Of a stretch of DNA of 62,073 nucleotides, positions 1-62,073 are shown piece by piece. Position numbers and translations under genes: made by a program. Positions within the stretch are counted from its first letter, which is position 1. The number at the start of each line of letters is the position of its first letter. This DNA comes from Spirochaetes bacterium GWE1_32_154 (GTDB lineage Bacteria > Spirochaetota > GWE2-31-10). The notes beneath the pieces were generated by a model, which made no database searches, was not told where the DNA came from, and saw only the letters and a list, made by a program, of their open reading frames with translations. The stretch covers positions 1-62,073 of the forward strand of contig MIAY01000023.1 of the NCBI GenBank assembly GCA_001829315.1, read 5' to 3'.

Positions 1-192
1 TCAGTCATATTAACCCCTTTTGTTGTTTATACTATAAACATTTGTTTTGATAAAGTCTCCGGACTATCATGTCCGGTTCTTTATGGGGTCATTATAAATG
101 ATAGCGATTATAAAGATAAAAAAATCACTTCTAATGAACTGAAGTCAATGTTAGAAATTATAAACAAGAATAATGAATTAAACCTCATGTAG
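1..192 (+). CDS. 3' end of an unrecognised gene (partial)
   Basis: Frame 1 is open from the window edge to a TAG at 190-192, giving the last 63 residues of a protein that begins upstream. The tail reads like real protein: a hydrophobic stretch, then a polar Lys/Asn/Glu-rich end containing ITSNELKSMLEIINKNN. No family is recognised. An inverted repeat (CCGGAC at 59-64, GTCCGG at 71-76) lies inside it. The case rests on 63 stop-free codons in AT-rich DNA, so it could still be chance. Confidence 0.45.
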   Translation, partial: SVILTPFVVYTINICFDKVSGLSCPVLYGVIINDSDYKDKKITSNELKSMLEIINKNNELNLM

Positions 193-230
193 AAATACTT
201 TTAAGGATATCGATAGTCAAATGAATAATA

Positions 231-258
231 AAAAAAGCGGTAATTAAACCGCTTTTTT
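231..258. terminator. Bidirectional intrinsic terminator
   Basis: An 11-bp perfect stem (AAAAAAGCGGT at 231-241, ACCGCTTTTTT at 248-258) with a 6-nt loop and A/T runs on both sides can end transcription in either direction. It touches the stop codon of the glutathione peroxidase gene on the minus strand and would also serve the partial gene ending at 192. Confidence 0.8.
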
Positions 259-737
259 TATTTCAAATAACGAATAATATCCTTCTCAAGTTTAGCAGGC
301 TCAGTTGCAGGTGCATACCGCTTAACCACTTTACCTTTTTTATCAACGATAAATTTGGTGAAATTCCATTTAATATCACTATTGAATAAACCTTTTTGTT
401 CCCGCTTCAAATATACAAATAAAGGATGTGCACCCGGACCGTTTACATCTATTTTATCAAACATCTGGAATGTCACTCCGTAATTAATCATGCATCCGCC
501 TTCGATATCTTTAGCAGTACCCGGTTCCTGGTTTGCAAACTGGTTACACGGAAAACCAAGAATTACCAACCCCTGATCTTTATACTTTTCATATAATTTT
601 TCAAGGCCTTCAAATTGCGGAGTAAAACCGCATTTACTCGCTGTATTAACTATTATTACAACTTTACCATTGTATGTATCAAACGAAATCTCCTTCCCAC
701 GTAATGTAACTGCTTTAAGATTATAAAAATCACTCAT
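258..737 (-). CDS. Glutathione peroxidase family thiol peroxidase
   Basis: Reduces hydrogen peroxide and organic hydroperoxides; bacterial Cys forms are usually recycled by thioredoxin rather than glutathione. The 159-residue protein has the family catalytic set: Cys36 in NTASKCGFTP, Gln66 in GFPCNQFANQ, and Trp124-Asn125 in KWNFTKF. Position 36 is cysteine, not selenocysteine. The ATG at 737 is chosen because a GGGAGG ribosome site lies just upstream; an in-frame start 15 codons earlier has none. There is no signal peptide, so it is cytoplasmic. It follows the lipoprotein gene ending at 800 after 62 nt and may share its transcript. Confidence 0.93.
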   Translation of the reverse strand: MSDFYNLKAVTLRGKEISFDTYNGKVVIIVNTASKCGFTPQFEGLEKLYEKYKDQGLVILGFPCNQFANQEPGTAKDIEGGCMINYGVTFQMFDKIDVNGPGAHPLFVYLKREQKGLFNSDIKWNFTKFIVDKKGKVVKRYAPATEPAKLEKDIIRYLK

Positions 738-799
738 AAAAGCCTCCCTGTTTTTATTTATAATATATTGCCACACACACAATATATCAACAAATATTT

Positions 800-1873
800 T
801 TATTTTATTATTAATAAACCTGCTTTATTATCAAAGTCATGGTCCCTAAATGCTATATAAATAGTATATTCTGCATCATGAGTCACATTCATATATGAAA
901 CCATACCTGAAACGGTATTTTTGTAAGAGGCTCTATAAACACTTCTGATTTTACCTCGATAATAACTTTTAACATTAAGCTGTAAAGATGTACTATTAAC
1001 CATACAAATGAACGGAACATTCAATTTCCCCATAACAAGTTTATTATAGAAAGCAGGCGCGCCATGATTATACACAATTTTATTGATTTCTCCCGACCCG
1101 CGAATTTCTGATAAAACATTACAATCTTCCTCGGAATGAACGGTATAAATATTTGAAGCATCATAAATCATATCAATAGAGGTCACACTTTTCTCAGAAA
1201 TTGTTTTTAAATTAACAACACCATTTTTAATAACTGCATATTTTAATCGATACGCATCTGAACTATCGATAAACAAAAGATGAATCCCGCCATTTTTTCC
1301 GGTTACAATACGAATACTGTCACTTAACGACTGAAAATTACCATTAAAATAACCGGGTTTAATAACATCATCCCATCTTTCATTATTAAATACTTTTACA
1401 CAAAGCTTGTAGTTATGTGCTTTATCTGAATAAGCCACATAAATTCGCCCTTCATCATCTATAGACATTGAAATATTTTCAACAAGTCCATCAGAAATAC
1501 CGGGACTGCCAACATTTCCCCATGTTTCATGACTATATCTTATAACGCTCAACCGGTCTTCAAATTTACAGTCAAGATATGCAATATACGGGATGTCATC
1601 TTTCGACATTTCCATTGTAGAATAGTAAATATCAAGCGGCGTTATTGCCGGATGACCTGCATATTCCCATGTATTATTTTTATACATCATTACACTAAGG
1701 CGATTATTATGCGCAAAATCTTTGTAAGAAAGATATATAGTATTTTTTGAATCAACTGCGATATCATTGAAATAGGCATAGTGTTCACTGATATTTCTAT
1801 GAACAGTATATTGTATGTTCTGACTGCATCCTGTCATCACAATTGATATTATTATTATTAAACAAACTTTCAT
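800..1873 (-). CDS. Exported lipoprotein with beta-propeller-like repeats
   Basis: The N-terminus is a lipoprotein signal peptide with lipobox VMTGC (Cys16). The remaining 340 residues carry a repeating pattern of about 45-55 residues in which short strands such as IYVAYSDKAHNYKLCVKVF alternate with W-x-x-V/G-x-PG turns, as in BNR/sialidase-like or six-bladed beta-propellers. No catalytic motif is visible, so the function is unknown, perhaps surface binding. Start supported by GGGAT upstream of the ATG. Positions 915-936 match half of the dispersed palindromic repeat and encode YRASYKNT. It is divergent from the radical SAM gene across a 28-bp palindrome. Confidence 0.7.
   Translation of the reverse strand: MKVCLIIIISIVMTGCSQNIQYTVHRNISEHYAYFNDIAVDSKNTIYLSYKDFAHNNRLSVMMYKNNTWEYAGHPAITPLDIYYSTMEMSKDDIPYIAYLDCKFEDRLSVIRYSHETWGNVGSPGISDGLVENISMSIDDEGRIYVAYSDKAHNYKLCVKVFNNERWDDVIKPGYFNGNFQSLSDSIRIVTGKNGGIHLLFIDSSDAYRLKYAVIKNGVVNLKTISEKSVTSIDMIYDASNIYTVHSEEDCNVLSEIRGSGEINKIVYNHGAPAFYNKLVMGKLNVPFICMVNSTSLQLNVKSYYRGKIRSVYRASYKNTVSGMVSYMNVTHDAEYTIYIAFRDHDFDNKAGLLIIK
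915..936. repeat. Half-copy of dispersed palindromic repeat inside a CDS
   Basis: GTATTTTTGTAAGAGGCTCTAT matches the right arm of the dispersed element (consensus GTATTTTTGCAAGAGGCTC) with one change. It lies inside the lipoprotein gene and encodes YRASYKNT on the minus strand. The same half-element encodes YRASCKNT in the MMPL gene at 12761-12783. Confidence 0.6.
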
Positions 1874-1967
1874 TTTTATCCCTTATTTAACCGACAATAT
1901 TTCTTTGGTATTTTATGAAATATTACCGTTTTCTGCAATACCCTATCATACTATTTTTAAATATTGC

Positions 1968-1995
1968 TATGGCATACAATTAATTGTATACCATA
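1968..1995. promoter_or_regulatory. 28-bp palindrome between divergent genes
   Basis: Two 14-nt arms (TATGGCATACAATT and its near-perfect complement, one mismatched pair) form a palindrome between the divergent lipoprotein (start 1873) and radical SAM (start 2011) genes. Each arm includes an extended -10-like ATGGYATACAAT. Read on the minus strand it gives ATTATGGTATA, as in the promoters at 11518 and 41023. It could be a bidirectional promoter, an operator, or both. Confidence 0.5.
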
Positions 1996-2010
1996 ATCCG
2001 TGAGGCTCAC

Positions 2011-3750
2011 ATGAAAATATTGTTATTATCACTGCCTGTACCGGGGTTTTATTATCCGTATCAGAAAGGAAACCACCAGCTTTTTGCTGTTTATGCAAAA
2101 CTTATTGCATCCCGGCATCCTGAAAAAGACATTTCTATCATCACTTTATCGAGGGATATAACCGACCGGGCAAATGATGAGGCTATTTTCAATGCGATTA
2201 TTTCAGAAAAACCGGATATTGTTGGTTTTTCATTGTATGTATGGAATACCATCCGGTCTCAAAATATCGCAATGATGCTCAAAAAATCAGGCATTACAAC
2301 AGCAGCCGGCGGACCTGAGGTTAATCAAGCCAACGATAATGAACTTAAAGAAAAATTTGATATACTTCATGAGGGAGACGGTGAATGCTGGATAGAAAAC
2401 ATCATTAATCACCGTGAAATACAGTCTAAAAATCCCGCAGAAACTCTTTTAAACCCGCTTCTTGAAGGGTATGAGAATTTCATAAGCGACATGACAGAAG
2501 ACGGTGTTGCCTATATTGAATTAGAACGGGGATGCCCCTATCATTGTTCATTTTGTGCATACGGGAAGAAAAACCGGAGCATTGACGAACTTGATTTAAA
2601 CCGTTTTAAAGAGATTGCACAAAAATGTTATCATTCAAAAGTAGAAACACTCTACCTTTTAGCCCCGACATTAAACAGATCGCATAAACGTTTTTCAGAA
2701 ATGCTCACAATTTTGTCACGACTACGAAAAGAAAGCGGTCATACAATACATCTTTTTGGTGAACTGAAAGCGGAACTTCTCACCGATGAAGAAATCGCAC
2801 TCTGTTCCCAAGCCGGTTTTTGTACAATAGAATTTGGTGTTCAGCACTTAGGCGACATATCCCTCGTTGAAAAAGCTGCACATATTTCAAAAAGACTTTC
2901 AAGAGCAGGAATTACATCAATAATTGATTTTATAATCGGTTTACCCGGTGAATGTTATGAAGACGGAGTTATTACAATCGATGCATGTGAAAAAGCAGAG
3001 ATTCTTGAATATTGTAATTTTTATCATCTTCAAGTGTTGCCTGACACCCCGTTACGAAAAGAATGTATTGAAAAGGGATATTCATTTATGGATAATCCGC
3101 CCTATCTTATTCAATCTACCGATGCAATTACTATGAATGATATCAAGAGGCTTTATTATTATCTCGAAACAGAATATGATTACTCTTACCGTGATACTTT
3201 TGATCACGGTGATATACATTCTTTTTACACACCAAAAGACATAATTGAACTTAACCAACTCCAGTCAATCACCTGGTATCAAAGTGGATGCTTCCTCAAC
3301 TCAATGATATTTGACTCTAATGAAATTATTAAAGCCTATACACTATTTATTGACCGCCACCCTGAAATATTCCATACGCTCTATCTTTACATTGGAAAAA
3401 CGTGCACAAGCGAATTAATTACACAATTACGAACAATCTTCACCCAGTATTCAACATACTATGATTACTATTGTAGCGGAAGCGGATTTTATGAAAATGA
3501 TTCATTTGCGAAAGTACTCAGAGTTTTTGCAAATCCTGAAATTGATAATAAAGAACTTAAAAAACTGATGAGTCTTGCGGATGTTGATTTTTTTGTATTC
3601 GATACTGACAATCTTACAAAACCGGCACAAAAAAACATTGAAAAAAGATGCAGAACGTTTGAGATTTCCTGCTACACATTAAACAATGGATTACCGGTAA
3701 TATGGTATGAGGCTACCGGGGTAGTGATGGAACAAAAAAAAAGACAATAA
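2011..3750 (+). CDS. B12-binding-domain radical SAM protein
   Basis: The 579-residue protein has a cobalamin-binding-like Rossmann domain at about residues 1-140 (motifs DIVGFSLYVWN and AAGGPEV). A radical SAM domain follows, with the [4Fe-4S] motif Cys175-x3-Cys179-x2-Cys182 in ERGCPYHCSFC, and then a C-terminal region of about 190 residues like DUF4080. Such enzymes cleave S-adenosylmethionine to make radicals, often for methylation or C-C chemistry; the substrate here is unknown. The ATG at 2011 follows GTGAGGCTCAC, and the earlier in-frame start has no ribosome site. It precedes hydG by 313 bp and probably has its own transcript. Confidence 0.85.
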   Translation: MKILLLSLPVPGFYYPYQKGNHQLFAVYAKLIASRHPEKDISIITLSRDITDRANDEAIFNAIISEKPDIVGFSLYVWNTIRSQNIAMMLKKSGITTAAGGPEVNQANDNELKEKFDILHEGDGECWIENIINHREIQSKNPAETLLNPLLEGYENFISDMTEDGVAYIELERGCPYHCSFCAYGKKNRSIDELDLNRFKEIAQKCYHSKVETLYLLAPTLNRSHKRFSEMLTILSRLRKESGHTIHLFGELKAELLTDEEIALCSQAGFCTIEFGVQHLGDISLVEKAAHISKRLSRAGITSIIDFIIGLPGECYEDGVITIDACEKAEILEYCNFYHLQVLPDTPLRKECIEKGYSFMDNPPYLIQSTDAITMNDIKRLYYYLETEYDYSYRDTFDHGDIHSFYTPKDIIELNQLQSITWYQSGCFLNSMIFDSNEIIKAYTLFIDRHPEIFHTLYLYIGKTCTSELITQLRTIFTQYSTYYDYYCSGSGFYENDSFAKVLRVFANPEIDNKELKKLMSLADVDFFVFDTDNLTKPAQKNIEKRCRTFEISCYTLNNGLPVIWYEATGVVMEQKKRQ

Positions 3751-3848
3751 CTCCTAAAATCTCTGTGGTAAAAATCCTAAGACTTTCCTTTATAGAACAC
3801 GTCGTTTTTATTAGTGGTTTCTCAGAAATAATATCCAGCAATTTAACC

Positions 3849-3869
3849 GTATTTTTACATAAGGCTCTC
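3849..3869. repeat. Degenerate half-copy of dispersed palindromic repeat
   Basis: GTATTTTTACATAAGGCTCT resembles the right arm GTATTTTTGCAAGAGGCTCT at about 16 of 20 positions. It sits immediately before the -35 box of the putative hydG promoter, so the repeat may have delivered or modified that promoter. Confidence 0.4.
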
Positions 3870-3898
3870 TTGACATAAAATTAAAAATAATAGAATAT
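3870..3898 (+). promoter_or_regulatory. Putative promoter of hydG-hydE
   Basis: TTGACA at 3870-3875 and GAATAT at 3893-3898 are separated by 17 nt. This is the best promoter in the 313-bp gap (3751-4063) before hydG. The rest of the gap holds an ACCACAGAG motif on the minus strand near 3765-3785 and the degenerate half-repeat at 3849-3869; no gene is seen there. Confidence 0.5.
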
Positions 3899-4063
3899 AA
3901 ATAATCTGCGAAAAAGGTAAATCCAATTTCAAGGCTGAAATACACTCTATGTTACACACAAAACTAATCTTAAGGTTTTATTACTGAAAGAAAGGGAAAA
4001 ACATACAATTCAGACCTGTCTTTGCACTTTTTCGTATTTAACCTAATTGTATTGGAGTTAACT

Positions 4064-5461
4064 ATGAAAACAAATCACAACGAACAATGGACTCTTGACA
4101 CTCAAAAAGTCAGAAAACTCATTGAAATTCATCCCGAATCAGACTCTGAAATCGAACAAATTTGTGCAAAAGCATTGGAACTTAAAGGTTTATCCCAGGA
4201 AGACGCTGCAAAATTACTGAATGTATCAAATCCTCAGATTATACAAAAAATACTGGAAACTGCAGGAAAAGTGAAAGAAATAATATATGGCCGCAGAATG
4301 GTTATTTTTGCTCCGCTGTATACAGGAAATATCTGTTCAAATGACTGTACGTATTGTGGTTTCAGAAAAAGTAATCATTCAATTAATAGATCAATACTCA
4401 ATACCGAACAGATACATTCAGAAACTATCAATCTGCTTAAAGAAGGTCACAAACGATTATTGATGCTTTGCGGTGAGTCAAAAGCAAATGATTTAGACTA
4501 TTTTCTTAATGCTATTAAAACAGTTTATAGTGCAGAATGGAATGGTAACAAAATAAAAAGAATCAATGTTGAAATAGCCCCGCTTACCACTGATGAATTT
4601 AAAAAACTTAAAACAGCCGGAATCGGTACGTATGCCTGTTTTCAGGAAACGTATGATCCTGATTTATACAAAGAATATCATACAACCGGTCCTAAATCTG
4701 ATTATAATTACCGGTTAAATGTCATGCATCGTGCAATGGCAGGCGGAATTGATGATGTTGGAATCGGTGTATTATTCGGACTGTCAGATTACCGGTTTGA
4801 AGTACTGAGTATGTTAGAACATGCTGCATCACTGGAAGCAGAATTCGGTTGCGGACCTCATACAGTCAGTGTTCCACGAATTGAACCGGCAGACGGAGTA
4901 TCACTGTCTACAAACGTCCCTTATAAAGTAAGCGATGATGAATTCAGAAAAATTATTGCAGTACTTCGCTTGTCGCTTCCGTATACAGGAATTATTTTAT
5001 CAACAAGAGAAAATGAAACTTTACGTAATGAATTATTTCAATATGGTATAAGTCAAATTTCAGCCGGCTCACGAACAAACCCCGGAGCTTATAGTGATAA
5101 AGAAAACGGTAAAGGCAGTCAGTTTTCATTAGGTGACCACAGATCGTTATCCGAAGTCATTGACAAACTGATAGAAAGCAAATATATACCATCTTTTTGT
5201 ACGGGATGTTATCGAAAAGGCAGAGTCGGAAATGATTTTATGGACCTTGCCAAACCGGGTTTAATACACCAGTTTTGTATGCCAAACGGTTTATTCACAT
5301 TCCAGGAATACCTTGAAGAATTCGCCGATTCATCATTAAAACAAAAAGGTGAATTGTTAATCAACAACATTGTGAGTGAAGTACATAATGAAAAACTTAA
5401 AAGCTCCATTTCCACTAATTTAGATGCTATAAAATCAGGTGATAGAGATTTGTATTTCTAA
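4064..5461 (+). CDS. hydG: [FeFe]-hydrogenase maturase HydG (tyrosine lyase)
   Basis: Radical SAM enzyme that splits tyrosine into p-cresol, CO and CN- and builds the Fe(CO)2(CN) synthon of the hydrogenase H-cluster. The 465 residues match the usual length. The SAM cluster motif Cys91-x3-Cys95-x2-Cys98 is in GNICSNDCTYCGF. The C-terminal auxiliary-cluster motif CX2CX22C is complete (Cys379, Cys382, Cys405), which separates HydG from the related ThiH. ATG 4064 is preferred over an upstream frame-open start because TTGGAGTT lies before it. HydE follows after 25 nt. HydF and the hydrogenase itself are not in this window. Confidence 0.95.
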   Translation: MKTNHNEQWTLDTQKVRKLIEIHPESDSEIEQICAKALELKGLSQEDAAKLLNVSNPQIIQKILETAGKVKEIIYGRRMVIFAPLYTGNICSNDCTYCGFRKSNHSINRSILNTEQIHSETINLLKEGHKRLLMLCGESKANDLDYFLNAIKTVYSAEWNGNKIKRINVEIAPLTTDEFKKLKTAGIGTYACFQETYDPDLYKEYHTTGPKSDYNYRLNVMHRAMAGGIDDVGIGVLFGLSDYRFEVLSMLEHAASLEAEFGCGPHTVSVPRIEPADGVSLSTNVPYKVSDDEFRKIIAVLRLSLPYTGIILSTRENETLRNELFQYGISQISAGSRTNPGAYSDKENGKGSQFSLGDHRSLSEVIDKLIESKYIPSFCTGCYRKGRVGNDFMDLAKPGLIHQFCMPNGLFTFQEYLEEFADSSLKQKGELLINNIVSEVHNEKLKSSISTNLDAIKSGDRDLYF

Positions 5462-5486
5462 TCATACCACAAAGAGAGATAAACAA

Positions 5487-6446
5487 ATGAATAGAGAAAA
5501 ATTAGAATACTACATTAATAATACAGAACAGCTTAAAGCAGAAGCCAATGCTATATGCAGAAAACATTATGGCAATAAAGTATTTCTTCGAGGATTAATA
5601 GAATTCTCAAATATGTGTCAAATGGATTGTCTTTATTGTGGAATACGAAAATCAAACAGTAGCGTTCACCGGTATAAACTGGATATCGACACGATTGTTG
5701 CCGTGGTGAAAAAAGGGTATGAAAGCGGATTAAAAACATTTGTCTTACAGTCAGGTGAATCTGATGAATATTCGATTACCGAATTGTGTACGTTATCCGA
5801 AACGATTAAAAACATAACAAACGGTGAAGTTGCGATAACATTAAGCTGTGGAATAAAATCAAAGGAAAAATTCAAAGAACTTAAAAAAGCAGGAGCTGAC
5901 AGATATTTATTACGATTTGAAACATCTGATCCGCAGTTGCATACTTATTTACGAAACGGTACAACGCTTGAAAAACGCCTACGAGCATTACATGACCTGA
6001 AGGAAACCGGGTTTGAAGTCGGTTCAGGCTTTATGACAGGACTTCCCGGTGAAACAGAGAAAATATTCCTTGATAACATAGAATTATGTGAAAAAATGCA
6101 GTTTGATATGGTCGGAATCGGCCCGTTTATACCTGATGATAATACGCCTTTAGCACATTCAATCGTTCCTGATTTACACAAAACATTACTCGCTGTCGGT
6201 CTGATACGATTGACTCTGCCGCTATCTAATATTCCGGCAACAACTGCAGCCGGTTCAGTAGACAACACCGGTAGAGAACAAATGCTTGAGTGGGGGGCAA
6301 ATGTCCTGATGCCGAACATAACACCGGTTGAATACAAAAAAGACTATCTTTTATATCCCGGGAAAATATGTCTTGATGAGTCGGGTTTTGAATGTATCGG
6401 ATGTTTAGCCGGCAGGGTTGCAACGGTGAATAAGGAATTATATTAA
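5487..6446 (+). CDS. hydE: [FeFe]-hydrogenase maturase HydE
   Basis: Radical SAM protein that processes the HydG-made iron synthon toward the H-cluster diiron site. The 319-residue product has Cys44-x3-Cys48-x2-Cys51 (SNMCQMDCLYCGIRKSN) and a C-terminal CX7CX2C motif (Cys295, Cys303, Cys306), which in HydE holds a second, dispensable iron-sulfur cluster. The GLPGETEKIFLDNI segment is typical of the family barrel. The start is placed at 5487 after AAGAGAGAT; the longer frame overlaps hydG. It is co-transcribed with hydG, and the methyltransferase gene begins 69 nt later. Confidence 0.94.
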   Translation: MNREKLEYYINNTEQLKAEANAICRKHYGNKVFLRGLIEFSNMCQMDCLYCGIRKSNSSVHRYKLDIDTIVAVVKKGYESGLKTFVLQSGESDEYSITELCTLSETIKNITNGEVAITLSCGIKSKEKFKELKKAGADRYLLRFETSDPQLHTYLRNGTTLEKRLRALHDLKETGFEVGSGFMTGLPGETEKIFLDNIELCEKMQFDMVGIGPFIPDDNTPLAHSIVPDLHKTLLAVGLIRLTLPLSNIPATTAAGSVDNTGREQMLEWGANVLMPNITPVEYKKDYLLYPGKICLDESGFECIGCLAGRVATVNKELY

Positions 6447-6515
6447 ATAGAATGGTATTGACCGGTATTCTTATTTACTGTATGAATAAACTGAAATTAA
6501 TCAATGAGGTACACA

Positions 6516-7289
6516 ATGAGTATACAGGACAAAAGCGAAATTCAACATCCCAAAAAGAAAGAATATGAAATGGTTTATTACGGGCTTCATATATGTGAAA
6601 CTATTTATAAAGTTCGGCCTGAGGATATAATAAAAGTTTTTGTTACCAATGAAACGTCACGAAAAGTACCGAAATTGCTAAGTTATTGTGCGCAGAATAA
6701 AAAAGCCTATAAAATTATCGAAGCTGCTGAATTAGAAAAAATTACCGGTTCCGTTCATCATGAAGGAATCGGGATGATTACAAAGAAAGCAAAAAAAATC
6801 GGCACCCTTGAAAAATTAACCGCTGAAATAGCAAAAGCACCATCACCTATTATCTATATTGATGGTGTTTCCAACCCGCATAATGTGGGAACAGTATTAA
6901 GAATCATGGCAAACTTTGGTTTTAAATATCTGATCGGCGCACATGACATGACAGAATTATCAGCTTCTGCTGCACGAATGAGTGAAGGCGGTGCCGAATT
7001 TGTAACATTATACAAATCTGATTCAATACATTCATTAGTTGAATGGGCACGAACAAACAATTATACACTTATCGGTACCTCAAGTTACTCAAATAAATCA
7101 TTATACAAATATAAATTCCCGAAAAAATCTATAATTGTTCTTGGACATGAAGTAACCGGAATGTCAAAAGAAACGGAAAAAGCGATGAATGAAATGCTTG
7201 TAATCCCCGGTACCGGGCTTGTTGAAAGTTTAAATGTTTCAACGGCTGCGTCAATTATTATGGGTGAATATTTTCGTACTGTTAATTAG
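6516..7289 (+). CDS. TrmH/SpoU-family RNA 2'-O-methyltransferase
   Basis: A 257-residue SPOUT-class methyltransferase predicted to methylate a ribose 2'-OH in tRNA or rRNA using SAM. The N-terminal 95 residues look like the SpoU substrate-binding domain. The catalytic domain has the conserved blocks DGVSNPHNVGTVLRI (motif 1, with the catalytic-type Asn/Arg), IVLGHEVTGMS (motif 2) and IPGTGLVESLNVSTAASII (motif 3), which form the trefoil knot. The start at the second ATG (6516) is favoured by TGAGGT 8 nt upstream. Whether it is closer to TrmH or RlmB cannot be decided by eye. The AlkD-like gene follows after 11 nt. Confidence 0.88.
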   Translation: MSIQDKSEIQHPKKKEYEMVYYGLHICETIYKVRPEDIIKVFVTNETSRKVPKLLSYCAQNKKAYKIIEAAELEKITGSVHHEGIGMITKKAKKIGTLEKLTAEIAKAPSPIIYIDGVSNPHNVGTVLRIMANFGFKYLIGAHDMTELSASAARMSEGGAEFVTLYKSDSIHSLVEWARTNNYTLIGTSSYSNKSLYKYKFPKKSIIVLGHEVTGMSKETEKAMNEMLVIPGTGLVESLNVSTAASIIMGEYFRTVN

Positions 7290-7300
7290 AGGAAAAAGGT

Positions 7301-8008
7301 ATGTCACAACTATCAGAACACATAATAAATGAATTACAATCACTTGGAAATTATGAAAAAGCAAAAAATCTATCACGCTTTTTTAAAACCGGACCGGGTG
7401 AATATGGTGAAAATGATATTTTTATCGGTGTTACACTCCCGGAACAAAGAAAAATTGTTGCTCAATACCACAAAGAAATTTCTTTTTCAGATATTTCAGA
7501 TTTGCTGGACAGTGTATACCACGAAGCACGATTAACCGGGGTTTTATTACTCATAAAAAAAGGCACAAACAAAGAACAACAATCTGACGCCGTTGATTTA
7601 TATTTAAAAAAGAAACATACAATAAACAATTGGGATCTGGTTGATTGTTCAGCGCCGTATCTGACCGGCGAATATTTTTTTAACCATGATAGAACCACAC
7701 TTTTTCAGTTAGTTCAATCTGAAAGCATCTGGGATATTAGAATTGCCGTTATGACAACATTTTATTTTATCCGAAAACTTGATTTTGCTGACACTTTAAA
7801 AATGGCAGATATACTGCTTCACCACAAACATGATCTTATACAAAAAGCTGTCGGCTGGATGCTTCGTGAAATTGGAAACAGGGATATGAATGTTGAAACT
7901 GATTTTCTCAAAACAAGGTATACAAAAATGCCCCGGACAATGCTACGATATGCAATAGAGAAATTCCCGGAAGATTTAAGAAAGGCATATCTAAACGGCA
8001 ACATATAG
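7301..8008 (+). CDS. AlkD-type DNA glycosylase (DNA alkylation repair)
   Basis: A HEAT-like-repeat DNA glycosylase that removes bulky or cationic alkylated bases such as 3- and 7-methylpurines without flipping the base. The 235 residues match AlkD length. Residues in the positions known to matter in Bacillus cereus AlkD are present: Trp111 with nearby acidic Asp112/Asp115 in NNWDLVDCS, Arg147 in WDIRIAV, and Trp186 in GWMLREIG. GAGGAAAAAGGT precedes the ATG. It sits 11 nt behind the methyltransferase gene, so co-transcription is likely. It converges with the gene ending at 8014. Confidence 0.87.
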   Translation: MSQLSEHIINELQSLGNYEKAKNLSRFFKTGPGEYGENDIFIGVTLPEQRKIVAQYHKEISFSDISDLLDSVYHEARLTGVLLLIKKGTNKEQQSDAVDLYLKKKHTINNWDLVDCSAPYLTGEYFFNHDRTTLFQLVQSESIWDIRIAVMTTFYFIRKLDFADTLKMADILLHHKHDLIQKAVGWMLREIGNRDMNVETDFLKTRYTKMPRTMLRYAIEKFPEDLRKAYLNGNI

Positions 8009-8013
8009 ATATT

Positions 8014-8979
8014 CTATAAAATACCTTTTGCATTTAATAAAATCCGTGAAATTTTATCACGATTTGCTTGAATTATAACAAATGACTGAAATGCAGGATC
8101 ACCTAACGGATCGGGAAGTTCATTAATTCTATTATGTTTTGTCGCGTATATAAATGCAAGTTCAATATACTCAAAAACTTCCTGGTTGAAACCATAAAAA
8201 ACCATAATAACAGCAAGATTATAATAGAACAAAGGTTCTTCAGGATAAAACTCAAGACCTTTCTTTAACACATCAACTGCAACATCTTTTGAACCGGTCA
8301 CGCTATACGAATATGACGTTAAAGTAATAAAATCAACATAATCTGAGTAATTAAGACTTCGTTCAACGCCATCAATCTGATATGCCATTGAAAAATACTC
8401 AATAGCTTTAAAGAAATTCTGATTTAGAAAATGATATTTACCGAATTCGTATAAGTCAGAAATTGTGGGCAATTGATCGTTAGTGATTGAAACTGATGTC
8501 ACAACTTTCTCAACTATAGTTTGAAAATCAGGGTTGTCTGCTAATGTGGAAAAATACATAATTATCTGATATTCATCTTTGGTGATAAAAGCTACAAGAT
8601 TATCAAGTGACGTACTGTCATCCATTTTAATTGTATACCAGAGAACAAATTTATTATCAATTGTTCCTCTTTTTAATGATATAACTCTTCGTTGATATTG
8701 ATTATTAATCTCTTTTGAATACATATCAGATAGTTTTCTGACATTTAAATTGTTTGAAGGTTCAATATTAATCATGCCGGAAACACTATAGTGATCATTA
8801 ACGATATTGATGTAACGGCTATCCGCTACATCATTAAATCGTTGTTCAATTATAGAAAAACCGGAAATATCAATGCCCATCGCCCAATGTAAATCAGGTA
8901 ACGTGTAGTAACTCAAATTATTGCAATTAATTGAGTGAATAAAAAGTAGTGTAAAAAATAAACCGTATACTATTTTCAT
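8014..8979 (-). CDS. Exported protein with C-terminal TPR-like repeats
   Basis: A 321-residue protein of unknown function. Residues 1-18 form a Sec signal peptide (MKIVYGLFFTLLFIHSINC), possibly lipidated at the Cys, though the lipobox is weak. About residues 20-170 are a beta-rich domain with no recognised family. Residues 175-300 contain helical pairs such as YEFGKYHFLNQNFFKAIEYF and DVLKKGLEFYPEEPLFYYNLA that look like tetratricopeptide repeats, a protein-binding fold. There is no clear ribosome site before the ATG. It ends 5 nt from the convergent AlkD gene, with no strong terminator visible. Confidence 0.6.
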   Translation of the reverse strand: MKIVYGLFFTLLFIHSINCNNLSYYTLPDLHWAMGIDISGFSIIEQRFNDVADSRYINIVNDHYSVSGMINIEPSNNLNVRKLSDMYSKEINNQYQRRVISLKRGTIDNKFVLWYTIKMDDSTSLDNLVAFITKDEYQIIMYFSTLADNPDFQTIVEKVVTSVSITNDQLPTISDLYEFGKYHFLNQNFFKAIEYFSMAYQIDGVERSLNYSDYVDFITLTSYSYSVTGSKDVAVDVLKKGLEFYPEEPLFYYNLAVIMVFYGFNQEVFEYIELAFIYATKHNRINELPDPLGDPAFQSFVIIQANRDKISRILLNAKGIL

Positions 8980-9019
8980 AGTTTGATTTTCATAATATTT
9001 TTACTAATTGTCAAGTAAT

Positions 9020-11500
9020 TTATTTGCTTGAAATATTTACCTGAATTTTTTGTTTTATATCCTCTCGAACTTTACTTGTAATTTCATCATAACTTAATTG
9101 ATCAGGTTTTACTGGTTCAAGAAACTCGACTGTTATTTTACCGGGTTTTGGAATAATTGTATCAACCGGCAACGATTGTAATGCACCGTCAATAGCAACA
9201 GGAACAACCGGAACGCCTAATTCGCTACTGAGTATTGCAAAAAATTTCTTAAATGACATTAATTGACCATCACGCGTCCTTGCACCTTCAGGAAAAATCA
9301 CAACACTTTTACCTTTTTTTAATATAAATGCAATTTTCTGTAATGATTCTTTAAGATTATAATTAATATTCACCGTTAAAATATGAGAACTGCCGGCTAT
9401 GATTTTTCTCCACCATTTTTTAAAATGCTTCTGATTAGCAATAAAATAGGTATTTCTTCTGGCAAAACCGGGTAATGATGAAACCATCAGCAAACCATCA
9501 AGAAAACTCTGATGATTTGGTGCATAAATAACAGGACCTTTCGGGATGTTTTTTCTTCCTTTGACTTTTAAATTAAGATAAACTCTAAAGTAAACAAAGG
9601 TAAAGAAATGGAATAACCCCACCATAATACCATTGCCTTTTAATTTCTGACTGCTTTCAGTACTGAGAATTTTAGCCCACCCTTCATCAACCTGATCGGT
9701 CATTTTTACCATCTTATTTTTCACGAGTTCATACAATTCTTTAACCCTCGAATGGCCTGACAAATCCTGACCGGTAATTGAAACCCCATACGTTGATTCA
9801 ATAAAACTTTCCATTTCAATTTTAGCCAGAGAGTCGATACCCAAATCAAGTTCAAGATGACTGTCAGGATATACTTTCGCACCGGTAAGTTGCTCCAATT
9901 TTTTCTTAAATACACTATATTGTTCTTCAGCCGGATCTTCTTCATGGGTAACTTCTTTAACTTCTGTTTCTGCAAGTAAAGGAAACATAAATCGTTTTAA
10001 CTTCCCGATTCTTGTCCTGGGTAATTCATCAGTTACTATTCTAAAATTTAATACCTTTTTAAAGTCACGTGAAGCACGATTATATTTATCAATAACCTGC
10101 CATCTCACCGTTTCAAATATATTGACCAGATTATTACTTTTAAGGAAATCGAAATCAGGAAGTACAATTGCAAATAAACCATTATCTTTGGAGAAAACAC
10201 CAATTTCTTTAATCATATCAGGATGTAATGCTTTAATTTTAGTTTCAATTTCTTCGGGATTAACCTTTTTACCGTTTGGTAATACAATCAATTCCCTTTT
10301 TCGTCCTGTAATAGTTATGTACCCTTTTTTATCAATCGAACCGGCATCTCCGGTATAAAACCATCCGTCTTTTATAACTTCTGCTGTTTCAGCAGGTTTG
10401 TTATAATAGCCTTTCATAACATTATCACCCTTAACGCAAATCTCACCATCAACGATTTTTGCTTCAACATTACATAAGGTTTTACCTATCGTTCCGCGTT
10501 TGTAAACACCGGGTCTTTTATTAGCAGAATTAAGCGGAGATGTTTCACTTAATCCGTACCCTTCCGTCATTCGGATGCCCAGGACGGCAAAATCGTCCAT
10601 TATAGTATCATCAAGTTTTGAACCGCCACTTAGAAAATATCGGACTTTACCGCCGAAACGTCTGTGAACTGCACCGAAAACAATTTTTCTAAAACCCATT
10701 GAAGGTATTAACTTTGCCAGACCAAAAATAATGCGTGTTGCCGGGCTTGCATTTATTTTATCCATTATACCTTTATGGAACATTGAATATAAACGCGGTA
10801 TACCAAAAAGAATTGTTACTCCGTATTTTTGAAAAGCACCGATTATAACATCGCTTGAGAGTTTTTCTATAATCACTATTGAACAGCCGAAAACCAAAGG
10901 CATCAAAACAGTACCTGTTAACGGATATATGTGATGAAACGGTAAGATTGCTCCGTATACATCATGTTCATTAAACATACCGAATTTACTTATGCCGTAT
11001 ATATTAGCCGATAAATTTTTTCTGGTTAACATAACACCTTTAGGTTTCCCTGTTGTCCCGGAAGTATAAATCATCACTGCCGTTTCATCATCATCAGGAA
11101 ATTCTAAAGCATCTTTTTTCATATCATTAGATGGTTGCTGACTAAGGGTTTCTATATTTATAATCTGTGGATTTATTTTTGCTAAACCGCACGCTTCTTT
11201 CATTTTTTCCTGACAGATTGTTGATGTGAAAATAACAGTTGGAACGCAATCTTCAAGTATGTAGGATATTTCTTCTGCTGATGATAAATAATCAACGGCT
11301 ACTGCAGTACCTTGAGATAACCAGATACCAAACAGTGAAAAATACCACTCCGGTCTGTTCTCAAAACATATTACAACACGATCACTCTGATTAATTTTTA
11401 AAAGACTTGAAAAATAGTAAGAATTATTTATTACTTCACTATAACTGACAGCCCGGTCTGCATAATACAAAGCCGGTTTCTTTTTATCTTTTATTATCAT
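9020..11500 (-). CDS. Fused acyl-CoA/ACP ligase - acyl carrier - acyltransferase
   Basis: The 826 residues hold three modules. An adenylate-forming ligase covers about 1-510: MIYTSGTTGKPKG at 144-155, YGLSETSP near 315-322, GWFYTGD near 379-385 and the C-terminal catalytic Lys500 in RTRIGK. An acyl-carrier domain covers about 525-595, with phosphopantetheine Ser557 in LGIDSLAKIE. A PlsC-type acyltransferase covers about 640-826, with H663-x4-D668 in NHQSFLD and FPEGARTRDG at 736-745. The likely role is activating a fatty acid, loading it on the built-in carrier and transferring it to a glycerolipid such as lysophospholipid. AGAGGTG precedes the ATG, and a strong promoter lies about 20 nt upstream. 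Confidence 0.9.
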   Translation of the reverse strand: MIIKDKKKPALYYADRAVSYSEVINNSYYFSSLLKINQSDRVVICFENRPEWYFSLFGIWLSQGTAVAVDYLSSAEEISYILEDCVPTVIFTSTICQEKMKEACGLAKINPQIINIETLSQQPSNDMKKDALEFPDDDETAVMIYTSGTTGKPKGVMLTRKNLSANIYGISKFGMFNEHDVYGAILPFHHIYPLTGTVLMPLVFGCSIVIIEKLSSDVIIGAFQKYGVTILFGIPRLYSMFHKGIMDKINASPATRIIFGLAKLIPSMGFRKIVFGAVHRRFGGKVRYFLSGGSKLDDTIMDDFAVLGIRMTEGYGLSETSPLNSANKRPGVYKRGTIGKTLCNVEAKIVDGEICVKGDNVMKGYYNKPAETAEVIKDGWFYTGDAGSIDKKGYITITGRKRELIVLPNGKKVNPEEIETKIKALHPDMIKEIGVFSKDNGLFAIVLPDFDFLKSNNLVNIFETVRWQVIDKYNRASRDFKKVLNFRIVTDELPRTRIGKLKRFMFPLLAETEVKEVTHEEDPAEEQYSVFKKKLEQLTGAKVYPDSHLELDLGIDSLAKIEMESFIESTYGVSITGQDLSGHSRVKELYELVKNKMVKMTDQVDEGWAKILSTESSQKLKGNGIMVGLFHFFTFVYFRVYLNLKVKGRKNIPKGPVIYAPNHQSFLDGLLMVSSLPGFARRNTYFIANQKHFKKWWRKIIAGSSHILTVNINYNLKESLQKIAFILKKGKSVVIFPEGARTRDGQLMSFKKFFAILSSELGVPVVPVAIDGALQSLPVDTIIPKPGKITVEFLEPVKPDQLSYDEITSKVREDIKQKIQVNISSK

Positions 11501-11517
11501 TCAAACACCTCTTTGGC

Positions 11518-11547
11518 ATTATACCATAATCGAATAGTAAATTGCAA
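11518..11547 (-). promoter_or_regulatory. Promoter of the ligase/acyltransferase gene
   Basis: On the minus strand, TTGCAA (11542-11547) and TATAAT (11518-11523) are 18 nt apart, and an extended -10 makes ATTATGGTATAAT. The layout and much of the sequence match the argF promoter at 40999-41028 (TTGCAATT ... ATTATGGTATAAT). The predicted transcript has a leader of only about 12 nt carrying the ribosome site. Confidence 0.7.
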
Positions 11548-11577
11548 ATACTATAAAGTTTCTTTCAAATAGTATTA

Positions 11578-13878
11578 TTATATCGATTTCTTTACCAGTT
11601 TGATAACATATAACATAATGGAAGGAACTATAAAAATGTTTGCAAAAGTAGATGATACTATACTTAAAGAAACCAGTATTCCAAAATCTGAAATAGGACG
11701 AAACCCTGAAAGGGTAAATACAAGAAAACAAGATGCAAGGGCTATTGACGTGACAATAACCGGCTTTACTGTTGTGTACATTCCACGAAAAATATCTTTT
11801 GTTTTTAATAAAAGTAGTGACTTTTTATTCTGTCTGAATGAATTCATGATATGGATAAAGTCATCAACACCTATACCTGTAACTATACTTGCAGTCATTA
11901 TTGTTGATGCATTTAATTTTATATTAAGAGTATACATAAAAATAATATTCATTCCAATAGCAAAAATAAGTGGAATTAACCCGACTAATGCAATTAATAA
12001 CGATCTGTAGGTCAATAAAAGTATAAAAAAAATTAAAATTAATGTAATCGCAACACTCATAATCTGGTTATCTACAATAAAATCAGATACCTCTGAAATA
12101 ATAACAGATTCACCCCAAACAACATATTCAATATCATTTTCGTCATCAAAAACCTCTTTTGTCATTAAAAGGATTTCCTGTTTTAAACGGATAATATCTT
12201 TATCAGTCACAAGTCCGCCTGTTTCTGACAGTGGTTTAATTATACAATTGATACCGCTTAAATCATTATTTAATAACATATCAAATGTAATAGTACCGGA
12301 GCCCTTCATTAATCGGAGAGTACTTCCCGGGAGAGTATCATTCGAAAAAAGAGAATATTTCCCGTCTGTAATAGTTTCAATATTTTTTAGTATATTAATT
12401 GGTGAGATTACATTGCAACGGGTAGAATTTATTTTGATTGCTTGTATTTGTTCCTGAAGCTTTACAATTTTATTTATATTTTCTATCTTAGAAAAAAACC
12501 ATCTGCTGTAATCACCTTTTTTTCTTATGGTTAAAAACATAGTATCAAAACCATTAAATTGACGATCAAAATAATTCATATCAACAACAACTTTATCTTT
12601 AGCCTTAAAAATACTACCAACATTCATATCTATCTTAATTTTGGGGAATATCACAAAAATCAGCATTATAACAATGCCTGCAAACAAAAGGATAAAATAT
12701 TTTAACGAAATAATAAATTTAATACATTTTTTTTTAAAAATACCGTTACGCAACGTAATAAGAGTATTTTTGCAAGAGGCTCTATACAAAAAAAATAATA
12801 TACGGGATTTTTTTGTATAATTTGTTTCTGTCTTAATTTTCACATAACGAAAAAGAAATGAAAAAACAATCAACATAACAAGAATGAAAATAAGTATTCC
12901 GAGACTAATCAAAACACCAAATGACTGAACAGGTTTTATCGATGAGAACGTAAGTGAAAAAAAAGCAGCCCCCGTAGTTAGAGCCGCCGGTAGTATTGTC
13001 TTCCAAACTTTTTGTAACACTTCTCTTGAAGATTCTATTACTATTCCCCGGCGACTTAACTCAAATGCCCCGTTTATAAAGTGAATCAGATATGAACTGC
13101 CGATTGCCATTATTACTGCCGGCACAAGAACAGTTATCATATTAATCGAAAATCCGGCATATCCCGCAAACCCCATTACAATCATTACTGTAAACCCGAT
13201 GGATAATGATGCAGCTATTGAATAATAGATATTCCGGTAAAATAAAAAAATAATAATACATATCATACAAAAAGCAGGAATTGATAACAATATCATATCA
13301 GTTATTGTTTTCTCTTCCCCGGTTGCTTCAATAATTTTAACTCCACTTACATGGATTTTTAATTTATTTTTATATTTATTGATAATTGTATAAATAGGTG
13401 CAGTTAGAAGCAGGCTGCTTTTATTAATTTTATTTTCTGGTAGATAAATATAAATACATCCGTCTTTCATGTCTTTTGAAATAAAAGAACCTTGTAAATA
13501 ATCATTCAGTATAAATTGTTCAGTGATATTTTCAGATAAGATCAATTTACCAAATGCAATTCCATCATTTTTTTTACTCATGATATTAATTGAAAAAGGA
13601 TCTGTTATTGAATTAAAATTCTCAATTGATTTTAATTCATCACAAAACGACTTGAAAACAGAAATATTATCATCAGTAAATGCATTTTCGACAGCAATTA
13701 AAATCGGAACTTCACAAAAAAATTCTTTAGTATATTCTTTATATATATTTATATTTGCAATAATTTCTTTATTCACAGGAATAAATTGAAAAATCCCCGA
13801 ATTAACGGTAAGATTAATGACTCCTGAAGCGATAGCAAATAACACAAAGAGTACTACTATTTTAGTTTTTATTAACAT
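11578..13878 (-). CDS. MMPL/RND-superfamily exporter
   Basis: A 766-residue inner-membrane protein with RND topology: one N-terminal membrane helix, a periplasmic domain (about 35-190), a block of five helices, a second helix near 395, a second periplasmic domain (about 420-600) and a final five-helix block. Family features include the sterol-sensing-like core with GVDDFIHIMNSF in the second half. Relatives export lipids or hydrophobic molecules using proton flow; the substrate is unknown. The neighbouring ligase/acyltransferase fits lipid handling. There is no ribosome site before the ATG. Positions 12761-12783 match a half-copy of the dispersed repeat, encoding YRASCKNT in the loop between the first helix block and the second half. 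Confidence 0.85.
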   Translation of the reverse strand: MLIKTKIVVLFVLFAIASGVINLTVNSGIFQFIPVNKEIIANINIYKEYTKEFFCEVPILIAVENAFTDDNISVFKSFCDELKSIENFNSITDPFSINIMSKKNDGIAFGKLILSENITEQFILNDYLQGSFISKDMKDGCIYIYLPENKINKSSLLLTAPIYTIINKYKNKLKIHVSGVKIIEATGEEKTITDMILLSIPAFCMICIIIFLFYRNIYYSIAASLSIGFTVMIVMGFAGYAGFSINMITVLVPAVIMAIGSSYLIHFINGAFELSRRGIVIESSREVLQKVWKTILPAALTTGAAFFSLTFSSIKPVQSFGVLISLGILIFILVMLIVFSFLFRYVKIKTETNYTKKSRILFFLYRASCKNTLITLRNGIFKKKCIKFIISLKYFILLFAGIVIMLIFVIFPKIKIDMNVGSIFKAKDKVVVDMNYFDRQFNGFDTMFLTIRKKGDYSRWFFSKIENINKIVKLQEQIQAIKINSTRCNVISPINILKNIETITDGKYSLFSNDTLPGSTLRLMKGSGTITFDMLLNNDLSGINCIIKPLSETGGLVTDKDIIRLKQEILLMTKEVFDDENDIEYVVWGESVIISEVSDFIVDNQIMSVAITLILIFFILLLTYRSLLIALVGLIPLIFAIGMNIIFMYTLNIKLNASTIMTASIVTGIGVDDFIHIMNSFRQNKKSLLLLKTKDIFRGMYTTVKPVIVTSIALASCFLVFTLSGFRPISDFGILVSLSIVSSTFANIFIVPSIMLYVIKLVKKSI
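12761..12783. repeat. Half-copy of dispersed palindromic repeat inside the MMPL gene
   Basis: AGAGTATTTTTGCAAGAGGC plus TCT is an exact match to the right arm and part of the loop of the full hairpin at 19244-19290. It is read through by the MMPL gene, giving LYRASCKNTL in a cytoplasmic linker where an insert could be tolerated. The same arm lies in the same frame in the lipoprotein gene at 915-936. Confidence 0.7.
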
Positions 13879-13900
13879 ATTTTATTGTTTTTTTTAATTT

Positions 13901-13921
13901 TAAGTGTATACTATACACTTA
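13901..13921. promoter_or_regulatory. 21-bp palindromic operator between divergent genes
   Basis: Ten-base arms TAAGTGTATA and TATACACTTA flank a single C, a perfect palindrome. It lies 22 bp upstream of the MMPL start (minus strand) and 30 bp upstream of the large lipoprotein start (plus strand). TATACT within it could be the -10 in one direction and TATAGT in the other. A dimeric regulator of both genes is a reasonable guess; no regulator gene is adjacent. Confidence 0.5.
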
Positions 13922-13951
13922 TATATTAATTTAGGAAGGAGTTCTACTAAA

Positions 13952-16900
13952 ATGTTAAAAAAATCGTTTTTCTTACTGAACACAATTGCATTGTGTTTAT
14001 TCATGGCTATGATTAGCTGTATCCCTGAAATTAAACCGGAAGAAATTCCTGCAAAAGAAGACCCCGGATACACAATTAGCGATAAAACCGCAACAGTAAC
14101 ATCATCTGAGGGCTTAATAGCAATGTTATCAAACACGGCTGTTGATACAATCAACATTAAAGCTTCCGGAAGTTACACTGACAGCTATGTTGTATCAACA
14201 CAAAAAACCATTATAGGTGAAACAGGAACAAAGCTGAATAGAATAACTGCTAATACTGATAATATTAGAATTTCAAAGCTAACCATTACTTCTTTTGTTG
14301 CCGGTAGCGGTATTGGAGAGGGTGAATTAACATTGGAAGATGTCACAATCGAAGAAGATTCCATTTTCAACGGTGGAGGAAGCAACAGTATTTTCTTAAA
14401 AGGAGCTACAACTTTTAAAGGCGATGTTACCCTTAATAAATCAGGGTTAAGTTTAAAATCTGATAAAGGTGTTAAAATTGAAAAATCACTTGTAATTCTT
14501 AAAGCAGCATCACTTTTACCTATTGATGAAGCAAATCCTCCGGAATTCACCGGCGATATAATAATAAACTATTCTGTTTCATCCAGTGAAACAACAACGA
14601 TAAATGTAAAAATTAATAAACTTATGACAACAGAAACTGTTTTAAATGTTGCTATAGGTACTAAAGCAGTTGTTCAAAATATTATTACATTTTCTGCTCA
14701 AATATCAATTAACAATCAGGGGACAATTACCTCAACAAATAATACAGCTGTTATAAGCGGTATTACTACAAACATTAAAATAATTGCCCTTGATAATGCT
14801 GCAAAAGCTGAAATGGCATATTACAAACTTATGACTTCTCTTATCGACACACCAGTTGATTTCATAAAAGGTGATTTCAAAGTAAAAACGAATATTACAA
14901 TAGATAACACTCCAATACAACTTACATGGACTTCAACTGATTCTTCTGTTATATTTGCTAATGACGGTCAAGCTACGGTTTCAGTTCCTGAAAGTGGAGC
15001 AGCAAATAAAGAAGTAAAAGTAAAAGTATCATTGAGCTTTAATGGTATAACAAAAGAAAAAGAATTTACATTAACATTAATTGCAAAGGAACTTGATACA
15101 AATACTGATATTTTAATGAAAAACCTTAATCAGTCATTTACACTTATGGGCGAAAATGTTGATTTTAGAACTATTACCGACTCATACACATCAAACATAG
15201 GAACAACAAACCTTTCTGTAAAAACTACCGGCATTGATATGACAATAAGTAGCACAAAAGAAACTACAGAAGGTAACTATAGTAGTGATGTTTCTATAAA
15301 ATTTACTAATTACACTGTAGATAAAACCTCAATTAACGGTACGATAACCGGTAAAGTTGCAATAACCGGTGGCAGTATCAAATTTCCTTCAGGTTCTCCG
15401 GAAAAAGAAGGATCAACAGTAACTGCTCGCCCGACAACTGTTTTTACAGGTTCAGCTGATTTATCAGTAGTTTATTATGATTTTGTAAAATCTGCACCTG
15501 TAACTGAAACAATCAAAGCAACGAATATGAATGTTGATACAACAAGCGGTGATTTAACAACCGGTACAGTTACTTATAACACAAGTACATTTGATATGTC
15601 TAAACCGGCTGAAAGAGAAAGTCTTTTTAAAACATTCTTCGCAGGAGAAAATCAGACTGAGCCTAAAATTTTAAAAATACTGACAGGTGTATTACAATCA
15701 GCGACAAACAACAGTGCTTATAATCTTCAATCAGGAAATTTTGTAAAAGACATTCAATTTCCACTTATGGAAAAACTCTTACCGGCACTTGATTATACTA
15801 TAACATATGATACAACAATAAAAGGCTGGAAATCAGGAACTGCAAAGGTTACTGTTACAGCAACAAAAACCGGTGATACTGTTAACAACGTTGTATCATT
15901 TCAATTTAATGACTACAAAAACATCGATGATATAACACTAAACTCAACAAACTTGAAAATGACTGTTAATGGAACTGCAGATTTAAAGTCATTTATTACA
16001 GGTATATTAAAACCTCTAATGATTAGAGATTCTTCAACAGGCTTTGATCCATATAAAGAATTAACAGCTCTTAAAACAACTTATTCAGGTTATATTGATG
16101 GAACAATTACTTGCGGTGGTACAGCTCCAGGTAATGTTGTGTTTACTCAATTCGGTATTGCAAATAACTTTGTAATGATACCACCATCAATGGCTGATAT
16201 ACCAATGATATATAATGCATCAGGTACGGTAAAAGTGGGAACAAAAGAATTTGACGCAATTGCTTTAGAAGAATATGTAATAAATCAAATGCCTTTTGTA
16301 AAAACAATTGAAGACAAAATAATGTTTAAGTACTCCGAAACAGCTCATGTGAGTGCTTATTTCAGATACTATTCAGAATACCAGCGAACAGGTACTACGA
16401 CTTTTTCAATACCGGGAAAGGTTGGAGGAACTCTGGATGTTGTATTTGGTACTTACAAATACGGGGTATATCCAAAATCATTAAAATATACAAATTTCCA
16501 GGATAGTAATATTATTCTTAACGGCACTGAAACCAGATTATATGAAACAATAACAAAATTAAGTGTAGGTAGTGAGAATATGCTTATCAATACTTTCGGA
16601 AAAGGTGAATATGATAAAGTTGAAGACGGATATGATGGTTACTTTGTTAAAAATACATCAGGCACTGGCGGATATGACTTTACTTATGCATATATTACTA
16701 CTGAAAAAGACAATGTTCAATACTATAATACATACTACTTCACAGAAAATACAAGCAAAACCGGTAAATTTAAAAAAGTTACTGTAGATTTATATGATAA
16801 TGGTTATACTGAAGATTATATTATCTATTGTCCTGAAGGAAATGGTGACTATGACTTTTATAATAAACCATATAGTTATGAATCTGAAACAAGAACTAGT

Positions 16901-16987
16901 AATACATCAATTACCTTCTCGTACAATGAGTACAGTGGTGTAATTACCGGCTCTCAAACAAAGCCTTTACAAATAACACTTAATTAG
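13952..16987 (+). CDS. Large Ig-type surface lipoprotein
   Basis: A 1011-residue protein with a lipoprotein signal (lipobox-like MISC, Cys near residue 21). Residues about 40-250 are rich in short beta-strands with a Ser/Thr/Asn bias, like a parallel beta-helix or adhesin stalk. Around 290-370 is a block resembling atrophied bacterial Ig domains (LTWTSTDSSVIFANDGQATV, then FNGITKEKEFTLTLIAK). The rest is repetitive beta-sheet of unknown type with no catalytic motif. The start is set by GGAAGGAG just upstream, and the longer in-frame start is rejected. It is followed by an outer-membrane barrel gene and a hydrolase lipoprotein, so it is probably part of a surface complex. Confidence 0.75.
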   Translation: MLKKSFFLLNTIALCLFMAMISCIPEIKPEEIPAKEDPGYTISDKTATVTSSEGLIAMLSNTAVDTINIKASGSYTDSYVVSTQKTIIGETGTKLNRITANTDNIRISKLTITSFVAGSGIGEGELTLEDVTIEEDSIFNGGGSNSIFLKGATTFKGDVTLNKSGLSLKSDKGVKIEKSLVILKAASLLPIDEANPPEFTGDIIINYSVSSSETTTINVKINKLMTTETVLNVAIGTKAVVQNIITFSAQISINNQGTITSTNNTAVISGITTNIKIIALDNAAKAEMAYYKLMTSLIDTPVDFIKGDFKVKTNITIDNTPIQLTWTSTDSSVIFANDGQATVSVPESGAANKEVKVKVSLSFNGITKEKEFTLTLIAKELDTNTDILMKNLNQSFTLMGENVDFRTITDSYTSNIGTTNLSVKTTGIDMTISSTKETTEGNYSSDVSIKFTNYTVDKTSINGTITGKVAITGGSIKFPSGSPEKEGSTVTARPTTVFTGSADLSVVYYDFVKSAPVTETIKATNMNVDTTSGDLTTGTVTYNTSTFDMSKPAERESLFKTFFAGENQTEPKILKILTGVLQSATNNSAYNLQSGNFVKDIQFPLMEKLLPALDYTITYDTTIKGWKSGTAKVTVTATKTGDTVNNVVSFQFNDYKNIDDITLNSTNLKMTVNGTADLKSFITGILKPLMIRDSSTGFDPYKELTALKTTYSGYIDGTITCGGTAPGNVVFTQFGIANNFVMIPPSMADIPMIYNASGTVKVGTKEFDAIALEEYVINQMPFVKTIEDKIMFKYSETAHVSAYFRYYSEYQRTGTTTFSIPGKVGGTLDVVFGTYKYGVYPKSLKYTNFQDSNIILNGTETRLYETITKLSVGSENMLINTFGKGEYDKVEDGYDGYFVKNTSGTGGYDFTYAYITTEKDNVQYYNTYYFTENTSKTGKFKKVTVDLYDNGYTEDYIIYCPEGNGDYDFYNKPYSYESETRTSNTSITFSYNEYSGVITGSQTKPLQITLN

Positions 16988-17000
16988 TGTAAATATTTAA

Positions 17001-17030
17001 ACAAAGTCCCTGCTTCAGCAGGGACTTTGT
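17001..17030 (+). terminator. 13-bp hairpin between the lipoprotein and barrel genes
   Basis: ACAAAGTCCCTGC (17001-17013) pairs perfectly with GCAGGGACTTTGT (17018-17030) around a TTCA tetraloop. It starts 13 nt after the lipoprotein stop and ends only 11 nt before the next ATG. The following bases are TATATAATTG rather than a T-run, so it may be a weak terminator, an attenuator, or an RNA-stability hairpin that also controls access to the next start. Confidence 0.65.
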
Positions 17031-17041
17031 TATATAATTGA

Positions 17042-19216
17042 ATGAAAAAAAAAATAATATGCACCCTCATTTTTATCCTTTCTTCGCTATTACTAAAAGC
17101 AAATACATTGACCGGTTACGATACAAAAGTATTATTTTCATCAGGTATTTTTGAAGATCCTGTTAACTATATTAAATACATTCCCGGAGTAAGTGCCCCA
17201 TTCAAATATTCTACTCTCTTTTCAATGTATGGCGGAAAACCGGGACTAAACACATATGTGTTTGATAGCATACTCATACGAAAACCTTATATTCTCAATA
17301 ACTTACTATCTTCAATCAACCCGCTCATAATTGATTCAATAAATCTATCGGTCAATTCAGGTGTCATTTCGCTCAAATCAAAAAAACCATCACCAAAAAC
17401 CGGTTTAACCATAACGCACACAATTGCTGATACAAATTCATATATCAATATTGCCCTGTCTCACTTTTCTTTTCTTCAAATAGCAGCACGAATTTCTCAC
17501 ATAACGGCACCATTAACTTTTTTTAAAAACGAACTTGCTCAAATAGGACTGTCGATATCACCCACGCCATTGTATGCTGATTTATTTTTACAATTTACCT
17601 ATAAAAAAATGTTTCTTACATTTACTCAAAGCGTCATTTTTAGAGATGAATCAGCAGAAAATTACCATACAGGCAAACATGCTTATTCAGATATATATGA
17701 GAACTCACACCTTACCTATGAAGGAAAAAATCTTTTTTTTCATAACCAGTGGAATTTTGACTTGACCAATAATGATTCAGTCAATTTCAGAATAGGGTAT
17801 GAATTTTACAACAATGGCTATAATTATCAATTACATGAAACCGGTACCGGTTATTTTTCTGAAGATTTACGACAAAAATTTAAAGAGCTTACAACTCTGC
17901 CATTATATATAGATAGTTTTTATGTTGATAATTTAGAACTTAAAGTAAATGAAGTAGAAAAATACCATTCAATTCAGTCGGAATTAAAATACAATCTAAA
18001 GCGGGACGTGTCTGAACTCAATTCCGGATGTGGTATTCTTGTTGATTATTACAATAAATCAAAAGATAATATCATGTATGGACATTACATTAAAGACCTG
18101 ACTTTCACATACGGTGAAACTGTAACCGTTGGCGTTCCGATATATCAGCCTGAATATATCAAAAATGAAAATGATTATGGTGTTATTAATTATTACTGGT
18201 TTCTTAACCATGCAATGATAATTAATGACGAACTTTCATTTAAGTTCGGGATATCTATTGATGGCTTTTTATTAAAGAATTTTGAAAAAAATCTTTTTTC
18301 CATCCCTGTTATAAAACCATATTTTTCGATTAATTATCTTTATAGCTTTAATAGTATGCATATTCAATCATTTTTGTTTTCATTTGAAAGTGGAATATCC
18401 TCAGACAACTTCAGAGATATTTCATATCAGACTATTCTTGAAAAATTTAATAATAACTATGCCCTGCCTGCAGAACAATATATGTATTCAAACCTTACCA
18501 TTAACATTACATCACCGTATATCGATATTCATACTTCAGCACACGCAAAAGTATACACACACAATTTATACGACATAGAAAATAACTTTACATTCGATGC
18601 CAATGGATACTTTTTTAATGCAAATATTGCACTCAGCAAACAGTATTCAAATAAAATATACCTCTATTCCGGTTACAGCTATTCAATGAATATGAGAAGC
18701 AAAGAAGTAAATAATACCTTTATATACAGAGAAGTTGAATACAACCGTCCGCACATTTTCAATTTCATTATTGATGTAACACCAATAAATTTTCTCTCTG
18801 TTCTTTTCAAATTTTCTATTGTGTCAGGAACAATAAAAAAAACCGGAATAAACAAAGAATTAGTCGGTTTATTAGACAAAGAATATAATCAATGGCAAAT
18901 AATAGCACAGAAAATTAATCTGTATGAACTTTGGTATGGAAATAATTATTACGATTTCATGAATGAGAACCCTGAAAGAACATCTGTTGCTCTGCCTTTA
19001 GATGTTAAGATTACATTCAAACATTATTTCCCCAATGCCCGTTTACACTTAGAATGTTATGCCGGTGTGGAAGATTTGCTGTCAATTTTTTATAAACCGG
19101 ACTTAAATGACTCAATAAGCATTGATAAATGGACAGGCACACTTGTTGAATCAGCAACATATCAATTTGGTATGGGTTCACCAATACCTTCAACAGGTAT
19201 TAAAATATCATTTTAA
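17042..19216 (+). CDS. Outer-membrane beta-barrel, TonB-receptor-like
   Basis: A 724-residue protein with a Sec signal peptide (about 1-20). Residues about 35-115 look like a shortened TonB-receptor plug: DPVNYIKYIPGVS, a GG-x-P turn, a VFDSILIRKPY strand and an IDSINLSVNSGV strand. The rest is a run of alternating amphipathic strands rich in Tyr/Phe/Asn and ends in ISF with a C-terminal Phe, as expected for an outer-membrane barrel. No TonB box is seen, and the ligand is unknown. There is no Shine-Dalgarno sequence before the ATG, unlike most genes here; a TATAAT occurs 3 nt upstream and a hairpin 11 nt upstream. It may be translated by coupling to the preceding lipoprotein gene. Confidence 0.7.
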   Translation: MKKKIICTLIFILSSLLLKANTLTGYDTKVLFSSGIFEDPVNYIKYIPGVSAPFKYSTLFSMYGGKPGLNTYVFDSILIRKPYILNNLLSSINPLIIDSINLSVNSGVISLKSKKPSPKTGLTITHTIADTNSYINIALSHFSFLQIAARISHITAPLTFFKNELAQIGLSISPTPLYADLFLQFTYKKMFLTFTQSVIFRDESAENYHTGKHAYSDIYENSHLTYEGKNLFFHNQWNFDLTNNDSVNFRIGYEFYNNGYNYQLHETGTGYFSEDLRQKFKELTTLPLYIDSFYVDNLELKVNEVEKYHSIQSELKYNLKRDVSELNSGCGILVDYYNKSKDNIMYGHYIKDLTFTYGETVTVGVPIYQPEYIKNENDYGVINYYWFLNHAMIINDELSFKFGISIDGFLLKNFEKNLFSIPVIKPYFSINYLYSFNSMHIQSFLFSFESGISSDNFRDISYQTILEKFNNNYALPAEQYMYSNLTINITSPYIDIHTSAHAKVYTHNLYDIENNFTFDANGYFFNANIALSKQYSNKIYLYSGYSYSMNMRSKEVNNTFIYREVEYNRPHIFNFIIDVTPINFLSVLFKFSIVSGTIKKTGINKELVGLLDKEYNQWQIIAQKINLYELWYGNNYYDFMNENPERTSVALPLDVKITFKHYFPNARLHLECYAGVEDLLSIFYKPDLNDSISIDKWTGTLVESATYQFGMGSPIPSTGIKISF

Positions 19217-19243
19217 CCTCATATTAAAATAATACTCTTTATA

Positions 19244-19290
19244 GGCTCATTCAAAAATTCGAGATAAAAAGAGTATTTTTGCAAGAGTCC
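19244..19290. repeat. Full hairpin copy of the dispersed palindromic repeat
   Basis: A left arm GGCTCATTCAAAAA and right arm TTTTTGCAAGAGTCC flank the conserved loop TTCGAGATAAAAAGAGTA. The arms pair apart from a few changes. It lies between the barrel gene and the hydrolase lipoprotein gene, directly before the latter's putative -35 box. Confidence 0.8.
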
Positions 19291-19291
19291 C

Positions 19292-19319
19292 TTTACATAC
19301 TCAATAAATATGGTATTTT
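19292..19319 (+). promoter_or_regulatory. Promoter of hydrolase lipoprotein; possible leaderless start
   Basis: TTTACA (19292-19297), a 16-nt spacer and TATTTT (19314-19319) with an upstream ATGG extended -10. The ATG of the next gene is at 19326, about where transcription would begin, and there is no ribosome site. The mRNA may therefore be leaderless. Confidence 0.45.
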
Positions 19320-19325
19320 ACTGCT

Positions 19326-20933
19326 ATGAAAAAAACAAGCTTTTTACCACTTTTCAGTTTCCTATTAATCATTTCAACAATTACAAACTGTGCAATTGTC
19401 AAACAAATGCTTCCGGCAGTTAAAGAAAGCAAAACAGGTGTTTCACCGCTTTCCATTGAGGAAGAAGTCATAAAAAATACTAATGTTCAATTAGAAATAT
19501 TTTCTGTTGCAGGATATAACGAACCGCATACCCCGCCATTGCAAAAACCAACCCGGAGACTTGAAGATTTTCTTTTACGAACACATGGGACAATCGATTT
19601 AAACAGGTCATTAGTGTATAAATATTACAACCCTGAATTTCAATCCACAACCATTCAGGTTATGGTTGCCGGTATTCATTCCGGTGTCGGGACTATTGCA
19701 AATCTTGCAGAAGCGATCGTTCTTCGATCCCCTGAAACAGAGGTATGGATATGGGAGAGAAGATCAAATCTGCTTGAAGACAGAAGTTTATTTATTGAAA
19801 CATTACAAACTAAAAATACCAGCAGACTACTTGAATCATTAGAACCTGACACATACAAACCTAAGGCTGACATAATTTTCACACCGACTACCGATGATAT
19901 TTCATTTGCCGGTTTCTGGGGTTTTAATGTTTTTGCCGGCGATCTTTTCAATGTGATTAATAAAGCGAAATCGCTTGAAAAAAAAGTGATCCTCTCCGGG
20001 TATTCTCTTGGTGTTATGTATGTTACTAATTTTCTTGCAAATCTTTTTACAACCGATGGCGTTGCTGAACCTGGATATTCACTTGTTGATGGTGCTGTTT
20101 TATATGACGGACCGTCGCAAATCGATGCGTATGTTACCTCAGAAAACAAATATAAAAAAGGAATTTATATTTTCCCTCCCGGGAATTTTATACACGGCAT
20201 TAATGAACTTGAAACCGGGAAAATATACCCTTGCAATACCGACGGTACCGGTGCTATTGATCCTTTTTTCAAAATTGAAACCAAAGCAATACTTGCTGCC
20301 ATAGCCCCCGACGATATTGCACCTATACGTTACACATCAGGGTTTCAATCGTTTAACATATCAAACCTTGCTTCAGCATTAGTAGAAGTTGATGATAATT
20401 ACCATCCATTTAAATTATTCACAGCAACACTTGGCAGAGCAGATGCAAACCATTTTGGTGTTTTCTCTAAAAAATCTGTTGTTTCTATAACCGGATACTC
20501 AAATAATAAAATACATATTGACTGGATATATCCCGAACATTTTCCCGGTGAAGAATTTAATGATATACCACAATTCTTATATACGGTGTCCAACAAGACA
20601 TTTAATTCATCTGACTGGTATCAGCCGACGAGAATTCTTCTTGATCTGGGAAGCATTCATAAAAACGACACTTCACGAGGCTGGCAGAAATCCTATTTTT
20701 CAGTAAGCGAAAATTCTAAAATTAACATACCAATGCTTGCTATCGGTTTAACAAAAGGACTTGTAACTCATGAAGACTTGTATAAAAATTACTTCACAAG
20801 TACTGCTGTTACAGACGCAACAATTATAATGATTGATAATTTAATGCACTTCGATGCGGATACAATAAGCGGCCATAAAAAACATCCGTTTGCTGATGTA
20901 ACAGCACGATGGTTAAAAAAAACATATAATTAA
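19326..20933 (+). CDS. Alpha/beta-hydrolase lipoprotein
   Basis: A 535-residue protein with a lipoprotein-type signal peptide (ISTITNC, Cys near residue 22). The centre has an alpha/beta-hydrolase nucleophile elbow, GYSLG near residue 225, preceded by a VILS strand. A late histidine in NLMHFDADTISGHKKHPF could complete a Ser-His-Asp triad. The substrate is unknown; lipase, esterase or peptidase are all possible. It ends a group of cell-envelope genes (Ig lipoprotein, barrel) but has its own promoter just after a dispersed repeat. Confidence 0.7.
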   Translation: MKKTSFLPLFSFLLIISTITNCAIVKQMLPAVKESKTGVSPLSIEEEVIKNTNVQLEIFSVAGYNEPHTPPLQKPTRRLEDFLLRTHGTIDLNRSLVYKYYNPEFQSTTIQVMVAGIHSGVGTIANLAEAIVLRSPETEVWIWERRSNLLEDRSLFIETLQTKNTSRLLESLEPDTYKPKADIIFTPTTDDISFAGFWGFNVFAGDLFNVINKAKSLEKKVILSGYSLGVMYVTNFLANLFTTDGVAEPGYSLVDGAVLYDGPSQIDAYVTSENKYKKGIYIFPPGNFIHGINELETGKIYPCNTDGTGAIDPFFKIETKAILAAIAPDDIAPIRYTSGFQSFNISNLASALVEVDDNYHPFKLFTATLGRADANHFGVFSKKSVVSITGYSNNKIHIDWIYPEHFPGEEFNDIPQFLYTVSNKTFNSSDWYQPTRILLDLGSIHKNDTSRGWQKSYFSVSENSKINIPMLAIGLTKGLVTHEDLYKNYFTSTAVTDATIIMIDNLMHFDADTISGHKKHPFADVTARWLKKTYN

Positions 20934-20941
20934 TATATCAC

Positions 20942-20969
20942 TTGCAATTGCAAATATTTTAATTATAAT
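20942..20969 (+). promoter_or_regulatory. Promoter of the Cache chemoreceptor gene
   Basis: TTGCAA (20942-20947) and TATAAT (20964-20969) are 16 nt apart. TTGCAATTGCAA is itself a 12-bp palindrome, and TTGCAATT also begins the promoters at 11547 and 40999. AAAGGAT precedes the ATG at 20997. Confidence 0.5.
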
Positions 20970-20996
20970 TATAACATCAACTTAAAGGATTTATAA

Positions 20997-23183
20997 ATGA
21001 AAATAAGAACAAAAATTACGCTTTTTACTTCATTGCCAATACTATTAATCTTCACGATTATTATTGGTATTTCAATATTATTTTCAATCAATCAGACAAG
21101 AACTGATTCTGAAGAACTTATGATCGCACTTTCAAATAAATATGCATTTCAAATCCAGAGTGAGCTTAATGAAATAATGATCGTGACAAGAACTCTTGCT
21201 CAAATTTTTGAAGATTATGAAAGTCTTAGCATTCAGGAACGAAGGGCAGACCTAAGCAAACAACTTAGAACTATTCTTGAAAGTAATCCGCAGTTTATCG
21301 GCGTTGCAACCTGCTGGGAACCAAATGCATTAGACGGGATTGATTCATTCTATAAGAATACACCGGGACATGACGCAACGGGAAGATTTATACCTTACTG
21401 GAACCGGTTTAACGGAAAAACTGAACTATCAGCATTAGTTGATTATGATAACCCCGGTGCAGGCGACTGGTATCTTCTACCGATACAAACAGGGGAAGAA
21501 ACGCTCATTGAACCCTACGAATATACTGTTGGTAATGTTACCAAGTTAATAACATCATTTGTTGTTCCGATTATGAAAAACGGTAAAGCAGTTGGTGTTG
21601 TTGCTATTGATATTATACTCGATAGTCTGCAAAATAAATACAGTGATATCAAATTATACAAAACGGGTGCTACCAGACTGGTATCCGGCGATGGAGTAAT
21701 AATTTTGCAAAAGCAAAAAGAGCGAATAGGCCAATTATGGTCTGAATCAAAAAATATTGTAGCACAAAAAAAGATTTTTGAAAGACTTAATAATGCAGAG
21801 TCGTTTACTGAACGTGAATACTCGACGGCGTATAAACAAATAATTACTAAAAGTTATGCACCGGTTTTTATTGGAAAATATAAAAAACCCTGGATTTTTG
21901 GTGTTTTAATACCAACTAACGAAATATATGAGAAATCAACAAAACTATCACTATTCCTGATTATTCTGAGTGGGTGTGGAATAGCTTTTATAGTTTTCGT
22001 TCTTGCAATGGTATCACGCTTAATTGTTAAGCCAATAATTACAATGAATACAATAATGAAAAATATTGCAACTGGTGATGGTGATTTAACGAAAACTATT
22101 AAGGTTAACACTAAAGATGAATTAGGTGAATTAGCTACCAATTTTAATGTTTTCATAAAAAAACTTTCATTAATCGTTCTTGATTTAAAAACCATTAATG
22201 AAAAAGGCCAACAGATTGGGGATAACCTTGCATCAACATCCGAGGAAACATCTTCAACAATTGAAGAAATTACCGCAACAATTAAATCAATGGATGACAG
22301 AATTACATCATTAAACGATCAGATTGAACAAACGGCAAATTTCTCATCAAACATAACCAGGCTTATACAAAATGTTGATACCAATATTGAGAATCAGAGC
22401 GAATCTCTATCCCAATCTTCATCGGCAATTGAACAAATGGTATCATCGATCAGCTCTATGGAAAGTAGCACCGAAACGAGAAAAATATCAGCCGATAAAC
22501 TTGTTATTACTGCACGTGATGGTGAAAATAGTATGAAGCAAACGGTTCAATCAATCGAAGAGATTTCAAAATCCGCAGAGATTATTGCCAATATGGTTGG
22601 TGTTATTAATAATGTTGCAGAACAAACCAATCTTCTTGCAATGAACGCTGCAATTGAAGCAGCCCACGCCGGTGAATCGGGTAAAGGTTTTGCCGTTGTT
22701 GCTAGTGAAATTAGAAAACTTGCCGAGTCAACCGGAAAAAACGCACGGGAAATATCAAATACACTTAAAAAAATAGTAACGAATATAAAAGATTCAACGG
22801 ACAAAACGGTAGATACCGGTAATAAAATTACTGCAATTATTGATGGCATTGAAGATTTATCACTTAGTCTTAATGAAATGCTTTCAGGAATGAAAGAACT
22901 TAATGTCGGTTCTTCTCAGATTACCGATTCATTAATAGAATTAAAAGACATATCTGCAGTAGTAAAAAAATCTTCCTTTGATGTTTCAAAGAATATTTTT
23001 GAAATTGATAAATATATCAGTACTATTTCAGATGTTGCCGGTGAATCACATAATGGTATGAAAGAAGTTTCACTGGGAATGAATGATATTTCGCAAGCCG
23101 CTCTTGTTCTCAGTCAACTTGGAATTGATAACTCTAATAATTTGACTTTACTTGAGGAATCAATTAATAAATTTAAAACATAA
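20997..23183 (+). CDS. Methyl-accepting chemotaxis protein with dCache sensor
   Basis: A 728-residue transmembrane receptor that relays ligand binding to CheA/CheW. It has an N-terminal membrane helix (about 9-31), a large extracellular double-Cache domain (about 35-310, with [17 protein letters not shown] and [14 protein letters not shown] typical of dCache_1), a second helix (about 318-342), a HAMP domain and a coiled-coil signalling domain. The hairpin tip [19 protein letters not shown] is near residue 541. dCache domains often bind amino acids or small organic acids; the ligand here is not predictable. A terminator follows at 23209. Confidence 0.93.
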
Positions 23184-23208
23184 GCCCCTCATAAAAAATG
23201 CATTTCAG

Positions 23209-23244
23209 GATAAATGTAAAAAAACTTGTTTTACATTTATCTTT
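23209..23244 (+). terminator. Terminator after the chemoreceptor gene
   Basis: GATAAATGTAAAA (23209-23221) pairs with TTTTACATTTATC (23229-23241) around a 7-nt loop and is followed by TTT. The A/T-rich 13-bp stem ends transcription of the receptor gene before the thioredoxin-like gene. Confidence 0.65.
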
Positions 23245-23287
23245 GCATTATATTAGTATATCATAATATACAATAAAGGCGGTTATA

Positions 23288-24124
23288 ATGAAAAAACTTG
23301 TTTTATTATTTTTAATTCTTTCTATATTTGCATGTAAGGCTTCTGTAGCTAAATCTATTGAGTGGACATGGGAAATAGATAAAGCAATGGCAGATGCTAA
23401 GAAACTTAACAAACCTGTTTTAATTCACTTCACAACGGACTGGTGCAGCTGGTGTAAAAAAATGGATGCTGACACATACACAAATCAGAAAGTAATTGAA
23501 AAAGCAAACAATTTTATATCCCTTAAAGTGAATCCCGAAAAAGGTTCTGTTCAGTCAGAATTTGCAAAAAGATACCAGGTTACCGGGTATCCTACAATAT
23601 TATTTATTGACTCTAATTACAGAGTATTACACCGGGTGGGCGGTTATCAGGGACCGGAAGATTTTCTGAAATCTATGGATAAGGCTCATAAGTCATTAAA
23701 CATTGATGCAATAATTAAAAGCTATAAAAATGGTGATTTAAAAAGTGCTGATGAGCTTATTGAAATATATGCAAACTCAAATCAGTATACCGAAGCGGTA
23801 AAAATTATAGAAGAGTTAGAAGGTCAGAATAAAATACCTGATACTAAAAAAGATGATTACAATATGCTTGCCGGTTTTGCACATATTCAAAATATGAATC
23901 TTGAAAAATCAAAAGAATCTTTTGGTAAAATAATCAATAAAAAAGACATTCAATATGATGAAATATACTGCAAAGCATACTTATACTATAACTATTCAAT
24001 TTTTCTGGGCGGAGATAAAAAATCACCGGTCACTGCAATCGAAGCAATCATTTCAAACAAGAAAATCACTTCAGAATGGAAAAAAGAGTTCGAGAATTTT
24101 CTAAGCTGGATGAAGGAAAATTAA
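23288..24124 (+). CDS. Thioredoxin-fold exported protein
   Basis: A 278-residue protein with a signal peptide ending in SIFAC, possibly lipidated. Residues about 28-140 form a thioredoxin-like domain with the redox motif WCSWCKKMDADT (C-x2-C) and the cis-proline strand VTGYPTILFID, as in the Thioredoxin_7/DsbD-gamma-like group. This suggests thiol-disulfide exchange in the periplasm. The C-terminal half is helical and TPR-like (YTEAVKIIEELEGQN, then ILEKSKESFGKI-type pairs). The MATE gene follows after 59 nt and may share the transcript. Confidence 0.82.
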   Translation: MKKLVLLFLILSIFACKASVAKSIEWTWEIDKAMADAKKLNKPVLIHFTTDWCSWCKKMDADTYTNQKVIEKANNFISLKVNPEKGSVQSEFAKRYQVTGYPTILFIDSNYRVLHRVGGYQGPEDFLKSMDKAHKSLNIDAIIKSYKNGDLKSADELIEIYANSNQYTEAVKIIEELEGQNKIPDTKKDDYNMLAGFAHIQNMNLEKSKESFGKIINKKDIQYDEIYCKAYLYYNYSIFLGGDKKSPVTAIEAIISNKKITSEWKKEFENFLSWMKEN

Positions 24125-24183
24125 TTTGATAAACAACAGGTGATATGATATAAATTCATAAAAAGGGCAAAAGAAGGTATGTT

Positions 24184-25608
24184 ATGAATTTAAATACACT
24201 ATGGAATAGACAGGGCGGTTACAAAGAAGTACTTATAACCGCCTTTCCCCTCATATTAAGTACAGCATCATGGTCAATTCTTCAATTTATCGATAGAATG
24301 TTTCTCGCATGGTATAGTCCTGAGGCTGTTGCTGCTTCTATGCCTGCCGGGATTCTTAATTTCACCCTAACATCACTATTTATTGGAACTGCAGGTTATA
24401 TTGGAACATTTGTTGCCCAATACTATGGAGCAAGTGAACATAAAATGATCGGCAAAACCCTTTTTCAAGGGGTTTTAATGGCATTAGCCGGTGCGTTTAT
24501 TATCTTTTTTTTCGGGTTTGCCTCGGATTCATTTTTTTCGGTTATCGGTCATCCTGTTGAAATAATGAAACTTGAGTCAATCTACTTTAAGATTTTATGT
24601 TTCGGCTCTGCCGGTCCGATTATCTCTTCGGTTCTATCCGGTTTTTATTCCGGTCGAGGTCAAAACTGGCCTATTATGTGGATTAACTTCTCATCAGCGG
24701 GCGTAAACATCGTATTAGACTGGATATTAATATTCGGAAATCTCGGGTTCCCTGAAATGGGCATGAAAGGGGCTGCAATCGCTACAATAATCGCAGGTTT
24801 CACACCGGTTATTATTTATTCACTTCTTATCATGAAACCATCAAATAACAAAGAATATGCAATTACAAAAGGAATGGTTTTTGATAAATCTCTATTCTTT
24901 AGAATTTTAAAATTCGGACTTCCCAGTGGTATTCACTTTTTTATCGATATCGCAGGGTTTACTGCATTCTTATTAATTGTCGGTCGACTTGGTACGGTAG
25001 AATTAGCATCAACGAATATTGCTTTAAACATTAATACCATTGCTTTTATGCCGATGATCGGGTGCGGTATTGCACTTTCAATGCTTGTCGGTCAAAACAT
25101 CGGTAAAAAGGATATAAAAACGGCTTCACGGGTTGTATGGTCAGGGTTTCAAATCTGTTTTACATACATGTCGATTATTGCTCTTGCCTATCTGATAATT
25201 CCTGATTTGTTTTTATTACCATTTTCATCAAAAGCTGATCCGGTACAATTTGCTCCGATTTATTCATTAACGAGAACACTTTTGATATTTGTCGCAATTT
25301 ACAGTATTTTCGATACTTTAAATATTGTTTTCGCATCTGCAATTAAGGGGGCTGGTGACACAAAGTTTGTTATGATAATGTGTTTATTTCTATCTTCATT
25401 TTTACTGGTATTACCAACTTTTTTAACAATCGTGGTATTTAAACAAGGTTTATATGTTGCATGGTTTATCGCATCGGTGTATATTTCATTAATGGGGTTT
25501 GCATTTCTTGCCCGTTTTTTGTCAGGACGCTGGAAAACAATGAATGTAATCTCAACCCCGTCAATAATGCCTGCAAATTATCCTGATATGCCGGTAAATG
25601 ATTTATAA
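24184..25608 (+). CDS. MATE-family multidrug/sodium antiporter
   Basis: A 474-residue inner-membrane protein with about 12 hydrophobic helices in two similar halves, the MATE pattern. Conserved-type segments include the N-terminal LWNRQGGYKEVLITAFPLILS, LQFIDRMFLAWYSPEAVAAS in helix 1-2, and LNINTIAFMPMIGCGIALSMLVGQNIG in the second half. MATE proteins expel cationic drugs or metabolites in exchange for Na+ or H+. AGAAGGTATGTT precedes the ATG. It ends at a hairpin terminator made from a dispersed-repeat-like palindrome, shared with the convergent gene. Confidence 0.92.
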   Translation: MNLNTLWNRQGGYKEVLITAFPLILSTASWSILQFIDRMFLAWYSPEAVAASMPAGILNFTLTSLFIGTAGYIGTFVAQYYGASEHKMIGKTLFQGVLMALAGAFIIFFFGFASDSFFSVIGHPVEIMKLESIYFKILCFGSAGPIISSVLSGFYSGRGQNWPIMWINFSSAGVNIVLDWILIFGNLGFPEMGMKGAAIATIIAGFTPVIIYSLLIMKPSNNKEYAITKGMVFDKSLFFRILKFGLPSGIHFFIDIAGFTAFLLIVGRLGTVELASTNIALNINTIAFMPMIGCGIALSMLVGQNIGKKDIKTASRVVWSGFQICFTYMSIIALAYLIIPDLFLLPFSSKADPVQFAPIYSLTRTLLIFVAIYSIFDTLNIVFASAIKGAGDTKFVMIMCLFLSSFLLVLPTFLTIVVFKQGLYVAWFIASVYISLMGFAFLARFLSGRWKTMNVISTPSIMPANYPDMPVNDL

Positions 25609-25612
25609 AAAA

Positions 25613-25645
25613 CCTCATGCAAAAACATCTATTTTTTGCATGAGG
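25613..25645. terminator. Bidirectional terminator related to the dispersed repeat
   Basis: CCTCATGCAAAAA (25613-25625) and TTTTTGCATGAGG (25633-25645) form a perfect 13-bp stem with a 7-nt loop. It sits between the convergent MATE and CGCAxxG genes. The arms match the dispersed repeat arm GCCTCATGCAAAAA, so the element doubles as a transcription terminator. Confidence 0.8.
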
Positions 25646-25653
25646 CCATCAAT

Positions 25654-26100
25654 TTACAGATCATTTTTAATCATTTCTTCCAATAAACGAACTGTAGTGT
25701 CAACATAATCATAACATTTCTCAATCATTTTATCTGATTTAAACATGGCCTGCCCTTCTGAAGTTAATAACTCACATCCATCAAGAAGTTTTTTACAATT
25801 AATCGTGTCATATTTGTTTTCAAATTTCTCGATTAATTCTCTTACTTTTGAATAGGTTAATTCCTGCTTCTGTTTATCTTCATTTTCGCCCCTGCCATAC
25901 AATAGGTTAAGAACTAAAATACCGCCGGTAACAGCACCGCAAACTTCCTGTCTTCTACCCATTCCTCCACCGAAACCATTAGACAATTTTAACGCTACAT
26001 CTTTCGAAATGTTCAGTCTGTCACAAAAACTGAATAATACAGACTGGGCACAATTATAACCTTCTTTAAATTTATTAACAGCAATTTCAGCGTATTCCAT
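25654..26100 (-). CDS. C-GCAxxG-C-C family redox protein
   Basis: A 148-residue cytoplasmic protein of the C_GCAxxG_C_C family, named for its spaced cysteines: GYNCAQSV, then GGGMGRRQEVCGAVTGG, CKKLLDGC and a late CYDYV. These cysteines are thought to bind a metal or act in redox; the biochemical role is not established. The ATG at 26100 is preferred because AAAGGAAT lies upstream. It is 25 nt downstream of the flavin-fold gene and likely co-transcribed with it. Confidence 0.85.
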   Translation of the reverse strand: MEYAEIAVNKFKEGYNCAQSVLFSFCDRLNISKDVALKLSNGFGGGMGRRQEVCGAVTGGILVLNLLYGRGENEDKQKQELTYSKVRELIEKFENKYDTINCKKLLDGCELLTSEGQAMFKSDKMIEKCYDYVDTTVRLLEEMIKNDL

Positions 26101-26125
26101 AATTATTCCTTTTTTTAAAAGCACT

Positions 26126-26560
26126 TTATAATGTTATTGTTACTTTTGGAGCAAAGTTTGTTGCCATAGTCCAGAATATTGCCGCACCACTTTTTAATCG
26201 AAACACTTTAAATGTTGAATAAAAATTGTTGAGCGGACCGGATTCTCTCCATGGCTTAAGAAAACCTCTTGAAGGGTGAGCACAGATTTCATCTTTAAAT
26301 GCATTATCATCAACTTCTTCCAATTGTCCCGAAACTCTTACTTGAATATTATTTTTGAAATCATTAAAACATAACTCAACATTCGGGTTTTCATTAATTT
26401 GTTTATACACATCCTTCATGGCTCCCGTGTGGAAAATGATTCCATTTTCATCAGCTCTAAAAAGAAACATGCCTCTGCAATGAGGTCGATTACCTTCAAT
26501 AGTTGCAAGGTGAAAAGCCGGATTGTTTTTCATTAATTCAAACATTTCTTCTTTATTCAT
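26126..26560 (-). CDS. Pyridoxamine 5'-phosphate oxidase-like flavin-fold protein
   Basis: A 144-residue split-barrel protein of the PNPOx-like group that usually binds FMN, heme or F420. Recognisable blocks are FHLATIEGNRPHCRGMF, a strand with IIFHTGAMKDVYKQINENP and VELCFND, then VRVSGQLEEVDD. The real enzyme for vitamin B6 is longer, so this is more likely a small flavin reductase or redox-sensing protein. ATG 26560 has AAGGAG 7 nt upstream; a TTG two codons earlier is less likely. It is first in a two-gene operon with the CGCAxxG gene. Confidence 0.85.
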   Translation of the reverse strand: MNKEEMFELMKNNPAFHLATIEGNRPHCRGMFLFRADENGIIFHTGAMKDVYKQINENPNVELCFNDFKNNIQVRVSGQLEEVDDNAFKDEICAHPSRGFLKPWRESGPLNNFYSTFKVFRLKSGAAIFWTMATNFAPKVTITL

Positions 26561-26609
26561 ATACAAACTCCTTGTGTTTCATAAAAAATTACCCGAATAC
26601 CAGACGACA

Positions 26610-26649
26610 GTCAATACTTATTGACTCATACTGCTATTTGCTTTATTAT
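26610..26649 (+). promoter_or_regulatory. Promoter and palindromic operator, hydrolase copy 1
   Basis: TTGACT (26621-26626), a 17-nt spacer and TATTAT (26644-26649). The -35 overlaps a near-palindrome GTCAATACTTATTGAC (26610-26625). The same arrangement precedes hydrolase copy 2, and a variant lies before the starch-binding lipoprotein, pointing to a common regulator or simply a shared promoter origin. Confidence 0.65.
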
Positions 26650-26688
26650 ATGTAAAACTTTTGAAAAATTACTAAAAAAGAGGGGCTT

Positions 26689-27705
26689 ATGAAAAGATTA
26701 ATGACAATTTTATTTGTAGTTATATCGTTATCAGGATGTAAATCAGCAGTGAAAACGAAAGAACCACAAAAAAGTGCTGAGGAAACTCAATATGATATTG
26801 CATGGAATAACGATATTAAATGGAAAAAGTATGTAGCCGGTATTCAGCAGGAATTTAATGAAACAAAATCACCGGAAACGGGATTCAAACTTTTGTCACG
26901 ATTTGAATCATTTAATCCGTTTACAGGAATTTTTCGCTACACAAAAGATAAAATCACGACTAAACACAAGATTGAAAAATATGAATATGTGCAGATACCG
27001 ACAAGAGACGGACTAAAACTTGACGGTTGGTTTATACCGGTTGAAAATGCAAAAGGAACAATTATTGTATTGCATGGGTGGGGTTCTGATATGGACTTTG
27101 GTTTAACCCAGTCAAAATTTCTTGTTGCACTTGGTTACCAGATTCTTGTTTATAATGCACGTTACTGGAATTTCGCTGATAATCCCTATGACTATGTTGG
27201 TTTTATTGCAAATGATATAGAAGATATTGGCGATATTATTACATTTATTTCTGCAAGAGCTGATGTAAATACTGATAAACTCGGTGTTATGGGTTTTTCT
27301 TACGGTGCCCAAAAATCAATTATTGCCGGTGCTAAATACAATCAATTAAAGTTTGTTATGGCAGATGCGGCTCGAATTAACAATGAAGCATATAACGAAG
27401 AACAATATAATTATATTAAATCTGTACTTAAAGGGAAATCGATACCGTCTATGACAATGGCTGAACTTAACTTACTAAATGTTGTTGCAACGATTTCACC
27501 GAGACCTCTTTTACTTCTTCATGGTGAAAAAGACAGCACAGTTCCTTTAGCACATAGTACAACAATTCTCGAAACGGCAAAACAACCAAAGGAAATGCAT
27601 ACATTTCCTGCATCCGGACATTGTTTAGGAATGATAGGAAGTGATAAAGAAGCCTATTTCAAAGTTGTAAATGATTTTCTTGAAAAAAATGTTAACAAAA
27701 AATAA
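26689..27705 (+). CDS. Alpha/beta-hydrolase lipoprotein, tandem copy 1
   Basis: A 338-residue protein with lipobox LSGC (Cys17). The hydrolase domain has an oxyanion/entry motif VLHGWGSD, the nucleophile elbow GFSYGA, an acidic residue in HGEKDSTVPL and the histidine in PASGHCLG, so a complete Ser-Asp-His set is present. It resembles dienelactone-hydrolase/prolyl-oligopeptidase-type esterases; the substrate is unknown. It is about 90 % identical to the gene at 27901 (about 34 differences by eye). The first 60 residues are identical and most changes fall between residues 225 and 315. AGAGGGGCTT precedes the ATG. Confidence 0.83.
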   Translation: MKRLMTILFVVISLSGCKSAVKTKEPQKSAEETQYDIAWNNDIKWKKYVAGIQQEFNETKSPETGFKLLSRFESFNPFTGIFRYTKDKITTKHKIEKYEYVQIPTRDGLKLDGWFIPVENAKGTIIVLHGWGSDMDFGLTQSKFLVALGYQILVYNARYWNFADNPYDYVGFIANDIEDIGDIITFISARADVNTDKLGVMGFSYGAQKSIIAGAKYNQLKFVMADAARINNEAYNEEQYNYIKSVLKGKSIPSMTMAELNLLNVVATISPRPLLLLHGEKDSTVPLAHSTTILETAKQPKEMHTFPASGHCLGMIGSDKEAYFKVVNDFLEKNVNKK

Positions 27706-27821
27706 TTTCTAATTCATTGAGGCTCTTTCAAGGGTCTTAATAAAAAAAACACCTAAGATTTTGCACCACAGAGGCACTCACTCCCTGTGTTTTATAAAAA
27801 ATACCCGAATCCAAAACGTCA

Positions 27822-27861
27822 GTCAATAATTATTGACTCATACTAGTATTTCCATTATTAT
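27822..27861 (+). promoter_or_regulatory. Promoter and palindromic operator, hydrolase copy 2
   Basis: GTCAATAATTATTGAC (27822-27837) is a perfect 16-bp palindrome overlapping the -35 TTGACT (27833-27838). A 17-nt spacer leads to TATTAT (27856-27861). It is nearly the same as the region before copy 1, so the duplication took the promoter with it. The perfect palindrome suggests operator function. Confidence 0.65.
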
Positions 27862-27900
27862 ATGTAAAACTTTTGAAAATTTACTAAAAAAGAGGGGCTT

Positions 27901-28917
27901 ATGAAAAGATTAATGACAATTTTATTTGTAGTTATATCGTTATCAGGATGTAAATCAGCTGTGAAAACGAAAGAGCCACAAAAAAGTGCTGAGGAAACTC
28001 AATATGATATTGCATGGAATAACGATATTAAATGGAAAAAGTATGTTGCCGGTATTCAGCAAGAATTTAATGAAACAAAATCAGCGGAAACCGGGTTCAA
28101 ACTTTGGTCACGATTTGAATCATTCAATCCGTTTACAGGAAACTTTCAATACACAAAAGATAAAATCACGACTAAACACAAAATTGAAAAATATGAATAT
28201 GTGCAGATACCGACAAGAGACGGGCTTAAACTTGACGGATGGTTTATACCGGTTGAAAATGCAAAAGGAACAATCATTGTATTGCATGGCTGGGGTTCTG
28301 ATATTGATTTTGGTTTAACTCAATCAAAATTTCTTGTATCACTTGGTTACCAGATTCTTGTTTATAATGCACGTTACTGGAATTTCGCTGATAATCCCTA
28401 TGACTATGTTGGTTTTATTGCAAATGATATAGAAGATATTGGAGATGTCATTACATTTATTTCTGCAAGAGTTGACGTGAATACTGATAAACTCGGTGTA
28501 ATGGGTTTTTCTTATGGTGCAGAAAAATCAATTATTGCAGGTGCTAAATATAAACAATTAAAGTTTGTTATGGCTGATGCTGCTCCGATTAACGATGAAC
28601 CATATACCGAAAAACAATTCACTTATATAAAATCACTTTTTAAAGGTAAATCTGTACCATCAATAACAATGGCTGAACTTGACATATTAAATGCTGCGGC
28701 AACAATTTCACCGAGACCGCTTATGCTTCTTCATGGTGAAAAAGACAACTCAGTTCCTTTAGAGCATAGTAAAATAATTCTTGAAAAAGCAAAAGAGCCA
28801 AAGGAAATGCACACATTTCCTGCATCAGGGCATTGTTTAGGAATGATGGGAAGTGATAAAGAAGCATATTTCAAAGTTGTAAATGATTTTCTTGAAAAAA
28901 ATGTGAACAAAAAATAA
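27901..28917 (+). CDS. Alpha/beta-hydrolase lipoprotein, tandem copy 2
   Basis: A 338-residue paralogue of the preceding gene with the same lipobox and Ser-Asp-His residues (GFSYGA, HGEKDNSVPL, SGHCLG). Changes cluster in the cap and late region: VMADAAPINDEPYTEKQF replaces VMADAARINNEAYNEEQY. This points to recent duplication followed by change in the substrate pocket. It has its own promoter and ribosome site, both copied from unit 1. A perfect palindrome at 28928 probably ends the transcript. Confidence 0.83.
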   Translation: MKRLMTILFVVISLSGCKSAVKTKEPQKSAEETQYDIAWNNDIKWKKYVAGIQQEFNETKSAETGFKLWSRFESFNPFTGNFQYTKDKITTKHKIEKYEYVQIPTRDGLKLDGWFIPVENAKGTIIVLHGWGSDIDFGLTQSKFLVSLGYQILVYNARYWNFADNPYDYVGFIANDIEDIGDVITFISARVDVNTDKLGVMGFSYGAEKSIIAGAKYKQLKFVMADAAPINDEPYTEKQFTYIKSLFKGKSVPSITMAELDILNAAATISPRPLMLLHGEKDNSVPLEHSKIILEKAKEPKEMHTFPASGHCLGMMGSDKEAYFKVVNDFLEKNVNKK

Positions 28918-28927
28918 TTTCTAACTA

Positions 28928-28953
28928 GTTGAGGCTCTTGCAAGAGCCTCAAC
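28928..28953. terminator. Perfect 26-bp palindrome, dispersed-repeat core
   Basis: Arm GTTGAGGCTCTTG is followed at once by its exact complement, with no loop. The sequence is the two outer arms of the dispersed repeat fused directly. It lies 11 nt after the hydrolase stop and can act as a terminator-like hairpin in RNA. The degenerate GAGGCTCTTTCAAGGGTC after copy 1 (27719-27736) is in the matching place. Confidence 0.7.
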
Positions 28954-29281
28954 CTTTAAAAACGCTAAAGAATTTTCACCACAGATACAGAGAACACTGA
29001 GATGAGAATAAAAAAAAGGGGTTTAATGTTTTTTAATAGAGTAAAAAAGAAACCAATTTTAAAAAAAAACTCTGTACCCTCCAACAAAGCGAGTGCCACT
29101 GTCGTGGAAACTCCTGATAATTTCTAATCAGAAGTGATCTATAATGCACTAATAATGGATCAAGCATAAAAACCGTTTTTTATTTTTATCCGGGAGCCTT
29201 GTTTACGCTAAAAACCTTATATTTTTCCTTCTATAAAGTTCAAATATAAGATTTTTAGAAGTCTCCCCTTATTTTAAATAG
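28954..29281. other. Gene-free stretch between hydrolase copy 2 and symporter
   Basis: No coding frame is supported here. Near 28963-28990 is CTAAAGAATTTTCACCACAG followed by ATACAGAG, a variant of a motif also seen near 27750-27773 and, inverted, near 3762-3785. Near the symporter end, complementary A/T-rich segments (AACCTTATATT and AATATAAGATTTTT) around 29210-29260 could form the symporter terminator on the minus strand. Nothing else was recognised. Confidence 0.4.
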
Positions 29282-30874
29282 TTATTTTATCACGCCTTCA
29301 AAATATTCAGTTAACTGCGTTTCATTTTTTACTTTTGTACATAAACTTACAGCAATAGTCAGTATAATTGAAATTGGTAAAGCAATAACAACAGGATCTA
29401 CAAAGTTAAAAACACCGTTTATTAATGTGTCTTTTCCGGTGAGTAATTTGCAAAGACCAAATGTTTTTGCTTCTGCTTCATGAGTAAATAAAAACATAAA
29501 TAATGAAACGGTTATGCCTGATACTATACCGGTTATTGCTCCCTCTTTAGTCAGTTTTTTCCAGTAAAGTCCTCCGATATACGGTGCAAGAAAACTGGAT
29601 GCAGTTATACCAAAGAATATTGCGGTCGCCCTGGCAATTACCCCGCTTCCAAGTGTTAAGGCAAGATAAACAGTTAGTAATATTGAAATAACGATTGATA
29701 CTTTTGCAGCTACGACAGAAAGACCTTTTGATTTTCCTTTGAGTGCAAGTGTTTCAAAAATATCTCTTCCTGCAGATGTTCCAATTGAGTGAAACAATGA
29801 ACTTAATGTTGACATCGCAGCAGATAGAATGACAAGCATAAAAATATATGAAAACCACACAGGCATTGCACTGCTGATAAATAGTGGAATTACTTTGTCT
29901 GCATTTCCACCGGCCATCTGTATTGCAATTTTACCGAAGTTCTTATAAAAATAGACATTTGAAAGAGAACCGACAATATAGGGGGTTCCGACAGTTACAA
30001 AAATAAAAACTGCTCCGATGATTACTGCACGGTTAAGTTCTTTATTGCTTTTCACCGTCATAAATCGAACGACAAGTTGCGGTTGTGATAAAACACCGAT
30101 ACCGACACCAAATACAAGAGAGGAAAATATTATCCACCAAAGTTTTGAGCCTGTTGCCGGACTGGATGTCCATCCGCGGTGTCCGTCGTTTATGAGGTTT
30201 TGAGGAACAAGATTTGATATTTCAGCTAAACTTTTATGAGCGTTAATTACCCCGCCAAGATTAACATAAATGTAGATAAGCAAAACAAGCATTCCAAAAA
30301 ACATTAATGTACCTTGCAAAGCGTCTGTGTACATAACACCTTTAAGACCGCCCATTATTACATACGCAGCTACAAGTATACTGAAAATTGCAACAGAATA
30401 AATAAACGGTATATTAAGCATGCCTTCCATAATTCGGGAAGCACCAATTAAAACTGCTGCCGTATAAATCGGCATGAAAATAAATATGATTAATCCTGAA
30501 AACCACTGAATGAATTTCGAGTCATATCGTCTACCGAGAAACTCGGGAAATGTATGAGCATCCATATTAAGTCCCAAACGTCTTGTTCTTTTGCCGAGGA
30601 AAATAAATGCGACAAAAATACCAATGAAAATGTTACAAAAAACAAGCCACATTAAACTCATACCGAATAACGATGCAATACCGCCAAAACCAACTATAGC
30701 TGCTGTTGAAATAAATGTTGCACCATACGACATCGCCATAATATACGGATGAACATTACGACCGCCAACCATATAATCGCTTAATGATTTGGTATTTTTA
30801 TATCCTTTATAACCAAGATAGGCTATAATAGCCAGATAAATGGTAATTACAATTATTAATCCGAAAACGCTCAT
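29282..30874 (-). CDS. Sodium:solute symporter (SSS family)
   Basis: A 530-residue inner-membrane transporter with about 13 helices. It begins with LIIVITIYLAIIAYLGYKGY and has the SSS signature region GGLKGVMYTDALQGTLMFFG plus an AMSTLSSLFHSIGTSAGRDIF segment in the Na+-site helix. These proteins couple Na+ entry to uptake of sugars, amino acids, acetate, proline or pantothenate; the substrate cannot be read from sequence. The start overlaps the stop of the small partner gene by 4 nt (ATGA), so the two are translationally coupled. Confidence 0.92.
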   Translation of the reverse strand: MSVFGLIIVITIYLAIIAYLGYKGYKNTKSLSDYMVGGRNVHPYIMAMSYGATFISTAAIVGFGGIASLFGMSLMWLVFCNIFIGIFVAFIFLGKRTRRLGLNMDAHTFPEFLGRRYDSKFIQWFSGLIIFIFMPIYTAAVLIGASRIMEGMLNIPFIYSVAIFSILVAAYVIMGGLKGVMYTDALQGTLMFFGMLVLLIYIYVNLGGVINAHKSLAEISNLVPQNLINDGHRGWTSSPATGSKLWWIIFSSLVFGVGIGVLSQPQLVVRFMTVKSNKELNRAVIIGAVFIFVTVGTPYIVGSLSNVYFYKNFGKIAIQMAGGNADKVIPLFISSAMPVWFSYIFMLVILSAAMSTLSSLFHSIGTSAGRDIFETLALKGKSKGLSVVAAKVSIVISILLTVYLALTLGSGVIARATAIFFGITASSFLAPYIGGLYWKKLTKEGAITGIVSGITVSLFMFLFTHEAEAKTFGLCKLLTGKDTLINGVFNFVDPVVIALPISIILTIAVSLCTKVKNETQLTEYFEGVIK

Positions 30875-31065
30875 GCTTTGCCCCCGTTACTTAGATCATC
30901 ATCAATTTGAATTTCTTCTTTAATCCATTGTTTTTCTTCTTCCAGTTCTTTGGCACTCACATCCCCTTCATGATTCCAGTGAATAATGCCATATACTGCA
31001 CATACAATGGTAATGAGAACAGAAAGGATGTACGCCAATGAAACCGAAATGTCCTGAAACCCCAT
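30871..31065 (-). CDS. Small symporter accessory membrane protein
   Basis: A 64-residue protein: one membrane helix (about 6-30, SLAYILSVLITIVCAVYGII) followed by HWN and an acidic tail (KELEEEKQWIKEEIQIDDD). This shape and position, just upstream of an SSS transporter with an ATGA overlap, match the known symporter small accessory protein group, assumed to assist the transporter. TGAGGAGC precedes the ATG. It is short but well supported. Confidence 0.8.
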   Translation of the reverse strand: MGFQDISVSLAYILSVLITIVCAVYGIIHWNHEGDVSAKELEEEKQWIKEEIQIDDDLSNGGKA

Positions 31066-31446
31066 ATTTTGCTCCTCAGTGTAATATTTAACCGGATTCT
31101 GCTATTGTAAAAATGTATAATTCGGCGATATATTTTATTACAATAAAAACTGAATGTCGAGGTCTTGTAAAAATAATGTGTACATTTCTTTTTCTCTCTA
31201 TATTCTCAGTTGATCCGTATAAACAACTTACTGAATTGACTTCATTTAAACCTCTTGCAAAGAAGTTGTTTATCCCGATTTTTTTCATGAGAAGACTCAG
31301 GCAAAATGCCCGGGCAATAAGCGATAGCGTACTTAAAAATCCCCGGCAAAATAAAAAACATGTACTCATGGTTTTTGCAAAAGCCTCATTTTATTATTTT
31401 ATTTTCTTGCAAATATTGTAATGATGATTTATATTATAATTAAATA
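31066..31446. other. Gene-free stretch upstream of the symporter operon
   Basis: Two open frames on opposite strands (plus 31113-31421, minus 31088-31369) lack a ribosome site and have no protein-like pattern, so neither is called. A half-repeat-like TTTTTGCAAAAGCCTCA lies near 31373-31390. The region should hold the promoter of the symporter operon, but no clear -35/-10 pair was chosen. Confidence 0.4.
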
Positions 31447-31668
31447 ATGAGGCTCTTTCAAAATCAAGAATACTTGATTAAATGAAGAACACTTTTTTTG
31501 CGTTCACCGAGGATTTTTAAGTACTCTAAAAATATCCATACGCAATAAAATTGCGTTTCGGGGTGCCGAAAACTGCACCTAATCGTAATGAATAGATTAC
31601 AGATCGGGCATGCAACCGGGTAGCCTCATGCAAGAATTCAAGATAAAAAAAGTGTTTTTGCAAGAGGC
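31447..31668. repeat. Composite dispersed repeat element (222 bp)
   Basis: This is the longest member of the family. The left end GAGGCTCTTTCAAAATCAAG is followed by the short hairpin TCAAGAATACTTGA, then a central segment with inverted repeats (GCAATAAAATTGC), and ends in a hairpin with arms GCCTCATGCAAGAA and TTTTTGCAAGAGGC (31623-31668). It occupies the whole region just upstream of the amidoligase operon. Its last bases (AAGAGG) serve as the ribosome site of the first gene. It encodes no protein. Confidence 0.7.
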
Positions 31669-31672
31669 ACTA

Positions 31673-32401
31673 ATGAACAAACAATTAATAATTGATATGC
31701 ACAAGCAACCGGACGATACAACGTGCGGCCCCACTTCTCTTCATGCAGTTTACAGATATTATGAAGATGCAATCTCTTTAGAAGAAGTTATTTCTCAGGT
31801 AAACAAACTCGATGGAGGTGGTACCTTAGCAGTAATGCTCGGGATTCATGCTCTAAAACGCGGATATAAAGCAACAATATACACGTACAACTTACAAGTT
31901 TTCGACCCGAGCTGGTTTAACGAAAGACAAAAAACTAATCTATCAGCAAAATTAAAAGAACAAGCAGTTGCTAAAAAAAATAATTTAAAACTACAATTTG
32001 CGATAAGCGGATATTTGGAATTTCTTTCACTTGGCGGAACTGTCAAATTTGAAGATTTAACAGGAGATCTTATCAGAAAGTATTTAACCAGAGATATTCC
32101 CATTTTATGCGGTCTTAGCTCAACATACTTATACAATTGTTCAAGAGAAATTGATTCGCCGGAAGATGGTTTTAACGATATTGAAGGTGAGCCTGCCGGT
32201 CATTTTGTAGTTATTTACGGCTATGACAAATCGGACAGAAAAATCCTTGTCGCCGATCCGTTATTTACAAATCCTCTCTCACCGAATAATCACTATTACA
32301 AAGTTGATTCAAGAAGACTCAATAATTCAATTTTACTTGGAATGATTACGTATGATGCAAATTTACTCATAATAGAAAAAGGGAAAAAAATATGTCGATA
32401 A
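31673..32401 (+). CDS. C39-like papain-fold peptidase, amidoligase operon
   Basis: A 242-residue cytoplasmic cysteine peptidase-like protein. The catalytic Cys18 is in DDTTCGPTSLHAV, and a histidine in AGHFVVIYGYD with a following aspartate in LVADPLF completes the C39/papain-like set. No transporter domain is attached. It probably trims or removes the peptide made by the neighbouring ligases. The start is placed at 31673: the longer frame would translate the repeat. AAGAGG, from the repeat end, is the ribosome site 6 nt upstream. The end overlaps the RimK gene by 10 nt. Confidence 0.82.
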   Translation: MNKQLIIDMHKQPDDTTCGPTSLHAVYRYYEDAISLEEVISQVNKLDGGGTLAVMLGIHALKRGYKATIYTYNLQVFDPSWFNERQKTNLSAKLKEQAVAKKNNLKLQFAISGYLEFLSLGGTVKFEDLTGDLIRKYLTRDIPILCGLSSTYLYNCSREIDSPEDGFNDIEGEPAGHFVVIYGYDKSDRKILVADPLFTNPLSPNNHYYKVDSRRLNNSILLGMITYDANLLIIEKGKKICR

Positions 32402-33855
32402 TTATTGTTGTTGATAACCCCAAAAAATGGCAATTCAACATACCGGGGATTGATGTCGTCTCAGCTAAAAGTTATTTAACAACACAAAATTTCATTGATG
32501 CAAAAGACCTGAGAGTTTTTAATCTTTGCAAAAGTTATAAATATCAGCGTATGGGTTATTATGTTTCTCTTATTGCAGTTGCCCGGGGACACAAAGCGAT
32601 TCCCAATGTACGGACAATTCAAAATATGAAGTCTCAAGCAGTAATAAAAATTATTACTGATGATCTTAATCAAAGTATTCAAAAAAGCCTTAATCATTTA
32701 CATACTAATAATTTTACTTTGAGTATTTATTTCGGAAAAAATATCGCAGCGATGTATGATAAACTTAGTATTCAACTATTTAATTTATTTCAGGCGCCTC
32801 TCCTACGGGCATATTTTGTAAAAAACAACGATGAATGGCAACTGCAGAATATCAGTCCGATTCCTGCAAGCGAAATTCCTCATGAACATAAAGTTTTTGT
32901 AGAAAAGCTTGCGGCTACCTATTTCTCAACACGAAATTTCAGTGTACCTCAAAGAAGCAATAATCCTTATGACATGGCAATTCTCATCAATAAGGAAGAA
33001 AAAGATCCTCCATCAAACGAAAAAGCATTACTTAAATTTCAAAAAGCAGCAGAGAAACTCGGTTTTAATGTTGATTTCATCACAAAAGATGATTACAATA
33101 AAATCGGTGAATATGATGCATTATTTATCCGTGAAACCACACGAGTGAATCATCATACATTCAGATTTGCTCAACGGGCTTATGAAGAAGGTCTTGTTGT
33201 TATTGATGACCCGATTTCAATTTTACGATGCAGTAATAAAGTATATCTAGCCGAACTATTAAGCCATCATTCTATATCAACACCGAAAACGGTCATTATT
33301 CACCACGATAATATCGATCAGGCAATCGATGAAATAGGTTTTCCCTGTATATTAAAACAACCGGACAGTGCTTTTTCACGAGGGGTCGTAAAAGTAACCA
33401 GTAAAGAAGAATACAATGTAGAATTAAATAAACTTTTTGAAACTTCAGATCTTATTATCGCCCAGGAATTTATGCCAACCGAATTCGACTGGCGTGTGGG
33501 AATAATTGATAACGAACCTATTTTTGTATGTAAATATTACATGGCAAAATCCCATTGGCAAATATACAATTGGGAAAAAGAGGACTGCAGTAAATGTGGT
33601 AAAACAGAAACAATGATACCTGAGCAGGCACCACGATCTGTTATTTCCATTGCATTAAAAACGGCAAACCTCATTGGTGATGGTTTTTACGGTGTCGATT
33701 TAAAACAAATCGGAAATAAATGTTACATCATTGAAATCAATGACAACCCGAGTGTCGATTTCGGGCTTGAAGATTCGATTATTAAAGATACATTGTATAA
33801 AAAAATTATGGAAGTTTTCTACAAACGGGTACAACAGAAAAAGGCAAGGGTTTAA
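32392..33855 (+). CDS. RLAN-RimK ATP-grasp amide ligase
   Basis: A 487-residue fusion. Residues about 1-150 match the RimK-like ATP-grasp N-terminal (RLAN) type domain. Residues about 205-480 are a RimK-type ATP-grasp ligase with FIRETTRVNHHTFRFAQRA, the ATP-binding GFPCILKQPDSAFSRGVVKV block and the metal-binding end EINDNPSVDFG. RimK-like enzymes add amino acids, often glutamate, to a carboxyl group through an acyl-phosphate. An unusual CSKCGKTE pair of cysteines is near residue 400. It overlaps the peptidase gene by 10 nt, and the GCS2 gene follows after 2 nt. Confidence 0.9.
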   Translation: MSIIIVVDNPKKWQFNIPGIDVVSAKSYLTTQNFIDAKDLRVFNLCKSYKYQRMGYYVSLIAVARGHKAIPNVRTIQNMKSQAVIKIITDDLNQSIQKSLNHLHTNNFTLSIYFGKNIAAMYDKLSIQLFNLFQAPLLRAYFVKNNDEWQLQNISPIPASEIPHEHKVFVEKLAATYFSTRNFSVPQRSNNPYDMAILINKEEKDPPSNEKALLKFQKAAEKLGFNVDFITKDDYNKIGEYDALFIRETTRVNHHTFRFAQRAYEEGLVVIDDPISILRCSNKVYLAELLSHHSISTPKTVIIHHDNIDQAIDEIGFPCILKQPDSAFSRGVVKVTSKEEYNVELNKLFETSDLIIAQEFMPTEFDWRVGIIDNEPIFVCKYYMAKSHWQIYNWEKEDCSKCGKTETMIPEQAPRSVISIALKTANLIGDGFYGVDLKQIGNKCYIIEINDNPSVDFGLEDSIIKDTLYKKIMEVFYKRVQQKKARV

Positions 33856-33857
33856 AT

Positions 33858-35084
33858 ATGAGCCTTAATTTATTTGAAGGAATCGGCATTGAAATTGAAT
33901 ACATGATCGTAGATTCTAATACCATCTCAATTCAACCTGTAGCGGAAATAATTCTAATTGATTCATCAGGTGAAAGTGTATGCGAATTGAACAAAGGGAC
34001 AATTACTTATTCAAATGAACTTGTCGCACACGTTATCGAATTAAAAACAACAAAACCCGAAAAAACATTGCATGGTCTTGATACTCTTTTTCATAAAGAA
34101 ATACTGGATATTAATACGACACTTTCACACCATAATTGCGTTCTCCTTGGAACTGCCATGCATCCGTTTATGAATACGGACAAAGAAACAGTTCTCTGGA
34201 GTCACGGCGATGACTCAGTTTATAAGGCATTTTCCAGAATATTCGGATGTAAAGGGCATGGATTTTCAAATATACAAAGTGTTCATATTAACCTTCCTTT
34301 CAATGGTGACGAACAATTTGCAGCGCTTCACACGGCTATACGATTAATTTTACCCCTAATACCCGCCCTTTCTGCAAGTTCGCCGATAGCTGACAGCACA
34401 GTGACCGGTTTTTCAGACTCACGCCTTGAATATTACAGAAATAATCAGAATAAAATACCATCCATCGCCGGGAATATAATCCCTGAGTGTATCACATCAA
34501 AAGATGAATATCAGACAAAAATCTTTAATAGAATATATTCAGATATAGCACCCTATGATTCTGATGCCGTTTTACAACACGAATGGCTTAATTCACGTGG
34601 TGCAATTGCCCGATTTGACAGAGATTCGATTGAAATAAGACTTATTGACACTCAGGAATGCCCTAAAGCTGACCTTGCAATTTGTGCGATAGTCATTTCA
34701 GTTATTACAATGTTTGTGAATCAACAGATAACTTCTTTTGAACATCAAAAAAAATGGAGTGAAAAAAACCTTAAAAAAATACTTTTGACCACAATACAAA
34801 ATGGCGGATGCACAATTATAACAGACCGTGAATATTTGCAACTCTTCGGTATTCAAACAACGACGTGCTCAGCAACTGATCTATGGAAACATATTTATAC
34901 AAACATTCTTTCTGGAGATCAATCACTTCACTATTATAATGAAGAAATATCATTAATCCTTGAAAAAGGCACACTATCTGAACGGATTATACAATCATTA
35001 AACAACAATTACTCACATGAAAACATGACAACTGTTTATAAAAAACTGATTCATTCATTAAAGGAAAACAAGCAGTATGTTTGA
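33858..35084 (+). CDS. GCS2-type glutamate-cysteine-ligase-like carboxylate-amine ligase
   Basis: A 408-residue member of the glutamate-cysteine ligase family 2 (YbdK-like, glutamine-synthetase-related fold). Nucleotide/metal-binding features are the opening strand GIGIEIEYMIVD, the strand VAHVIELKTTKPEKTL, the His-containing ILLGTAMHPF-like segment, VHINLPF and the later RDSIEIRLIDTQECP. It forms an amide between a glutamate gamma-carboxyl and an amine with ATP hydrolysis; the true substrate is unknown. Its 3' end overlaps the next gene by 8 nt. With RimK it makes a two-ligase system. Confidence 0.9.
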   Translation: MSLNLFEGIGIEIEYMIVDSNTISIQPVAEIILIDSSGESVCELNKGTITYSNELVAHVIELKTTKPEKTLHGLDTLFHKEILDINTTLSHHNCVLLGTAMHPFMNTDKETVLWSHGDDSVYKAFSRIFGCKGHGFSNIQSVHINLPFNGDEQFAALHTAIRLILPLIPALSASSPIADSTVTGFSDSRLEYYRNNQNKIPSIAGNIIPECITSKDEYQTKIFNRIYSDIAPYDSDAVLQHEWLNSRGAIARFDRDSIEIRLIDTQECPKADLAICAIVISVITMFVNQQITSFEHQKKWSEKNLKKILLTTIQNGGCTIITDREYLQLFGIQTTTCSATDLWKHIYTNILSGDQSLHYYNEEISLILEKGTLSERIIQSLNNNYSHENMTTVYKKLIHSLKENKQYV

Positions 35085-35763
35085 TATAATTGTATTAACC
35101 TGTGAACATGCTACTAATTTCATACCTGATGCCTATACAAAATATTTTATGACTAATCATGAAATTCTTGATACTCACCAGGGTTACGACATTGGGGCTG
35201 ATTTGTTAGCACAATCACTAAGCGGTCAACTTTCAACTGAATATTTAAAACCAACGGTATCAAGACTTCTCATCGACTGCAACCGTTCGATTTGTAATAA
35301 ATCACTCATTTCATCGTGCATTAATCCAATCGACATAACAACAAAAGAAACTATTATTACCGGTTTTTACATCCCATATCGAAATACAGTAAGCAACCGG
35401 ATGAAAAATCTCATTGATTCCGGGAAAAAAGTTCTTCATTTTTCAGTTCATTCATTTACGCCGATACTGAATGGTATTGAAAGAGATGCTGACATTGGTA
35501 TATTGTATGATCCTAAACGCCCTGTTGAAAAAGAATTTGCTACATCGTTTAAAAAAAAATTACAGCAATTTGATAATTCCATTGTGGTAAAATCAAACTA
35601 TCCCTACAAAGGAACGTCTGACGGGTTTACTACTTTTCTACGAACGCACTGTAACTCACCTGACTACTGTGGAATAGAATTAGAAGTGAATCAGAAAATA
35701 ATTTTCCAGTCATCACTGCATGAATTAATCGGTTCTGCACTACGTTGCTACAAGAAACTATAA
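35077..35763 (+). CDS. N-formylglutamate amidohydrolase-like enzyme
   Basis: A 228-residue protein of the N-formylglutamate amidohydrolase family (zinc-dependent, related to carboxypeptidases). Expected blocks are present: LTCEHATNFIP near the start, DTHQGYDIGADLLAQSL, RLLIDCNRS, FSVHSFTPI with the catalytic-type His, and a late GIELEVNQKI. Histidine degradation genes are absent around it, so it more likely cleaves an amide in the product of this operon than formylglutamate. It is the last gene of the four-gene operon. Confidence 0.88.
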   Translation: MFDIIVLTCEHATNFIPDAYTKYFMTNHEILDTHQGYDIGADLLAQSLSGQLSTEYLKPTVSRLLIDCNRSICNKSLISSCINPIDITTKETIITGFYIPYRNTVSNRMKNLIDSGKKVLHFSVHSFTPILNGIERDADIGILYDPKRPVEKEFATSFKKKLQQFDNSIVVKSNYPYKGTSDGFTTFLRTHCNSPDYCGIELEVNQKIIFQSSLHELIGSALRCYKKL

Positions 35764-35863
35764 ATAACATGATATTTCGAATTTCAAAAAAAAATATATT
35801 CACTTGATTTTATAGTAATTATAATTTATTATATTTTTTATAATAATAATTCAGGAGATGTCT

Positions 35864-36691
35864 ATGAAAAAAGTTCTTATTTTTCTTCTTTGTGCAGTTA
35901 TACTTCCATTATCTGCCGAAATGTATCCCGGTTCATTTACAACTGTCACTGAACTGAAATCTAATCAGCATTATCTTTCGTCAGGCATAACCGGTAATGG
36001 TGAAAAAATGCTCGTTGTTTTCTCTGACGGAATGGCAGAATATGAGATCTGTTTATACAAAAAACAGGAAGGTTCATTTATTTTCTCAGGCAGGTCTTTA
36101 GAGAAATTCAAAAACGGCTATCCGGTTGGTGGTTATAGCAATGGAAAACGGATGAATGTATCTTATCCATTCACACAACCACAGGAAAACGATGTTATTA
36201 TGTCAGCTGAAATAAATAACGACAACAACAGTGAATATTTCATTGAATTATCAGGACCTTCGTATTACGGACTTGCACTGATACAACTTTCAGATGATAA
36301 ACCGGTTATTGCAGCAGAAATAAATGGCCATGCATTTATCTTTAAAGACAAAAATGGAAAATACTTCATAGCCGGTAGCAATGTTGAAGATTATTCGATA
36401 TTCAGCCTGACTAATCATACATACTGTATGTGGTATGTTACAAATGACGGGAAATTTGACCGCAAAGATTTTTTGTCAACAGAGTTATATAGTGCTATGT
36501 ATGGTTCTTTTCTTACTGCATTTAACACGTCGAAAGATTTCAATGCATTTAATAATCTGTTCAAATTTCAATTTGCTAACGGATATCAGAGTGATGCTGT
36601 TAAATGGTTTAAAAAAAATGAAAAACTGGTAAAAACAGATAAAAATCAGCAAAACTATCTTTCAGAAATAAAAAATTATTATATACAATAG
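35864..36691 (+). CDS. Exported protein of unknown function
   Basis: A 275-residue protein with a signal peptide (MKKVLIFLLCAVILPLSAEM, cleavage near residue 18). The mature part is beta-rich with aspartate/asparagine turns (SGEN-type, AEINNDNNSEYFIELSG) and no known domain. ATG 35864 is chosen because CAGGAG is correctly spaced before it; an ATG two codons earlier is too close. It starts 100 bp after the amidoligase operon behind an A/T-rich promoter-like region, so it may be separate. A hairpin follows. Confidence 0.65.
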   Translation: MKKVLIFLLCAVILPLSAEMYPGSFTTVTELKSNQHYLSSGITGNGEKMLVVFSDGMAEYEICLYKKQEGSFIFSGRSLEKFKNGYPVGGYSNGKRMNVSYPFTQPQENDVIMSAEINNDNNSEYFIELSGPSYYGLALIQLSDDKPVIAAEINGHAFIFKDKNGKYFIAGSNVEDYSIFSLTNHTYCMWYVTNDGKFDRKDFLSTELYSAMYGSFLTAFNTSKDFNAFNNLFKFQFANGYQSDAVKWFKKNEKLVKTDKNQQNYLSEIKNYYIQ

Positions 36692-36700
36692 TTACTGAAG

Positions 36701-36737
36701 CTCCTGCAAAATCAAATACAACTTTATTTTGCGGGAG
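36701..36737 (+). terminator. Hairpin terminator, repeat-like arms
   Basis: CTCCTGCAAAAT (36701-36712) pairs with ATTTTGCGGGAG (36726-36737) with one G-T pair, followed by TTTTG. It resembles the dispersed repeat arm CTCTTGCAAAAA and lies 9 nt after the stop of the exported protein gene. Confidence 0.7.
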
Positions 36738-36743
36738 TTTTGC

Positions 36744-36868
36744 TTATACTTTAAATAACGATATTTTTTAACGCTCCCCCCCCCCTCCCCGGGTCACCGG
36801 CATGAGTTGCTTCAATCACAGCGTTCATAGCAAGTAAATTTGTTTGTGATGCAATATTCTTCTTCAAA
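36744..36868 (-). pseudogene. Remnant of a chemoreceptor gene with C10 tract
   Basis: Two pieces of a chemoreceptor like the one at 38801-40681 are joined here. Bases 36744-36769 are identical to that gene's last 26 bases including the stop. Bases 36787-36862 match its signalling tip and translate on the minus strand as [18 protein letters not shown] then HAGDPG, with a stop just upstream. Between them lies a run of ten C (36776-36785), then T and CCCC, unusual in this AT-rich sequence. Everything else of the receptor is gone. The two pieces are out of frame as read; a one-base change in the run would join them. Confidence 0.85.
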
Positions 36869-36911
36869 ATCTATAAATACTCAATTTTTCTTAAATACCC
36901 AATATTATATA

Positions 36912-36951
36912 GTAAATACTTATTGACCATGCATAAAAAATACAGTAATTT
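36912..36951 (+). promoter_or_regulatory. Possible promoter/operator of the starch-binding lipoprotein
   Basis: GTAAATACTTATTGAC (36912-36927) is close to the operator-like boxes of the two hydrolase lipoproteins at 26610 and 27822. TTGACC (36923-36928) is 17 nt before a weak TAATTT (36946-36951). The match to the other two supports a shared regulator, but the -10 is poor. Confidence 0.35.
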
Positions 36952-37069
36952 TGCTTTATCATTTGTGTATTGTTTTTTAGAAACACCATGCTCTATTAAA
37001 TGATAAACATTGGTAAATGAAAAAAATAAAAGAATTGACTTGAAAAGTCAGCAAAAAAAAAGGGGTTTT

Positions 37070-38683
37070 ATGAAAAAGTATTTATTTCTCGCAATGATAA
37101 TTGCGATGAGTGCATTTAGTTGCACTAATGTAACAGACGAAATTACAGAAGTTCAGGAAAAAAAACAAACGATGAACGCTATGAGTAGCACTACTTCAGT
37201 AGCTACTTCTATAACAGTGTACTACAAACCGCAAGACGCTTTATGGTTATTTGCTCCGAATAATGTGTATATTCATTACAATGCAGACAATAAAGGCTGG
37301 ACATCTTTACCGGGTGTTATTATGACTAAAGAATCTATTTATGGTCCATGGAATGGTTATGCAAGTATAACTATTGAAGCAACAAATTTAAGATTCTGTT
37401 TCAATAATGGTGCTAATCAGTGGGATAATAATGATTCAAAAGATTATGTAATAACTGCTGCCGGAACCTATAAAATTGAAAATAAAGTTATTACAAAAAT
37501 TGAAGAGACAATTTCCGGTACAGCTACAATTTATTGTGACAAAGCAATTCCTGCTTTTTTTGGTGCTGGTTCAAGTGGAATTCTTTTAGGATTATCAGCT
37601 ACGATCAGGAAAGATGGTGCATTTTATTCATATTCTACAGTTACTTCTTATGTTTATAATCAGCCATATATATACTTAACAGAATTGCCTTCCGGTTCTT
37701 ATACCGTGTCTATTAGTCAATATAAAAATGCAAGACGATATGAAGGTACTTCAAGTTTTACTATATCTTCTTCAAATAAAGATGTTTCAACATCAATGTT
37801 AGTTGATTCTTTTGAAGATGTTCGTATTCGGATATCGTATTATATGCAAACCTATTTGGGATCAAGAGCAGTTGACGGAATCCCTGTTGATTTATATAAA
37901 GACAATGTGAAAATTGCAACAAGTACTATTGGAACTTCAAAAGATGGTACGGATGTCACTTTTAGAGGTCTTATTGCCGGATCATACAAAACGGTTGTTG
38001 GCATTACAAATGAATATAATAATGATATAGCCGGATTAAAATCAGATGATGTTGAGTACAAAGCTCTTTACACTTTTGAAGTAAGTAAATCAGATGTTGC
38101 TAATACTTCAATGGTAATGGATATTGAATCAGTGCAGGCATTAACAAGTAATGTTGAAGTTATAGCTGGTACGAGTGGTTCTTTTGAAACTCTTATTATT
38201 AGAGGGACTGTAAGCAATAAAGCTAATCTTATAAAAAATGCAATGATGACTGAAGAAAATATTTATTGGCTTCCTGCTACAACAAATTCGTATGTATTAA
38301 AACTTGACACCCCGGGTACTTACTTTGTAAGAGGATATGTAACAAATTCAAGTTTGTTTGCACATATGACTATCGTTGTAAAACCGACAAGCTACCTTAA
38401 AAAATATCCTCAAGTGTACTTGAGAGGGACTTTTAACAACTGGAATACCAAAGCTATGACAATTATAGCTGATAACACATGGGAAACCGTTGAAACTTTC
38501 GGTTCTACGACTAGTGAAAGATTTAAGTTTGATGTATATGGGAACTGGTCAGTGAATTTTGGCGATACTAATAAAGATGGCGTTGCTGATCAAAACAGTT
38601 CTGATATTTTCGTTGGTGCAAATGCTCAATATAAAATCAGATATAATGATCTTACTAATGTATATACAGTTGTAAAACAATAA
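37070..38683 (+). CDS. Starch-binding lipoprotein with CBM-type domains
   Basis: A 537-residue lipoprotein (Cys18 in SAFSC). Residues about 45-145 resemble a CBM25/26 starch-binding domain (ITVYYKPQ, VYIHYNADNKGWTSLPGV, NLRFCFNNGANQWDNN). Two beta-sandwich regions follow. The C-terminal 85 residues look like a glycogen/starch-binding fold (VYLRGTFNNWNTKAMTI then FKFDVYGNWSVNFGD). It probably holds alpha-glucan at the cell surface for the amylases encoded at 49-55 kb. The start is set by AAGGGGTTTT before the ATG. A strong terminator follows. Confidence 0.8.
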   Translation: MKKYLFLAMIIAMSAFSCTNVTDEITEVQEKKQTMNAMSSTTSVATSITVYYKPQDALWLFAPNNVYIHYNADNKGWTSLPGVIMTKESIYGPWNGYASITIEATNLRFCFNNGANQWDNNDSKDYVITAAGTYKIENKVITKIEETISGTATIYCDKAIPAFFGAGSSGILLGLSATIRKDGAFYSYSTVTSYVYNQPYIYLTELPSGSYTVSISQYKNARRYEGTSSFTISSSNKDVSTSMLVDSFEDVRIRISYYMQTYLGSRAVDGIPVDLYKDNVKIATSTIGTSKDGTDVTFRGLIAGSYKTVVGITNEYNNDIAGLKSDDVEYKALYTFEVSKSDVANTSMVMDIESVQALTSNVEVIAGTSGSFETLIIRGTVSNKANLIKNAMMTEENIYWLPATTNSYVLKLDTPGTYFVRGYVTNSSLFAHMTIVVKPTSYLKKYPQVYLRGTFNNWNTKAMTIIADNTWETVETFGSTTSERFKFDVYGNWSVNFGDTNKDGVADQNSSDIFVGANAQYKIRYNDLTNVYTVVKQ

Positions 38684-38706
38684 TTACTTGATTTATATCA
38701 ACAATC

Positions 38707-38733
38707 GGGGAACAGGAAACTGTTCCCCTTTTT
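38707..38733 (+). terminator. Strong intrinsic terminator
   Basis: GGGGAACAG (38707-38715) pairs with CTGTTCCCC (38720-38728) around a GAAA loop, followed by five T. It ends the starch-binding lipoprotein transcript. Confidence 0.9.
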
Positions 38734-38800
38734 CATAAAAACATCCTATTTTGAAATGACACCTTAAACAAAAAATAAAAAACGAATAAACCCGGGATTC

Positions 38801-40681
38801 TTATACTTTAAATAACGATATTTTTTCATCAATGATTTTGATGCTCTCAATATTTTCTTTCAATATATCAAATGACTGATTAATTGTATTTTTTACTTCT
38901 TCAATTTTGGCAGAAACATTAATTGTATCATTCTTAACATTTTCTGTAACATCAACTAAACCGGCAATCTCCTGTAAAACTGCTTTACTTCCCACTAACA
39001 TTTCATTCGATCCGGTATGAACCTCTTCTGTTGTCTGACTGATATTTTTTAACGCTTTTAATATTTTATTACTTCCGGTCGCCTGAACATCAAGAGAAGT
39101 TTTTATTTCCCGTTCAATATTCGTAACAGCTTCTACAGATTTTACGATAACATCAAAAGAATTACTTGTTTCATTTGAAATTAATGATGCAGAATCAATT
39201 GATTTTTTAAACTGAGTAAGACTTTCAGAAATAACTTTCGATTGCTGGTTGGAGATTTCTGCAAGTTTTCTTATTTCAAGAGCAACTACAGCAAATCCCT
39301 TCCCCGAGTCGCCGGCATGAGCTGCTTCAATCGCTGCATTCATAGCAAGCAGATTTGTTTGTGATGCAATGCTTTTAATTGTATTATTTGCTTCAACAAC
39401 ACTTTGCGATTGATTTAACAATACACCTACCATAACTTTAAGCTGATCAACATTACTGTTTCCAATAGCAACAACAGATTGTAAACTATCAAATTCTTTT
39501 GAGCTATTATTAAGATTTTTTGCAATAGAACGGATATTTTCCATCATATCTTCGATAGCAATTGAACTTTCTGTAACACTTGTTGCCTGAGAATTTATTT
39601 TCAAATCCTGATTTTCTATTGTTCTGACAATTTCTTCTATGGTCGCTGAAACTTCAGTTACAACGGTCGACTGATTTATAATCAGATTTTTTACATTACC
39701 GGAAATTGTATTTATAACTGATGCTGAATCTTTAGAATTATTCATCGCATGAGAAAGTTTTTTCATATTGTCATTATTTAATTGAGAATGACTTTTGATT
39801 TCAGATATTATTTTCCCTAATGATAATCGAACATCTTCAGTATAGTTTGATATTACACCGATTTCATCAAAACTTGTTTGCACCACCTCATTTGAGAAAT
39901 CGCTTTGGGATAATTTTTTCAGATCAGCAAGTACGTGACTTATAGAAGTAGTAATTTTTTTTGAAATCAGTAATGATATAAAAACACTTAAAATAATCAA
40001 TAAAATGGTCACTGCGAAAACTGCTATTTTTACTAACCCGACTACAAAATCAGAAAGTTTATTTACACCAATTGAAAAATTATCTGAAAATTGTGCTATT
40101 TCTGTATTTATTAATGTTAATTTATCTGTTAAATCAATCTTTTCTGATTGTTCTTTCGTGTTATGTATGATTTCAACGGTTTCACTAAACTCGCGTTCAC
40201 TTTCTGCTGCTAATTGTGCAGTATCAATGAGTGATTTAACAAGCGGATGCCACATCAGTAACGAAACTCTTGAAATAAATACAGACACATTTTTTTCATT
40301 CAATTCAGAAAAAACAGAAATAAGGTATGAATCTAAATCGTTGCCCGATTTCTCTTTCATTATTTGTTTTAATGAACTGAAAGTGTTCGCATACGAAATG
40401 GCTGTATTAAATTTTTCTGTATATGAATCATATAGTTTTTCATCACTTTTTATCAAATATAAAAAATAATCCGCTTGAGCAGTTTTCATTAAAAAGGAAT
40501 GTGTTCTTTCCATTGTCGTTATTCGTGTTAAAATAGAAAGCGTATCAACTGACCAGAAAGTCAAAAAAGCCAATAAAAATATAGCCATTACGAGAATTGA
40601 AATTATCAGTAAAATCTTCTTTTTTATAGAAGAAAAAAGCAATGCACCAAAAAAAGTCTGTTTCCCTATTCTATTACTCAT
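38801..40681 (-). CDS. Methyl-accepting chemotaxis protein (helical sensor)
   Basis: A 626-residue receptor. A membrane helix at about 22-45 is followed by a helical extracellular domain (about 46-220, four-helix-bundle type, no Cache motifs), a second helix (about 222-245), a HAMP region and the signalling coiled coil. The tip reads [20 protein letters not shown], followed by [13 protein letters not shown], where the usual serine before EIRKLAE is leucine. The ligand is unknown. The start at 40681 follows CGGAGGAATT, and the longer frame is rejected. It is the likely parent or sister of the remnant at 36744. Confidence 0.9.
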
Positions 40682-40748
40682 AATTCCTCCGAATAAATAG
40701 AAGTTAGTAAATATAACAAATAGAGTCAAGAATTAAGTTAATTATCAA

Positions 40749-40884
40749 GGCTCTTGCAAAAATCAAGATTACTTGATGAAAAAGAGGGTACTTTTTTTAT
40801 GCTTCCGCCACATGCGATATAATCGCATTATAGGTAGCTTCTTGCAAAAATTCGAGATAAAAAGAGTATTTTTGCAAGAAGCTC
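40749..40884. repeat. Composite dispersed repeat element (136 bp)
   Basis: It starts GGCTCTTGCAAAAATCAAG, with a small hairpin TCAAGATTACTTGA. A central part holds the palindrome TGCGATATAATCGCA. It ends in a perfect 14-bp hairpin (arms GCTTCTTGCAAAAA at 40837-40850 and TTTTTGCAAGAAGC at 40869-40882) with the conserved 18-nt loop. It is nearly identical to the element at 54869-54983 except for about 21 extra bases after the first hairpin. It lies in the 383-bp gap between the divergent chemoreceptor and argF genes, which otherwise holds only the argF promoter. Confidence 0.85.
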
Positions 40885-40998
40885 TATCGATTAGTTCTTA
40901 GTATTCTATACAACAGAAGTTTTTGTAACAATTTCAAAACAACTCCAAAAATTCATTTACTAAAATACGCGTTTGAAATCAATAATATTTATATTTCC

Positions 40999-41028
40999 TT
41001 GCAATTATGAATTCAATTATGGTATAAT
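40999..41028 (+). promoter_or_regulatory. Promoter of the argF operon
   Basis: TTGCAA (40999-41004), an 18-nt spacer and TATAAT (41023-41028) with an extended -10, ATTATGGTATAAT. It is strikingly like the promoter at 11518-11547: TTGCAATT at the start and ATTATGGTATAAT at the end in both. Confidence 0.75.
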
Positions 41029-41064
41029 ATTTGCATCTGAATAGACGTAAGGAGAAGTATTATA

Positions 41065-42027
41065 GTGACCGGTTTTAAAAATAGAAGTATGCTTACTCTT
41101 ATCGAATACACTCCTGATGAGATAGCTTATATTATCAAACATTCAATTAAATTAAAAAAAGAAAAAGCAAACGGAAAACATAAACAACGATTAAAAAATA
41201 AAAATATTGCTATGATATTTGAAAAAAGTTCAACTAGAACACGATGTGCTACAAGTGTGGCCTGCTTTGATGAGGGTGCTCATGCAGAGTTTTTAAGTAA
41301 ACTTGATATTCAACTTGGTAAAAAAGAATCAGTTAAAGATACTGCACGGGTTCTTGGCAGGATGTATGACGGTATTTTATACCGTGGGTTCAAACAAACA
41401 ACTGTTGAAGAACTCTCAAAATGGTCTGGTATACCTGTTATCAACGGGTTAACTGATGATTACCATCCAACCCAGGTACTTGCCGATTTAATGACTGCAC
41501 AAGAGCACTTCGGGTCATTAGAAGGTTTAAAAATGGCATATATTGGTGACGGCAGAAATAATATGGCAAACAGTCTTCTTTTAACGTGTGGTAGAATGGG
41601 GATGAACTTTTCAATAGGGTCACCAAAGGAATTATTTCCGACCGAACATTTTGTTAAATCCGCAATGTCACTTAAAAGGAAAGAATGCAGCATTACCATA
41701 ACAGAAAACCCTTACGAAGCTGTTAAAGACGCTGATATTATATACACCGATGTCTGGGTTAGTATGGGGGAAGAAAGCAACCCGGACATAGAAAAAAGAA
41801 TAGCAACGTTAAGTAAATATCAGGTAAATGAAGAACTTATGAAAGCAACCGGCAAACAGCAAACTGTTTTCTTTCACTGCCTTCCTGCCACTCATGTAAA
41901 TGGACAACATACCATGGAAGTAACCGAGGAAGTTTTTGAATCAGTTAATTCTCTCGTTTTTGATCAGGCAGAAAATAGAATACATACTATCAAAGCAATT
42001 TTAACACTACTCATAGGAGATAAGTAA
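41065..42027 (+). CDS. argF: Ornithine carbamoyltransferase
   Basis: Makes citrulline from ornithine and carbamoyl phosphate (or the reverse in arginine fermentation). The 320 residues are of normal length, with carbamoyl-phosphate motif STRTR (56-60), HPTQ (134-137), and the ornithine-loop HCLP (271-274, in FFHCLPATH). The start is a GTG with TAAGGAG 10 nt upstream. No other arginine genes are nearby, so biosynthetic (argF) and catabolic (arcB) roles cannot be separated. The amylase-family gene begins 2 nt after its stop. Confidence 0.93.
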   Translation: MTGFKNRSMLTLIEYTPDEIAYIIKHSIKLKKEKANGKHKQRLKNKNIAMIFEKSSTRTRCATSVACFDEGAHAEFLSKLDIQLGKKESVKDTARVLGRMYDGILYRGFKQTTVEELSKWSGIPVINGLTDDYHPTQVLADLMTAQEHFGSLEGLKMAYIGDGRNNMANSLLLTCGRMGMNFSIGSPKELFPTEHFVKSAMSLKRKECSITITENPYEAVKDADIIYTDVWVSMGEESNPDIEKRIATLSKYQVNEELMKATGKQQTVFFHCLPATHVNGQHTMEVTEEVFESVNSLVFDQAENRIHTIKAILTLLIGDK

Positions 42028-42029
42028 TT

Positions 42030-43322
42030 ATGGATGCATTATATATATACAATTTATACCCGAGACTTTATAAAAACGTTAAGGCATGGGAGAAAGCATT
42101 GCCTAAAATAGCAAAAATGGGTTTCAACGGTATTTATTTAAACCCCATTCATTACCCGGGTTTTTCAGGCAGCCTTTATGCACCTAAAGAGTATTATACG
42201 CTAAACCCGTTATTTTTCAGTAAAAAGGGAAGTGAAGTTGAAGAACTTAAAGGTTTTATCGCAGCAAGTAATGAAAAAGGTATAAAAGTTTATTTAGACC
42301 TCGTTGTTAACCACACATCAATTGACAGCCCATTAATAGCCGAACATAAAAACTGGTATGTTCTTGAAAACGGTGATGTAAAAAGGCCCGGAGCATGGGA
42401 AGACGGAAAATACATACAATGGGGTGATTTAGCTCAATTTGATCTTGAGCTAAGCTCAGATAGAGATGGTTTATGGAATTATTTACTTGATATGTGCAAT
42501 TATTTTCTCGACCTCGGTTTTTCCGGTTTCAGATGTGATGCTGCTTATCAGGTTCCGGAAGATTTCTGGAGATTTTTGACCGGTAATGTGAAAAAGAAAT
42601 TTCCTGAAGCACTTTTTATGGCAGAAACGCTTGGTTGTACTCCGGTTCAAATTCAGTTATTATCCAACGCAGGTTTTGACTATATATTCAACTCTTCAAA
42701 ATGGTGGGATTTTAACGGAGCATGGTGTCTTGAGCAATATGAAATGACAAAAAACATTGCTCCTTCAATATCATTTCCTGAGGGACATGATACAGAAAGA
42801 CTTTTTGCAGAGTCCAACTCATATTTACCTAAATTCTTACAAAGAGTTTATTTTTCAGCTTTATTCTCAAAAGGTTTCATGATAACTACCGGCTTAGAAT
42901 ATGGTTTTAAAAAACGAATTAATACAGTTAACACAAATCCTGATGATTGGGAAAACACTGATAATGATTTTACCCCGGTTATTCAAAAAATACTGGATAT
43001 TAAAAAAGCACTACTACCCCTGCATGAAGAAAGCCCTATAAAAATTATAGATCAGGCAAATTGGATGAATGTATTCTGTTTCTATAAAGAGTGGGAAGGC
43101 CAAAAAGTAATGGTTATTCTCAATAAAGATGCATATAATAAACAAAGTATAGTACTTGGAAATATTGAAAATATTTTAGGGGCTTCTGATATTACTGATT
43201 TCTCACCTGAGGAAAAAATAAAAGGTACTATTACAAATCTCAATATACTATTAAATCCTGGTGAAGTTAAAATATTTGCATCAAAAGCAATCTATAAAAC
43301 AGCTACAAGTACGGTTAAATGA
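42030..43322 (+). CDS. Cytoplasmic GH13 alpha-amylase family enzyme
   Basis: A 430-residue glycoside hydrolase family 13 protein without a signal peptide, so it acts on glucans or oligosaccharides inside the cell. Conserved regions are LDLVVNHTS (region I), GFRCDAAY with the nucleophile Asp (region II), FMAETLG with the acid Glu (region III) and EGHDTERL with the third Asp (region IV). It is short for the family, with a small C-terminal beta domain. The exact specificity (amylase, glucosyltransferase or trehalose-type) cannot be told. It is tightly packed between argF and the DUF3857 genes (2-nt gap, 4-nt overlap). Confidence 0.9.
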   Translation: MDALYIYNLYPRLYKNVKAWEKALPKIAKMGFNGIYLNPIHYPGFSGSLYAPKEYYTLNPLFFSKKGSEVEELKGFIAASNEKGIKVYLDLVVNHTSIDSPLIAEHKNWYVLENGDVKRPGAWEDGKYIQWGDLAQFDLELSSDRDGLWNYLLDMCNYFLDLGFSGFRCDAAYQVPEDFWRFLTGNVKKKFPEALFMAETLGCTPVQIQLLSNAGFDYIFNSSKWWDFNGAWCLEQYEMTKNIAPSISFPEGHDTERLFAESNSYLPKFLQRVYFSALFSKGFMITTGLEYGFKKRINTVNTNPDDWENTDNDFTPVIQKILDIKKALLPLHEESPIKIIDQANWMNVFCFYKEWEGQKVMVILNKDAYNKQSIVLGNIENILGASDITDFSPEEKIKGTITNLNILLNPGEVKIFASKAIYKTATSTVK

Positions 43323-45394
43323 AAAGACTTTTAATTTTTGTATGTTTTGTTCTTTTATATACTCAATTATATTCAATTGCCAGAACTGATGATATTATAA
43401 TTCTCAATGATGGCAGTGAATATCATGGAGAACTTACCGCTATTAATGAGACAATGGTCAGCTTCAAAAGTGACGATACTATACGTAGTTTCGAAGTCAA
43501 AACTGTTTATATGATAGCATTAAGCGGTGAGCGTAAATATGATGCTGTTAATACGATAAATAATATAACTGATAAAGAAATAGTCGCAGGATATACCACA
43601 CTTTTAAAATACAAACCTTTGCCGGATGAAAACGCCGTATATTACCTTGAAAAAAATACAATACGATATGAAAATGATACAATAATAAAAAACACCAAAG
43701 TTATATACAAAATTCTAACCGATGCAGGAAAATCAAACGGTTCTGCATCTTTTACGTACCCTAATTCTGCTATTAATGCCTCATTATTATATGCAATAAC
43801 AATAACACCTGAAGGAAAAGTTTTTTCTGTTAAAGAAAACGCTTTGAATAGAGAACCGATTAATAATACGTATCCTTTATACGATTCGTATAAAAGACTT
43901 AAATTCAGTATGCAGCATCCTGATCCGGGTAACATTTTTGTTTATGAATATGAAATACGATATCAAGTAAAACCATTTGAAAACATTCTATCTGAACAGT
44001 TTTTCTTGCGCTCTGAATCTGTGATACTCAATAAGCAATTAATTATTTCCGGGTATAAAGGAAGACTGAAAAACTTCATTTCAAAAGGTGAAGCATCATT
44101 TCAAACACCTGAAATCATTAACAAACCCGGTTTTTTTTCGGCATACTCTTACAACATTGAACGAATAGTTATCGATGAAGATTTTACACCGTCAACTGCA
44201 TATATTATTCCCCATATTTTTATTTATCAACCTGTAAACATGAAAGCGTTTGTTACTCATTTCAACTCGTTTGCAAATATTGATGTTACAGATATTCATT
44301 TAAAACAATACATACAATCATTGAACATAGAAAAATCAGACACAACTAATTTAGTTACTACTCTCTATAAACATCTTATTAATTCATTAAAACATGCTGA
44401 TTTTCCACCTTCATATACCGACTTCCAAACGAATCATCTTTCTGCGATAACAAAAGAAAATCGTTTATCAAGTCTTGATAAGGCATATCTATTTCAGTCA
44501 GTTTTGAAATATTACGCTATTTCATCTGATATTTTTCTTTCTACAAAAGACTTTTTGCCTGATTCTTACAAAAGATTACAAATTCCTTTTATCTTTGATG
44601 AAGCAGGATTAATTATTAATATAGAAGGAAAAAACAGATTTATCATTTTTGATAATGAACAACGGTATATTGATAATTTCCCCGAACGTTTATCTGAAAA
44701 ACCATTATTGTGTATGAATAATAAACAACCGGTACGTAAAATAACAAAACTTGAACATCACCTTAATAATGAAACCATACAATACAATATTCAGTATAAT
44801 GAAGATTCTATTGACCTGACAAAACATTCAATCAGTCATGGAACAACCGGCAACCAATATAGAAAATACCGGTTTCTTTCAAACGAAGAGAAAGTAAAAA
44901 AATTTAAAAATTCTACAGCTTCAATAAAAACCGGAGCTGATTTAGAAAATTTTGAAATTGTATCTGATTTATCTGACATTTCAAAGCCGGTTGAAATAAA
45001 AACCACAATTAAAGCTGAAAACTATGCTATTAAGTCAGGTGATATATCTCTGTTTTACCTGCCCGAGTTTACATACAATTCAACAATCGTATCACAACCC
45101 GAAAGAGAATTCACAGGTATTATTCCATCTATATCATCACTTACACGAATATATACAATTACGGTTCCAGAGAATTATAGAGTAAAATATACACCTTCAA
45201 ATAAAAAGATACACTATTTAAATTCCAGTTTTGACATACAATACTCATTAAATGAAAATGTCATTTCTGTAACAATCAAATCGGTTATTAACACTCCGGT
45301 TTTTAAGCCTGCACAATACCCGCAATTCAAACAATTTATTGAGGAAAGAGCGTTATTGAGTAGAACACCAATAATCATGGAGAAAAAGAAATGA
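43319..45394 (+). CDS. DUF3857 exported protein with degenerate transglutaminase domain
   Basis: A 691-residue protein with a signal peptide (1-18). An Sm-like opening, ILNDGSEYHGEL, is followed by a DUF3857-type beta domain (about 85-310) and a region aligned with the transglutaminase core of the next gene. There the catalytic Cys of GDCIDKS is replaced (LSSLDKA), and no matching His is seen, so it is probably not an enzyme. It likely pairs with the following paralogue in the periplasm or on the surface; the role is unknown. ATG overlaps the amylase stop by 4 nt, and its own stop overlaps the next start by 4 nt. Confidence 0.78.
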   Translation: MKRLLIFVCFVLLYTQLYSIARTDDIIILNDGSEYHGELTAINETMVSFKSDDTIRSFEVKTVYMIALSGERKYDAVNTINNITDKEIVAGYTTLLKYKPLPDENAVYYLEKNTIRYENDTIIKNTKVIYKILTDAGKSNGSASFTYPNSAINASLLYAITITPEGKVFSVKENALNREPINNTYPLYDSYKRLKFSMQHPDPGNIFVYEYEIRYQVKPFENILSEQFFLRSESVILNKQLIISGYKGRLKNFISKGEASFQTPEIINKPGFFSAYSYNIERIVIDEDFTPSTAYIIPHIFIYQPVNMKAFVTHFNSFANIDVTDIHLKQYIQSLNIEKSDTTNLVTTLYKHLINSLKHADFPPSYTDFQTNHLSAITKENRLSSLDKAYLFQSVLKYYAISSDIFLSTKDFLPDSYKRLQIPFIFDEAGLIINIEGKNRFIIFDNEQRYIDNFPERLSEKPLLCMNNKQPVRKITKLEHHLNNETIQYNIQYNEDSIDLTKHSISHGTTGNQYRKYRFLSNEEKVKKFKNSTASIKTGADLENFEIVSDLSDISKPVEIKTTIKAENYAIKSGDISLFYLPEFTYNSTIVSQPEREFTGIIPSISSLTRIYTITVPENYRVKYTPSNKKIHYLNSSFDIQYSLNENVISVTIKSVINTPVFKPAQYPQFKQFIEERALLSRTPIIMEKKK

Positions 45395-47463
45395 AAAAAT
45401 TACTAATCGCTTTTTTTTGTGTTAACTTTTCATTTTCTTTATTGGCCAATCATTCAGTAACACTTCTTGACGGGACAATTTTGACAAATACAACAATAAC
45501 ATACAGTGATAATTCACTTTTATTGAAGGAAAAACAAATACCGAGAGAGACAATTTCTCATATTATGATGAATATTCCTGATTCTACGGCAATTTCGAGT
45601 GTATCATTACTTCAAGTTGATCACAATGAATTGTTAATGCGCGCAAAAGTGCTTGAAGAGAAATATCCTGATTCGGCAAAACTTATATTACTTGATGAAG
45701 GTATTGAAAAACTTAATACTGATGGAACCAATGTTATTAGAACTCGATATGCTGTAAAAATCATGAATGAATCAGCACTTGACCTTGCTCAAATCAGTTT
45801 GTATATTTCATCGGGTAAAGTTGAGTCAAAACTTATTTTTGCCCGATGTATTAATCCTGATGGTTCTATTCACTATCTCAATATGAATGATTTTACCTGG
45901 ACAACACCATCACGAGGTGCAGAGTTTTATGGAAATGATAAAGAAATTAAAATTGGCAGAGCGGTAATTCCCGGAGTAAAAACCGGCTCAATTGTTGATT
46001 ATGAATATGAAAGAACCGAATCATCAAAAGAAGATCCCAACCAGTTTTATACTCAATGGTTTTTCAACAATGATTCACCTGTGTATCAGTCAAATTTTCA
46101 AATAATCGTACCGGTTACCAAAGAATTTTATATTCATAAAAAAAATATTGATACTGATAAATTAACAGAGTCAATCACAAAATCAGACGGGTTTACTATT
46201 TATTCCTATTCATACACTGAGTCTTCACCGGTTACTACAGAATCTCAAGGACCACTTCATGAAGATTTGCTTTCTTCAATATACGGCTCAACATTTAAAG
46301 ATCAGAGCTATCTTTCAAAATGGTTATCACAATTTTTTACTGAAAGAATGATGGCAAATGAATCAATAACAAAAACGGTTTCTGAAGTTACTAAAAATCT
46401 CTCGACTGAAGAAGAGAAAATTGCAGCACTCTATTATTTTATGCAAAATAATATCAGATATTTATCAATTAAAACAAGTCTCTCATCAGGGTTAGCAGGA
46501 CACAAAGCAAGTGAAACATTCAATAATCGATATGGAGACTGCATTGATAAATCAATTCTCTTTGCAACTATGCTTCGAAGCATTAATATTGATGCATATC
46601 CTGTTATAGTTATGACTAATGATAATTCACAACCACTTTACGGGTTAATTGGAACTCTTGACGGTAATCATGCAATAAACGAAATACATCTGAAAACCGG
46701 AAAAGTGATTTACCTTGATTCAACCGGTAATTCGTACCGTTACCCGTTTTTCAGAACTGACGACCATGGAATACATGCATGGAATCCATTAAAAAACACC
46801 ATACGAAATACAGGATATCCAAAACCTGTTGATAACAGCATTACAACTCAAATTGATATAACTATTGATAAAAACGGAACCGGGAAAGTGACTGAAACAA
46901 CAACAACGCACGGCTCTGAAGAAGTTCGTTTTCGTGAATATTTCAAAATGGCTAAAAAAGAACAAGTTCTATCAACAATGCAGTATTTTGCCAACAAGAA
47001 CTATACCGGAAGTACGTTAACAAATCATTCATTTAACGACCCGACCGATATGTCTGCTGACTATTCATTTTCCCTTGAATATATTAACCCGATGATTTTA
47101 AATAAAGCGGGTAACAACTACCTATTAAACATCAAGCAGGACTTCGGGTTTAATTTTATAACACCTGACGAACGGAAAACACCGGTTATTTTCCCTACAG
47201 TATTACAGAAAACATATCGTGGAACAATAACCCTACCTGATAATTTTACCATTAGCGGTCTGCCTGCACCATTACAAATACAGTCAAAACACGTGAATTA
47301 TACAGGAACATATACAATAACCGGAAATATGATAACGTATGAAAATATATATTCACGATCAGGAACTCACATAAGCGTTGCTGAATATGATGAATTCCGT
47401 GAAATATTAATTAAAATCGATGATTATATAAAAAAACCAATCATTTTTGATAAGAAAAATTAA
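45391..47463 (+). CDS. DUF3857/transglutaminase-core exported protein
   Basis: A 690-residue protein with a signal peptide (1-19). After an Sm-like start (LLDGTILTNTTITY) comes a DUF3857 domain (about 85-300: VIRTRYAVKIMNESAL, GSIVDYEYERTESSK) and then a transglutaminase-like core. The catalytic-type Cys is in RYGDCIDKSILFATMLR, the His in GNHAINEIHL and the Asp in IYLDSTGNSYRY. This suggests a cysteine peptidase or cross-linking activity outside the cytoplasm. It overlaps the degenerate paralogue by 4 nt and ends the argF operon. It converges with the PAP2 gene 7 nt away. Confidence 0.85.
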   Translation: MKKLLIAFFCVNFSFSLLANHSVTLLDGTILTNTTITYSDNSLLLKEKQIPRETISHIMMNIPDSTAISSVSLLQVDHNELLMRAKVLEEKYPDSAKLILLDEGIEKLNTDGTNVIRTRYAVKIMNESALDLAQISLYISSGKVESKLIFARCINPDGSIHYLNMNDFTWTTPSRGAEFYGNDKEIKIGRAVIPGVKTGSIVDYEYERTESSKEDPNQFYTQWFFNNDSPVYQSNFQIIVPVTKEFYIHKKNIDTDKLTESITKSDGFTIYSYSYTESSPVTTESQGPLHEDLLSSIYGSTFKDQSYLSKWLSQFFTERMMANESITKTVSEVTKNLSTEEEKIAALYYFMQNNIRYLSIKTSLSSGLAGHKASETFNNRYGDCIDKSILFATMLRSINIDAYPVIVMTNDNSQPLYGLIGTLDGNHAINEIHLKTGKVIYLDSTGNSYRYPFFRTDDHGIHAWNPLKNTIRNTGYPKPVDNSITTQIDITIDKNGTGKVTETTTTHGSEEVRFREYFKMAKKEQVLSTMQYFANKNYTGSTLTNHSFNDPTDMSADYSFSLEYINPMILNKAGNNYLLNIKQDFGFNFITPDERKTPVIFPTVLQKTYRGTITLPDNFTISGLPAPLQIQSKHVNYTGTYTITGNMITYENIYSRSGTHISVAEYDEFREILIKIDDYIKKPIIFDKKN

Positions 47464-47470
47464 AGTGCCA

Positions 47471-48271
47471 TTAAAGGTTTGAATATGGCAGGCATGAATT
47501 AATAATGACACCTAACAGTCCCCACGCAGTTCCCAGTATTGCACCGCCTATAACATCACGCGGATAATGCATTCCAACATAAATCCTTGTTATTCCAACA
47601 AATAGGGCTATTGTATACAAAACTATCCCTATAAGAATGTTCAGATGGTAATACTGCAATAATAATGTTGCTATTAAAAAAACCTGTCCTGTATGACCGC
47701 TTGGAAACGACCTGCCACTTGCTCTGGAACCAACAATCCTGATATTTTCAAGTTTAATATACGGTCTGGTTCGATGAATGAGAACTTTCATAATTTGAAC
47801 AACTAACCCTAATGACGAAATTCCTAAAATTATTTCATAGGCTAATACATGATCACCACATGTAAACACTATAAATGCAAGAATCAAAGCGAAAATGAAA
47901 TTTCCTAACTGAGTGAGTGCTAACATAAAACGATCAAACCAGAAAGTTCGTTTACCATGCATATTGAAATACATAAAAACCCAGACATCAATTCGTTGCC
48001 CGACTGATATCAAAAGAGAAATTGCAGTGATAACAAAAAAAATAAGCAGGGCAAATATAATCTTTTGTGTTTTTAAGCTTATCCAAAATGCTTTTAAAAT
48101 ATCACGCGGCATCAACACGATAATCACAATGAGAAATAGTACTATACAACCAATCCAAAAAAGATGAGGAATTTTTCGTATAGTTAATGCAATTTTTTTC
48201 CATATACCATGAATCTTAACTTCTGGGATTTTGATTTCTTCATCACGCTGTATACTTATTCTATTTTTCAT
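47471..48271 (-). CDS. PAP2-family lipid phosphatase
   Basis: A 266-residue membrane protein of the PAP2/acid phosphatase superfamily, which removes phosphate from lipids such as phosphatidate, undecaprenyl diphosphate or phosphatidylglycerophosphate. The three catalytic motifs are complete: HRTRPYIK (K-x6-RP variant), SGRSFPSGHTGQ (PSGH) and ITRIYVGMHYPRDVIGG (SR-x5-H-x3-D type). About six membrane helices are present. Its start overlaps the diacylglycerol-kinase-type gene by 11 nt, so the two are translated together and probably work on the same lipid. Confidence 0.92.
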   Translation of the reverse strand: MKNRISIQRDEEIKIPEVKIHGIWKKIALTIRKIPHLFWIGCIVLFLIVIIVLMPRDILKAFWISLKTQKIIFALLIFFVITAISLLISVGQRIDVWVFMYFNMHGKRTFWFDRFMLALTQLGNFIFALILAFIVFTCGDHVLAYEIILGISSLGLVVQIMKVLIHRTRPYIKLENIRIVGSRASGRSFPSGHTGQVFLIATLLLQYYHLNILIGIVLYTIALFVGITRIYVGMHYPRDVIGGAILGTAWGLLGVIINSCLPYSNL

Positions 48272-49220
48272 TCAAATCACCTCTTTTTGCAATCATGTTT
48301 GGTATAATTTTTGGTGTTATAACCGTCAGAGCCTTTCTTTTTGCTTCAAGCTGCACTGAACCACTTCCAAGTGTTATACCATCTACCATAATCGGCATTT
48401 GAGGATTAGTATTTATGATAATTTTTTTTACCAGATAATGCATAATACGAGGATTTTCATTACCACCCGTTCCGGGTCCCTGTATCATATAATTTATCAG
48501 CTCCATTTTTGTAAGATCAGCAAAAAATAATACATCCAATAAACCATCAGTAAGTGAATCATCACTGCCAAATGGATAATGATGAACAATATATGGCATA
48601 TTTGAAACAATAACCAGATGCCCCGAGGCTTTAATTTCGCGATCATCGTCTAATATAAGTTGAATTTCTGATGGAGCCGTTGTTGTTAACGTTGATAAGA
48701 AGTCACCAATTTTCGTTATATCACCATGCTGTATATCATCACCTGCAGAATAGAGTGATGAAAACAAACCAATTGTACAGATTTCAATAAGCGGGGTACT
48801 TATTCCATTGCATACACACATACCAACATCAATTTTAAAACGCTTACCCATACGAAGTAATGCAATTGCCTCAGGAATATCAGTCGGTATACCTAAACTA
48901 AAGGCGATATTATTTTGAGTTCCCAGTGGTATTATACCTAATATAACCGGTGTTCCATATAGAGCTCTAGCTACAGAAGAAACAGTTCCATCTCCGCCAC
49001 AGACAACTATCATCAATATACCCTGATCAATTGCTTCATTAACAACTTCAGTTATAACACTATCCGGCTTAATTAAATATGGCTCAGGAGTAAAATTCCA
49101 GGCTTGCATTTCTTTAATAACATCCATTAATTGAACCGGAGATTCAGAGTTTTCCCCTGATATCGGATTGAAGATCAATTTTACCCGTATATTTTTCTTC
49201 TTTGTATTTCTTTTTTCCAT
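48261..49220 (-). CDS. Diacylglycerol-kinase-type lipid kinase (DAGKc fold)
   Basis: A 319-residue kinase of the DAGKc/YegS/DgkB group. It has the substrate-phosphate motif FNPISGENS near residue 16, the nucleotide motif VVCGGDGTVSSVARAL, and the conserved LGIIPLGTQNNIAFSLGIP. It phosphorylates diacylglycerol or a related lipid. ATG 49220 (GGAG 7 nt upstream) is preferred over a TTG four codons earlier. It overlaps the PAP2 gene by 11 nt. The kinase/phosphatase pair suggests a phosphatidate/diacylglycerol cycle. Confidence 0.9.
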   Translation of the reverse strand: MEKRNTKKKNIRVKLIFNPISGENSESPVQLMDVIKEMQAWNFTPEPYLIKPDSVITEVVNEAIDQGILMIVVCGGDGTVSSVARALYGTPVILGIIPLGTQNNIAFSLGIPTDIPEAIALLRMGKRFKIDVGMCVCNGISTPLIEICTIGLFSSLYSAGDDIQHGDITKIGDFLSTLTTTAPSEIQLILDDDREIKASGHLVIVSNMPYIVHHYPFGSDDSLTDGLLDVLFFADLTKMELINYMIQGPGTGGNENPRIMHYLVKKIIINTNPQMPIMVDGITLGSGSVQLEAKRKALTVITPKIIPNMIAKRGDLNEK

Positions 49221-49308
49221 TTTTTTCTCCAACCGCTACTTAATAGTATACCCAGAATTGTTAGATTAGGCAAATTATTATTGATTTATAAACTAATCGG
49301 GGAATAAA

Positions 49309-49339
49309 AAAACTCTCCGTCATTACAACGGAGAGTTTT
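49309..49339. terminator. Bidirectional terminator
   Basis: AAAACTCTCCGT (49309-49320) pairs perfectly with ACGGAGAGTTTT (49328-49339) around a 7-nt loop, with A and T runs outside. It ends the alpha-amylase lipoprotein transcript on the minus strand, 42 nt after its stop. Confidence 0.85.
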
Positions 49340-49380
49340 GTATAAAAAATAATTCAGGTCAATCGAAAAGCATTAAGAGA

Positions 49381-50715
49381 CTATTTAGTCCATACTGCCC
49401 AATTATTACCGCTTGTTCTTAATGTCCATCCGGTTCCTGGTGACCAGCTTCCCGGACCTATTTTCATTGCTAAGTTACCATTTATTATAGCTGCATATTT
49501 TGAACTGTCAGCTGCAACTATATTTAATGTACTTGTTGATCTAATACCTTTTTCTTTTCTTAAAGCTATAAGAGTTTTAATCTTACCTTGTAAAGCTGTT
49601 CCATAATCGAAATAATGTGGCCAATATACTGTCGGTGTACCCGGATGAGTAAGAATATATGCATATCCCTCTTCAAGTTTATCACCAGGGAAAGGCCAAT
49701 GGTTTTGACCGCCATCACCGGGTGATGGACCTGTATCATGATTATCAAGGAAAGTAGTACTCATTTGAGGCCACCAGCCGATCGCACCAATTGCTTTACC
49801 ATTAGGATCTTTCATTCTCCAGTATTCACTTCGTGATACTGCAAGTTGCAGCTGCCATTTTGTAGTAAAATCAAAAGCAGTTGATTTTCCGCCGGTTGCA
49901 TTAATCCAATCCATTAACTTTTGTCTGTGATAATTTACACCATAACCTGATGCATAATAATCACCGATAATATCAGGCCATAATTCCCCTACTGAGAAAT
50001 AAGGTGCTGTAGCGTCATTATATTTTCCAATATAACTTCCGTTAAATCCATGAATATAATCATATCTCCAACCTTTATACCCCATACCCTTTAGCTGATT
50101 TAACCAATTTTTAATTTCAGTTTGTACTGACGCTTGTGAATGATCAAGGTCTCTACCGGCAGGATAATTTGTACCACTATCATAATTTCCTGTACCTTGT
50201 CCCCACTCATCATTTTTTGTAACAGCTTTGAAGTTATCTGCAAATGCCGGTAATGAGAAATCTCCCCAACCGGTAGTACCAACTCTGTGATTTATAACAA
50301 TATCACAAAGTGGTTTAACTCCATTAGTATTAAGTGCGTTTAAAGCAGCTTGTAACTGTGCAGTTGTTCCTCGTGTAGACTCATAATTTCTCCACTGACC
50401 CGGCAAGTAGCCATTACTGTCAGCAGATTTTGATGGCGGTGGCAACCAGATCATTGTAAAACCACCATTTTTAATATTAACTGCATTGTTTTTAATTATA
50501 TTCCATGTACCATATTTCCACGTATTCCAGTGAAAACCCTGTAATAACACATCTGTCGTAGTAACTGTACCCGAATAAGCTTTCTCCGGTCCATTAAGTA
50601 ATAATACCTCTTCGCTTTTACTGTCTTCCTGTTTTACCTGATCATCTACAAAATTTGAAGTACAAGAAAACATAAAGAAAGTAAAGAGAACTAGAACTAA
50701 TAATTTTTTCATCAT
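49381..50715 (-). CDS. Surface alpha-amylase lipoprotein (GH13)
   Basis: A 444-residue lipoprotein (lipobox FMFSC, Cys near residue 17) and GH13 alpha-amylase. Catalytic regions are CDIVINHRVG (I), GWRYDYIHGF with the nucleophile Asp (II), FSVGELWPD with the acid Glu (III) and TFLDNHDTG with the third Asp (IV). The small C-terminal beta domain ends in NWAVWTK, as in GH13_6-like enzymes. It degrades starch or glycogen at the cell surface. The first ATG after GGAGG (50715) is used. A promoter lies 20 nt upstream, and gene 50859 is divergent. Confidence 0.92.
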   Translation of the reverse strand: MMKKLLVLVLFTFFMFSCTSNFVDDQVKQEDSKSEEVLLLNGPEKAYSGTVTTTDVLLQGFHWNTWKYGTWNIIKNNAVNIKNGGFTMIWLPPPSKSADSNGYLPGQWRNYESTRGTTAQLQAALNALNTNGVKPLCDIVINHRVGTTGWGDFSLPAFADNFKAVTKNDEWGQGTGNYDSGTNYPAGRDLDHSQASVQTEIKNWLNQLKGMGYKGWRYDYIHGFNGSYIGKYNDATAPYFSVGELWPDIIGDYYASGYGVNYHRQKLMDWINATGGKSTAFDFTTKWQLQLAVSRSEYWRMKDPNGKAIGAIGWWPQMSTTFLDNHDTGPSPGDGGQNHWPFPGDKLEEGYAYILTHPGTPTVYWPHYFDYGTALQGKIKTLIALRKEKGIRSTSTLNIVAADSSKYAAIINGNLAMKIGPGSWSPGTGWTLRTSGNNWAVWTK

Positions 50716-50735
50716 AATTATTCCTCCATACAAAC

Positions 50736-50763
50736 AGTATAATCTATATTTTCAACAAATCAA
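50736..50763 (-). promoter_or_regulatory. Promoter of the amylase lipoprotein
   Basis: On the minus strand, TTGATT (50758-50763) and TATACT (50736-50741) are 16 nt apart. The 143-bp divergent intergenic region is very A/T-rich; on the plus strand TATAAT at 50823-50828 may serve gene 50859, but its -35 is unclear. Confidence 0.5.
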
Positions 50764-50858
50764 GTAAAATCTACAAATATTATATTTTTATTAATTTATT
50801 TTTTTATATAGACTTATAATTATATAATCAGTAACTATAAATACAAGGAAGTAACAAT

Positions 50859-51194
50859 ATGAAATTAATTAATGTCTGGAATACAACAAAAAATGTGTTG
50901 GCTGTTTATTTTATTACTATTAATATAGCAGTAATTGTTCTGGTTATACTATTATTATCCCATAAATTTTCATTGAATATTGAACTTGGGTGTTTTGCTA
51001 CTACAACCGAGAATGTTTCTATTCAAAAGATTCCGGTGAATTTCCAATTAACAAAGGACATATTCTTTTCAGGCACAACTGATGTTACTATGCCAAAAGA
51101 TATTATCCTTCCGGTAAAAGTTTATATGAATATACCTTTGGACATAATTAACATTACCAATAAGAAAAAACCGGTTCATATTGATATCAAGTAG
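50859..51194 (+). CDS. Small membrane-anchored protein of unknown function
   Basis: A 111-residue protein with one N-terminal membrane helix (about 12-34, YFITINIAVIVLVILLL) and an extracytoplasmic beta-rich part of about 75 residues. It has repeating hydrophobic strands with PVNF, DIILPVKVYMNIPLD and a basic end. No family is recognised. AAGGAAG precedes the ATG. It is wedged between amylase genes on the other strand, but whether it is involved in glucan use is not known. Confidence 0.65.
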   Translation: MKLINVWNTTKNVLAVYFITINIAVIVLVILLLSHKFSLNIELGCFATTTENVSIQKIPVNFQLTKDIFFSGTTDVTMPKDIILPVKVYMNIPLDIINITNKKKPVHIDIK

Positions 51195-51213
51195 ATAAAA
51201 ATTAAATCTACGT

Positions 51214-52299
51214 TTAATAAGTAAAATCGACAATTTTCCCGCTAAACGGTTTACCTTTATAAAGGGCTTTTATTGTATAATAATAATTTTTACCTTTAAT
51301 TAGTTTTGTTGCGGGAATAATATAAAAATTGTCTGTTGTTTCTGTTAAAACGGTTACACAGGCAATATTACTTTGCTTCGTATCAAAGGGGCCTTCAAAA
51401 TATACAATGTATTTCTCGGCTTTTTTACCATAGAACGATGCATAATGTTCCCATTTTATGGTAACGCCATCAGCCTTTTTTTCTATTACCGATTGACCAA
51501 TTGATAAAACACTATCAGCTTTTGTTGCAAATTCAATATTCCATGCAACTTCTTTATTTCTATCGGGAACAAATGCAGGGTTAGTATTATCTGAAGGAAA
51601 TTCATCCATAATCGTCCAATTATCTTTCATCGTTTTTGTAATACCTGATTCAAAACCGACTCTATATTCACTACCATCATCAAAGGCATAATGAACTTTT
51701 CTGTCGCTTTTTTCAAACTTCATGAGTATTGACCACACCCCGTCACCGGCTTTTTTATCACCCCGGCTTCCATCATCATACATCAGATATGTCGGCCAGC
51801 TTCCACCGGCTTGAGCCTCACCGCTGCCTTCATCAAGTGTTAATTCTCCTTTAATTTTGAGCGGACCGGTAAAATTCTCTGCAGGATGGGAAGAATCCAC
51901 ATAGACACCTTGTAATGTGTTTGTATCAACGGTAAATAAAATCTCAGCCCACGGTGAACTCTCGCCCGGAGGGACAATTTCATACGAAATTGTTTTAAAA
52001 ACTTTTGATGTACCATCACTTACTTCTACAGTTAACTCAAAAGTACCGGTTTTTTTGCCTGCGGAAAATAATGCAATGCCTTTTATATCAGACTCTTTAC
52101 ATTTCCCGCCTGCTGATTTATAGGTATACACTAATTTTTGCGAACTTCCGTTTTCCGCATAGCAGACAAGACGTGCCTGTTGCCCGACCTCAATAACTGA
52201 AGGTGAAATGCTTATATTTGTAATTGTAAGTGCATCTGCATTCGTGAAAAATGAAATCAGAAAAATACAGATCATTGTAACTTGTTTTCTTATTGTCAT
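51214..52299 (-). CDS. Exported Ig/FN3-type protein beside amylase genes
   Basis: A 361-residue exported protein (signal peptide about 1-24, cleavage after NADA). It has three beta-sandwich-like parts. An Ig/PKD-like domain (about 25-110: ISPSVIEVGQQARLVCYAENGS) comes first. A middle domain (about 120-255, LMYDDGSRGDKKAGDGVWSI) has the aspartate-rich turn seen in choice-of-anchor-type and starch-related modules. A C-terminal FN3-like domain (about 265-360) completes it. No catalytic residues are seen. It lies 12 nt after the large amylase stop, so it is co-transcribed and probably binds glucan or the amylase. Confidence 0.65.
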   Translation of the reverse strand: MTIRKQVTMICIFLISFFTNADALTITNISISPSVIEVGQQARLVCYAENGSSQKLVYTYKSAGGKCKESDIKGIALFSAGKKTGTFELTVEVSDGTSKVFKTISYEIVPPGESSPWAEILFTVDTNTLQGVYVDSSHPAENFTGPLKIKGELTLDEGSGEAQAGGSWPTYLMYDDGSRGDKKAGDGVWSILMKFEKSDRKVHYAFDDGSEYRVGFESGITKTMKDNWTIMDEFPSDNTNPAFVPDRNKEVAWNIEFATKADSVLSIGQSVIEKKADGVTIKWEHYASFYGKKAEKYIVYFEGPFDTKQSNIACVTVLTETTDNFYIIPATKLIKGKNYYYTIKALYKGKPFSGKIVDFTY

Positions 52300-52311
52300 G
52301 TATATATTCTC

Positions 52312-54840
52312 CTATTTAACAACGGTAAAAGTATATGAAAACTCTTTATCAAGCGGATAATTGCCATAGAGAGAATTTATTGATGTATCGAATGTTATTA
52401 CATAATCACCTTTGGCAAGTTTCTTTTTAGGAATTAAAGTCATAAATTTCCCATTAATTGAATAATAAAACTGTGCATTGTTTGATATTTTTATACCATC
52501 GATAATTGAAAGTTTATTAATACTCTCTGAAAATTGAAACGAAATTTCTGAACTTCCCGAAATAGAATCCGGATTATCCAGATTTGTTGCTACAATCGTC
52601 ATTGTTGAAGGATTTACCGGTAACCATTCCTGATTAAAATTAATTTTGGCAATCACCAGAGAACCAAACGGTTCAACATCCACAAAGAAATTACCTTTTT
52701 CATCTGTTTTAATTGATTCTTTTTTATCTGAATGTGATTCTCTGTCAGATCTGAAAACAATTTCTGCTGAAGTAACACCTGTTATCCCCATGAAATGAGC
52801 AGGAATAGACACTGATTGTTTACTGGAATCATTATTTAGCGCAACGATAACCATATCTTTATCATTCCATCGACCATATGAGTACACTTTTTTAGCATCA
52901 TCTATAACAAGTGTTTGTGTCCCGCCATCTTTAATAGAAGAATATGATTTATGCAGTGTAATAATTTTTTTATAGAATTCAAGAAGTTCTTTATCTTCTT
53001 TTCCCCACGGATACGTTCTCCTGTCATCGGGATCAGTCCATCCGGGCAAGCCGGCTTCATTTCCATAATAGAGAGTCGGAGCTCCAATCCATGTCATTTG
53101 AAAAACAGCGGCCTCTTTAAATATCCCTTTATTTAAATCTTTGTCGGCAAAGGCCGGGTTTCTAACACCATCATCCTTTCCTTCATCAATAAGACCATTT
53201 GTTCTGGTTATAAATCTTGAATGATCATGATTATCTAACTGATTCATTGCAATTTCAAGTGACTGATACGGCATTTTTGCCATATTTTCCTTCATGATTT
53301 TGTCAAATTCGGTAACATTATTATGAAGTTTTCCGGTATAACTGAATGAATGTTTTTCAAGTCCGGTAAAAAAGAATGATACAGGCTCAAAGAAAGAATC
53401 ATAATTCATAATCGTATCCCATTCATTTCCTTTAAGCCATGATGAAGCATCACCATACACTTCAGCAAAGACAACAGCCTCAGGGTTAACTTCTTTTACT
53501 TTCTTTCGAAGAAGCTCCCAGAATTTATGATTGTACTTTGCCGTTTGACCAAGATCAGCTGCAACATCAAGCCGCCATCCTGCGATACCGTCTTTAATCC
53601 ATTTACCGGCAACATTCAATATACTGTCAACCAGTTCTTCTGAGGCTTCGAAATGTAATTTCGGTAATGTTTTATACCCCCACCACGCTTCATAACTTTC
53701 ATTATCCGGCCAGGCATCTTCTTTAAATTTGAAAAAGTTTTTAAATTTCGATTCTTTAGACTCGTAAGCACCGTCTTCGGGATATAAATGTTCGCGATCA
53801 AGCCATTTATTGAATGATCCGCAATGATTAAAAACACCGTCTAATAATACTTTTATACCATTATCATTGGCTTTTTTAATTAATTCCCGCAGTTTTTCAT
53901 TGGAAGCCTCAAGATTTTTCTTTGATGTTACCCGCGTTATGTATTTTTTTGCATCTTTATTGATTGCTGATGAGATATTAAAATCTTTAGAGCGATAACC
54001 GGGGTCTTTATTCGGGTCAATAAGTGTCGGGTCATCTTCTATAATAACACCCACGTGCGGGTCTATATTTTCATAATCCTGAGCATCATATTTATGGTTA
54101 CTCGGTGAAACAAATATCGGGTTAAAATATATCCCGTCAACACCAAGAGCTTTTAAATGTGGTAATTTTTGTATAACACCTTCAATGTCACCGCCAAAAA
54201 ATTCTCTTGTTCTATCAGAACCATTTTCATAACTTCTCATGGAATCAGGATATTCACCCCATTTTTTGCTTATAACAGGATAATTATCATACATATACTC
54301 ATTCGTTACGACATCATTTTTAGTATCCCCATTATAAAACCGGTCAATGTAAATCTGGTACAACACCGCCCCTTTCATCCATTGCGGTGTTTTAAAACCG
54401 GGGAAAATTTTTAATTTGTATGATGAAGAAGGATATTTAACCGAAATACCATTTCTTGAATAATAGAATATTTGTTCACCCTTTTGTAGCTCAAAAAAAT
54501 ATGTTGAATTACCCGTAATTTGTGGTAAATAGGCAGTATAATAATCAAACACCACATCCGATTGAGCTTTTTTCATTTGAATAACAAATTCACTATCACC
54601 TATTTTACACAGGGTTGCTACGCTATCAATATCATTTTTCTTAACTCTTAATTTAATATTCACCCTGTCATTCAGATCAGGATACGCAGGTGATCTATAC
54701 AAATACGACTCATCTGAATAAATATGATTTATTGATGCGGTAATATCTTTTAACCGCACTCTCTGTTTTCGAGCAACAATACTGTTGGTAAAACAAAAAA
54801 GCATGATTACACATGTAGCTTTAAAAAGTATTTTTTTCAT
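52312..54840 (-). CDS. Exported alpha-amylase/neopullulanase-type GH13 enzyme
   Basis: A large 842-residue exported enzyme. The signal peptide covers about 1-23. An N-terminal beta domain (about 30-150) resembles CBM34-type modules of cyclodextrin-degrading enzymes. The GH13 barrel (about 165-620) has DGVFNHCG (I), GWRLDVAAD with the nucleophile Asp (II), VVFAEVYGD with the acid Glu (III) and NQLDNHDHSRF (IV), and GAPTLYYGNEAGLPG, typical of neopullulanase-like members. A C-terminal Ig-like (SbsA/Big_5-like) domain covers about 750-842. The start is placed at the ATG after GGGGGAG; the extra 13 codons in the longer frame would come from the repeat at 54869. The Ig/FN3 gene follows after 12 nt. 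Confidence 0.88.
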   Translation of the reverse strand: MKKILFKATCVIMLFCFTNSIVARKQRVRLKDITASINHIYSDESYLYRSPAYPDLNDRVNIKLRVKKNDIDSVATLCKIGDSEFVIQMKKAQSDVVFDYYTAYLPQITGNSTYFFELQKGEQIFYYSRNGISVKYPSSSYKLKIFPGFKTPQWMKGAVLYQIYIDRFYNGDTKNDVVTNEYMYDNYPVISKKWGEYPDSMRSYENGSDRTREFFGGDIEGVIQKLPHLKALGVDGIYFNPIFVSPSNHKYDAQDYENIDPHVGVIIEDDPTLIDPNKDPGYRSKDFNISSAINKDAKKYITRVTSKKNLEASNEKLRELIKKANDNGIKVLLDGVFNHCGSFNKWLDREHLYPEDGAYESKESKFKNFFKFKEDAWPDNESYEAWWGYKTLPKLHFEASEELVDSILNVAGKWIKDGIAGWRLDVAADLGQTAKYNHKFWELLRKKVKEVNPEAVVFAEVYGDASSWLKGNEWDTIMNYDSFFEPVSFFFTGLEKHSFSYTGKLHNNVTEFDKIMKENMAKMPYQSLEIAMNQLDNHDHSRFITRTNGLIDEGKDDGVRNPAFADKDLNKGIFKEAAVFQMTWIGAPTLYYGNEAGLPGWTDPDDRRTYPWGKEDKELLEFYKKIITLHKSYSSIKDGGTQTLVIDDAKKVYSYGRWNDKDMVIVALNNDSSKQSVSIPAHFMGITGVTSAEIVFRSDRESHSDKKESIKTDEKGNFFVDVEPFGSLVIAKINFNQEWLPVNPSTMTIVATNLDNPDSISGSSEISFQFSESINKLSIIDGIKISNNAQFYYSINGKFMTLIPKKKLAKGDYVITFDTSINSLYGNYPLDKEFSYTFTVVK

Positions 54841-54868
54841 CAAACTCCCCCAATTATAAATAGATTGT

Positions 54869-54983
54869 GGCTCTTGCAAAAGTCAAGAGTACTTGATTTT
54901 GCTTCCGCCACATGCGATATAATCGCATTATAAGTAGCTTCTTGCAAAAATTCGAAATAAAAAGAGTATTTTTGCAAGAAGCC
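54869..54983. repeat. Composite dispersed repeat element (115 bp)
   Basis: It shares almost its whole sequence with 40749-40884: the GGCTCTTGCAAAA left end with hairpin TCAAGAGTACTTGA, the central palindrome TGCGATATAATCGCA in CCGCCACATGC..., and the end hairpin GCTTCTTGCAAAAA/TTTTTGCAAGAAGC with its 18-nt loop. It lacks about 21 bases after the first hairpin. It lies between the end of the CusA-type gene and the start of the large amylase, both on the minus strand. It fills most of a 187-bp gap and may end or process the efflux transcript. Confidence 0.85.
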
Positions 54984-55027
54984 CGGCCGAATTATATTTT
55001 TAAAACTACATGATGTCAACAGCGATT

Positions 55028-58000
55028 TTATTTTTTCATTTCTTTCAACTTCCATTCAAGATAAAAGCTATTAAGAATTGGTGTCATAAATATTGAAATA
55101 ATGACAATTAACATTCCTCCAATTGACGGGATTGACATGGGTTTTATCATTTCACTTCCTCTGCCTGTTGACCACAAAATTGGAACTAATGCTAATATTG
55201 TAGTAGAACTAGTCATAAATAATGGTCTTACCCTTTGTATTGCTGCTTTTGTTATAATAATATGAACATCATCAACTGTTTTCATTGGCAATTCATCCCG
55301 TAATTGATTAATGTATGTTGTCAATATGATACCATCATCAACTGCGATACCAAGTAATGCAATAAAACCCACAACTACGGCTATACTCATATTAAAACCG
55401 AATATCCATAACATTATTAGTCCGCCGCTTAATGATATCGGTACAGCAAGAAAAACTATCAGAGATTGAATTACCGATTTAAAGGTGAAATAAATTATTA
55501 TAAAAATCAATAACAAACAAAGCGGCAATATAAATTTTAATTTATCAAAAGCCTCTTTCTGGTTTATGAAATCACCGGCAAATTTATAATAATATCCTTT
55601 TGGGATTTCAACATTATCTTTTATATACTTCCGGGCATTTTTAACAAAGTCTACAGCACCGACAGTGTTTTTCAAATTTAAATATACGACACCACGCAAC
55701 ATGCTATTTTCACTACTAATCATCGCAGGCCCCATTTCATAATGAATATCGGCAATTCTTGAAATTGGAATCTTATCTCCGCCGGGAGTAATGATGAGAA
55801 TATTTGTCAGATTTTCTAAATTATCACGGTATTCTCTCATATATCTGATTCTTATCGGATATTTCTCACGACCTTCATACGTTATGGTCAGATTTTCACC
55901 ACCGATGCTTGTTGCAATAACATCCTGAACATCGCTAATTGATAAACCGAATCGTGCAATTTCTTCACGATTGATTATATATTCAAAATAAGGTTTTCCG
56001 GTTATTCTTTCAGAAAACGAAGAGTCATATCCCGGAACGTTTTTTATGGCATTTTCCAGTTTTATTGATAATTTCTCTATTTCATACAGATCACTACCGA
56101 ATACTTTTATTCCGACGGATGTTCTAATTCCGGTTGAGAGCATATCGATTCTATTTTGAATCGGTTGTGTCCATATATTACTGACACCGGGTATTTTTAA
56201 TGCATTATTAAGTTCCTTTTTTAGTTTTATACTATTCATGCCCTTTCGCCATAATTTTTTAGGTTTTAAATTAATTATTGTTTCAATCATGGTAATATCA
56301 GCCGGATCAGTTGCAGATTCAATTCTGCCAAGTTTTCCGACTGCACTTGCGACTTCAGGAAAAGATATTATAATTTCATTTTGTTTTTTCATTATTTCAT
56401 GCACTTGATTAATTGATGCTGAAGGAAGTAAAACCGGCATAAATAATAGAGAGCCTTCATCTAAAGATGGTTTAAATTCATTTTGAATTCTAAAAGCCAG
56501 TAAATAAAGTGAAAATAAAAATATCATTGCCGGAATAATTAAAAACCATCTGTTTTTTAATCCCCATGGAATAATAACAGCCATAATCGATTTAAGTCTT
56601 GTAGAAAGAAAAACGAGAAATGTTAGAAATCCGGCAGAAAACAAAAGCATATATATATTACTTACGAACCATTCAATTATTCTATTATAATTAAAACCCT
56701 GGTATACTTTTGTTAATGTCATTATTCGTTCAGTCAGAATAACAAAAAGTACAGTTAAAACAATAATCTTCAATTTTATTAACTTATATGTTTTCAATTT
56801 AAGAATAAACTTCACGATGAAACCATGAGTATTTGCAATGAAATCATAATATAATGAAGGTAACAATACGATTGCACATACCAGAGAACCAATTAATACA
56901 AATGTTTTTGTATATACAACCGGGTGAAATAACTTTGCACTTTGCCCTTGTAAAACCAGTATTGCTAAAAATGGAATAATAGTTGTTAAAATAGCTCCGG
57001 CAACTGATCGTGCAACTTCATATGTGCCTTTAAAAACAGCATCTTTTATCATTTCGGAGGAGAGTTCTTCATGTGGATTTTCGGTTAGATTCCGATGAAT
57101 ATTTTCTGTTACAACGATTCCCATATCAACAATAGTTCCTATCGCAATAATAATACCCGCTAAAGACATAATATGAATATCAATTTTGAAAATATTCATC
57201 ATGATAAATGAAAATAATATTGCAACCGGCATAGTTAGTGAAATTACCATACTCATTCTAAATGGAAGAAAGAATGATAAGACGACTGCCATTGTTATAA
57301 AAATTATTACAATAATTGATTCTAATAATGTCATTAATGTTTCATTAATTAATTGCGTTCTATCGTAAAATGGTACGATTTTTACCCCGTCAGGTAAACC
57401 CGGTGAAATACTCTCAATTTTAGCCTTGATATTCTGGATAACCCGAAGCGGATTTTCTCTGTACCGCATAATCACAACTCCGCCAACAGCTTCCTTCCCG
57501 TTTTTATCAAGAATCCCGCGTCTGAAATCAGAACCTATTTGAACTATTGCAACATCTTTTATCCGAACTGGTATTCCTTTATTTGAACCGATTACTATAT
57601 TTTCAATATCAGTGTTTGTTTTGATAAACCCGACACCACGAATTAAAAATTCAACACCATTCAATTCAACAACTTTTGCACCTACATCAATATTTGATTT
57701 TTTAACAGCCTCCATAATCATAGAGCTTCTGATTCCGTATGCAAATAATTTATTCGGGTCAATATCTATCTGATATTGTTTAACATACCCCCCTATACTG
57801 GCGATTTCACTAACTCCTTCAACAGAAGCCAACGCATATCTGACATACCAATCCTGAATTGATCGAAGCTCGGTTAAATTGTGTTTATCACTTTCCAATG
57901 TGTACCAGAAGATCTGCCCCAACCCTGTTCCATCAGGCCCCAAAGTCGGTATAACACCTTCAGGCAAATCTTTCGCAGCATAATTTAATTTTTCAAGTGT

Positions 58001-58324
58001 TCTTGTTCGTGCAAAATAATAATCAACATTATCTTTAAATATTATATAAATCATCGATAATCCGAAACCGCTTTGACCACGAATTTCTTTAACGCCGGGG
58101 ATTCCCTGTAATGCAGTAGTTAAAGGATAGGTTACCTGATTTTCTACATCTTTCGGACTTCGCCCTTCCCAGTCTGCATATACAATTACCTGGTTCTCAC
58201 CAATGTCAGGTATTGCATCCATTGGAACCTGAGTAATTGAATAAAAGCCAAAAATGACGAGAGATCCAAAAATCATATACACAAAAAATCTGTTTTTAAG
58301 ACAAAATTTAATAAGCTTATCCAT
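55028..58324 (-). CDS. cusA: Heavy-metal efflux RND transporter (CusA/CzcA type)
   Basis: A 1098-residue inner-membrane pump of the heavy-metal RND family, the energy-coupled part of a tripartite exporter. The N-terminus is typical (LKNRFFVYMIFGSLVIFG, then TQVPMDAIPDIGENQVIVY). A proton-relay Asp is in AIGTIVDMGIVVTENIHRN. Two large periplasmic domains are present, and GIAVDDGIILTTYINQL lies in the second half. The metal (Cu/Ag or Zn/Co/Cd) is not proven; the adaptor's Met/His-rich domain favours Cu/Ag. AAGGGGG precedes the ATG. The adaptor gene is just upstream, separated by a dispersed repeat. Confidence 0.92.
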   Translation of the reverse strand: MDKLIKFCLKNRFFVYMIFGSLVIFGFYSITQVPMDAIPDIGENQVIVYADWEGRSPKDVENQVTYPLTTALQGIPGVKEIRGQSGFGLSMIYIIFKDNVDYYFARTRTLEKLNYAAKDLPEGVIPTLGPDGTGLGQIFWYTLESDKHNLTELRSIQDWYVRYALASVEGVSEIASIGGYVKQYQIDIDPNKLFAYGIRSSMIMEAVKKSNIDVGAKVVELNGVEFLIRGVGFIKTNTDIENIVIGSNKGIPVRIKDVAIVQIGSDFRRGILDKNGKEAVGGVVIMRYRENPLRVIQNIKAKIESISPGLPDGVKIVPFYDRTQLINETLMTLLESIIVIIFITMAVVLSFFLPFRMSMVISLTMPVAILFSFIMMNIFKIDIHIMSLAGIIIAIGTIVDMGIVVTENIHRNLTENPHEELSSEMIKDAVFKGTYEVARSVAGAILTTIIPFLAILVLQGQSAKLFHPVVYTKTFVLIGSLVCAIVLLPSLYYDFIANTHGFIVKFILKLKTYKLIKLKIIVLTVLFVILTERIMTLTKVYQGFNYNRIIEWFVSNIYMLLFSAGFLTFLVFLSTRLKSIMAVIIPWGLKNRWFLIIPAMIFLFSLYLLAFRIQNEFKPSLDEGSLLFMPVLLPSASINQVHEIMKKQNEIIISFPEVASAVGKLGRIESATDPADITMIETIINLKPKKLWRKGMNSIKLKKELNNALKIPGVSNIWTQPIQNRIDMLSTGIRTSVGIKVFGSDLYEIEKLSIKLENAIKNVPGYDSSFSERITGKPYFEYIINREEIARFGLSISDVQDVIATSIGGENLTITYEGREKYPIRIRYMREYRDNLENLTNILIITPGGDKIPISRIADIHYEMGPAMISSENSMLRGVVYLNLKNTVGAVDFVKNARKYIKDNVEIPKGYYYKFAGDFINQKEAFDKLKFILPLCLLLIFIIIYFTFKSVIQSLIVFLAVPISLSGGLIMLWIFGFNMSIAVVVGFIALLGIAVDDGIILTTYINQLRDELPMKTVDDVHIIITKAAIQRVRPLFMTSSTTILALVPILWSTGRGSEMIKPMSIPSIGGMLIVIISIFMTPILNSFYLEWKLKEMKK

Positions 58325-58353
58325 TTTTACCCCCTTTATTGAGTAGTTTCAAA

Positions 58354-58401
58354 GGCTCTTGCAAAAATTCGAGATTAAAAGAGTATTTTTGCATGAGGCT
58401 C
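58354..58401. repeat. Hairpin repeat overlapping the adaptor's 3' end
   Basis: Left arm GGCTCTTGCAAAAA, loop TTCGAGATTAAAAGAGTA and right arm TTTTTGCATGAGGCTC are a near-complete simple copy. It lies between the adaptor and CusA genes. The adaptor's stop (58375) is inside the loop, so its last residues (EEPHAKILF) are encoded by the repeat. Confidence 0.85.
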
Positions 58402-59637
58402 TTCATATTCAATATATCCTGTTCCGGTTAACTCTGCCTGTGAGTCAATAAGAAATACCCCGTATGTTACAATTTGCTCTCCCTCTTTTAATCCGCTTAA
58501 TACTGGAATAATATCACCATTTCGTGGAGAAACAATAACAGATTTTGCAAGATAGCGCCCATTACCTTGTGAAACATAAACAAGTTTTCTAACTCCTGTA
58601 TCCAGTAATGCAGTAACAGGAATTACGAGCGATTTTTTTTTGCCAGGAATTTTAAATTCTGTACTAACATACATACCGGGCTTTAATAATCCATCCTTAT
58701 TATCAAGGTTTGCTTTTATTTTAACTGTTCGTGATATCGGTTCAAGATATGGAGTAATAAACAGTATCTTTCCTGTAAATATTGTATCGGGATAAGCCGG
58801 GGAGATTGCTTCAACTTTTGAGTTTTCAGTTACATAAGCAATATCCTGCTCATAAATTTCCGCATCAAGCCAGACCTGATCAAGGTTTACAATTTCATAT
58901 ATCATAGTTCCTTCATTGACATACATGCCTTCATTAATTTCAAGTTTAGTGACTGTTCCATTAATTGGAGAATACACTGAAATGTATTGATCTGTCTCAT
59001 TCTTCTTTTGTATAGAATTTATTTGTTCTTTACTCATTCCCCAAAGAAGTAATTTATTTTTTGATGATTCATATAGTTTTTTATATATATTAGTTGAAGA
59101 ATCAGCAGCCAGACTTGATTTGTAGTTTTGTAATAATTCCTGTTGGGCGGTTACAACATCAGGGGAATATAACATAAATAATAAATCACCCTTTTTTACT
59201 TTAACACCTGCGTATTTAACAACTAATGTATCTATTCTTCCGGAAATTCTTGATGATACATGAACTATATTCTGTTCATTAAATGAAATTGTACCATATG
59301 CTTTGATAATTGTTTCCAGATCTTTAAAAATAACTGTATCAGTCTTAACATGTATCATTGTTTCATCACTTTTAGATAATATAACAGTTGTTTTTTCTTT
59401 TGGTTTTTCAATTGTGGCAGTATTGAAATCGGATGTATTATCATTTTCATATTCTGCCAGATCAGACTCGTAAATAGGTATATAATCCATACCCATATGA
59501 TCCTTAGCCGGTTTATCTGATTTTATAGACGGATCCATTGGATTGACATAGTAAAGTATTTTAGAAATATCTTCTTTCTTAGAGCAATTAATAATTATTG
59601 AAATCAGCAGGGTAAATAGTATTATTTTTTTTATCAT
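58375..59637 (-). CDS. cusB: Efflux RND periplasmic adaptor (CusB type)
   Basis: A 420-residue membrane-fusion protein that links CusA to the TolC-type channel. The signal peptide ends at a lipobox-like ISIIINC (Cys near residue 18). Residues about 28-55 form a heavy-metal-binding motif of the Cys-free CusB kind: YYVNPMDPSIKSDKPAKDHM, then GMDYIPIYE. The usual alpha-hairpin, lipoyl/barrel-sandwich (ISGRIDTLVVKYAGVKVKKGD) and beta-barrel domains follow. The last nine residues (EEPHAKILF) come from the dispersed repeat at 58354-58401; relatives usually end differently. An AAGGAG ribosome site precedes the ATG. Confidence 0.9.
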   Translation of the reverse strand: MIKKIILFTLLISIIINCSKKEDISKILYYVNPMDPSIKSDKPAKDHMGMDYIPIYESDLAEYENDNTSDFNTATIEKPKEKTTVILSKSDETMIHVKTDTVIFKDLETIIKAYGTISFNEQNIVHVSSRISGRIDTLVVKYAGVKVKKGDLLFMLYSPDVVTAQQELLQNYKSSLAADSSTNIYKKLYESSKNKLLLWGMSKEQINSIQKKNETDQYISVYSPINGTVTKLEINEGMYVNEGTMIYEIVNLDQVWLDAEIYEQDIAYVTENSKVEAISPAYPDTIFTGKILFITPYLEPISRTVKIKANLDNKDGLLKPGMYVSTEFKIPGKKKSLVIPVTALLDTGVRKLVYVSQGNGRYLAKSVIVSPRNGDIIPVLSGLKEGEQIVTYGVFLIDSQAELTGTGYIEYEEPHAKILF

Positions 59638-59662
59638 TTTAAGGAACTCCTTTTGTCATATT

Positions 59663-59702
59663 TAAGAAGTAACTTCTGATTTTATACAGAAGTTACTTCT
59701 TA
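59663..59702. terminator. 16-bp hairpin within the efflux operon
   Basis: TAAGAAGTAACTTCTG (59663-59678) pairs perfectly with CAGAAGTTACTTCTTA (59687-59702) around an 8-nt loop. It lies between the small protein gene (stop 59705) and the adaptor start (59637, minus strand). No T-run follows on the minus strand, so it may partly stop or stabilise the upstream transcript instead of ending it fully. Confidence 0.6.
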
Positions 59703-59704
59703 AT

Positions 59705-60145
59705 TTATTTTTCTAAATCAGGAGATTCGGGAACATTTGTAAAAACACCAACATATTCCATCCCCATGTGATCTTTCATCATCATGTCTGTAAAATCATC
59801 CGGAATCATAGGATTACCATAAAACAGGAATGTATTAGCTTGTTCCGAACCTTTAACCCCCATGAATTTTGCCGTTAAAGTAGCAGACTTGTTATCATCC
59901 GCTAAAGTTACATTATAAAACGAAATCATTCTTCCTTTATATTTCTTCAATAAATTGAAATCAAAATATACCGGAATAAGATCCTTGCCCTTTTTACTCT
60001 CTCTCATTTTTAAATTAGTTGCATTTGTAAAATACACAACTTTGTTTTTTTGATCTTTATCACCGCCAAAAATAAGACTTGTTGATAATAAAGACATTAG
60101 AATGCAAAGGATAAAAATCCTTTTTGAAAATAAATTTTTCATCAT
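59705..60145 (-). CDS. Small exported heavy-metal-binding protein, Cus operon
   Basis: A 146-residue protein with a signal peptide (about 2-27, cleaved after LIFGG). The mature part is beta-rich and ends in NPMIPDDFTDMMMKDHMGME, then YVGVF. That Met/His/Asp-rich end strongly resembles the metal-binding motif of the adjacent adaptor (NPMDPSI...KDHMGMDYI). It probably carries metal (Cu+/Ag+) in the periplasm, as CusF does, but it is not CusF by sequence. Start 60145 follows AAGGAG with correct spacing; the longer frame overlaps the channel gene. Confidence 0.7.
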   Translation of the reverse strand: MMKNLFSKRIFILCILMSLLSTSLIFGGDKDQKNKVVYFTNATNLKMRESKKGKDLIPVYFDFNLLKKYKGRMISFYNVTLADDNKSATLTAKFMGVKGSEQANTFLFYGNPMIPDDFTDMMMKDHMGMEYVGVFTNVPESPDLEK

Positions 60146-60167
60146 AGTAAAACTCCTTAAAAAAAAA

Positions 60168-61427
60168 TTAATAATATTTGATACCGCTAACGGTTTCAAT
60201 TCTAAATAGTTGCGAATAAAAAAAAGAATTTAATGTGTAAAATCTGTTTCTTTCTTCAAAAAGCATAACAATTGCGTTTAAAAGCGTACTAATTTCCGTT
60301 CGATCAACTTGATAAGCCTGAAATAATGAATTTATACTGTCTTCACTATTTTTTATAATACCTTCATCAAGAGTTTTTATTTGATTCAAAGTCGAAGTTA
60401 ATTGTGTAACAATTTTTGAAATAGAAATTTTAAGATTTAAAGTATAATTTTTTAATAATAACTCCTGACTTTTCATCATTTCTTCTTTCATTTTAATACC
60501 TGAAATCCGGGATGGTAGTGAAAAGACCGGTATTTTCATAGACAAATCAAATGATAAAGATGAACGTGACGGTGTATTCACATTAAAAGCATAACCTAGT
60601 CCTACACCAAGATCGGGAATAATAGTATTGATAGATTCCTTATAATTACTTTCAGATTGTTCTTTAATGAATGTCTGCATTTTATATTCCGGGTAAAATA
60701 CAAGCGCTTTTTTAAATAATTTTTCAGTATCAATACCAGTAATATCTTTTAATGAGGTTTCATTTATTGTATTTAAAAATGGTACGGTTATTGTTGTATT
60801 TACATCCTCAATATCCAGAATATCCAGTATTTCAAGCCTGACTATTTCCATCATGCCATCAATATCATACATCATTTTAGAATTTTCAGATTTTTTTATC
60901 TTTATATCTATTATATCAGATAGTAAAAGTTTGCCATTTGAATATTTTGTATTGGCAATCTCAAGAATTCTATCCAGCAAAACACCGGATTCTATGGTAT
61001 TCCTATGAATTAATGAGAGCTTTTTATATTCAACAGCTAAATCAAGAATTCTTTGTTTTATTAATAATTTCTGATATGAAATATCTTCCTCTGAAATTGC
61101 AAGATCAAATAACGCCGATTGTTTTTTATAATAAAGTTTTGCACTAATCGGAATATCCTGCATTACATTTATTTTATGAGTTATCATTTCGCTTTGAATA
61201 CCATTATCTTTTAATTGTAAGTCCATAACTCCATAATTAAATGATGTATCCATCAGATCAAACCCGCTCATAATAATGTTATTTTTCATTATAGATACTT
61301 TATGTTCCAAAGATTTAATTGAATAATTACTGTTTTCAATCATGGACGATATGGTATCAGGATTTAATTCCAGAGAATGTATAAATATTATTTCAAATAC
61401 TAAAAAAGCACAGGTTAATGTTTTCAC
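60168..61427 (-). CDS. TolC-family outer-membrane efflux channel (CusC type)
   Basis: A 419-residue outer-membrane factor for the Cus-type pump. A signal peptide (about 1-18) is followed by two repeats of long coiled-coil helices and strands of the TolC/OEP kind (EHKVSIMKNNIIMSGF, LKISISKIVTQLTSTLNQIK, STLLNAIVMLFEERNRFYTLNSFF). The start is a GTG with AAAGGAG upstream. Its gene lies before the small metal-binding and adaptor genes on the same strand, so the operon encodes all three pump parts. Confidence 0.85.
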   Translation of the reverse strand: MKTLTCAFLVFEIIFIHSLELNPDTISSMIENSNYSIKSLEHKVSIMKNNIIMSGFDLMDTSFNYGVMDLQLKDNGIQSEMITHKINVMQDIPISAKLYYKKQSALFDLAISEEDISYQKLLIKQRILDLAVEYKKLSLIHRNTIESGVLLDRILEIANTKYSNGKLLLSDIIDIKIKKSENSKMMYDIDGMMEIVRLEILDILDIEDVNTTITVPFLNTINETSLKDITGIDTEKLFKKALVFYPEYKMQTFIKEQSESNYKESINTIIPDLGVGLGYAFNVNTPSRSSLSFDLSMKIPVFSLPSRISGIKMKEEMMKSQELLLKNYTLNLKISISKIVTQLTSTLNQIKTLDEGIIKNSEDSINSLFQAYQVDRTEISTLLNAIVMLFEERNRFYTLNSFFYSQLFRIETVSGIKYY

Positions 61428-61488
61428 AAAAAACTCCTTTCTCTTTAATTCTTTATTGTATGAAGTAATACGGTAATGTTTTGATTTT

Positions 61489-61908
61489 TTAAATGAGAAG
61501 TCTTATAGTAGCCAATCCGACCGAACTATAAATTGCAGAGGTATCTATGAAATTAGTATGTATAGAATTGATTACAGAAACATTAATATGTAGAGATGAC
61601 ATTTTACATAGTGGCTTTTGTTGTTTCAATTCACTTTGAACTACGGTAAAGTATATAGAAGAAAATGATTTCCCATAGTCGCAGTTATTGACATTGCATG
61701 ATTTATTATCAGTTATATCTGATGTATCAGTTACTATCATTGAATGTTGCACTTTCATATCAGTCATTGTAACATCATAATTACACATTCCATTATCACA
61801 ACAATTACTCATTTTGTAATTATCAAAAATAAATGATGCAAAAACAAACAGCAACACCGAACATAAAGGAATAAAAATTAAATGTTTCGAAATTATTTTT
61901 TTAAACAT
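61489..61908 (-). CDS. Cys/Met-rich membrane-anchored protein heading the Cus operon
   Basis: A 139-residue protein with an N-terminal signal anchor (about 8-28, HLIFIPLCSVLLFVFASFIF). The exposed part is rich in possible metal ligands: MSNCCDNGMCNYDVTMTD, KVQHSM, SCNVNNCDY and LCKMSS. No known family is recognised. As the first gene behind a good promoter in a metal-efflux operon, it may be a metal-binding or signalling accessory; this is inference. AGGAG precedes the ATG. The TolC-type gene follows after 61 nt. Confidence 0.65.
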   Translation of the reverse strand: MFKKIISKHLIFIPLCSVLLFVFASFIFDNYKMSNCCDNGMCNYDVTMTDMKVQHSMIVTDTSDITDNKSCNVNNCDYGKSFSSIYFTVVQSELKQQKPLCKMSSLHINVSVINSIHTNFIDTSAIYSSVGLATIRLLI

Positions 61909-61924
61909 TACAACTCCTATAGAT

Positions 61925-61953
61925 ATAGTAGTGAATAATATTTAATATGTCAA
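61925..61953 (-). promoter_or_regulatory. Promoter of the heavy-metal efflux operon
   Basis: On the minus strand, TTGACA (61948-61953) and TACTAT (61925-61930) are exactly 17 nt apart, 16 nt upstream of the first start codon. No long dyad typical of a MerR/CueR operator was seen between the boxes. The remaining 120 bases to the window edge hold no feature I can support. Confidence 0.65.
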
Positions 61954-62073
61954 TAGAATTATTGGGAATAAAAAACTATGGGTGTAATTTTTATTTTCTG
62001 GTAATTAAAAGTGGCAGGTTCTAAATTTTTGTACTAAAATTTAATTGACTAAAAAAAAACAAAATACAAAAGG

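Follow-up and report, generated by a model that had tools for sequence, protein, structure and literature searches.

A compact four-gene operon in the spirochaete Spirochaetes bacterium GWE1_32_154 is a real, selected system, and the recurrence of its gene order across phyla places it far beyond chance. It is tentatively read here as a cytosolic, non-ribosomal module that would build and recycle a small glutamate-containing peptide. The operon lies on a stretch of 62,073 nucleotides (contig MIAY01000023.1), referred to here as the window, and encodes two different amide-bond ligases between two hydrolases. Its genomic context leans towards a small metabolite as the product, a reading favoured over the tagging of proteins.

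The operon and its proteins

The genes are tightly packed (Table 1). PEP and RLAN-RimK overlap by 10 nt, a gap of 2 nt separates RLAN-RimK from GCS2, and GCS2 and FGA overlap by 8 nt. This arrangement, with its families, overlaps and gap, had been described in an earlier sequence-only reading, and ORF coordinates and Pfam agree with it in all details. The active sites of all four proteins are essentially invariant in homologue alignments.

Table 1. Features of the operon and of the repeat preceding it
Feature	Coordinates	Strand	Details
PEP (C39-like papain-fold cysteine hydrolase)	31673..32401	+	242 aa; PF13529 match
RLAN-RimK (ATP-grasp carboxylate-amine ligase, N-terminal RLAN domain)	32392..33855	+	487 aa; PF14401 and PF08443
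GCS2 (glutamine-synthetase-fold carboxylate-amine ligase)	33858..35084	+	408 aa; PF04107
FGA (N-formylglutamate-amidohydrolase-like hydrolase)	35077..35763	+	228 aa; PF05013
Dispersed intergenic repeat, 3' part	31556..31670	+	abuts PEP start codon; contains Shine-Dalgarno-like AAGAGG

PEP matches the Peptidase_C39_2 domain with 42 bits (cut-off 24) and has no signal peptide. The predicted catalytic residues Cys18, His177 and Asp195 and the putative oxyanion residue Gln12 are present in 29/29 homologues. Foldseek places its structure model (pLDDT 91) in the papain/C39-like fold, with TM scores of about 0.4-0.5 for its matches to C39 peptidases, phytochelatin synthase and the PeiR endoisopeptidase. 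An alternative start at 31610 is formally possible; the homologues begin at about 31673, and 31610 falls inside the dispersed repeat. A 591-nt query for this repeat has 54 further matches in the genome, and three more partial copies occur within the window. Rfam detected no structured RNA in the window.

In RLAN-RimK, the RLAN domain covers residues 25-171 (159.6 bits, cut-off 25) and the RimK domain residues 281-456 (42.8 bits, cut-off 21). Comparison of its structure model, made without plasmid-derived sequence rows, shows a fold nearest to RimK, LysX and ArgX. In the RimK of P. aeruginosa, R64, R189 and N262 contact poly-glutamate (PMC10092738). The aligned residues R247, R368 and N450 of RLAN-RimK are kept in 46, 46 and 45 of 46 homologues, in a comparison that leaves out the N-terminal contacts of RimK and in which RimK S68 is not conserved. 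RLAN-RimK shares the ATP-grasp fold of these ligases and the glutamate-contact residues of RimK, and differs from RimK and LysX/ArgX in its extra RLAN domain and its H388-W389-Q390 signature, of which HW is common to LysX. Its NCBIfam scores lie nearer to glutamate-adding ligases than to glutathione synthetase.

GCS2 scores 95.8 bits to its Pfam family (cut-off 21). Its GhExE motif, a Mg/ATP signature (PMC2588565), reads G10-I-E12-I-E14, with G10, E12 and E14 invariant. Residues E12, E14, N53, E54, H143, N145, R189, N245, R247, E259 and R261 are found in 34/34 homologues. Fold and motif are those of the YbdK/GCS2 glutamate-cysteine ligases, but the operon protein is about 40 aa longer than the YbdK models, is locked to RLAN-RimK, and scores far under the glutamate-cysteine ligase/YbdK equivalog cut-offs (57.9 against 176.4 bits for YbdK, 53.4 against 371, others lower). 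Glutamate is therefore not assured as its carboxylate substrate.

FGA matches the FGase family with 78.6 bits (cut-off 28.9), and its closest structure is Atu2144 (2odf). E10, H11, D38, R63, N69, R70, H121, H125 and E201 occur in 29/29 homologues; among these invariant residues, E10, H11, D38, H121, H125 and E201 are predicted to be of the metal-site type. Profile searches of the genome identified the operon GCS2 as its sole GCS2 gene and FGA as its sole PF05013 gene.

Conservation and variant arrangements

The gene order has been found in Bacteroidota, Fibrobacterota, Legionella and Desulfobulbaceae as well as in the window's own phylum, at least five phyla in all, and culturable carriers include Rufibacter, Pontibacter and Desulfoprunum. 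In several phyla, most of the operons have FGA after GCS2. Among 108 RLAN loci, a sample biased to relatives of the window RLAN-RimK, GCS2 lies beside RLAN in 79, and all four genes occur together in 57. Across 393 genomes of the phylum, RLAN is present in 22 of the 24 genomes with GCS2 (Fisher p ~5e-23, relatedness uncorrected), and GCS2 and FGA co-occur with p ~1e-18. The 40 RLAN genomes of the phylum include 19 with a linked and three with an unlinked GCS2; in seven of the 40, neither GCS2 nor a GNAT adjoins RLAN. Tabulating neighbours, as the sequence-only reading had proposed, favours a system: because of these counts, RimK homologues in the operon's clade cannot be described as mostly lacking these neighbours. 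A sizeable minority of loci has other partners, namely a GNAT or C39-GNAT, or none.

In one genome (G252), RLAN and GCS2 lie on one contig and the PEP and FGA pair on another. The earlier idea that the ligases make bonds and the hydrolases remove them fits all findings, above all this split in a single genome, while its chemistry is a prediction. Three genomes of one family (G188, G191, G194) lack FGA and carry a C26-PEP-RLAN locus, the C26 gene being gamma-glutamyl-hydrolase-like; here GCS2 lies immediately after an ABC importer for polar amino acids, whose binding protein is of family 3. These contexts point to small amino-acid-derived substrates. In genomes of family f9, FGA precedes two TldD/PmbA peptidase genes. 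In other relatives, the partner or fusion partner of RLAN-RimK is a GNAT acetyltransferase; pairings with RimI-like GNATs and C39 peptidases are among these.

Within 800 nt of 79 operons, no small ORF that might encode a precursor peptide, tag or carrier recurs outside single genera or groups of closely related genomes. Additional neighbours were rejected as parts of the system, as they are not kept across genera: a phosphatase-like gene between GCS2 and FGA in Fibrobacter, a divergent M19 dipeptidase in Flavobacteriaceae, and HDAC-like, Dus and other genes. A role in anti-phage defence was discarded, PADLOC giving no match for any of the four proteins, and so was a phage-borne origin, for which just weak ATP-grasp matches were found, in two Yersinia phages.

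Proposed function

For substrates, reaction order, product and direction of flux, we infer the following scheme. GCS2 would activate a side-chain carboxylate group, probably that at the gamma position of glutamate, and couple it with the amino group of an amino acid X, yielding an amine-capped gamma-glutamyl-X. RLAN-RimK would then activate the free carboxylate of this compound and add an acidic residue, probably glutamate, to give cap-X-Glu, and a possible task of the RLAN domain is to hold the acceptor in place. In a third step, FGA would hydrolyse R-CO-NH-Glu, the kind of bond formed by RLAN-RimK, and the papain-fold PEP would cleave the remaining amide, or transfer via a thioester, returning amino acids. 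The assignment of bonds to the two hydrolases is speculative. In relatives, a GNAT could replace GCS2 as the capping enzyme, and the C26 enzyme could stand in for FGA.

The small-peptide scheme is supported by the gene order conserved in at least five phyla, by the co-occurrence of RLAN with GCS2 and of GCS2 with FGA, by the split into ligase and hydrolase pairs, and by the absence of both a conserved small ORF and a GSH-S_ATP family match. The importer and C26 contexts and the position of FGA before TldD/PmbA genes also support it, as do the conserved glutamate-contact residues of RLAN-RimK and the GhExE motif of GCS2. Against it, protein C-termini are the acceptors of the ligases with the nearest solved structures (RimK with RpsF, LysX, ArgX), and just three genomes, all of one family, provide the importer and C26 contexts. 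Seven of 40 RLAN genomes have no adjoining GCS2 or GNAT, and the GCS2 scores are far under the YbdK/GshA equivalog cut-offs. A further reading, of somewhat lower confidence than the scheme itself, is that the product is a previously undescribed glutamyl peptide of low molecular mass (capped X-Glu or gamma-Glu-X-Glu) with its own dedicated recycling enzymes, and that horizontal transfer has carried the operon into at least five phyla. On this reading, the relatives of the GNAT type would follow the same logic of capping and then extending, with an N-acetylated counterpart as their product.

Alternative explanations

RimK modifies ribosomal protein S6 with glutamate. A reversible protein modification, in which RLAN-RimK (perhaps with GCS2) adds glutamate-type residues to cellular protein and PEP and FGA remove them, is worth considering, though unlikely. 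The ATP-grasp domain most resembles enzymes whose acceptors are protein C-termini, the additional RLAN domain could bind a protein, and the relatives' pairing with RimI-like GNATs and C39 peptidases would suit such a role. In Pseudomonas, RimK works with a partner protease (PMC11957791). However, the operon is not accompanied by any conserved gene for a tag, a carrier or a target, GCS2 has moved beside an amino-acid importer in three genomes, and RLAN-RimK reaches 80.3 bits against the curated cut-off of 143.4 for the RimK family alpha-L-glutamate ligases (TIGR00768). Moreover, hydrolases of the FGase and C26 types are generally known as small-molecule enzymes.

The importer could also indicate catabolic gamma-glutamylation, in which an amine or amino acid taken up by the cell would be glutamylated by GCS2 to be broken down, and the hydrolases would release the product, like PuuA-PuuD for putrescine. 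Against the PuuD model, whose cut-off is 266, the C26 proteins of the same genomes reach 120 and 100 bits. This route is improbable: the set has no conserved oxidoreductase or aminotransferase beside it, and RLAN-RimK, its most conserved member, would be left without a role.

A replacement for glutathione is likewise hard to credit. GCS2 would form gamma-glutamylcysteine or an analogue, RLAN-RimK would add a third residue, and PEP would act on the thiol peptide like phytochelatin synthase. The combination of a GCS2 fold with a second ligase of the GshB/RimK type fits this idea, as do the phytochelatin synthase match of PEP and a genome with neither a second GCS2 nor any match to the glutathione synthetase ATP-grasp domain (GSH-S_ATP, PF02955). 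Yet phytochelatin synthase is no closer to PEP than C39 peptidases are, the RimK profile favours glutamate-adding ligases, GNAT-type relatives need no thiol, and Legionella, which should make glutathione, also has the operon. The glutathione pathway was rejected on the absent GSH-S_ATP match and the GshA-type cut-offs, far above the GCS2 scores.

That FGA, as the only PF05013 gene of a genome with a HutH-like gene, is simply its HutG beside unrelated neighbours is very improbable, being contradicted by the conserved order of FGA after GCS2. The Hut pathway was rejected because the lone HutH-like gene is isolated on another contig and FTCD has no match genome-wide; no hut operon was seen in the genome. 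The earlier remark that glutathione and histidine-degradation genes are absent nearby holds.

Relation to known systems and significance

Iyer, Abhiman, Burroughs and Aravind reportedly predicted RLAN/RimK-like amidoligase clusters in 2009, in work said to be the source of the Pfam RLAN domain. The operon is therefore regarded as belonging to a class already known, though uncharacterised, sharing with those clusters an RLAN-RimK in one neighbourhood with peptidases, other amidoligases and GNATs. No biochemistry on them was found in the literature searched. The RimABK system differs in being without the partner genes of the operon, and pupylation-type peptide tagging differs in that the operon has no conserved small tag or carrier ORF.

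The trio for N-acetylglutaminylglutamine amide (NAGGN) produces a small dipeptide with an N-cap and an ATP-grasp ligase, and has hydrolase and amidotransferase-type neighbours. The operon shares this cap-plus-ATP-grasp logic, and the GNAT-RLAN-RimK fusions of relatives resemble the GNAT-ATP-grasp synthetase of the trio. However, the 25 top-ranked NCBIfam matches to RLAN-RimK do not include the synthetase model TIGR03103, and relatives match it weakly, in the GNAT part only (26-36 bits against 569).

Small glutamyl peptides are often redox buffers, osmolytes, cofactor tails or storage forms. This operon represents a conserved pathway of two bond-making and two bond-breaking enzymes that occurs in culturable bacteria, and the gene set itself, its interchangeable parts (GCS2 or GNAT cap; FGase or C26 hydrolase), together with the link to an importer, make its product directly testable.

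Putative makers and breakers of glutamyl amides

Enzymes of the N-formylglutamate amidohydrolase (FGase) family hydrolyse R-CO-NH-Glu, the bond that RimK-family enzymes form; gamma-glutamyl amides are likewise formed by GCS2 enzymes and cut by C26 (gamma-glutamyl-hydrolase-like) enzymes. Because these family chemistries oppose each other, the gene set reads as two putative makers and two putative breakers of glutamyl amides. In one genome (G252), the ligase genes RLAN-RimK and GCS2 lie on contig 27 (L113), while the C39-like peptidase gene (PEP) and the FGase-like gene (FGA), overlapping by 1 nt, lie on contig 42 (L159), a split that runs precisely between the two bond-making and the two bond-breaking members of the set. 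Three other genomes (G188, G191, G194) carry a tandem C26-PEP-RLAN arrangement, with gaps of 95-250 nt and 12-17 nt, and gave no FGA match in the profile search. Their C26 gene falls in the gamma-glutamyl-GABA-hydrolase neighbourhood at 100-120 bits, under the 266 cut-off, and retains the GICRG nucleophile motif. Their GCS2 is found at a separate locus, immediately downstream of a polar-amino-acid-type family-3 binding protein, permease and ATPase.

In family f9, FGA homologues occur apart from RLAN; two TldD/PmbA metallopeptidase genes follow the one in L155, and the gene sizes in L160 match those of L155. This suggests a separate FGase-TldD/E peptide-degradation set.

Operon genes and upstream repeat

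ORF calls and domain profiles bore out the sequence-only reading of the four ORFs in gene order, strand, overlaps and domain content. No signal peptide or long hydrophobic stretch is evident in any of the four translations, so all four proteins are likely cytosolic. The PEP start codon is most likely 31673; an alternative longer ORF begins at 31610, inside a dispersed repeat. Genome-wide, 54 further partial matches to the 591-nt repeat query were found, most covering 50-115 nt at its 3' end, with identities of about 80-92%. The last copy-conserved bases (31668) reach to about 5 nt from the PEP start codon, and the terminal hairpin of the repeat would enclose AAGAGG, which resembles a ribosome-binding site for the operon.

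Coordinates of the repeat and of features in related loci
Feature	Location	Coordinates
Dispersed intergenic repeat, imperfect inverted arms (591-nt query)	window	31080-31670
Further partial repeat copies	window	near 19242, 40833 and 54934
FGA homologue with two TldD/PmbA genes	L155	6535-10120
Same gene sizes as L155	L160	5950-9506
Gene between GCS2 and FGA	L030, Fibrobacter	10863-12215
Stand-alone RLAN-RimK	L138, Pseudomonas aeruginosa plasmid pZYPA1927	6905-8494
Histidine-ammonia-lyase-like gene	L148, genome contig C17	8258-9832
Operon-type GCS2	L153	7483-8730
Operon-type GCS2	L154	2053-3297

Conservation and distribution

The search for RLAN-RimK relatives covered GTDB genomes (66 loci), 393 genomes of the phylum to which the window belongs (40 with RLAN) and plasmids; the neighbourhoods of these genes were scanned with profiles of the four operon proteins. 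At 79 of the 108 RLAN loci read, a GCS2 gene lies on the same strand no more than 3.5 kb away, and all four genes are present at 57. Conserved loci occur in Bacteroidota (Rufibacter, Pontibacter, Adhaeribacter, Cesiribacter, Alkaliflexus), Fibrobacterota, Legionella, Desulfobulbaceae and the window's own phylum. Because the RLAN-RimK of the window served as its seed, the GTDB sample leans towards close relatives. The phylum sample is less biased: of its 40 RLAN genomes, 19 have a linked GCS2 and three have it elsewhere; eight have a GNAT-type (acetyltransferase) partner, seven have neither, and three loci are at contig ends. In some Fibrobacter loci, a gene of 434-475 aa is inserted between GCS2 and FGA; it is tyrosine-phosphatase-like where scanned and overlaps FGA by 1 nt in several.

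Among the 393 phylum genomes, 24 gave an operon-type GCS2 match, and RLAN is present in 22 of that group. Co-occurrence is marked for RLAN and GCS2 (Fisher p about 5e-23) and for FGA and GCS2 (p about 1e-18), in tests that ignore shared ancestry. Two genomes (G051, G128) carry operon-type GCS2 (383-404 bits) with no RLAN match, possibly a stand-alone use of the ligase. On a tree of 65 RLAN-RimK proteins, the GCS2 label is clustered yet interleaved with others (8 changes versus 21 with shuffled labels). Legionella, Desulfobulbaceae and Fibrobacter are placed among other phyla, in a quick tree with many weak deep branches whose pattern is consistent with horizontal transfer.

RLAN-RimK lies downstream of a GNAT-C39 (DUF3335) fusion gene in four phylum members and Azospirillum; an N-terminal GNAT is fused to it in Bacteroidales, Crocinitomix and two phylum members, and at L083 GNAT is a separate adjacent gene. 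GCS2 and GNAT were never together at one of the RLAN loci examined. The DUF3335-GNAT fusion has been recorded with no function assigned (PMC10318531). The plasmid-borne RLAN-RimK of L138 (about 41% identical) adjoins pagP, a glutamate/aspartate ABC transporter and gamma-glutamyltransferase, apparently in a chromosomal segment borne by the plasmid. The histidine-ammonia-lyase-like gene of L148 is solitary: its surroundings contain no further hut genes.

Active sites and predicted structures

Invariant residues in the aligned sets include Q12, C18, H177 and D195 of PEP; E10, H11, D38, H121, H125 and E201 of FGA; K283, K322, D436, E448 and N452 of RLAN-RimK; and G10, E12, E14 and many polar residues of GCS2, a family whose Mg/ATP signature is the GhExE motif (PMC2588565). 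In P. aeruginosa RimK, poly-glutamate is contacted by R64, R189 and N262 (PMC10092738). By profile alignment these correspond to R247, R368 and N450, which makes a glutamate-like substrate plausible for RLAN-RimK; H388-W389-Q390 replaces the FRSN segment of RimK, and its HW also occurs in LysX.

The PEP model (mean pLDDT 91) gave generic papain/C39-like PDB matches at TM about 0.4-0.5 (PeiR pseudomurein endoisopeptidase, C39 transporter peptidases, phytochelatin synthase), and with such a fold both hydrolysis and acyl transfer are possible. In the RLAN-RimK model (pLDDT 88, pTM 0.61), the ATP-grasp portion gave matches to RimK, LysX/ArgX and Ddl. The best matches listed align about 300 columns, the RimK part, and none is a separate match to the RLAN domain.

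Proposed pathway and its substrates

In the proposed scheme, either of the alternating partners, GCS2 or GNAT, would first acylate an amine as a cap, and RLAN-RimK would then extend the carboxyl end of the capped product. The importer, C26 and FGase contexts speak for small-molecule substrates, as does the lack of a conserved small ORF near the 79 operons. A protein acceptor for RLAN-RimK is possible, since RimK and LysX/ArgX act on such acceptors.

RLAN and amidoligase neighbourhoods like this one were reportedly introduced by Iyer et al. in 2009; in the literature searched, no study of this four-gene set was found. The operon thus belongs to an already known, uncharacterised kind of amidoligase neighbourhood, to which the present analysis adds quantified linkage, the division into makers and breakers, the alternation of FGA with C26 and of GCS2 with GNAT, the link to an importer, and conserved glutamate-contact residues.
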